In this document: one piece after another, positions 1-23,122 of the stretch | How positions within the stretch are numbered: the first letter of the stretch is position 1 | Layout: every line of letters begins with the position of its first letter | From: a virus | Virus record (IMG/VR): IMGVR_UViG_3300028274_000045 | Location: 1-23,122 of that record | Strand: one strand, 5' to 3' | DNA length: 23,122 nucleotides | Program-made: the position numbers and the translations under genes | Notes under the pieces: generated by a model | What the model was told of the DNA's origin: nothing | Seen by the model: only the letters and a program-made list of their open reading frames with translations | Databases searched by the model: none

Positions 1-56
1 TGAAGTATTGCTATAGCATCATTGTTTCTTGCATTGTTAGTTATCGTTTTACTCAT
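1..56 (-). CDS. Unknown phage tail-region protein, N-terminus only
   Basis: An ATG at 56-54 overlaps the TAA stop of the tail-tube paralogue by one base (TAATG), the coupling used throughout this operon. The visible N-terminus reads MSKTITNNARNNDAIAIL and then leaves the window. The position downstream of the distal-tail-like gene suggests another tail or baseplate component, but too little is visible to name a family. Confidence 0.6.
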   Translation of the reverse strand, partial: MSKTITNNARNNDAIAIL

Positions 57-481
57 TATATCCAGTAGTCCTCTTCTATATAATTGTTGCTATCTTCCAT
101 ATACTCGCCTATGTAGATAAAGCCTAAACCCTTGAAGTCAAAAGTTGCTTTAACCACACCACTAACTTCACTTGATTGGTTAAGTGTTGTTATTCTTACT
201 ATCCCTGAGTAAAGACCTTCAGCTCCCAAATGGACTGCCATATCTATTCCTACTCCTGTCAGTAGAGAGTTCATCAGTACTTGTTCTGCACTGTTTCCTG
301 CTTGAAAATAACAGTCTAACTGTCCTGACCAAGACTTTCTTCCTGCTTGTTTCTTATTCCAAGAACTCCCAAAAGTAGTGACATTGAAAGTCTCCTGCTT
401 AATGTCTAGCTTATAAGTTTTAACATTTCCTAGGTTTGTCCCATTAAATCTTACTCTAGCATCTCTTCCTCGTATTGCCAT
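56..481 (-). CDS. Second tail-tube-like protein (paralogue of the major tail protein)
   Basis: This 141-residue protein aligns along its length with the 130-residue tail tube protein at 4105-4497. Both begin MAI and share LDI-QET, FGS, KSWSG, an LTG segment, a VSG-(V/I)V motif and a closing TF(D/N)F-G strand. Tube proteins of this kind are small beta-sandwich proteins that stack as hexameric rings around the tape measure. This copy has an extra acidic, aromatic tail of about 15 residues (ends EEDYWI) that the other copy lacks. It lies after the tape measure and the distal-tail-like gene, where tail-tip or decoration proteins are usually encoded. It could therefore form a terminal ring, a tube variant or a baseplate hub component. 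The homology is visible; the specific role is inference. Its ATG starts 1 base from the stop of the upstream gene. Confidence 0.75.
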   Translation of the reverse strand: MAIRGRDARVRFNGTNLGNVKTYKLDIKQETFNVTTFGSSWNKKQAGRKSWSGQLDCYFQAGNSAEQVLMNSLLTGVGIDMAVHLGAEGLYSGIVRITTLNQSSEVSGVVKATFDFKGLGFIYIGEYMEDSNNYIEEDYWI

Positions 482-482
482 A

Positions 483-1409
483 TTATCTCACCTCTATAAA
501 ATCTGCTGTTGATTGATATAAACCATCAAGTCTTCTTTGATATTTGAAGCTGTCCTGCATAAATTTAGCATTAATCTTAGTGTATATACCATCATCAACC
601 AATAAGTGTGTGGCTGGGTTAGGAAAATCTGAAAATTCATTTATTAAAAAATCACTATTGATATAATCATCTACATTCTCTAAATACAACCCACTTAAAT
701 ATAACTGTAAAGTATAATATTCGTGTGGTACATAACCCCTATCAGGTATTCCAAACTCTCCCATTATACCACTCTTTTTCCTATAGAAAGTTAATAGCTT
801 AATAAAATCAGTTTCTTCTAGTAACCAAGTCATAGTCCAAGCTCTTTTAAGTCCCTTGTCTTTTATGTGTCTTCCACTAATACCGATATTGCTCATTATT
901 GACTGATTAGAGTACTTGTAGCTTACTTGATTTGGTTGTGCATCTTCCAATACATCTATAAAGCTTTCATCTGTTGTAGTCGTTGCTGTGTAGCTACTAG
1001 ACTGAGAAAATAAGTCTTGATATGCACTAAAGTTAAAAAACACACTACTCAGTAAAGTTATTCTTCCACTTAGTATTTGTGGCTTTTTAGCATCTGCTGT
1101 GAACTGAAAGTCTTTAAATATAAATACCTCAGCATCATTAGTCATTAGTTGACTTCTTTTGTCTATACTGTTATCGAATAAACATTTGAAAGTATTAGCA
1201 AAATTAGATTCATAAACACTTCTCAATGATTCATATTTAACTAGAGTGATGTTTGAATATGTCAAAGTTATGTCAAATGATGGTATTGAACCGCCTACAA
1301 CTCTTTGTTCTTTACCGCTATCAAAAGTCATAGCTGAACCAGTCTTTACTGTTTCCTCTATGTCAAAATGTGAGTGATTGTCTAATAGTATTGAAGTTAA
1401 ATCATTCAT
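483..1409 (-). CDS. Distal tail / minor tail protein (putative)
   Basis: A 308-residue protein encoded immediately after the tape measure protein, its ATG abutting the tape measure TAG stop. In siphoviruses this slot normally holds the distal tail (Dit-like) or another tail-tip protein that caps the tube and anchors the baseplate. The sequence has no membrane segment or signal peptide and looks beta-rich, with many aromatic and Ser/Thr residues. I see no diagnostic motif. The assignment rests on gene order, length and predicted composition. The gene is followed with a 1-base gap by the second tail-tube paralogue, so the two products may assemble together. A minor structural protein of another kind is possible. 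Confidence 0.55.
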   Translation of the reverse strand: MNDLTSILLDNHSHFDIEETVKTGSAMTFDSGKEQRVVGGSIPSFDITLTYSNITLVKYESLRSVYESNFANTFKCLFDNSIDKRSQLMTNDAEVFIFKDFQFTADAKKPQILSGRITLLSSVFFNFSAYQDLFSQSSSYTATTTTDESFIDVLEDAQPNQVSYKYSNQSIMSNIGISGRHIKDKGLKRAWTMTWLLEETDFIKLLTFYRKKSGIMGEFGIPDRGYVPHEYYTLQLYLSGLYLENVDDYINSDFLINEFSDFPNPATHLLVDDGIYTKINAKFMQDSFKYQRRLDGLYQSTADFIEVR

Positions 1410-3647
1410 CTAAACTACTTGTTTAATTGTTTGTCTTACTGAGCCATTAGTAGCCAAAGACCTGTTGATAATATTCTCAATCGTTTGTCTATTTCCTACA
1501 AGGTAGTTGTTGAAACTAGCACTATCAATTGCAGTTACTTCAAACTTTATCTCAGCTGTTGTTTGTTGAACTGTTTGCCCACCAACAGTCTGACCTGCAT
1601 TCATAGCTGCGATAGCACCTCTGTTTCTTGAAGCCCCTGCCCTATTCACAACAGCTTCTCCAACTTGTAGTTTAGCTATTCTTTCATCTTGTCTTAATGA
1701 CCCTGAATGATGACTTGGTAGTGAACCACCAATATAACCACCAGAGTGTTTAACTTCAGGTGTACCACCATGGAAGAACCCCATACCTGTCATAGCTTGC
1801 ATAACTCTCATTTTCACCATCATAGCTACAATAGACCTTGTTAAGTCAGAGAAGTTAGCTTTACCACCCATAACCATGTTAGTTATAGAGTCACCAATAC
1901 CATCCATAGCAGATTTTGTGATGTCTTTCATTCTAGTAGCTGACTCACCCCAGTGATCAGCTACTTCTTTGTAGCCTTCTTTCATGCCATCAAGTTCAGT
2001 TTTGATTTTATCACCTACAGTACCCGTAGTGTCCTCAAGTACCATTACTAAGTCATCTAAGTCGGCATTAAGTTTTTCTATCTCTGCTTGTTGCTCAGGA
2101 GTGTAGTATAACTGCTTCTCTACATTAAAATCAAGACTCCCAGCTTCTGCTTTTCTTGGGTATTCCACATCTTTATATTTTGGTTTAAAGCCCTCTAGTA
2201 AAGAACTAATTTCTGCTATTTTACTTTTTACATCTCCTTGTGAGATGTTTACAAGGTCTTCTAACTTGATAGGTTTATACTCAGCCATGTCTTGCATATG
2301 AAGAAGCTCTGCTGCCTCATCTGTTATATCCATTAGAGTATCAGAGAAACTATCTCCTAACCCTATAAGAGAATCCACCTGTTTATCTACCCACTTTTTA
2401 AAGTCTGCATTAGTTAGATAAGCAACACCCATTGCTAAACCTGCTAGTGCTTGTATTGCCCCAGTTACCGATTTAGTAAGTAAAGTTGTTACAACTTTTG
2501 CTAAACCTACAGACCCTGCAAATAACCTCATAGATGTTGCAGAAGCCAGAGATATAACTTTGATAAGTGTAAGAGAAGCAAAAGTAAGCCCTAGAACTGT
2601 TATTAAACCTCTTAAATCTGACGCTAAAACTGTTATTTTCTCACCTAAAATAGGCATATATTTTGTAGCTAAAGCTTTAACTGACCTAGTGAAAACACCT
2701 ATCGAACTCTTTCTCCACATCTCTTCAAGACCTGCAAGAGCTTTTTTAGTTCCCTCAGAAGACTCTTCTAAACCAGACAAAGTATCCCACAACATTCGGA
2801 AAGACACTGAAGCTCCCATAGCTGCAATACTTATAGTATTCACTACTTCAGTAAGACCTTTCAGCACCCCTGTTGTTTGTAAGAAAAGTAATACAGCATC
2901 TTTACTGTCTACAAAAGCATTTACCATTCTTTGTAATTGTGCTGTAACACTTCTAGCTGCTATTGCTACTTTAGACCCGAACTCTTTCTCATAAGCATCA
3001 GCTAACTTAGGCAGTAAGTCTTCGGCTAGTATTTTACCTGCTTCTACCTGTTTCATAAGTTCTTGTGTTGTCATATTCATTGCTTTTGCTGCTAAAGGCA
3101 TAGCTTTAGGTAAAGAATCTCCTAATTGATTCTTTAACTCTTCCATAGATACAACACCCTTAGATGCCATCTGGTAAAGTGACCTAAATACTCTTTCAGT
3201 ATCTAAAGCTGATAGTTTCATAGCGGCTGAAGCTCTTGTGAACTTCATAAACACATCATTAAGTGCTTCTTGACTAAGTGTACCACCATCTGCTGCTGCT
3301 TTAAATTTAGAGTAAGAATCTAGTAATACTTGAAAGTTTATACCTAAACTGTCTGCTGTCTTTCTAAGTTCTTTAAACTTCCTGTCTGCTGCATCAGCAC
3401 TACCTTCAACAACCTCAAGTCTTGTTCTTAAAGCATCAAGTTTCGTAGCAGCCGATACAGCTGCTGTAGCAATACCAGCTGATGCTGCTGCCCTACCTAT
3501 ACTATCCCAAGAAGATGCGATAGATTTTGAAGACTGTGCTGTAGTCTTATCTAAGTTCTTTACTGACTGTTCAACACCTTTAATCTTTTTAGCAGATTGT
3601 ACAGCTCCGTTAGCTCTTATGTCTATATATACTTGTTCTGTAGCCAT
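1410..3647 (-). CDS. Tail tape measure protein
   Basis: A 745-residue protein, the largest in the tail module. The N-terminus (about residues 1-60) is a Lys/Ser/Ala-rich helix. Residues about 60-235 match the tape-measure N-terminal domain pattern, with long Ala/Lys helices and conserved turns such as GVVSMEELKNQLGDSLPKA. Hydrophobic helices lie around 345-415 (GLITVLGLTFASL and AGLAMGVAYL), as expected of a protein that later enters the host membrane. The C-terminal part contains Gly-rich segments (GGTPEVKHSGGYIGG) and a beta-rich tail. It acts as the ruler for tail length and is ejected with the DNA. At about 0.15 nm per residue the tail would be on the order of 110 nm. The start codon overlaps the upstream stop as TAATG. 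No lysozyme or peptidase domain is recognised. Confidence 0.93.
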   Translation of the reverse strand: MATEQVYIDIRANGAVQSAKKIKGVEQSVKNLDKTTAQSSKSIASSWDSIGRAAASAGIATAAVSAATKLDALRTRLEVVEGSADAADRKFKELRKTADSLGINFQVLLDSYSKFKAAADGGTLSQEALNDVFMKFTRASAAMKLSALDTERVFRSLYQMASKGVVSMEELKNQLGDSLPKAMPLAAKAMNMTTQELMKQVEAGKILAEDLLPKLADAYEKEFGSKVAIAARSVTAQLQRMVNAFVDSKDAVLLFLQTTGVLKGLTEVVNTISIAAMGASVSFRMLWDTLSGLEESSEGTKKALAGLEEMWRKSSIGVFTRSVKALATKYMPILGEKITVLASDLRGLITVLGLTFASLTLIKVISLASATSMRLFAGSVGLAKVVTTLLTKSVTGAIQALAGLAMGVAYLTNADFKKWVDKQVDSLIGLGDSFSDTLMDITDEAAELLHMQDMAEYKPIKLEDLVNISQGDVKSKIAEISSLLEGFKPKYKDVEYPRKAEAGSLDFNVEKQLYYTPEQQAEIEKLNADLDDLVMVLEDTTGTVGDKIKTELDGMKEGYKEVADHWGESATRMKDITKSAMDGIGDSITNMVMGGKANFSDLTRSIVAMMVKMRVMQAMTGMGFFHGGTPEVKHSGGYIGGSLPSHHSGSLRQDERIAKLQVGEAVVNRAGASRNRGAIAAMNAGQTVGGQTVQQTTAEIKFEVTAIDSASFNNYLVGNRQTIENIINRSLATNGSVRQTIKQVV

Positions 3648-4045
3648 TAGTTTTGTTCCTCTTCTTCTGGGTTCATAGAACCGAATACATCTACAGTCAT
3701 CATATAAGATACTTCACTAGCTACTTGTACTGGTAATAGACTAACTGTTTTAAAGTGTTCTGGGTTAGTGTGTGAGTATATTCTATCGCCTTTTTTATCT
3801 AGTGCTTTCTCTAAGATAGTATGTATAGGTGTTAAATTGTCTTGTTTCTCATGTTTAACTACTTTACTACCATCATCATTAAATGTAGTAACTGTTTTAA
3901 TACACATTTGTTCAACTCTTGTTTTCTCTAACAATGTCATATACCTGAAGTAATAAACAAATTTCTTATTGTTTATCTCAAATTCTATGTTCTGTAGACT
4001 GTCTTGAGCCTTTAACAGCTCAACTAATAAATTATTATCACCCAT
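3647..4045 (-). CDS. Tail assembly chaperone-like protein
   Basis: A 132-residue acidic protein encoded between the tail tube gene and the tape measure gene. That is the classic slot for the tail assembly chaperone, which holds the tape measure during tube polymerisation. It ends in an acidic run (NPEEEEQN). An AAGGAG ribosome binding site lies 7 bases before the ATG; the alternative ATG a few bases upstream is in another frame and stops at once. Many phages make a second, frameshifted chaperone here. I find no extended second frame and no good slippery heptamer, because the stop is immediately followed by the tape measure ATG. The function is inferred from position. Confidence 0.6.
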   Translation of the reverse strand: MGDNNLLVELLKAQDSLQNIEFEINNKKFVYYFRYMTLLEKTRVEQMCIKTVTTFNDDGSKVVKHEKQDNLTPIHTILEKALDKKGDRIYSHTNPEHFKTVSLLPVQVASEVSYMMTVDVFGSMNPEEEEQN

Positions 4046-4075
4046 TCATATACTCCTTAATAATCTTAATAATAC

Positions 4076-4093
4076 CTACCACCTAAGTGATAG
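4076..4093 (-). other. Small hairpin between tail tube and chaperone genes
   Basis: The minus-strand transcript can form a 7-bp stem (CTATCAC 4093-4087 with GTGGTAG 4082-4076, one G-U pair) with a 4-base loop in the only sizeable gap of this operon. No T-run follows, so it is not a full terminator. It may slow or process the transcript to lower the output of genes after the abundant tube protein. This is inference from one short stem. Confidence 0.3.
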
Positions 4094-4104
4094 ATACTAT
4101 AAAA

Positions 4105-4497
4105 CTATGCGATAGTTAAAGCACCAGTACCTTCAAAGTTGAAAGTAACTTCCACAATTCCTGAAACATCAGAAGAAGCAGCTTGACTAGTAATAGTCGC
4201 ATTACCTGAATACTTATCGTATGAACCAGTTCCTGCACCAAGCATTAATTCTAATGCTACAGTACTTCCACCAGTTAAACCAGTTTGTAAAGCACCTTCA
4301 GCTGTACCACTTGCATCAAAGATACAAACAATTGAACCTGACCATGATTTTAATGTTGCTGTACTTTCTTTCCATCCGTTAGAACCGAAATCTGTAGTTT
4401 CTGCAGTCTCTTGACTAATGTCTAATGACCATGATTTTGCGTTACCCATTGCACCTGATGCAACTGTAACTGAACCTGAATGACCTGTAATTGCCAT
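4105..4497 (-). CDS. Major tail tube protein
   Basis: A 130-residue, Gly/Ser/Thr-rich, beta-strand-rich protein without membrane segments. Its size and position (just before the chaperone and tape measure genes) fit the major tail protein, whose hexameric rings make the tube. The pattern LDI-QET, DFGS, KSWSG, then SDVSGIVEVTFNF-G near the C-terminus is shared with the second copy at 56-481. The start has a good upstream AGGAGATTAAC context. It should be one of the most abundant virion proteins. The tail-tube call is strong from context and fold-like composition, less so from exact family recognition. Confidence 0.8.
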   Translation of the reverse strand: MAITGHSGSVTVASGAMGNAKSWSLDISQETAETTDFGSNGWKESTATLKSWSGSIVCIFDASGTAEGALQTGLTGGSTVALELMLGAGTGSYDKYSGNATITSQAASSDVSGIVEVTFNFEGTGALTIA

Positions 4498-4498
4498 G

Positions 4499-4804
4499 TT
4501 AATCTCCTATGTTAAATATAAATGTTATTAAATAACCACGCTCTTGCTTCTCTATTGAAGCCTGACCAGTTACCACCTCTGTCTCATCTCTTAATTCTGC
4601 TAAAATATCTTGTACTTTAGAAATATCAAAAGCTTTTGAATCTAAGAAAAGTTCATAAGTCTTAGTAGTAGAAAAGATAACTGTATCGAAAGTTGATAAT
4701 TCCTCATCAACCTCCACAACTATCTCTGCTTCTCTAAATTGTTTGTTATTCAGAGTATCATTAAGTGTGTACTTATAGCCTTTAGCTTTTAAGTACTTAA
4801 TCAT
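4499..4804 (-). CDS. Putative tail terminator / tail completion protein
   Basis: A 101-residue acidic protein. Its ATG overlaps the TGA stop of the upstream connector-like gene (ATGA). It is followed after one base by the tail tube gene, the position usually occupied by the tail terminator or head-tail joining protein in siphoviruses. The sequence suggests a compact alpha/beta fold (YKYTLNDTLNN; EAEIVVEVDEEL; the C-terminal strand YLITFIFNIGD). I do not recognise a specific family. A head-tail connector of another type would fit equally well. Confidence 0.45.
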   Translation of the reverse strand: MIKYLKAKGYKYTLNDTLNNKQFREAEIVVEVDEELSTFDTVIFSTTKTYELFLDSKAFDISKVQDILAELRDETEVVTGQASIEKQERGYLITFIFNIGD

Positions 4805-5403
4805 CTGCTGAACCCTATCTGACTTAACTCTTGGTTTTGCTCACTTGTACTAATTGACCCATCTTCATTGCTATCGTAGTTAGCTGTAAGATTATTCATC
4901 TCAGCTGTATACATAGCCATGAACTCTTCATAGTTAATATGATAAGTGTCATTAGTGTCAGCATCTTGTCTTTTAGCAAAACAGATGTGTGCTAGTGTTC
5001 TATTTAGGTGAAGTTCTTTTAACTGACTTGTAGTTAAGAAGTTATCAATGTCTAAACCTTTATTTCTTAGGTCGTTAGTCATAACAGCTTCTGCTCTTAA
5101 AGCAGCTGGGGTGAATGACTTCAATACAATAGCAAACATAGTAGTATTATCTACTGCGTCTGTTAAAGCATCAAAAGTGAATGTTCCAGTATTATTACTA
5201 GTATAATCAGTAATAATTCTGTCAACACCTGCATTTGCTCCGTTTAAGAAACAAATATAAGCACCTTCAAGTTCTTCTTCATCTAAACCTTTACAAGCTA
5301 AACTCTCAACTGTTGTAGTAGACCCATCATTGGCTTTCTCTATAAAGTCAGTAATGATTGGTAAACCTAGTACAATCTCAGCATTAGTAAGTGTAAGTGC
5401 CAT
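4801..5403 (-). CDS. Head-tail connector-like protein with an EF-hand-type loop
   Basis: A 200-residue acidic protein between the capsid and tail genes, where head-tail adaptors are encoded. The N-terminal half is beta-rich and the C-terminal half helical. Residues 177-188 (DSNEDGSISTSE) match the canonical 12-residue EF-hand calcium loop, with Asp1, Asn3, Asp5, Gly6, Ile8 and Glu12 all present. About 30 residues earlier, residues 147-160 (DADTNDTYHINYEE) resemble a degenerate loop with a two-residue insertion. Calcium binding is known to stabilise several phage connector and tail joints, so a metal-dependent joint is a reasonable inference. The start overlaps the stop of the 56-residue gene (TAATG). 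I cannot place it in a named adaptor family. Confidence 0.55.
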   Translation of the reverse strand: MALTLTNAEIVLGLPIITDFIEKANDGSTTTVESLACKGLDEEELEGAYICFLNGANAGVDRIITDYTSNNTGTFTFDALTDAVDNTTMFAIVLKSFTPAALRAEAVMTNDLRNKGLDIDNFLTTSQLKELHLNRTLAHICFAKRQDADTNDTYHINYEEFMAMYTAEMNNLTANYDSNEDGSISTSEQNQELSQIGFSR

Positions 5404-5573
5404 TAGATGTCCTTTTTAGCTTTTCTCTTCTTAGGAGCTTTGATTTCAAATAAGTTACTTGCTTTAGCTTGGTTAAGGTCAGAGGCTTTAATCTCTAACT
5501 CTTTACCAGCTTCGCACTCGTACTTATTCTCGTTACAAGACCAAGTAGTCGTTTTAAGTGCTAAAGCTTTCAT
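5403..5573 (-). CDS. Small 56-residue head-region protein, unknown
   Basis: This short frame sits between the capsid and connector genes. It starts at ATG 5573, 2 bases after the capsid stop, and its TAA overlaps the next ATG (TAATG). The product begins MKALALKTTTWSCNENKY, contains two cysteines (positions 13 and 20), then a helix, and ends in a strongly basic tail (APKKRKAKKDI). Size, position and the basic tail fit a minor capsid, decoration or DNA-contacting head protein. No family is recognised. The perfect fit into the operon, with both junctions coupled, is the main support that it is real. Confidence 0.75.
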   Translation of the reverse strand: MKALALKTTTWSCNENKYECEAGKELEIKASDLNQAKASNLFEIKAPKKRKAKKDI

Positions 5574-5575
5574 TA

Positions 5576-6394
5576 TTAACAACCAGTGATTTCTTGTACT
5601 GCGTTTCCGTCTAAGATTCCGTAGTTATAGATTCCAAACCAACCATAATGTCTAGTTCTTCCTAAATTATCAGTACCTTCAACGATAGTAATATCTGGCT
5701 CAACTGCTACTGCTTTTGCAACTGCATCTTGACCGAAACATACTACATTACCAGCAGTTACTTGTGGGTGAGAAACGATTACAAAACCTTCTAATTCACC
5801 AACAACACCAGATAGTGCTTTTTCAGAGTCAGTATATTGAACGATTGTGTTGAATCCAGATTTAATATCAGAGATTTGTGCAGGATTAACTAGTGCAACA
5901 TATCTTGAACCAAATTTACCAATAGAATCAATTTCTAAAGCTTCAAATGCAGCTCTTAAATCTAAGTTAGATAAAGTACCAGCAGTACCAGCAGCAGTTG
6001 AGTTAGAAGCACCTTCTAAAGCACCAATGAATTGCTTAGACTGAGTCTCAGGCATGTTTCTACCAATTAATTTAGCTGCACCCATATCTGCTTTACCAGC
6101 AGTTGAACTGTTTGCTAATCTTGAAGTAGTAATTACATTTCCAAATTCTTCTGGAGTAATTGTAACTTTAGAGTCAGCCATTGCAACAGCAGTTGCTTCA
6201 GTACCATCAGTTAAAGCAGTAGTTGCTTCAGATAAACCATTGTAGTAAGTAAATTCTACAGCTGCACCATTTACAGATACACCCTCAGTTACGAAGTTGT
6301 CTAAACCTAAGTAAGCTTCACCAGAAACTCTTACTGCTGCATCAAAGATAGTTACTTGACTATCGTTAAGTGTTGTTTTTAAAGTATTTGCCAT
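5576..6394 (-). CDS. Major capsid protein (HK97-like fold, N4-gp56-like)
   Basis: A 272-residue protein immediately downstream of the scaffold gene. An N-terminal arm is followed by a segment typical of N4-gp56-type coat proteins: hydrophobic beta-strand (VEFTYYNG), LSEATTALTDGTEAT, then VTITPEEFGNVITTSRLANSST. The later part contains the A-domain-like segment RYVALVNPAQISDIKS and the closing strands HYGWFGIYNYGIL. No propeptide or maturation protease gene is visible between portal and capsid, so assembly probably uses the separate scaffold without proteolysis. A good AAAGGAAT ribosome binding site precedes the ATG. The capsid call is strong; the exact subfamily is moderately certain. Confidence 0.88.
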   Translation of the reverse strand: MANTLKTTLNDSQVTIFDAAVRVSGEAYLGLDNFVTEGVSVNGAAVEFTYYNGLSEATTALTDGTEATAVAMADSKVTITPEEFGNVITTSRLANSSTAGKADMGAAKLIGRNMPETQSKQFIGALEGASNSTAAGTAGTLSNLDLRAAFEALEIDSIGKFGSRYVALVNPAQISDIKSGFNTIVQYTDSEKALSGVVGELEGFVIVSHPQVTAGNVVCFGQDAVAKAVAVEPDITIVEGTDNLGRTRHYGWFGIYNYGILDGNAVQEITGC

Positions 6395-6406
6395 TATTTA
6401 TTCCTT

Positions 6407-6964
6407 TTATAGCGTTTGTTGTAATTTAACAAGCTCTTTAAATGATAAACCTTCGTAGTTAGTACTAGCTGGGTCTGTCTTATTAGAACTTGTATCAGTT
6501 TTAGGAGCTGTTTTAGCCCCACCTTGTAGTACAGGGTTAGATTCTAGTAATGTTTCCACACTAAAGTCTTCATTCCCTGACTGTTGATTGTAAAGGTACT
6601 CAAAATATTGAACATCCTTAATACCATGTTGAGCAGCTAAAGAATTAATATGGCCTTGCTTCTTAGCTTTATCAGCCTCTGTTGCAAGTCTATCTCTATC
6701 TGCTACTATTGCTTCTAGTTGCTCATTAGCTTTATCAAGCTCAGTCTTCTTAGCATCATCAAGTGTCTTCTGTGCGTCAATAGTCTGCTTTAAACTATCT
6801 ACCGAGTCTACTCCTAATTCTTCTAATAACTTTGCTTTTGCTGCTTCAGCACCTTTAGCGTATTTCTTGTCTATAAGAGCATTTAATGCTTCTTGTGACA
6901 TTTCCACCGATTTGGGAGCTGGTGTATTCTCATTACCACTATTTGGTTGGTCAGTGTTTCCCAT
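6407..6964 (-). CDS. Capsid scaffolding protein
   Basis: A 185-residue hydrophilic protein encoded directly before the major capsid protein. The first 20 residues are Pro/Asn/Gly-rich and disordered. Residues about 25-110 are Ala/Lys/Glu/Asp-rich heptad-like helix (for example AAKAKLLEELGVDSVDSLK and DELDKANEQLEA-type repeats). The remainder is low-complexity Thr/Lys/Ser with a short C-terminal helix (LSFKELVKLQQTL), the usual position of the coat-binding helix. This is the expected composition of scaffolding proteins, which guide procapsid assembly and then leave. It is the first gene of the capsid-tail transcript; an AAGGAA ribosome binding site precedes the ATG. Confidence 0.82.
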   Translation of the reverse strand: MGNTDQPNSGNENTPAPKSVEMSQEALNALIDKKYAKGAEAAKAKLLEELGVDSVDSLKQTIDAQKTLDDAKKTELDKANEQLEAIVADRDRLATEADKAKKQGHINSLAAQHGIKDVQYFEYLYNQQSGNEDFSVETLLESNPVLQGGAKTAPKTDTSSNKTDPASTNYEGLSFKELVKLQQTL

Positions 6965-7009
6965 TGGAACTTCCTTATATAAAGTAGGTAGTAATTTCTT
7001 ACTGAAGTA

Positions 7010-7038
7010 ATTATATCATAAAACTTAAAACAATTTAA
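7010..7038 (-). promoter_or_regulatory. Minus-strand promoter of the scaffold-capsid-tail operon
   Basis: Reading the minus strand, a -35-like TTAAAT (7038-7033) lies 17 bases before a perfect TATAAT (7015-7010), which is preceded by TGA, an extended -10 element. Transcription would start near 7003, about 40 bases before the scaffold ATG. It follows directly after the terminator of the packaging/portal unit, so the capsid and tail genes can be expressed independently and more strongly. Confidence 0.7.
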
Positions 7039-7070
7039 GATATAATTAAGTTATATTACAATACAATTAC
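7032..7070 (+). repeat. 39-bp promoter-like repeat, copy A
   Basis: These 39 bases are identical to 22106-22144, 15 kb away in the same orientation; a diverged copy lies at 16653-16690. The element contains TATAAT (7041-7046) and TATATT (7052-7057) 11 bases apart, followed by an ATTAC sequence. The near-palindrome TATAA-TTAAG-TTATA lies at its centre. The other copies stand just before plus-strand genes, which argues for a phage promoter or operator. Here no protein gene follows on the plus strand, only the small-RNA candidate. Confidence 0.7.
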
Positions 7071-7078
7071 TTACTTAC

Positions 7079-7184
7079 TTGACAGTTACTTTGACTAACT
7101 AGATATAAGCATCATGTTTCTCCTTCACACAAGAAACAAAAATAAGACAGAAGGTTACTACCTTTTCTCTCTGTCTTATTTTGT
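7079..7184 (+). ncRNA. Candidate small RNA with its own promoter and terminator
   Basis: On the plus strand a consensus -35 TTGACA (7079-7084) is followed 17-19 bases later by an A+T-rich -10 (GATATAAG, 7102-7109). The predicted transcript, starting near 7115, would fold at once into a 7-bp hairpin (TGTTTCT 7115-7121 with AGAAACA 7132-7138). Its C/U-rich loop region includes TCTCCTTC (7119-7126). A second hairpin follows (AATAAGACAGA 7141-7151 with TCTGTCTTATT 7170-7180) and ends in TTTTG. The result would be about 70 bases without an open reading frame. The promoter-like repeat at 7032 could give a longer form. The C/U-rich loop is complementary to ribosome binding sites such as GAAGGAGA at 22768, but such matches are common by chance. 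Confidence 0.45.
7138..7180 (-). terminator. Terminator of the terminase-portal-MuF unit (probably bidirectional)
   Basis: A perfect 11-bp inverted repeat (7141-7151 and 7170-7180), with a smaller inner AAGGT/ACCTT pairing, overlaps the stop codon at 7176-7178. On the minus strand the stem is followed by TTTTTG, a classic intrinsic terminator. On the plus strand it is followed by TTTTG, so it can also end the candidate small RNA. Confidence 0.85.
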
Positions 7185-7601
7185 ATATTTCCTAATAACT
7201 TTTAAAACTTCCCTACGCATAAGGTTCTTTTCCACTTTATTAACACGCATAAAATCACGACCATAATCAAAAGTATTTCTTGCTGCTTTAGTATCACCAA
7301 GTCCTTGAAAGAATATCCTTGAGCCTAAACCATCTGCATGTCTTCGCCAAACCATCTGCCTCATCATCTTACCTGAGTAAACAAAACGCTCTTTAAGACC
7401 TTTAGAATCTTTATGCCTTTTGTAAGCTGGTGTATACTCTTTAAAAGATGCTCCTGTGTGACTTACATTGTCTTTAACACGAGCTTTAACAGATTGCATC
7501 ACCTGTGTAGTAGAACGAGCAACAGCTGTCTTAACATCTCTAACTATATACTTAGACATCCTGTCAAGAAACTTCTTGCTCCTCTTTGTTTTAATAGTCA
7601 T
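7176..7601 (-). CDS. Virion morphogenesis / head-tail joining protein (putative)
   Basis: A 141-residue very basic protein. The order N-terminal basic helices, a TPAYKRHKDSKGL segment, FVYSGKMMRQMVWRR, then GLGSRIFFQG and a C-terminal GRDFMRVNK resembles the phage virion morphogenesis / gp10-type family. In that family a conserved R-x-TGK(M)-type turn and a GR-x-F(F/M) segment near the C-terminus are typical. Such proteins help to complete the head or join head and tail. The ATG overlaps the MuF gene stop (TAATG). It is the last gene of its transcript, because the terminator hairpin contains its stop codon. Confidence 0.6.
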   Translation of the reverse strand: MTIKTKRSKKFLDRMSKYIVRDVKTAVARSTTQVMQSVKARVKDNVSHTGASFKEYTPAYKRHKDSKGLKERFVYSGKMMRQMVWRRHADGLGSRIFFQGLGDTKAARNTFDYGRDFMRVNKVEKNLMRREVLKVIRKYTK

Positions 7602-8329
7602 TATTTACAAACCCCTGAAGCTTTCTTATAACCATTTTTAATAGCCTCTTCTTCACTAATAGGAAATAAACCATGTCTACAGTTATATCTTCTCTTAGGA
7701 TTAAGCTCAATGGCTATCTTCTGGTCATATGTGAAGTAACCTGCCTGATTTAGTACACACTTACAGAAATCTCTAGTCTTATTATCAACATCTATACCAT
7801 CATAAATCCAAACATCGTTCTTCTTAGCTCTTTCGTTAAGTAGTAGCTGTCTATAATCATTAATAGCTGTCGATACATATGTCTTAGCATAGCTTTTGTA
7901 TCTTGAGCCTTGTAGGTCTTTAGCCATTGCTTTAACAAGGTCCTGCTGAGTAATACCAACCATTATGTGTTTATAAAGACCTTGCTTTAGTTTCAGACCA
8001 GCATCAATACCTATTTTCTCTAATTCTTTAAGCTGAAGCTGTTTTAATAGCTTTAATTTAGTCTTATCAACTGAGCCTTTAGCTATATCTCTAGCAGACT
8101 TATCAATCAGGTCTAATTTAACCACATAATCCTCTAATAACTCATAGAAACCAGCTTTTTGTAGTAATCTTGACCACCTAGAATCCCATTTAGTTAATGT
8201 AGTAGAAGTAAGAAGAAGAATCTCAGCACTTGCTAATAGATAGGCAATAGTGAAGATTTCTTCTAATCTGTCTTCAAATTCATCAGTAAGAGCTTCCATC
8301 TCCTCCTGATTTCTATCAAATAACTCCAT
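7601..8329 (-). CDS. MuF-like head morphogenesis protein
   Basis: A 242-residue protein encoded right after the portal gene, the standard place for MuF/gp7-type minor head proteins. The N-terminal two thirds is helical and charged. The C-terminal domain shows the family signature: WIYDGIDVDNKTRDFC at 174-189, a second Cys two residues later, and NCRH at 216-219. The Cys/His residues probably bind a metal. These proteins enter the head with the portal and may be ejected with the DNA. No toxin domain is attached; the protein stops shortly after the MuF core with GVCK. The ATG lies 2 bases after the portal stop. Confidence 0.8.
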   Translation of the reverse strand: MELFDRNQEEMEALTDEFEDRLEEIFTIAYLLASAEILLLTSTTLTKWDSRWSRLLQKAGFYELLEDYVVKLDLIDKSARDIAKGSVDKTKLKLLKQLQLKELEKIGIDAGLKLKQGLYKHIMVGITQQDLVKAMAKDLQGSRYKSYAKTYVSTAINDYRQLLLNERAKKNDVWIYDGIDVDNKTRDFCKCVLNQAGYFTYDQKIAIELNPKRRYNCRHGLFPISEEEAIKNGYKKASGVCK

Positions 8330-8331
8330 AA

Positions 8332-9666
8332 TTAGTCTTCTATATCGGTTTTAATCTCTATAGAACCTAATTTATTAAGCATATCATTCCTGATTTTAAT
8401 ATTCTCTTCCCAAATACCTTTAGCTTTGTCTAAAGGAATATTTTTGTCTTTAGAAATAATTTCAATCGGGTTTGTAAGACCTAAATCAACTGACCTTGTG
8501 TAAGCATTCAGTTTCTCTTCGTCTCTTTCTTGATAAGCTATCGGATTGAAAGCAATAATAAAGCCATCTTGGAAGTTATTTCCGTACATATTACCTATTT
8601 TAGTAATCAGGGCGTTCAATTCTCTCTCATATAAGACAAAGTCTTTCTGATTCTCTCTAGTAATGTTATCTAAAGACTGATTTTCCATCTTTAAAGCAAA
8701 ACCTGTAGATACCTGACTAGTCATCTTAAATTGTGCTGGTGATATGTTGTAGTTTATAGCAATTTTACTGATTGAAGCATCTAAAACACCTGCTAATTCG
8801 TCTAAATTCGCTTGTAAGTCTAATAACTGGAAGTTCACATCTGTTCCAGACACTGTAATAGCTGAACTAGGGTCTAACATCTGACCATCAATCTCACCAA
8901 CATTCTGTCCTACAACTACAATCTGTTTAAACGACTGCCATTTAATCAGGTAATTCTTGAATGTGTTATAAATAGAGTTATCTAATGTTGTTTCTACTAA
9001 ATCTGTCCCTGAATGCTCATCGAAGAATGTACCATCTCTAAAACCTTTTTGCATAAAGATAAATGGTAAGAAACCAAAGGGGTTAACATCGTCATCATTC
9101 AGTGAATCTTTCTCATACGAACCATCTGTCGCATATTCTCTATAATAATGTTCTGTTTCTGACCAATATGCCCACTTTGTCTTACCTTTTTCTAGGTTTT
9201 CTACAAAATACTCTACTGATTTAGGGTCACCAAACTCATCAAGCTCTACTCTAGTCTTATGAGGGTATCTAAATATCATTTTGGGTCTATTATTAGCTTC
9301 ATCCCACACAACCTGAACTACTAGGTCATTTAGAGCATTTAGATACTTATTCGCCTGTGTCATAAACTGGTCAATTCTTAAATCATCATAGTAGTCAGCT
9401 ACTGTCTGGTCATTTATTTCTCTAACGACACCATTAGTATAAACCTTAGATGTTTTATCAATAATAGATCTAAATACATTATTAGTCATGTCTAATTGCT
9501 TATCCATACCAATCAGTGCTGCTTTATCATAAATATCTTCTAGCCGTGCCTTAGCTTGATACCTATAATTACCTTGATACATGTTGTATCTATCTTTGAA
9601 CTTCTGTTCTCTACTAACTGCTGATGAGTTAGCTTTTCTTGCATCTTTTAAATTTACTGTTGCCAC
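8332..9666 (-). CDS. Portal protein (SPP1 gp6-like)
   Basis: A 444-residue protein between the large terminase and MuF genes. Its start region (KFKDRYNMYQGNYRY) and the segment LIKWQSFKQIVVVGQNVGE, followed later by NYNISPAQFKMTSQVSTGFALKME (written here in parts: NYNISPAQFK, STGFALKM), are typical of portal proteins of the SPP1 gp6 class. The long C-terminal helices (residues about 330-400) would form the stem and crown. The dodecameric portal is the DNA entry channel and the docking site for the terminase. The length agrees with the family. The gene sits 9 bases downstream of the terminase stop. Confidence 0.85.
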   Translation of the reverse strand: MATVNLKDARKANSSAVSREQKFKDRYNMYQGNYRYQAKARLEDIYDKAALIGMDKQLDMTNNVFRSIIDKTSKVYTNGVVREINDQTVADYYDDLRIDQFMTQANKYLNALNDLVVQVVWDEANNRPKMIFRYPHKTRVELDEFGDPKSVEYFVENLEKGKTKWAYWSETEHYYREYATDGSYEKDSLNDDDVNPFGFLPFIFMQKGFRDGTFFDEHSGTDLVETTLDNSIYNTFKNYLIKWQSFKQIVVVGQNVGEIDGQMLDPSSAITVSGTDVNFQLLDLQANLDELAGVLDASISKIAINYNISPAQFKMTSQVSTGFALKMENQSLDNITRENQKDFVLYERELNALITKIGNMYGNNFQDGFIIAFNPIAYQERDEEKLNAYTRSVDLGLTNPIEIISKDKNIPLDKAKGIWEENIKIRNDMLNKLGSIEIKTDIED

Positions 9667-9675
9667 TTTTTATCC

Positions 9676-10902
9676 TTATCCAAAACTCAGTGATTGTCTT
9701 GCTACTCTTTGTTCAATTATACCAAAAACTCTAACCAGAAAATAACCCATAGAGTCACTCCAGTCGTCATTTGTCGAAGCCCCTGCAAATTTCTCAGGTT
9801 GTCCTGAAGAATCATATGCCTGCTGTTCTAAAGCTCTTGCCACATTCGGACACTGCTTATGATTAACCTTAAATCTGTTTTTCTGAAGTAGTAGGTTCAC
9901 AGCATTAACTCTGTCTGCTACTTTACCGTTTCTTTTGGGAGCATTGATATTTAGTCCTGACCTTTGAAGCAGTTCTATATCACTCATTGAGGCATTCGTC
10001 TTCCCCTGATAACCTGAAGCATCTGGATACATAGTAATGTTCGAGTGCCTAGGGTATCTTAGTTTTATCTGCTCTATTATATCATAAGTATCAGCAGATG
10101 TGAACTCATCCACAAGTATAGGATTGTTATCCTCTATCACGAACACTGATGAACAGCAACCACCCACATTGAAATCCTGTCCTATGTGTAGGGCATCTTT
10201 GGGACGGATGGTTCTGTCAGTGCTGTGAGTAAATCTATCATAATGAGAATATACTGACCCTGATGTTAAGTTCACAAACTCACCATTCAGATATGCTGCT
10301 AGAAGTTCTTCAGGATACTGCTCTCTTAGCTGTGCTATATAAGAGTCTGGTAGGAACTTATTATCTGTTGTCTTCGCTTTAATAACATGCCAACGACCAT
10401 TCTGACTCTGCTCATATAACCACTTGAACCCTTCAGGTGTCGATGTAGTATCTATCAGTGCATTCTCTATAGACCTATTTCTACCTAATATCTTATTGTA
10501 CGCTAATTCCATCTTGTCTTTAGGCACAAGGTCAGCCTCATCTATCCAACTGTATGCTGTTTCATAACCAATAATCAATTCGGGTTCTGACAGAGTACGG
10601 AAGAGAATCTGAGAGTTGTTTGGTATCGTTATAGTCTTATCTACTTTATTCAACTTAAACTTTATGTTGAGGTTGTTAAGTGCTTCTGTAAATATAGGTA
10701 GTGATACATCTCTAATCAGGTTATATGTAGGCAGATACACTGCTACTCTATGCTGAGGGTGCTTCAACTTCTGTATGATAGTCTTAATAACCCCTGCATA
10801 GGATTTACCAGAACCAAACCCAGCTACTAACATCGTGTTAGTTGTTGAGTTCAGATACTCCAGCTGGTGTGGTAGTAGTGATAGTGCTGCTTTGTTAGAC
10901 AA
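9676..10902 (-). CDS. terL: Terminase large subunit
   Basis: A 408-residue packaging ATPase and nuclease. Walker A is GFGSGKS at 28-34, Walker B YSWIDEAD at 117-124 with the catalytic Glu, and the coupling motif TTSTPEG at 152-158. The C-terminal RNase H-like nuclease shows three acidic sites: D243 in GQDFNVG, D294 in YPDASG, and the DDWSD cluster at 379-383. It translocates DNA into the prohead through the portal and cuts concatemers. The gene starts inside the end of the small-subunit gene (8-base overlap). The order small terminase, large terminase, portal, MuF is conventional. Confidence 0.95.
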   Translation of the reverse strand: MSNKAALSLLPHQLEYLNSTTNTMLVAGFGSGKSYAGVIKTIIQKLKHPQHRVAVYLPTYNLIRDVSLPIFTEALNNLNIKFKLNKVDKTITIPNNSQILFRTLSEPELIIGYETAYSWIDEADLVPKDKMELAYNKILGRNRSIENALIDTTSTPEGFKWLYEQSQNGRWHVIKAKTTDNKFLPDSYIAQLREQYPEELLAAYLNGEFVNLTSGSVYSHYDRFTHSTDRTIRPKDALHIGQDFNVGGCCSSVFVIEDNNPILVDEFTSADTYDIIEQIKLRYPRHSNITMYPDASGYQGKTNASMSDIELLQRSGLNINAPKRNGKVADRVNAVNLLLQKNRFKVNHKQCPNVARALEQQAYDSSGQPEKFAGASTNDDWSDSMGYFLVRVFGIIEQRVARQSLSFG

Positions 10903-11197
10903 GGCTAATCACTATCTCACTCGGTGTGTTCTGTTCTTCTTGTTGGTTGTCATTGTACTCAAACTGATGTCTAAGTAAGAACTGCGTAAAGTTACCACTC
11001 TTAGGGTTTGTAAGCCCGTTGTCTATTAACCACGCCTCACATCTCTCTAATGCCATTGTGTATGTAGTGGGGTCTTCGTTTAGTTTTGTTATAAAAGTAT
11101 CTTTTGTTAAATCTAAATGAAGACACAAGTTGTTAAATGTTTTTAGTGCTTCTGATTTATCAAAGAAGTCATCTATTCTTTTCTGTATAAGTGCCAT
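10895..11197 (-). CDS. terS: Terminase small subunit (putative)
   Basis: A 100-residue protein overlapping the large terminase by 8 bases. It reads as a short helical protein with the segment LDLTKDTFITKLNEDPTTY followed by a helix and NGLTNPKSGNFTQFLLRHQFEY. This pattern resembles small terminase / DNA-packaging proteins, which recognise the packaging site and regulate the large subunit. It is the first gene of the packaging transcript, next to the repeat-rich region at 11.2-12.0 kb that could contain its binding site. AAAAGGAAA precedes the ATG. Confidence 0.72.
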   Translation of the reverse strand: MALIQKRIDDFFDKSEALKTFNNLCLHLDLTKDTFITKLNEDPTTYTMALERCEAWLIDNGLTNPKSGNFTQFLLRHQFEYNDNQQEEQNTPSEIVISLV

Positions 11198-11214
11198 TGT
11201 GTTTCCTTTTTATA

Positions 11215-11223
11215 ATTATAGCA
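11215..11223 (-). promoter_or_regulatory. Extended -10 promoter of the terminase operon
   Basis: On the minus strand TGC-TATAAT ends at 11215, about 18 bases before the terminase ATG at 11197. The -35 region is not recognisable, as expected for an extended -10 promoter. It diverges from the plus-strand TATAAT elements at 11251 and 11317. Confidence 0.55.
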
Positions 11224-11227
11224 TAAT

Positions 11228-11376
11228 AAAAGCTGTTGTGGGGTCTGTAATATAATATAACATCATTACATCAATACTTTTAGGTCCTAAAAAATCTGTT
11301 GTGGGTATCTTTTATATATAATATAACATCATTACATCAATATTAATTGAGCCTAAAAAATCTGCTGTGGGGGCAA
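11228..11376 (+). repeat. Tandem promoter-like repeat, 2.5 units of 63-66 bp
   Basis: Each unit begins with a CTG(T/C)TGTGGG block (at 11233, 11296 and 11362). In the first two units this leads to a 25-base sequence identical in both (11252-11276 and 11318-11342) that contains TATAAT and ATCATTACATC. The third unit keeps only the first block. TATAAT boxes are at 11251-11256 and 11317-11322 on the plus strand. The ATCATTACATC part also occurs after TATAAT at 16669-16690, so these are probably two tandem phage promoters pointing into the non-coding region to the right. Confidence 0.7.
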
Positions 11377-11567
11377 ACCGCCCTACTGCGAAAAAACTCC
11401 CATACCCCTAAATATTAAGAAAAAACGCTAAAATAAGAAGGAAATAGGGTAGGGCGTCCAAAATAATTAAATTTTGTATTGGAAACTATAATTTCCAAAC
11501 TATTATTAATAATGCCCTGCTTTGTAAGAGTGGATTTTTTAGGTTATTTTCGCGTGCTTTGATACCC
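11342..11567. other. Non-coding stretch with inverted repeats
   Basis: No credible open reading frame on either strand. An 8-bp inverted repeat CGCCCTAC (11379-11386) / GTAGGGCG (11449-11456) encloses about 60 bases. A 7-bp hairpin TTGGAAA (11479-11485) / TTTCCAA (11492-11498) follows. The parts CCCCTAAA (11405) and AATAGGGTAGGGC (11443-11455) recur in the control region near 13.7 kb. Confidence 0.6.
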
Positions 11568-11714
11568 AAAAAAGCTACAAAAAAGCTACAAAAAAGCTAC
11601 AAAAAAGCTACAAAAAAGCTACAAAAAAGCTACAAAACAATGCTAATCAAATGCTAATCAAATGCTAATCAAATGCTAATCAAATGCTACAAAATAATGC
11701 TAATCAAATGCTAA
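11568..11714. repeat. Phased 11-bp repeat array (A-tract / GCTA iterons)
   Basis: GCTA occurs 13 times, at 11574, 11585, 11596, 11607, 11618, 11629, 11642, 11653, 11664, 11675, 11686, 11699 and 11710. The spacing is 11 bases except for two steps of 13. The first six units are AAAAAAGCTAC; the following ones are mostly AATGCTAATCA. The period matches about one helical turn, so sites lie on one face of the DNA. The A6 tracts in phase should bend the DNA. The array is non-coding (11 is not a multiple of 3). It resembles replication-initiator iterons or terminase/partition binding arrays. Confidence 0.9.
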
Positions 11715-11889
11715 AAGATTACGTTGTTCGCTAATTACATAGAAAGTCTTCTATTGGCTATACAGCATATAAGAGCATCTAAAAAGAGCTTTATATATAT
11801 ATACTTTGTTTACTGTATTAGTAAAAAGTAAGTAATAAAGAAATAAAAGAGCTAGAACACCCCTACAGCAATGCCTAGCACCTGATTAC
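11715..11889. other. Non-coding A+T-rich stretch
   Basis: No open reading frame. GATTACGTT occurs at 11717-11725 and again at 11884-11892; in both places it is followed by CG and TTACAT within about 15 bases, suggesting a diverged repeat. A run of alternating TA at about 11791-11802 would melt easily. Confidence 0.5.
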
Positions 11890-11973
11890 GTTAGCCGTTA
11901 CATTGATACCTTATTTAGTGTTAAGGTAATATATTATAATAACTTAATATTATCACTAAAGTAACGGCGTAAC
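11890..11973. other. Branched inverted-repeat element
   Basis: GTTAGCCGTTAC (11890-11901) pairs with 11961-11973 over 12 bases with one bulged G. Inside it, TACCTTA (11907-11913) pairs with TAAGGTA (11922-11928) around an 8-base loop. TAATAT (11927-11932) can pair with ATATTA (11947-11952), partly competing with the previous stem. The whole can fold as a junction of about 84 bases in RNA or extruded DNA. No gene lies within it. It could be part of an origin, a structured RNA or a recombination site; the sequence does not decide. Confidence 0.55.
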
Positions 11974-11984
11974 AATAAAGAAAT

Positions 11985-12013
11985 GAAAAAGGGTGAGACA
12001 AAAGCCCCACCCT
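11985..12013 (-). terminator. Terminator of the accessory operon
   Basis: AGGGTG (11990-11995) and CACCCT (12008-12013) form a 6-bp GC-rich stem. Read on the minus strand, the stem is followed by a TTTTTC run (11990-11985). It lies 16 bases after the stop of the last accessory micropeptide gene and is well placed to end that operon. Confidence 0.75.
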
Positions 12014-12028
12014 CTTAATAAATATTAG

Positions 12029-12094
12029 CTACCCAAATACGGTTAAAATACCAACTACAACACCTATAATAAATAATAATAACATCCTAATCAT
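12029..12094 (-). CDS. 21-residue hydrophobic membrane micropeptide (putative)
   Basis: ATG 12094-12092, preceded at 8 bases by a GAGGG ribosome binding site inside the end of the 170-residue gene. It encodes MIRM followed by LLLFIIGVVVGILTVFG, essentially one transmembrane helix with a basic residue at its N-terminus. The frame ends in TAG 16 bases before the terminator. Such peptides can insert into the inner membrane and modulate host proteins or act as small holin-like peptides. Support is the ribosome binding site, the operon position and the composition. It is short, so it may be fortuitous. Confidence 0.45.
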   Translation of the reverse strand: MIRMLLLFIIGVVVGILTVFG

Positions 12095-12599
12095 AGTAAT
12101 AACCCTCAGCACAAAATGGATAGCTATCACCCATATATTTAATGATAACATCGCAGCAGCATTCTAGCAGTAAAACCCGACTTTTAAAGATCTCTTCGTA
12201 ACTATATGTAGGGATATAACCATCCTCAGCAGTAGTGACTAATCGAACATGCTCCCTTAATAATTCCTTTAAATCATTTTCTCTAATATATTTTATAATA
12301 GCACCACCCCCAGCAGCAGTACTGACAATCATATAATCCGTTGAATAATTGTAATAGGTTGGACTCACCAAGTCAACAAAAGCCAACTCAACTCCAACCT
12401 CATTACGGAATACTTCCAACAAAGCTTTACAGTAGCCGACTTTAGCTTCATTCCATACTGATATACCAACATCATGAAGCATGTCATGATCCAAGTCCCC
12501 CGAATCTTCATTTATAGCACCAACAGAACACGCAACCGCATATTCTACTAAACTGTCATGTATTGACTCATAGAAACCCCCAAAATTAAATTTAATCAT
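12087..12599 (-). CDS. Acidic accessory protein, unknown function (170 aa)
   Basis: A 170-residue protein with about 28 acidic against about 11 basic residues. The N-terminus FNFGGFYESIHDSLVEYAV, a central SPTYYNYSTDYMIV segment and a C-terminal triple cysteine (147-149) followed by an aromatic/acidic end (GYYYD) are its notable parts. I recognise the general look of proteins encoded on phages and plasmids but cannot name a family or function. Strong negative charge and early-operon position would fit a DNA mimic or an inhibitor of host defence; that is inference. It overlaps the preceding 123-residue gene by 8 bases, so the two are probably translated together. Confidence 0.75.
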   Translation of the reverse strand: MIKFNFGGFYESIHDSLVEYAVACSVGAINEDSGDLDHDMLHDVGISVWNEAKVGYCKALLEVFRNEVGVELAFVDLVSPTYYNYSTDYMIVSTAAGGGAIIKYIRENDLKELLREHVRLVTTAEDGYIPTYSYEEIFKSRVLLLECCCDVIIKYMGDSYPFCAEGYYYD

Positions 12600-12963
12600 C
12601 CAACGCCCCTAAATATTCCACCATGCTATCAATGCATTCATTCACATATTTACTATAATAAAAATATTGGCCTAATTGTATAGCCCCGTGATAATCAAAT
12701 TTATCGGGCGTACCAAACTCATCTATAGCCTCTTCAATATAACCATAATTATCTACCGCCCACTTCCTTAAATCATAGTTGTAAATATCAATCAAACTGT
12801 TAACAATTTCATCGACACCCCCCGAGTCGTTGACACCATCTCCTAACCACTCTTTAAGGTCTTCAAACTCTTGATATTCTAGTACCTCAATCACTTGATC
12901 TTTATAATCGCCCTCAAAATCTTTAAATATCTCTCTTAAATCACTATTATTATTTATTATCAT
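12592..12963 (-). CDS. Very acidic accessory protein, possible DNA mimic (123 aa)
   Basis: A 123-residue protein with 17 Asp and 13 Glu against 8 Lys/Arg, giving a net charge of about -22, plus many Tyr and Trp. Sequence blocks include DLREIFKDFEG, EFEDLKEWLGDGV, LIDIYNYDLRKWAVDNYGY and EEAIDEFG. Proteins of this size and charge, encoded early by phages, include DNA-mimic inhibitors of restriction enzymes and other DNA-binding proteins. I see no specific ArdA or Ocr motif, so this is a hypothesis only. It overlaps the 170-residue gene by 8 bases and follows the 107-residue gene after 16 bases. Confidence 0.75.
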   Translation of the reverse strand: MIINNNSDLREIFKDFEGDYKDQVIEVLEYQEFEDLKEWLGDGVNDSGGVDEIVNSLIDIYNYDLRKWAVDNYGYIEEAIDEFGTPDKFDYHGAIQLGQYFYYSKYVNECIDSMVEYLGALDD

Positions 12964-12979
12964 TTTTATACCTTTGTTA

Positions 12980-13303
12980 CTAATTGTTTTCTATAGCATA
13001 CATTAAAATGCAGTTATCATTTGTAGCTATAATATATACACCCTTATGTTTAAATACTTTACCGTTTAAATCAAGTCTTGACTCTATGGCTTTACCATCT
13101 ATAGTAAATGAAGACTTAATAATATTGCTATTATTATTTGATCTAGCAATTCTATCGTAGTTGATATTAGGCCTTATGGTTTCTATTTGTTTATCTAGTA
13201 GCTCGATCGTAGCTTCAACAGTCGTATTAAACTTACTACCTAATAATGCACTTTTGTTATTGATAAGTAGTGACTTAAACTCTTTTAGTGTGATTTTATT
13301 CAT
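12980..13303 (-). CDS. Accessory protein, unknown (107 aa)
   Basis: A 107-residue protein. The N-terminal half is helical (ITLKEFKSLLINNKSALLG, then EATIELLDKQIETI). An Asn-rich linker (ARSNNNSN) leads to a C-terminal part of beta-strands (IIKSSFTIDG, VFKHKGVYIIAT, CILMYAIENN). No family recognised. An AAAAGGAAT ribosome binding site precedes the ATG. It is the third gene of the accessory operon. Confidence 0.7.
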   Translation of the reverse strand: MNKITLKEFKSLLINNKSALLGSKFNTTVEATIELLDKQIETIRPNINYDRIARSNNNSNIIKSSFTIDGKAIESRLDLNGKVFKHKGVYIIATNDNCILMYAIENN

Positions 13304-13313
13304 GTTATTCCTT

Positions 13314-13490
13314 TTATTTTTGTATCATTTCTTTAGTATTAGCATTCATGTTATTTACTTCTTTACTTCTAACTAACATATCATTAATTACATCTATCAA
13401 TAAATGATTTAAGTAATCTAAATAAAATAATTCACAATAAAGCATTTCGTCTCTTATTAGTGTCTCGAGTGTTTTGTTAGTTAAATTCAT
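13314..13490 (-). CDS. Small accessory protein, unknown (58 aa)
   Basis: ATG 13490-13488 with AAAGGG upstream; stop TAA at 13316-13314, about 10 bases before the next gene. The product begins MNLTNKTLETLIRDEMLYCE and is predicted helical throughout, with a hydrophobic/aromatic middle (LFYLDYLNHLLIDVI) and a polar end. It overlaps the upstream membrane peptide gene by 14 bases. No family recognised. Operon fit and ribosome binding site support it. Confidence 0.6.
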   Translation of the reverse strand: MNLTNKTLETLIRDEMLYCELFYLDYLNHLLIDVINDMLVRSKEVNNMNANTKEMIQK

Positions 13491-13608
13491 TTTTATACCC
13501 TTTTAATGTCTCTTTTTTTGTTAATCCTGTAATAGCACACCTATCATCACCAACTAAAATAATTCCTAATATAGAAATTATAATACCTATTAGTAAAACT
13601 TCAACCAT
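13477..13608 (-). CDS. 43-residue single-pass membrane peptide
   Basis: ATG 13608-13606 with a strong AAGGAG ribosome binding site. Residues 3-19 (EVLLIGIIISILGIILV) form one transmembrane helix. They are followed by GDDRC and a short basic cytoplasmic-looking tail (KKETLKGYKNEFN). It is the first gene after the consensus promoter at 13639-13667, so it is probably made very early and abundantly. Function unknown. Candidates include a membrane-targeted host modulator or superinfection-exclusion peptide. Confidence 0.65.
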   Translation of the reverse strand: MVEVLLIGIIISILGIILVGDDRCAITGLTKKETLKGYKNEFN

Positions 13609-13638
13609 GTTAACTCCTTCAAAATTAAATGTAACCGT

Positions 13639-13667
13639 ATTATAATATAATATTAATATATTGTCAA
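13639..13667 (-). promoter_or_regulatory. Perfect sigma-70 promoter of the accessory operon
   Basis: Reading the minus strand, TTGACA (13667-13662) is followed after exactly 17 bases by TATAAT (13644-13639). No other promoter in the window matches both hexamers at optimal spacing. It drives the 43-, 58-, 107-, 123-, 170- and 21-residue frames to the terminator at 11985. Such a promoter would be recognised immediately by host RNA polymerase after infection, or constitutively in a prophage. Confidence 0.85.
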
Positions 13668-13968
13668 TACTTTATTAAAAGAATTTTATAATTTGTTGTT
13701 GTATAACATTTAAACCCCTAAAAAGCATATACAATAGGGTAGGGTAGGGCATAATCACTATTTTTTGTTAAATTTTGGCATTTTTCACTCTTTTTTACAT
13801 TTTTCGTGAAATTTTTCGTGAAATTTTTTATATAAAGTTTGTCGAGTCCATTTTATAAAACCCCTCGAGTCCTGTCGGGTTCATTTTATAAAACCCCTCG
13901 AGTCCTTTAATAACTCTTTAAGCTATACTTCTATAGAATTACACTCTTACAAAATAAAAAGGATAAAA
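13668..13968. promoter_or_regulatory. Divergent control region between accessory and replication operons
   Basis: About 300 bases without a gene. It holds a telomere-like GGGTAGGGTAGGG (13737-13749), two TTTTTCGTGAAA-type units around 13801-13826, the two 33-bp tandem repeats at 13841-13906, and -10-like sequences TATACT (13924-13929) and TATAGAAT (13932-13939) before the first replication gene. No clear -35 accompanies these, so the plus-strand promoter may need an activator or be controlled through the repeats. Confidence 0.55.
13841..13906 (+). repeat. Two 33-bp tandem repeats, probable operator
   Basis: Units 13841-13873 and 13874-13906 differ at only two positions. Each carries ATTTTATAAAACCCC, flanked by TCGAGTCC-type half sites at 13842, 13865, 13875 (variant TCGGGTTC) and 13898, spaced 23, 10 and 23 bases. 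The repeats end about 60 bases before a gene for a ribbon-helix-helix protein. That protein class typically binds tandem half-sites about one helical turn apart and represses its own promoter. Confidence 0.75.
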
Positions 13969-14085
13969 ATGAAATCAATACAAGTACCATATGAAGTATG
14001 GAAGCAGTTAAAACAGTTAGCATTAGATAAGGACACAACAATAGCAGGTGTTATAGCATCACTATTAGAGCAAAACAATGACTAA
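13969..14085 (+). CDS. Ribbon-helix-helix (Arc/CopG-type) regulator, 38 aa
   Basis: ATG 13969, with AAGGAT just upstream; TAA at 14083-14085, overlapping the primase gene start by 8 bases. The product is a minimal ribbon-helix-helix protein. A strand KSIQVP (2-7) would pair with its partner in the dimer and enter the major groove. Helix A is YEVWKQLKQLALDKD (8-22) and helix B TTIAGVIASLLEQ (23-35). The pattern of polar residue, hydrophobic residue, Pro, then a Leu-rich helix is characteristic. It is the first gene of the replication operon and stands next to the 33-bp repeats, so autoregulation is likely. At 38 residues it is near the lower size limit of the family. Confidence 0.8.
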   Translation: MKSIQVPYEVWKQLKQLALDKDTTIAGVIASLLEQNND

Positions 14086-16279
14086 AATACAAGAAGCAGC
14101 AAGAGATATACAGGATAAATATGGTTGGAACTTACTACCTTTAGGGCAGTTTGTAAGGGCAGCAGATGGTAAGAAAGAAGTACAGTTTTTAGCTTCTTAC
14201 ACACAATACAGGGATAAGGTATATCCAATAGAGCAGTTTCCAGCGAATACACAGCACATCTTAATAATGACAGGTTACCTATCTAATTTAACAATTATTG
14301 ATATAGATTCAACAGTAGCATTATTAGAGCTAGAAGAGTTCCTGCAGGATACTGTAGATAACTATTGTAACTATATTATAGCTACAACTAAGGGATTCCA
14401 GCTATTCTATACATATACACCAGAACTGAAATCAATAGTTAAGTACCAACAAAGTGATATAGATGTACTGAATGATGGTTATCAGACCTTTGCCAGTCCT
14501 CTAAATCCAGGTTATACAGTACTGAAAGAAGAAGCACCTCAGCCAGTTCCTGAAAAGATATTAGAGTTTTTCTCAAATATTGAGACTATTAATGCTGTAT
14601 CAGACAACATCAGAAAGTCCAATGAGTCTTATTATGTAGAACCTTTCGTAGAAGTTGTAGAGCAGTTTATAGCAGCTAAGAGTATATCGAGTAAACTAAA
14701 AGCTACTTTAGAGGCTAAATTATGTAGAAAAGAGTTCGAGGGTCATACATTAGATGAGTTTGGTAAGGGTAACAGAAGTACATTTTTAGCAAGAGTAGCA
14801 GCATTATTATCAGCAGACCCTACAATATCTAAAGAAGCATTCGAGGCATTCATGCTTAAACTGAATATACAGTACACTAAAATGCCTGATTTAGAGTTCT
14901 CTAAAAGATACATCAGTCGCTACACACATAATAAAGCAACAGTAGTAGATGATATGACTGGTGAGTACTTACCCCTCTGGTCTTACAACCCTCAATGGGA
15001 GCTGGAGCATGAGAAACACATCTCAAATACAATGCTACAGGATCATAACTACAAAGTGTGGAGAGATTTAGAGGATTCTAAGTATGCCCTGTATCACATC
15101 CCGTCAAACTCAGCAGCATTATTAGCTAAACAGATGCTGTTAGACCAGCTGAAGCATATGGGAGAGCGTGTAGGAGATGATGGTATTCAGACATCTATGT
15201 TTCCAGCAATAGCAACAGTGTTTGACCCTACAAAGCCGTCACCATTCTTTAAAGATGAGTTTGGGAGAGAGTATTACAACTCATTTAAGAGAACGCCAAT
15301 GATGGAACACTTCTTAACAGCTACAAGTAGAGATACTTTACCACCCTTCATTGCTAAAGTGTTAGCTAATATAATGCCTGAGACAGATACAAGGGAGTTA
15401 TTTCTACATAATTTAGCACATCACCTAAGATACCTACATGTTGGTATGACTGCTCAGATATTTATAGGTCAGAAAGGTGGTGAAGGTAAAGGTGTTATTT
15501 TAGATGAGCTAATATCTCTGATTTATGGTGATTATTACTCTAAAGTATCTACTAAAACATTCACATCTAACTTTAATGGTGAGCTGAAGAACAAATTGTT
15601 TGTGTATTTAGATGAATCTGATGGTAAATTTAACGATACACTATTAGAAAACCTGAAAAGAATCATAGGGAACTCAACTTATGAACTTAGAGTTAAAAAT
15701 AAAGGCACTACGAACACTCCCAATAATATGTTGATAGCTATATCATCAAATAAAGATGTTCCAGTAACTTTAGACTCAAACAGGGATAGGAGATTCAATG
15801 TTTCTGTGACAAGACCTATACCACTAATAGATTATGAATGGTTCAGAGAAGTTAAGAAGACAGTATCAGTTAAAAGACAGCTGGAGAATGAGATAAAGGG
15901 TTTTATAGAGTACTTAGCTGGTCTTAAAACAACAGATATTCAGTATGCTGAGATTATTGAGAATGAAGCTAGGTCACAACTAAAAGAAAACTCTATGACA
16001 ACAATAGAAGTAGTAGTTGAGTACCTTTTAGCTCAAGATTTTGCAGAACTTAGAGGGTATTTAGGGGATTTAATGGTTGATATGTACGAAGATAGAGGTT
16101 TTATAGAGATTTCTAAGGTAGTAGAAGCATTAGAGCAAAGAGGAATTAAAGCACAACGAAAAGTAACACCATTAGTTAGTAAGCATCCTAAAGGTAAAGA
16201 CAAATTTGGTGAGCCTAGATGTAAAGTACTAAACTTAGATGGTAAAACATACAGATGTTTAGATATGAGAGCTGAATAG
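14078..16279 (+). CDS. Primase-polymerase with SF3 helicase domain (NrS-1-like / DUF5906-like)
   Basis: A 733-residue replication initiator/primase-helicase. The N-terminal archaeo-eukaryotic primase-type domain has the acidic motif TIIDID (Asp75 and Asp77), then TTKGFQLFY at 103-111 and a third acidic segment SDIDVLNDG at 126-134. The usual His of motif II appears to be Gln108. The C-terminal superfamily 3 helicase has Walker A GQKGGEGKG (464-472), Walker B LFVYLDES (507-514), a sensor segment MLIAISSNKD (551-560) and an Arg finger region DSNRDRRF (566-573). Size and layout resemble the single-protein primase-polymerase-helicase of phage NrS-1. Here a separate DNA polymerase follows, so this protein probably primes and unwinds. 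The ATG lies inside the end of the RHH gene. Confidence 0.88.
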   Translation: MTKIQEAARDIQDKYGWNLLPLGQFVRAADGKKEVQFLASYTQYRDKVYPIEQFPANTQHILIMTGYLSNLTIIDIDSTVALLELEEFLQDTVDNYCNYIIATTKGFQLFYTYTPELKSIVKYQQSDIDVLNDGYQTFASPLNPGYTVLKEEAPQPVPEKILEFFSNIETINAVSDNIRKSNESYYVEPFVEVVEQFIAAKSISSKLKATLEAKLCRKEFEGHTLDEFGKGNRSTFLARVAALLSADPTISKEAFEAFMLKLNIQYTKMPDLEFSKRYISRYTHNKATVVDDMTGEYLPLWSYNPQWELEHEKHISNTMLQDHNYKVWRDLEDSKYALYHIPSNSAALLAKQMLLDQLKHMGERVGDDGIQTSMFPAIATVFDPTKPSPFFKDEFGREYYNSFKRTPMMEHFLTATSRDTLPPFIAKVLANIMPETDTRELFLHNLAHHLRYLHVGMTAQIFIGQKGGEGKGVILDELISLIYGDYYSKVSTKTFTSNFNGELKNKLFVYLDESDGKFNDTLLENLKRIIGNSTYELRVKNKGTTNTPNNMLIAISSNKDVPVTLDSNRDRRFNVSVTRPIPLIDYEWFREVKKTVSVKRQLENEIKGFIEYLAGLKTTDIQYAEIIENEARSQLKENSMTTIEVVVEYLLAQDFAELRGYLGDLMVDMYEDRGFIEISKVVEALEQRGIKAQRKVTPLVSKHPKGKDKFGEPRCKVLNLDGKTYRCLDMRAE

Positions 16280-16662
16280 TGCAAGAAAGCACAATAAAAC
16301 AGTACCTACCAGCCCTTCATGAGGGTCTGAGGGTCTTTAAAGCTGATGATTTGTGGTTTTACTCTTTAGAAGGTAAAGGTTTAGTGCTTTCTATGGATGG
16401 TATGGACATTCAAGTTTATATCTTGCCTGAGTATAGAGGTCAAGGAATGTCGACTAAGTATATTAGACAGATAGTTAGAGAAGAACTGAACAGACATACA
16501 ACTTTAGAGGTGTCTTTCTTGGATGATTGGTACAAAAAAGCATTCTTTAACGCTCTTCCACACTCTGATATACTAACTTTTGATACTCCGAATGGTCTTT
16601 ATATGGTAAATGCAAGGAAAAAAGGGAAATTTATAGAGTTTCCTTATGATTATAAGATATAA
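16279..16662 (+). CDS. Short GNAT-like protein
   Basis: A 127-residue protein beginning at GTG 16279, which overlaps the TAG stop of the primase gene (TAGTG). Residues 44-70 (IQVYILPEYRGQGMSTK and onward) match motif A of GNAT N-acetyltransferases: a beta-strand followed by the acetyl-CoA pyrophosphate-binding turn R-G-Q-G-M and an alpha-helix. The rest is short for the family. The N-terminal part contains GKGLVLSMDGMD strands, and residues about 75-100 look like the later strand/helix with DWYKKAFFNAL. It may acetylate a small molecule or protein, or only bind acyl-CoA. Position in the replication operon suggests a nucleic-acid or host-modification role, which is inference. The stop lies within promoter repeat 16653-16690. 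Confidence 0.6.
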   Translation: MQESTIKQYLPALHEGLRVFKADDLWFYSLEGKGLVLSMDGMDIQVYILPEYRGQGMSTKYIRQIVREELNRHTTLEVSFLDDWYKKAFFNALPHSDILTFDTPNGLYMVNARKKGKFIEFPYDYKI

Positions 16663-16690
16663 TTAAGTTATAATACAGTATCATTACATC
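16653..16690 (+). promoter_or_regulatory. Promoter-like repeat, copy C, before the ssDNA-binding protein gene
   Basis: TATAAT occurs at 16658-16663 and 16669-16674 within a sequence sharing TAAGATATAATTAAGTTATA with the copies at 7032 and 22106. It shares ATCATTACATC with the units at 11252 and 11318. It overlaps the stop codon of the GNAT-like gene. The leader that follows contains a possible ACCGA (16697-16701) / TCGGT (16722-16726) hairpin and then AAGGAG before the ATG at 16765. Confidence 0.65.
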
Positions 16691-16764
16691 TGTTAGACCG
16701 AAACAGTCTTTAAACTAGCTATCGGTACGAGTTACCAACAAAATATTAAGTCAAGGAGACTAAA

Positions 16765-17307
16765 ATGCTAGCAAGAAAAGCTAAATTAACATGGACATCA
16801 ATTAAAAATGTAAACGAAATGAGTGGAAAATATGAAACAAACTTCTATGTAGATGCTACACAACAAGAAAAGCTTAAAAATGCTATTGATGCTGAGTGGA
16901 ATTCATACAAAGGTTCTTTCAAAGGTAAGCCACAATCATTAGGTTACACTATGGTACAAGATGATAATGGTGCAGAAACTGGTGAGATTAAATTCAAAGC
17001 TACTCAAGCACCTCAGTCAACTGATGGTAAGTATACTTTTGAAGTAGACTGTTATGATGCTGATGCAAGAAAGATAGAAAAAGATAATATCCCTAATATT
17101 GGTAATGGTACTATTGCTAATGTTGAGTTTGAACTGTATGCTTACACATTCAAAACAAACAAGGGTGTAAAATTACAACTTAAAAGAATCCAAATTACTA
17201 AGTTAGAAGAATACACAACTGGAGATGCTAATCCTTTTGAGAAAGAAGAAGGTTTCCAAGCAGAACCTGAGAACCCTTTCGAGTCTGAAAGACCAGCAGG
17301 ATTATAA
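16765..17307 (+). CDS. Single-stranded DNA-binding protein (putative)
   Basis: A 180-residue protein opening a new promoter unit right before the DNA polymerase. Beta-rich segments (ARKAKLTWTSIKNVNEM, KYETNFYVDAT, YTFEVDCYDADARKI, VEFELYAYTFKTNKGVKLQLKRIQI) suggest an OB fold. The C-terminus is disordered and acidic with a repeated NPFE motif (NPFEKEEG at about 157 and NPFESERP at about 171). Acidic C-terminal tails are the protein-recruiting element of phage ssDNA-binding proteins such as the T7 gp2.5 and Enc34 types. The fold assignment is by pattern and context. An AAGGAG ribosome binding site is 6-7 bases before the ATG. Confidence 0.75.
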   Translation: MLARKAKLTWTSIKNVNEMSGKYETNFYVDATQQEKLKNAIDAEWNSYKGSFKGKPQSLGYTMVQDDNGAETGEIKFKATQAPQSTDGKYTFEVDCYDADARKIEKDNIPNIGNGTIANVEFELYAYTFKTNKGVKLQLKRIQITKLEEYTTGDANPFEKEEGFQAEPENPFESERPAGL

Positions 17308-17309
17308 AG

Positions 17310-18908
17310 ATGGTTGAGCTTAACAAAGCTCTTCCTGTCTACTTTGATATTGAGACCGATGGTCTTTATATCAATACATCACTAATACAACTTAGACAAA
17401 ATAACAAAACACATTTCATCTATGTCAATAGTGACGAAGAACTGGCAGAGATTAAGAAAGAACTTCAACAATATCACCTAGTAGGATACAACCTTAGCTA
17501 TGATTTAGGAACACTAAATTTAGTTCCTGTTGCTATAGATGATTTGTTCTATGCTGTTAAGACAGCTTTCCCAGCAATAGGAAAGTTCTCATTAGATGCT
17601 GTTGTTGCTTACTTTGATTTAGATTTATACAAAGGTTTAGATAAAAAAGCTATGCAGAAAGCTGGTTTTAAAAGAAACAGAGTGTTTACACCAGAGCAAC
17701 TGAGATATGCTGAAGCAGATGTAGAAGCTTTAGAGTGGTTGTATAACCATAAGAAAGTACAAGATGTTATTAAGAACAACATTGCCTATGCTTTAGATAT
17801 AAAGTCTTTATTATATGCTGCTCAATATCAACAAAATGGTTTATTAGTAGACCAAGATGCTGTAAAAGTAGAGATAGAAAAGATAGATTCTACTATTGAA
17901 CAGAATTATATAGACTTAGCTGGTTTAAACCCAAACAGTCCTAAACAATGTAAAGAAGCTTTAGGAACAACCAGTACTAATAAAGATACTTTAGTAGCCT
18001 TGATGGCTGAGGGTAACTCACTAGCTAAACTGATATTTGACCAAAGAAGACTTTTAAAAAGAAGAAATATGCTAGAGTCATACAACTTCCCTAAAGTTTA
18101 CACTAAGTTCAACCCAGCTGGAGCTATAACAGGACGATTCACAGCTTCTGGTGGTGATATGTTAGATGGTATTAATGCCCAGCAGATAACTAGAGATTTA
18201 CAGTACCTTTTTAATCAAGATACTGATGATACTGTTATTATTGAGGCTGACTTTTCTACAGCAGAACTAAGAGCTGCAGCAAGTATTATGAGAGATGCTC
18301 AGATGTACAAAGAGTTAAAAGATGGTATGGATTTACATAAGATTAGTGCTACTATGGTAACAGGTGGTTCTATTGAAGATGTTACTAAGAAAGATAGACA
18401 AGCTGGAAAAGCTGTAAGTTTCGGTCTTATCTTTGGTATGTCTGCACCAAGCTTTAAACAATATGCCTTTACAACTTATGGTGTGAACTTTAGTGAGCCT
18501 GAAGCTAGAGGTATTAAGAATAACTATATGAAAAGATACAGAGGTATTACTAAATATCACAGGAATGCTTGGGACAACTATGAAACTATGGTTGTTGAGA
18601 CAGCATTAGGTAGAAGAGTAAGACCAAAGTTAGGTACAGATGCTATTAACATTCCTATTCAAGGAACAATAGCAGAAACTACTAAGATGGCTGTACACTT
18701 TGCTGTAATGGAAGATAAGAGAATTTTAGATTATATTTACAATGTAATTCATGATCAGATAAACCTACGAGTTCCTAGAGCTGATGTAGACTACTGGACA
18801 GATTTATTAGTAAGAAATATGAAATTAGGTTGGGACGAAATCTGTAAATCAGATTTAATGTTCTATAAAGATATAGAAATGCCTGTGGATAGTAACCATG
18901 CAAATTAA
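17310..18908 (+). CDS. Family A DNA polymerase with 3'-5' exonuclease
   Basis: A 532-residue T7/Pol I-type polymerase. Proofreading domain: exo I YFDIETDG (Asp13, Glu15), exo II NLSYDLGTL (Asp65), exo III YAEAD (Tyr133, Asp137). Polymerase domain: motif 1 NPAGAITGRFTAS (268-280), motif A EADFSTAELR (312-321, catalytic Asp314), motif B RQAGKAVSFGLIFG (363-376), then NIPIQGT (447-453) and motif C IHDQINL (480-486). Two substitutions are visible against the usual family pattern. The Tyr equivalent to E. coli Tyr766 is Phe375, and the HDE triad of motif C reads HDQ. Phe371 at the position of Phe762 predicts dideoxynucleotide discrimination. At 532 residues it is compact compared with the 704-residue T7 enzyme. 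It begins 2 bases after the ssDNA-binding protein stop. Confidence 0.93.
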   Translation: MVELNKALPVYFDIETDGLYINTSLIQLRQNNKTHFIYVNSDEELAEIKKELQQYHLVGYNLSYDLGTLNLVPVAIDDLFYAVKTAFPAIGKFSLDAVVAYFDLDLYKGLDKKAMQKAGFKRNRVFTPEQLRYAEADVEALEWLYNHKKVQDVIKNNIAYALDIKSLLYAAQYQQNGLLVDQDAVKVEIEKIDSTIEQNYIDLAGLNPNSPKQCKEALGTTSTNKDTLVALMAEGNSLAKLIFDQRRLLKRRNMLESYNFPKVYTKFNPAGAITGRFTASGGDMLDGINAQQITRDLQYLFNQDTDDTVIIEADFSTAELRAAASIMRDAQMYKELKDGMDLHKISATMVTGGSIEDVTKKDRQAGKAVSFGLIFGMSAPSFKQYAFTTYGVNFSEPEARGIKNNYMKRYRGITKYHRNAWDNYETMVVETALGRRVRPKLGTDAINIPIQGTIAETTKMAVHFAVMEDKRILDYIYNVIHDQINLRVPRADVDYWTDLLVRNMKLGWDEICKSDLMFYKDIEMPVDSNHAN

Positions 18909-18917
18909 GGAGCATAA

Positions 18918-19673
18918 ATGAACATATTTCAGAACTTAGATAAGACACTGATAGTAGATGCTGATTCAATAGTATTTATAGCTTGCTACAATGCTGCTAA
19001 AGACACACTATCAGAGGAGTTCTTTAACACAGAACTTGAACACTCTACTGAAGTTATTAGATTAGCTGGTGATTATGCAAAAGCTCATGTCTTAAATATA
19101 CAGGAAGTAACAGGTTGTGAAGCAGTTGAGTGCTACTTCACAGCTGGTAAGTGCTTCAGATACGATGTAGATGCTGAGTACAAAGCTAATAGAAAGAAGA
19201 CTAATTATGTATTAGGTCTTAAAGAAGTTAAAGAGTACTTACACAGTCAGTTTGATGGTGAGATAAGTACTGAGTATGAAGCAGATGATATTTGTTATTA
19301 TCGAGGTATGCAAGAGAACACTTTAGTATCTTGTATTGATAAAGATATTTCTGGTCAGCTTCCTTATGCTACTTACAACTTCAGGAAGAATGTCTACATA
19401 GAACCTCAAGAAGACCCAAAGAAATTTGTATGGCTTCAGATGATTATAGGTGATAATGCTGATAATATCAAAGGTATTAGAGGTATAGGAGCTGTTGGTG
19501 CTACTAAATATTTAGCAGATGTTGAGGATTATAGAACAGCTGTTTTAGAACTTTATACAGAAAAAGGTAGGAGAGATGACTTTATTAAGAATCTTAATCT
19601 ATTAGACATGGCTTTATTACAAGATGATATGAGCATAAAACTACATAAGGAACTAGAAGATGAAACTGTATGA
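18918..19673 (+). CDS. 5'-3' exonuclease / flap endonuclease
   Basis: A 251-residue PIN-like FEN nuclease. Motifs in order: VDADSIVF (13-20, Asp14 and Asp16), the arch region YKANRKK (88-94), EADD (121-124), IDKDISG (140-146) and the helix-three-turn-helix GDNADNIKGIRGIG (178-191). These provide the metal-binding acids and the DNA backbone clamp. It would remove RNA primers and flaps during replication, as T7 gp6 or T5 exonuclease do, complementing the polymerase encoded just upstream that lacks this domain. Strong AAGGAG ribosome binding site. Length is typical for free-standing phage versions. Confidence 0.93.
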   Translation: MNIFQNLDKTLIVDADSIVFIACYNAAKDTLSEEFFNTELEHSTEVIRLAGDYAKAHVLNIQEVTGCEAVECYFTAGKCFRYDVDAEYKANRKKTNYVLGLKEVKEYLHSQFDGEISTEYEADDICYYRGMQENTLVSCIDKDISGQLPYATYNFRKNVYIEPQEDPKKFVWLQMIIGDNADNIKGIRGIGAVGATKYLADVEDYRTAVLELYTEKGRRDDFIKNLNLLDMALLQDDMSIKLHKELEDETV

Positions 19674-19965
19674 TTTTAAAGTAAGAAGTAAGAGCTATTG
19701 TTTAGTTAAGTTTGACAAGTATAACTTTAGTGTTAGAGAGTATTTAAAGAACCCTAAAGTTAGTGAGGCGTTTGGTGTTACTTTAGTAACAGAGTTTAAA
19801 CCAGCGGATAACTTTTTTGGTTCTTTATATGCTGCTTGTAGGAAAGTTGTAAGAGTACAAGGTGGTAATCACCCTGCTAGGTATATAGATAGCCTAAAAC
19901 CATATAATCTTACAGAAGATAACAAAGAAATTTACAAAGACGCAATTAAGGAGTGTTTAGGATGA
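19660..19965 (+). CDS. Small protein, unknown (101 aa)
   Basis: A 101-residue basic protein whose ATG lies 14 bases inside the exonuclease gene, with AAGGAA upstream. It starts MKLYDFKVRSKSYCLVKF, has strands in the first third and helices in the last third. The segment ADNFFGSLYAACRKVVRVQG is hydrophobic/basic. No family is recognised. The overlap and position between the exonuclease and the DUF3310-like gene suggest a role in nucleotide or DNA metabolism, but nothing in the sequence proves it. Confidence 0.7.
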   Translation: MKLYDFKVRSKSYCLVKFDKYNFSVREYLKNPKVSEAFGVTLVTEFKPADNFFGSLYAACRKVVRVQGGNHPARYIDSLKPYNLTEDNKEIYKDAIKECLG

Positions 19966-20210
19966 GTATAGAAACAATTAATACAGGGTATGCACAGGAC
20001 ATGGGGGATAATCCAATATCTCCAAAACATTATTCGGATTTAAAGATAAGCCCTTTAGAATATATAGAAGCTAATGAGCCTGAATTTACTTGGTGTATAT
20101 CTAATGTAATTAAATATGTATCAAGATATAAAAGAAAGAATGGTCTTGAGGACTTGAAGAAAGCTCAATGGTATCTAAATCATGAGATTGAGAGGCTGGA
20201 GAATGAATAA
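19962..20210 (+). CDS. DUF3310-like small protein
   Basis: Start chosen at ATG 19962. It overlaps the previous TGA as ATGA and has AAGGAG 8 bases upstream. An in-frame GTG at 19953 overlaps that ribosome binding site and is less likely. The 82-residue product has the pattern PKHYSDLKISPLEYIEAN, then FTWCISNVIKYVSRYKRKNG, LEDLKKAQWYL and a C-terminal helix. This is the typical layout of the small DUF3310 family of phage nucleotide-kinase-associated proteins (HY..., N-IKY--R, DL-KA--YL). Biochemical function is unknown. Confidence 0.8.
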   Translation: MSIETINTGYAQDMGDNPISPKHYSDLKISPLEYIEANEPEFTWCISNVIKYVSRYKRKNGLEDLKKAQWYLNHEIERLENE

Positions 20211-20562
20211 TAGTAATTGGCAGCATGGTTTAAAAGAATGGAGAGCAGATAGAAATATCGTAACACCATCAGGTAAAGTATTTGACATGATAAAAGAAGA
20301 GCTTAACGAACTAGAAGATGCTATCTATGATAAAGATGAACACGAAACAGTAGATGCTTTAGCAGATATTATTGTATTAGCTACTAATGAACTAGAACTT
20401 ATGGGTTATGATTTAGATGGTGTTATGATTGAAGTAGTTAAAGAGATTAGTTCAAGAAGACAATGTCCAGCACAAAAAGAAGTATGGGGAAAATGGGGAG
20501 CTGAAGGTAAATGGCAGAAACAGAAAAACCAAACAGATACTTATAAGGCAGTTTACAAATGA
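20203..20562 (+). CDS. MazG-like nucleotide pyrophosphohydrolase
   Basis: Start chosen at ATG 20203, which overlaps the previous stop region and has GAGAGG 7 bases upstream. A start at 20182 has no ribosome binding site. The 119-residue all-alpha product shows the MazG-type metal motif: EELNE (EExxE, 32-36) followed by ETVD (ExxD, 48-51) and Asp55 in a second helix, then a helical C-terminus and a Trp/Lys-rich tail. Such enzymes hydrolyse (d)NTPs or (p)ppGpp-related nucleotides. In phages they are thought to clean nucleotide pools or blunt the stringent response. Substrate cannot be told from sequence. Confidence 0.82.
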   Translation: MNNSNWQHGLKEWRADRNIVTPSGKVFDMIKEELNELEDAIYDKDEHETVDALADIIVLATNELELMGYDLDGVMIEVVKEISSRRQCPAQKEVWGKWGAEGKWQKQKNQTDTYKAVYK

Positions 20563-20651
20563 GCAGTCAGAAAATACTATACAACAAAGTAATTGAGAAG
20601 ATATTCTATCATAAGGAAAATGCTCAAGCTTACCTGTTGGATAATGTATGA
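20559..20651 (+). CDS. 30-residue microprotein, translationally coupled on both sides
   Basis: ATG 20559 overlaps the upstream TGA as ATGA, and its own TGA overlaps the helicase ATG at 20648 in the same way. The product starts MSSQKILYNKVIEKIFYHKE and continues to a Leu/Asn-rich end; it is predicted helical and basic. It fills exactly the gap between two genes. It may be a genuine microprotein or a leader frame that carries ribosomes to the helicase start, which has only a weak ribosome binding site. Confidence 0.6.
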   Translation: MSSQKILYNKVIEKIFYHKENAQAYLLDNV

Positions 20652-21823
20652 AACCACTACCACACCAGCTAACTAAATCTGCTGAAGCCTTTAAGGTTCT
20701 TCAGCAGCAAGGTATCGTTTATATAGCAGGGAAACCTAGAAGTGGTAAGACTTACACATCTATACTAACTCTGGAGAACTCTAAAAAGATTAAGAATGTG
20801 TTAGTTCTTACTAAGAAAGCAGCCATTAGTGGTTGGGAGAAGTTCACAGTACTGTCAGATATTAATTTCACAGTAACTAACTATGAACAGATTAAAAAGG
20901 TTACAGGTAAGTTTGATGCTTGTATTATAGATGAGTCACACAACCTTGGAACAGTTGGTAAGCCATCACAAAGAGTTAAAGATATAAGAGAGGTTTGTTA
21001 TGCTTTACCAACAATTTTACTTAGTGGTACTGCTATTGTTGAGTCCCCTAATAGCATTTATCATCAGTGCTTTGTTACTAAGTATAGTCCTTTCTGCAGG
21101 TTTAAAAACTTCTATAAGTTCTTTGCTGGATATGGTATACCAGCAGTTATGCACTTACATGGTAGGCAAATCCCACAGTATAAGAAAGCAAGACCTGAGT
21201 TATTAGATGTTGTTGATAAGTTTACAGTTTATATGACTCAAGCAGATGCTGGTATAACTACTGAGGCTGAAGATGTATTACACTACATACAATTAGACCC
21301 TGAAACTGTATTACGCTACCAACAGTTGGAGAAAGAAGACATCATTATGATAGATGGTAAAGAGCTTGTTTGTGATTCTACAATGAAGTTAAGAACATCA
21401 CTACATATGATGGAGTCTGGAGTAGCTAAGATAGATGATGAGTATATAGATATTGGTAATAGAGAAAAGTATGACTACATCCGTAATAATTTTACACTTG
21501 ATGAACATACAGTTATCTTAGCACACTTTATAGGTGAGCAGAGGTTACTAAGAGAGTTATTCCCACAGTGTACTGTTGAGAGTGCTACATCTAAAGCTGA
21601 AGGTGTATCTTATGCTTGGGCTAAAGAGTTTATTTTATTTAGTTCTGGTTATTCAGGGTCTAAATACATACAGCGTCGTGAGAGAATTATAGATGTACAA
21701 GGTTCTAATACAGCTAAAGTACACCATATAATTGTTAAGGGTGGTATTTCTGACCAAGTCCAAAAGGCTGTGAGAAAGAAAGAATCATTTAATAACGCAA
21801 CATACCAGAAAGGATTATTATAA
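20648..21823 (+). CDS. SF2 (SNF2-like) DNA helicase
   Basis: A 391-residue helicase. A short LPHQ motif at 4-7 is followed by Walker A GKPRSGKT (28-35), motif Ia VLVLTKKAAISGW, motif II IIDESH (93-98) and motif III LLSGTA (124-129). The second RecA domain has TVILAHF (about 285-291) and the nucleotide-sensing end SDQVQKAVRKKE. It is shorter than cellular SNF2 proteins and has no accessory domains, as is usual for phage replication helicases. It probably acts in origin opening, fork repair or recombination together with the VRR-NUC nuclease encoded next. Confidence 0.88.
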   Translation: MKPLPHQLTKSAEAFKVLQQQGIVYIAGKPRSGKTYTSILTLENSKKIKNVLVLTKKAAISGWEKFTVLSDINFTVTNYEQIKKVTGKFDACIIDESHNLGTVGKPSQRVKDIREVCYALPTILLSGTAIVESPNSIYHQCFVTKYSPFCRFKNFYKFFAGYGIPAVMHLHGRQIPQYKKARPELLDVVDKFTVYMTQADAGITTEAEDVLHYIQLDPETVLRYQQLEKEDIIMIDGKELVCDSTMKLRTSLHMMESGVAKIDDEYIDIGNREKYDYIRNNFTLDEHTVILAHFIGEQRLLRELFPQCTVESATSKAEGVSYAWAKEFILFSSGYSGSKYIQRRERIIDVQGSNTAKVHHIIVKGGISDQVQKAVRKKESFNNATYQKGLL

Positions 21824-22107
21824 AAGAACAAGACATACAAAAGAAGATAACTAAGTATCTGGAGAAACGAGATGCTTATGTAGTTAAGATTGTAACAGCT
21901 AGTAAAGCAGGAGTACCTGACATTTTAGCTTGTTACAAAGGCGTGTTTATGGGTATTGAGGTTAAGAAACCTGATACTAAGAAGAACACATCTAAGTTAC
22001 AAGACTACAACCTAAGAGCCATTATTGAGGCTGAAGGTTTTAGCACAGTTGCAGCATCTGTAGAAGATGTTGAAGAATTTTTAGAGTTTATAGACCAGAT
22101 TAGATAA
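21820..22107 (+). CDS. VRR-NUC domain nuclease lacking a standard start codon
   Basis: From 21796 to 22107 one frame is open and encodes a full VRR-NUC domain. It has an N-terminal helix KEQDIQKKITKYLEK, then KIVTASKAGVPDILACYKG and MGIEVKKPDTKKNTSKLQDY. The catalytic set is Glu3, Asp34 (in GVPD), Glu47 and Lys49 (in EVK), and Gln61. No ATG, GTG or TTG lies upstream of the catalytic residues. The best start is ATA at 21820, 5 bases after AAAGGA. It overlaps the helicase TAA as ATAA, where neighbouring junctions have ATGA; ATT at 21817 or 21814 are alternatives. That gives 95 residues. This family cuts branched DNA or Holliday junctions. The domain is certain; the start is not. Confidence 0.78.
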   Translation: MKEQDIQKKITKYLEKRDAYVVKIVTASKAGVPDILACYKGVFMGIEVKKPDTKKNTSKLQDYNLRAIIEAEGFSTVAASVEDVEEFLEFIDQIR

Positions 22108-22144
22108 TTTAAGATATAATTAAGTTATATTACAATACAATTAC
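22106..22144 (+). promoter_or_regulatory. Promoter-like repeat, copy B (39 bp identical to 7032-7070)
   Basis: The repeat begins within the stop codon of the nuclease gene. It contains TATAAT (22115-22120) and TATATT (22126-22131), then ACAATTACATC, and ends about 20 bases before the ATG at 22164, with AAAGGA between. It probably provides independent expression of the coiled-coil and HTH genes. Confidence 0.65.
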
Positions 22145-22163
22145 ATCAGTTAAAGGATAACAA

Positions 22164-22379
22164 ATGACAACAGAAGAAATACAACAACTAGAAGTAGACG
22201 CATTAGAGCTACTGATTAAAGAAAGAGATGAAGAGATTATGACTCTTGAAGACTGTATTGATACTCTACAAGTAGACCTTAGAGAAGCTAATCTTTTAAG
22301 ATTGACTGAGTCTAATGAGCAGACAGTTAGATTAGCGGAGTTAGCTAAGAGAATTAATGTAGTTCTAGGTGATTACTAA
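22164..22379 (+). CDS. Small coiled-coil protein (71 aa)
   Basis: A 71-residue acidic protein that is almost entirely helical with heptad spacing of Leu/Ile: EEIQQLEVDALELLIKE, then ITLED-type repeats to LREANLLRLTE and a final helix LAELAKRINVVLGDY. It is likely to form a dimeric coiled coil. Its stop TAA at 22377-22379 overlaps the next ATG (TAATG). A partner or antagonist of the adjacent HTH protein is possible, but no family is recognised. Confidence 0.75.
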   Translation: MTTEEIQQLEVDALELLIKERDEEIMTLEDCIDTLQVDLREANLLRLTESNEQTVRLAELAKRINVVLGDY

Positions 22380-22627
22380 TGCTTACAATTAGACAAGTAA
22401 TAAAACCTATGCAAGACGGGGGCCTATCTAAATACAGAATCGCTAAGAATTTAGGTGTTCAAAGTATTATGATTGACCACTATCTTACAGGGAAATGTAG
22501 AACACCTACTTTTAGAGTATGTAAGAAGATTTATGAGGATACAGGTTTAGTTACTTTCCCTTATTCTGAGGAAGAACTACAAGAAGAACACGAACAAAGA
22601 CTATTCACTATAACAGAAGAAGACTAG
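22379..22627 (+). CDS. Helix-turn-helix DNA-binding protein (Cro-like)
   Basis: An 82-residue protein with a clear helix-turn-helix: LSKYRIAKNLGVQ (16-28), then SIMIDHYLTGKCRTP (29-43), the form seen in small Cro/XRE-type regulators. An acidic C-terminal tail (EEELQEEHEQ) follows. It is coupled by TAATG to the coiled-coil gene and directly precedes a strong terminator. It may regulate phage promoters such as the recurrent repeat upstream of its own operon. Confidence 0.75.
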   Translation: MLTIRQVIKPMQDGGLSKYRIAKNLGVQSIMIDHYLTGKCRTPTFRVCKKIYEDTGLVTFPYSEEELQEEHEQRLFTITEED

Positions 22628-22636
22628 TCACTATAT

Positions 22637-22676
22637 AAGAAGCTGGGTAACTACTACACAGCCCAGCTTCTTTAAA
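22637..22676 (+). terminator. Strong intrinsic terminator of the replication module
   Basis: AAGAAGCTGGG (22637-22647) and CCCAGCTTCTT (22662-22672) form a perfect 11-bp stem with a 14-base loop. The downstream run is short (TTT then AAAG), but the GC-rich stem just after the HTH stop is convincing. The inverted arrangement may also act on the opposite strand. Confidence 0.85.
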
Positions 22677-22693
22677 GAAATTTGATTTTAACA

Positions 22694-22763
22694 GACCTAT
22701 AAGTTTTAAATATGTAGGTCGGTTATATATGTGAGCTACTAATGGGTAGTTCGTTTATATAAC
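22694..22763 (+). other. Structured leader with two hairpins
   Basis: First hairpin: GACCTA (22694-22699) with TAGGTC (22715-22720). Second, longer hairpin: GTTATATA (22722-22729) with TATATAAC (22756-22763), a symmetric 3x3 internal loop, then GAGCTAC (22733-22739) with GTAGTTC (22746-22752; one G-U pair) and a 6-base loop. It ends 4 bases before the GAAGGAGA ribosome binding site of the next gene. It could be a regulatory leader, a processing site or a small RNA. It is not a tRNA: no T-arm or anticodon loop fits. Confidence 0.5.
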
Positions 22764-22779
22764 TAATGAAGGAGAAGAT

Positions 22780-22941
22780 ATGAAAGAGAAATTACAAGAA
22801 GCAAGAGAAGACTGGATGATGTTTAAAAGACTTCAAAAAGGTGAGGACGCTGATTATAAATGGCTTCAACTAAAGTTGGCTGAAGCGGAAGCAAGAATCA
22901 AAGCTTGTAGGTATAAAATAGACTTAGGGGACCAAATATGA
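22780..22941 (+). CDS. Small helical protein, unknown (53 aa)
   Basis: ATG 22780 with an excellent GAAGGAGA ribosome binding site; stop TGA at 22939-22941, overlapping the next ATG (ATGA). The product begins MKEKLQEAREDWMMFKRLQK and is charged and helical to its end (CRYKIDLGDQI). No family recognised. It is the first gene of the operon after the terminator and structured leader. Confidence 0.65.
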   Translation: MKEKLQEAREDWMMFKRLQKGEDADYKWLQLKLAEAEARIKACRYKIDLGDQI

Positions 22942-22988
22942 TTAGTAAAGAATTATTAAGTGACGTGATGGGTATGAAGGATAATTAA
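22938..22988 (+). CDS. 16-residue frame, possible remnant or leader peptide
   Basis: It encodes MISKELLSDVMGMKDN and is coupled to both neighbours (ATGA at 22938, TAATG at 22988). The beginning ISKELLS-V-G resembles the N-terminus of longer small phage proteins that I have only a general memory of. A truncated gene is therefore one reading and a coupling mini-frame another. Confidence 0.4.
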   Translation: MISKELLSDVMGMKDN

Positions 22989-23122
22989 TGACTAGAGAAG
23001 AAGCAAAAGACTTAATAGAAATAGAATATGATAGCCTCGATAATTACTGTGATAGTAATCATTGCTCAGTTATAGATCAAATTTATGATGATTTTGAATC
23101 AAGAACTTGTGAGAATTGTAAG
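22988..23122 (+). CDS. Small phage protein, N-terminal 45 residues (cut by window end)
   Basis: ATG 22988 overlaps the previous TAA (TAATG) and the frame stays open to the end of the window. The acidic N-terminal helix (MTREEAKDLIEIEYDSLDNY) is followed by CDSNHCSVIDQIYDDF and then RTCENCK, a CxxC of zinc-ribbon type that often continues with a second Cys pair. Probably a small metal-binding phage protein. The family cannot be fixed without the remainder. Confidence 0.65.
   Translation, partial: MTREEAKDLIEIEYDSLDNYCDSNHCSVIDQIYDDFESRTCENCK

Follow-up and report, generated by a model that had tools for sequence, protein, structure and literature searches.

How the small terminase (TerS) recognizes viral DNA is an unsettled question. 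In T7, short repeats of 7-bp units, SRL and SRR, lie at the concatemer junction near the packaging ends; to our knowledge, no curvature is known for them. The cosB region of phage lambda, whose TerS is gpNu1, carries three R sites and the bends I1 and I2, with a conserved nicking core near terS, and N15 carries one R site. The I2 bend is static (PMC4856287). Between lambda and phage 21, the TerS recognition helix and the R sites of cosB differ, cosN and cosQ are conserved, and R2 is inverted (PMC4669245). In SF6 and SPP1, the helix-turn-helix (HTH) motifs of TerS are about one helical turn apart and bent pac DNA is selected (PMC4737164). DNA wrapping around TerS is disputed, and according to a recent review both the wrapping and the threading models fail to explain TerS specificity (PMC9611059). 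Short direct repeats also occur at loci of other kinds. The SPP1 origins consist of direct repeats and an A+T-rich DUE, with oriR beside moron genes in the late region (PMC6316719), and in ParR/parC one iteron is bound per ParR dimer, the DNA wraps a ring, and the arrays are split (PMC5016525).

We analyzed a 23,122-base virus record (the window), classed as a linear fragment, from an uncultivated tailed phage. The window holds two leftward operons, a late one (putative terS and terL, followed by head and tail genes) and an accessory one (about 12029-13608, with an ocr-like protein among its products). A replication operon runs rightward and encodes a ribbon-helix-helix (RHH) protein, a primase-helicase, a gp2.5-like SSB, a PolA-type polymerase and an exonuclease. 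The genes that bear on the argument are these:

9676-10902, minus strand: large terminase gene, terL, overlapped by the putative terS
10895-11197, minus strand: putative small terminase of 100 aa, named by its position and its overlap with terL only
13969-14085, plus strand: 38-aa RHH protein, Arc/MatP-C like, a rival reader of the array
14078-16279, plus strand: primase-helicase, the C-terminal part of which is homologous to the SF3/D5 helicase of NrS-1 polymerase

The nearest TerL matches were uncultivated contigs, and identity to Guernseyvirinae and others was about 40%. Megablast of the window found no DNA-level match to phage records, Rfam and tRNA searches of the window gave no match, and a scan of a genome collection with TerL returned distant alphaproteobacterial relatives only and no host. 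The sequences compared here are metagenomic contigs, and the array locus is covered by one close relative, L002. Probing the relatives with the accessory proteins gave nothing. One accessory protein (12592-12963) has weak similarity to ocr-like anti-restriction proteins (E 1e-4), and the promoter of the accessory operon is a perfect TTGACA-17-TATAAT (13667-13639).

About 750 bp of apparently untranscribed DNA separate the terminator of the accessory operon from the terS promoter, and the array sits here, 370 bp upstream of the putative terS. An earlier reading made from the letters of the window (the sequence-only reading) had placed it between the terminase operon start and the accessory operon end, in agreement with this position; such nearness to terS-terL is expected of a cos or pac region. 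The array falls into two halves:

11567-11637, plus strand: A half, six AAAAAAGCTAC units at 11 bp with phased A6 tracts and the strongest predicted curvature (from repeat and curvature analysis)
11638-11714, plus strand: B half, seven GCTA units of the AATGCTAATCA type; two 13-bp steps lead into this half and break it

The thirteen GCTA words are at 11574, 11585, 11596, 11607, 11618, 11629, 11642, 11653, 11664, 11675, 11686, 11699 and 11710, so the steps are 11 bp five times, 13 bp, 11 bp four times, 13 bp and 11 bp (ten 11-bp and two 13-bp steps). Six exact AAAAAAGCTAC units span 11568-11633, and AATGCTAATCA occurs exactly five times (starts at 11639, 11650, 11661, 11672 and 11696) beside two partial units. 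Tandem Repeats Finder called the halves separately, at 11567-11637 with 100% matches and at 11639-11714 with 88%. The self-identity of the array at lag 11 was 0.83 over 130 bp, compared with 0.49 as the highest value at any lag from 5 to 24 in 50 dinucleotide shuffles of the window; this periodicity is far beyond chance. Coordinates and shuffles thus confirm the thirteen GCTA units, the 11-bp period and the just two 13-bp steps that the sequence-only reading had described, as well as its two unit types that share GCTA, one of them with A6. Its claim that the units are spaced on one face of the helix held within each half but not over the whole 136 bp: because the steps of 11-13 bp exceed 10.5 bp per turn, the array drifts by about 10 bp, about one full turn. 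Coding capacity, which it had denied, is negligible, the sole ORF being one of 32 codons that starts at a TTG and runs across the A half. The A unit has no other exact copy in the window, copies of the B unit elsewhere in the window were not above chance, and an exact scan of viral contigs gave no further copy of the B-half unit.

Curvature was predicted with two dinucleotide models, the Bolshoy wedge and De Santis, by planar sum, and the resulting magnitudes should not be read literally. The A half was the most curved 60-80 bp of the 23-kb window by the Bolshoy wedge, and by De Santis it ranked 20-35 of 23,000 (top 0.2%). When the intergenic region was shuffled 300 times with its dinucleotides kept, the curvature of the A half was never reached in either model; the array-less flanks had ordinary predicted curvature, and the predicted bend was abolished when the unit was set to 12-16 bp. 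The array therefore shows the features of phased A-tract curved DNA, namely a near-helical A-tract repeat and a bend above the composition control. For the A half alone a net bend of about 180 degrees was predicted, and for the B half alone one of about 100, but the entire array came to only about 97, because the halves curve in nearly opposite directions in the planar model. The curvature that had been suspected from the A-tracts was thus borne out as a predicted intrinsic bend by both models, but the strong bend is limited to the A half. A second curved region was found at 13756, ahead of the primase operon. Upstream of terS in the relatives, predicted curvature exceeded that of nearly all shuffles in L002 (reached by 2-3% of them) and in L014 (reached by 1-2%), was mixed in L042, and showed no excess in L004 and L007.

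L002, the closest relative that covers the array region, has TerL 85% and TerS 70% identical to those of the window; a search for further relatives with the TerS alignment returned only L001, L002 and L004. The order of elements is kept in L002 from the 3' end of the accessory operon through the terminator, the A+T-rich stretch, the array and its GGGTAT edge to the 37-bp palindromic element, the 55-bp block, the repeats and the terS promoter. These elements around the array are, in the window:

11987-12016, minus strand: intrinsic terminator that closes the leftward accessory operon, shared with L002 over 28 bp at 93% identity
11789-11838, no strand assigned: A+T-rich stretch of low stability distal to the array; the least stable DNA of L002 is at the matching place
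11530-11567, minus strand: array edge, which on the terS strand reads GGGTAT...CAC-CG...ACC-AAAAAAT-C and is moderately conserved in L002; L001 ends here
11472-11508, no strand assigned: 37-bp element centred on the palindrome TTGGAAACTATAATTTCCAA; its L002 counterpart (836-872) has 89% identity and is inverted relative to its neighbours
11354-11408, minus strand: 55-bp block rich in G+C; its L002 counterpart has 85% identity (E 5e-13) and the same orientation
11220-11372, minus strand: 66-bp direct repeat region, lying between the terS promoter and the 55-bp block; the L002 counterpart is the inverted second array
11215-11224, minus strand: extended -10 promoter of terS, TGCTATAAT, read by eye; the L002 counterpart is TGGTATAAT

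The RNA structure of the 55-bp block was not above that of shuffles. We also considered the array as an UP-element or operator of the terS promoter and rejected this as its primary role, because the array is about 350-500 bp upstream of the -10.

At the array position, L002 carries thirteen copies of an unrelated 11-mer, AAGATTCTAAA (0-1 mismatch), eight on the minus and five on the plus strand, and the two sets bracket two conserved islands. Its array consists of TTTAGAATG at 9 bp and then TTTAGAATCTT at 11 bp. Read in reverse complement, TTTAGAATCTT is AAGATTCTAAA, and this word recurs five times beyond the islands, to about 55 bp from the terS -10. Most units are spaced by 9 or 11 bp (mean about 10). 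The 11-kb L002 contig has 14 AAGATTCTAAA matches (0-1 mismatch) where 0.95 would be expected, and 13 of them are in this region. GCTA as such, which the sequence-only reading had supposed one protein to contact, is not conserved: L002 uses AAGATTCTAAA. The position was indeed conserved in L002, though with another repeat, but L004 and L007 (TerL about 56-57% identical) have no array and no repeated motif ahead of terS; the array is therefore lineage-specific. L014 has AAGCTA eight times, four on each strand and dispersed, and L042 has CCACAA seven times upstream of terS; in each case none of 200 shuffles reached the count. As far as the contigs allow us to judge, the rule in this lineage is a phage-specific repeated word before terS, kept in position and not in sequence, and the rule is not universal.

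These relatives bear on whether the array is a neutral tandem expansion in non-coding A+T-rich DNA that no protein reads. The units are nearly identical internally, the arrays differ among relatives, and the two more distant relatives are without an array. Moreover, contig L001, from a 99.9% identical phage (L092:14300-14312 = L001:1-12), stops at the edge of the array and there reads CCCAATAAT in place of the window's CCCAAAAAAG, a difference that suggests array turnover and hints that the composition of the array may vary within the phage population. However, L002 has an unrelated unit at the same place with roughly helical spacing, its copies are inverted across a conserved core, and the motif of L014 is dispersed in mixed orientation. 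Slippage alone cannot produce the inverted second set of L002, and mainly because of this set we consider neutral expansion quite unlikely. The nearest relative keeps the site but builds it from an entirely different repeat, which favours a protein-binding array. In one sample, the array and most of the accessory operon (window 11572-13422) fall between L084:1 and the end of L092, two contigs that come from one and the same phage, as if this segment were a variable island.

As the reader protein we prefer the putative TerS. The sequence-only reading had called the array iteron-like and named multimeric readers, and candidates are indeed encoded: the putative TerS, an NrS-1-type primase-helicase and the small RHH protein. 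The 100-aa protein is probably TerS, and it would bind the 11-bp units. Family, PDB and fold searches (including Foldseek) gave no match for it, and its AlphaFold model is weak (pLDDT 62); the helices of the model, at residues 14-27, 32-41 and 43-59, are consistent with an HTH. Between the window and L002, 30 of the 100 residues differ, and 11 of these differences fall within the 16 residues 36-51 (p 0.0006 if placed at random, with the interval picked after looking); this segment is the predicted end of helix 2, the turn and the start of helix 3. The array motif and the putative TerS HTH both differ between the window and L002, and again between L014 and L042. From about codon 74 of TerS onward, the DNA of L014 has 87% identity to that of L042, whereas their TerS N-termini and upstream DNA are unrelated; because all upstream DNA and the replication genes are exchanged too, this covariation is suggestive only.

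We hold, with about even confidence, that the array is the TerS-binding part of a packaging-initiation region, cos or pac. This reading is preferred because the conserved candidate core, the repeated and partly inverted putative sites, the predicted bend and the divergence of the putative TerS HTH follow the pattern of cosB in lambda, 21 and N15 and of pac in SPP1 and SF6. As in lambda cosB, short repeats and predicted bent DNA accompany a conserved candidate core near terS, and as in lambda-like cosB generally there are inverted copies; the putative sites and the putative TerS recognition helix may likewise diverge together beside a core that stays. An array of thirteen contiguous units, about one to a turn, is unlike the three R sites of lambda and the one of N15, and the cohesive end here is putative. 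As in the pacL-pacC-pacR region of SPP1 and SF6, read by an HTH-ring TerS, direct repeats and predicted bent DNA lie beside a candidate cut region near the terS promoter, and in L002 the repeats are on both sides of it. SPP1 pac has only a few repeat boxes and its isolated DNA-binding domain is little sequence-specific, whereas the array here is long and exact. The array lies near putative packaging ends as do SRL and SRR of T7; unlike T7, the window shows no terminal repeat.

Each 11-bp unit would offer one HTH site per turn, and the phased A-tracts would bend the DNA in advance, allowing a ring or oligomer of TerS to engage many sites simultaneously. TerS anchored in this way may position TerL on a nearby conserved core, for which the 55-bp block (11354-11408) is the best candidate, and the concatemer would be cut there. 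The block would then be a cosN- or pacC-like cleavage core, with a genome end at the array region, and TerS on the array may also dampen the terS promoter. Position, the other repeated motifs of the relatives, the inverted copies of L002 around a conserved core, the cluster of TerS substitutions and the predicted curvature count for the packaging reading. Against it count the unmatched putative TerS, the same kind of terS-terL pair without an array in L004 and L007, the A+T-rich and origin-like character of the region, the single close relative at the locus, and the dispute over TerS wrapping.

That L001 ends at the array, and L005 and L006 near terS, only hints at a genome end. L005 and L006, from different samples, start within 2 bp of each other (L005:1 and L006:1; compare L007:9387-9389), within the loop of an inverted repeat that precedes terS, and this start is possibly a physical genome end. 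When the contig ends in the group of L005, L006 and L007 were tried as genome ends, no further contig supplied the opposite side. Widely spaced inverted repeats just past a TATAAT are present in the primase-terS intergenic regions of L004 (4210-4251), L007 (9358-9405) and L014 (2395-2427), with the arms listed by program in L004 and L014 and read by eye in L007.

A more specific form of the packaging reading, which we regard as doubtful, is a nucleosome-like, sequence-specific TerS track, in which thirteen HTH sites of the same core, about one per turn on 146 bp of partly pre-bent DNA, would lie on a TerS ring, and relatives would keep the position, the near-helical spacing and the number (13 and 13) and swap the word and the TerS HTH together. 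A natural array of this kind, intrinsically bent and with one site per turn, together with a relative that uses another word, would make the wrapping model directly testable by swapping arrays and TerS HTHs.

The same repeats could instead be iterons of a replication origin, bound by the NrS-1-type SF3 primase-helicase or another initiator, with the adjacent A+T-rich DNA unwinding. The direct repeats do adjoin A+T-rich DNA of low stability, and the least stable DNA of L002, L014 and L007 is in the primase-terS or array intergenic region. The locus thereby resembles SPP1 oriL and oriR and the SaPI/P4-type iteron origins, which combine direct repeats and A+T-rich DNA with a phage-encoded initiator or helicase, and SPP1 oriR is a precedent in a late region (PMC6316719). 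The helicase part matches NrS-1 (E 1.8e-24) and, by fold, the SaPI5 primase-helicase. On its minus strand the B half reads TTTGATTA five times, one letter off the NrS-1 recognition site TTTGGTTA, an agreement with an estimated chance of about 5%; this lead stays weak because the homology is confined to the helicase half and the N-terminal PrimPol domain of NrS-1 is unaligned. In the N-terminal part of the primase, a DxD is kept and a Gln (TTKGFQLFY) presumably stands at the usual catalytic His of AEP enzymes, in common with L004, L007 and L014. Unlike the origins named above, the array is beside terS and 2.4 kb from the primase gene, although adjacency to the initiator gene is common and not universal. 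The primase has a curved, repeat-bearing upstream region of its own:

13620-13968, no strand assigned: second curved intergenic region, with a 33-bp repeat in two copies containing TCGAGTCC, ATTTTTCGTGAA in 2.5 copies, and spaced T-tracts

This region, ahead of the RHH and primase genes, is an alternative origin candidate. GC skew, which the sequence-only reading had proposed as a check, turned near 13.8 kb and not at the array, though the skew follows gene direction. On balance we find an origin at the array possible but rather unlikely.

The small RHH protein, or another phage repressor, might also read the array as a tandem site for transcription control or as a partition array. RHH proteins can coat short tandem repeats, and the geometry of ParR/parC (PMC5016525) also speaks for this reading. 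The locus is like ParR/parC and omega/parS in its many contiguous short direct repeats, its two blocks and a phage-encoded RHH protein, the 38-aa gene ahead of the primase, and no such ORF was found between primase and terS in L004, L007 and L014, all without a long array. Unlike those systems, the array is away from the RHH gene and no partition motor (ParM, ParA or TubZ) was recognized among the ORFs inspected, a subset by profile, in this fragmentary genome; no strong promoter overlaps the array. We consider this reading quite unlikely. Should the array be an origin or an RHH site instead of the packaging site that we prefer, it would still be a major cis-acting locus in this uncultivated lineage of phages.

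A 39-bp intergenic element was also noticed in the window, on one strand, in two exact copies 15 kb apart (7032-7070 and 22106-22144), with a third copy at 85% (16649-16687) and perhaps a fourth at 69% (13904-13942); it may be a promoter or other regulatory element. Absent from the window and from L002, an intein-like insertion is present at the Walker A motif (GFG/SGKS) in the TerL of another relative, L003 (55-2067).

Follow-up and report, generated by a model that had tools for sequence, protein, structure and literature searches.

A probable Ocr-type anti-restriction protein encoded in a compact operon of an environmental phage

Introduction

Phage T7 is protected from type I restriction by its Ocr protein, a DNA mimic, which blocks BREX as well and binds BrxX (PMC7261183). 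Ocr is described as a homodimer with 116 residues, 34 acidic and six basic, in each monomer, and the dimer resembles a bent DNA of 24 bp (PMC4872106). DNA mimics are reported to vary in the inhibition they exert from one system to another (PMC10149784). Proteins annotated as "ocr-like anti-restriction" are also found in the records of Bastillevirinae, here the Bacillus phages Mater, Moonbeam, phiAGATE, Bobb and Bp8p-C, with the gene of Mater lying within the terminal repeat; we know of no experimental test of these proteins. An anti-restriction role is likewise known for ArdA and for ArdB/KlcA, and the KlcA/ArdB genes of genomic islands have RadC-like genes in their neighborhood.

Here we analyzed a stretch of viral DNA of 23,122 bases (G+C 34%) from an IMG/VR virus record, hereafter the window, in which an operon of six small genes encodes two acidic proteins, of 123 and 170 residues. 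The 123-residue protein resembles T7 Ocr (gene 0.3) in size (117 aa in T7), in its strong acidity (30 D+E and 8 K+R, compared with 34 and 6 in T7), in a profile-profile match of its family to Ocr over 86-89 columns, and in being the product of a small gene that is read from a host-type promoter. It differs from T7 Ocr in that the two are only ~15% identical in the aligned part and give no direct BLAST match, in that the window protein is less acidic (-22 versus -28) with a shorter acidic C-terminus, and in that its gene is the fourth of its operon, carried by a small phage that has a tape-measure gene and encodes a family A DNA polymerase of its own. The Bastillevirinae proteins give the strongest profile match to the window family but are longer (165-177 aa), with an extra C-terminal part. 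ArdA and ArdB share the anti-restriction role that we propose for the operon, but neither acidic protein of the window matches an ArdA or ArdB Pfam model at E ≤ 1 and, for ArdA, none of the 18 relatives of the 123-residue protein does so at E ≤ 0.1, results which concern sequence and not fold.

Results

Organization of the operon

The genes for terminase, major head and tape-measure proteins lie on the minus strand of the window, while those for primase, single-strand-binding protein, DNA polymerase A, exonuclease and helicase lie on the plus strand. The operon sits on the minus strand between this virion half and the replication half and is oriented away from the replication genes; its features, in the order in which they would be transcribed, are as follows.

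13639..13667, minus strand: sigma-70 consensus promoter, TTGACA-N17-TATAAT, the sole 12-of-12 site in the window
13477-13608, minus strand: 43-residue peptide with a hydrophobic N-terminal half (GRAVY 0.69), preceded by AAGGAG
13314-13490, minus strand: 58-residue protein, mildly acidic (net -3)
12980-13303, minus strand: 107-residue protein, basic (pI 9.3, net +4)
12592-12963, minus strand: 123-residue protein assigned to the Ocr family (30 D+E, 8 K+R, net -22, pI 4.05)
12087-12599, minus strand: 170-residue acidic protein (net -16, pI 4.43)
12029-12094, minus strand: putative 21-residue hydrophobic frame, overlapping the end of the 170-residue gene
11987..12016, minus strand: intrinsic terminator, a 13-pair hairpin followed by a T-run

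The promoter is notable but by itself not decisive against chance: the chance expectation is 0.053 such sites per window (150 first-order simulations), and a 12-of-12 site was present in 7 of 100 shuffled windows when spacers of 15-19 were permitted. Its weight as evidence comes mainly from its position, with a ribosome site (AAGGAG) and the ATG of the first frame 30 nt downstream. Three pairs of frames overlap (43/58, 123/170 and 170/21), the remaining gaps being 10 and 16 nt, and the unit closes on a hairpin whose stability of -19.9 kcal/mol (z -5.6) was equaled in none of 200 shuffles. The region is most likely a single transcription unit for the host RNA polymerase, read from the consensus sigma-70 promoter. 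A host-polymerase promoter and a terminator of its own are both present, as in immediate-early phage operons, and we infer such timing here.

The anatomy is thus largely as an earlier note on this DNA had it. The perfect promoter stands at 13667-13639 on the minus strand, the six small frames opposite to the replication genes are there and tightly packed, the terminator is a strong hairpin at 11987-12016, just beyond the range of 12029-13667 that had been given for the operon, and the charge of about -22 quoted for the 123-residue protein agrees with the computed net value of -22. "Very acidic", which had been said of the unassigned products, fits only two of the six (123 and 170 aa) because the 107-residue protein is basic and the 58-residue protein has a net charge of merely -3. 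Family searches with the 58-residue protein gave no match, and relatives of the 107-residue protein were found neither by tblastn in phages nor by peptide patterns in viral contigs. The 43-residue peptide is probably located in the membrane, judging from its hydrophobic half.

Genome context and control region

A megablast search of the window against the phage collection gave no match, as did the same search with one related contig (L004). The terminase is ~40% identical to its best matches, with Caulobacter phage DMCA and Kagunavirus among the matches listed. Three contigs from other metagenomes (L004, L005 and L006) match the right part of the window at 99.8-99.9% identity, from positions 13422, 17949 and 18633, respectively; as L004 and L006 run ~3 and 3.7 kb past its right end, the window is shorter than the genome of the phage. 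Within the structural region, the minus-strand frames 8332-9666, 7601-8329 and 483-1409 are without a PHROG match, and the frames without such a match include one of 444 residues that lies beside the terminase, at the place expected of a portal protein. An Rfam scan of the window gave no match and a tRNA search found none.

Exact copies of the promoter core of the operon, TTATATTAYAATACRRTTAC, are present at 7051-7070 and 22125-22144; since the pattern was derived from these sites, the estimate of its chance occurrence is not an independent one. These copies are contained in an exact 39-nt direct repeat (7032-7070 and 22106-22144), the second copy of which precedes an ORF at 22164. At 7070-7190 on the plus strand, the promoter-like core is followed by a stable hairpin and a T-run (z -3.5, with none of 200 shuffles as stable); this region, partly antisense to the end of ORF 7176-7601, possibly encodes a short RNA.

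In the divergent intergenic region, a 38-residue Arc-like frame (13969-14085, plus strand; phrog_2639, E 0.002) heads the replication genes, with two 33-bp direct repeats (13840-13905) just before it. The repeats and the Arc-like protein may be operators and their repressor, which would make the latter a candidate regulator of the shared control region. On the other side, in the stretch from the operon terminator to the terminase genes, an array of 11-bp direct repeats (11567-11720), first of the CAAAAAAGCTA type and then of the AATCAAATGCT type, is iteron-like and possibly marks an origin or a packaging site.

Relationship of the 123-residue protein to Ocr

The 123-residue protein matches phrog_2568, "ocr-like anti-restriction", at E 1.2e-4. 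T7 Ocr (record NC_001604) belongs to the same PHROG (E 2.5e-57), which was matched at E ≤ 0.01 by all 18 aligned relatives, the window protein counted (best 7.4e-11). A viral contig (L002) encodes a protein 63% identical to the core of the window protein, and 21 loci were reached from it, encoding proteins of 103-173 aa with charges of -16 to -22 as extracted. Acidity is conserved: net charge runs from -16 to -23 across the 18 aligned family members, compared with -21 to -37 in eight T7-type Ocr proteins.

The family profile was compared with alignments of these eight Ocr proteins of T7-like phages and of the five Bastillevirinae Ocr-like proteins. The match to the T7-type group reached a probability of 77.9% (E 1.8e-5, 89 columns; 81.2% with other settings) and that to the Bastillevirinae group 96.3% (E 1.6e-9, 64 columns), while the latter two groups matched each other at 92.3%; all three align in one register. 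Shuffling the columns, which keeps composition, gave a best score of 23.1 in 200 trials for the T7-type profile versus the real 35.8, and of 17.6 in 100 trials for the Bastillevirinae profile versus the real 64.4. As a control, the acidic family of the 170-residue protein scored 0.4% against the Ocr-like family. The window family and T7-type Ocr are both acidic at 14 of 86 aligned columns, and the correlation of shared acidity is 0.53 (reached in 0 of 5000 permutations), a value that is partly circular in that the alignment rewards acidic pairs.

Searches of 10,956 open frames from 129 sequences gave a consistent picture. The T7-type profile alone produced 25 matches, all of Ocr-type or window-type proteins and including L002 at 2.3e-6; the window protein itself was not reached at E 0.01 with this profile, and was recovered at 2.3e-6 with the Bastillevirinae profile. 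None of the 10,956 reversed frames matched any of the profiles at E ≤ 1. Likewise, none of 10,800 shuffled family members matched the T7-type profile at E ≤ 1, and three of them matched the Bastillevirinae profile (best 2.5e-4), so acidity alone can yield weak scores.

The link between the window protein and T7 Ocr is, by these comparisons, indirect: L002 with its kin and the Bastillevirinae group form the intermediate steps. Direct BLAST of the 123-residue protein against T7 Ocr gave no match, the family profile reached only 8.6% against T7 Ocr as a single sequence, and a PDB profile search with the family returned nothing significant, Ocr included. The structure model computed from the single sequence has a pLDDT of 42. 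Taken together, the profile evidence identifies the 123-residue protein as a divergent, remote homologue of the T7 Ocr family.

Proposed role of the 123-residue protein

The most economical reading of this relationship would give the 123-residue protein the same role as T7 Ocr, and we consider it probable that the protein counters restriction as a DNA mimic of the Ocr type. The product, small, very acidic, probably helical and probably dimeric, would present a DNA-like surface, with which it could fill the groove where type I restriction-modification enzymes, and possibly BREX methyltransferase complexes, bind DNA. The incoming, unmodified genome would thereby be shielded from restriction.

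An alternative in which the Ocr ancestry and the acidic surface are retained and the target is a different one, such as the RecBCD nuclease (as for T7 gp5.9), another nuclease-type defense, or a host nucleoid or transcription protein, appears unlikely. Three of the 18 relatives give a weak Pfam match to T7 gp5.9 (PF25708; best E 0.035), identity to T7 Ocr is as low as ~15% in the aligned part, and the inhibition exerted by DNA mimics is reported to vary by system (PMC10149784). The matches to Ocr are, however, far stronger than those to gp5.9, and gp5.9 is not matched by the window protein itself.

The 170-residue acidic family

Distant relatives of the 170-residue protein were found by tblastn in phages of Thiohalocapsa, Curvibacter and Acinetobacter. 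Those of Thiohalocapsa phage LS06-2018-MD03, Curvibacter phage PCA1 and Acinetobacter phage TaPaz share the motifs GFYxSxH and SPxxYNxxTD with the window protein, from which they differ in being only 23-31% identical to it, and all are annotated as hypothetical proteins. A pattern search with the window protein alone found no relatives, whereas a search with a four-sequence alignment led to at least 137 viral contigs with the family confirmed by tblastn (80 of these were retained), and one with a 43-sequence alignment to 16 bacterial contigs, from Rhodanobacter to Bacteroidales. No member was found in plasmids with one family member (L105) as the query. Ten positions are invariant in the 43 sequences (F6, G8, F9, Y10, P80, Y83, N84, T87, D88 and G127).

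The 170-residue protein has no Pfam or NCBIfam match. It matches phrog_8431 at E 0.011, and one of the four members of the four-sequence alignment does so at 6.5e-4; a literature search by sequence motif or PHROG number returned no mention within that library and those terms. An AlphaFold2 model built from 48 sequences (pLDDT 90.2, pTM 0.84) has an alpha/beta fold. None of 155 Foldseek matches to the PDB reached E ≤ 0.001 (best 0.55), and among viral models Foldseek gave seven matches, five to uncharacterized phage proteins and two without a name. The best Z in a second fold search (VIA-align) was 4.3 among 970 chains compared, and a PDB profile search with the 43-sequence profile found no solved relative. 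A weak or missing fold match does not prove that the predicted fold is new. Pieces of trigger factor and Hsp70 among the fold matches were judged to be common arrangements. Legionella Lpg0189/NttE, the subject of PMC7325957, was considered as a relative on a match at E 0.0015 with the four-sequence profile, and was dropped because this match vanished with the 43-sequence profile (none to E 10).

In the three named phages, the family gene lies among other small genes for hypothetical proteins, close to the ends of the record or next to terminase genes. A RadC-like gene stands immediately before the family gene in four of the 16 bacterial loci (three from Rhodanobacter, one from Dyella), a likeness to ArdB/KlcA; the Pfam RadC model was confirmed on one of these neighbors (L137), the others (L133, L135 and L138) being judged by eye. 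Of 425 neighbors listed (303 from viral or phage loci and 122 from bacterial loci), 68 were scanned together with two window proteins, and these tallies, which also include DUF1281, DUF7249 and TreK-type genes, are not a fair sample because the 68 were hand-picked by eye. The neighbors fit an accessory, host-directed role without naming a target. Besides the window, none of the loci fetched up to the profile search carries both the 123-residue and the 170-residue families.

The strongly negative charge of the family (-8 or below in 42 of the 43 members, mean -19) might suggest that the 170-residue protein is a second DNA mimic, a reading that we regard as improbable. The window member has a GRAVY of ~0, the family is unrelated to the Ocr-like family by profile, and the predicted alpha/beta fold carries the invariant FxGFY, SP..YN..TD and G positions, which are more usual at a site of binding or catalysis than on a charged surface. 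More speculatively, the family may constitute an unrecognized and widespread class of phage counter-defense proteins that disable a defense enzyme through a GFYxSxH/SPxxYNxxTD site and not by DNA mimicry. It is similarly tentative to connect with such a role the fold without a listed solved relative and the pairing with an Ocr-family mimic or a RadC-like gene.

Discussion

The overall reading that we favor, and regard as likely on the basis of sequence comparison, is that of an early cassette driven by the host polymerase, whose 123-residue protein would block type I restriction, and perhaps BREX, by imitating DNA. The cassette would serve host takeover and counter-defense soon after DNA entry, with the 170-residue product probably a second host-directed factor and the two hydrophobic peptides (43 and 21 aa) perhaps acting at the membrane.

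These two peptides could instead suggest that the operon is not early and that it acts through them in lysis control, superinfection exclusion or late regulation; we consider this quite improbable, since a consensus host promoter and an own terminator set the operon apart from the virion and replication units and an Ocr homologue lies within it. That the likeness to Ocr reflects nothing but the acidity shared by unrelated small helical proteins is very improbable indeed, for despite the missing BLAST match to T7 Ocr and the three shuffled members that weakly matched one profile, no column-shuffled profile (0 of 200 and 0 of 100) reached the real scores, no shuffled member with the T7-type profile and no reversed frame with any profile gave a match at E ≤ 1, the unrelated acidic family scored just 0.4%, and the three Ocr-type groups align in one register.

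With the early, Ocr-type anti-restriction cassette as the preferred reading, some of what had been said about the locus changes. The earlier note held that no product matches a nameable family, which is wrong for the 123-residue protein given phrog_2568 and the profile match to Ocr. The suggestion that acidic proteins of the operon act as DNA mimics or anti-defense factors gains support for this protein from its homology to T7 Ocr, and finds none for the 170-residue protein, which has a predicted alpha/beta fold of its own, strictly conserved aromatic and polar motifs and no profile relation to the Ocr-like family. The operon is also less of a "prime place" for an undescribed function than claimed, because the 123-residue protein, one of the two acidic products, is of a kind that has been well studied; the more novel part of the cassette is the member of the unexplained, widespread 170-residue family.

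These results add proteins of environmental phages to the Ocr family, which has been studied for the most part in T7-like phages, and the profile bridge between the T7, Bacillus and environmental types allows further relatives of Ocr to be found. At the same time, they bring forward a large, uncharacterized phage family, directly testable against defense systems, whose fold is predicted with confidence and in which certain residues are strictly conserved.
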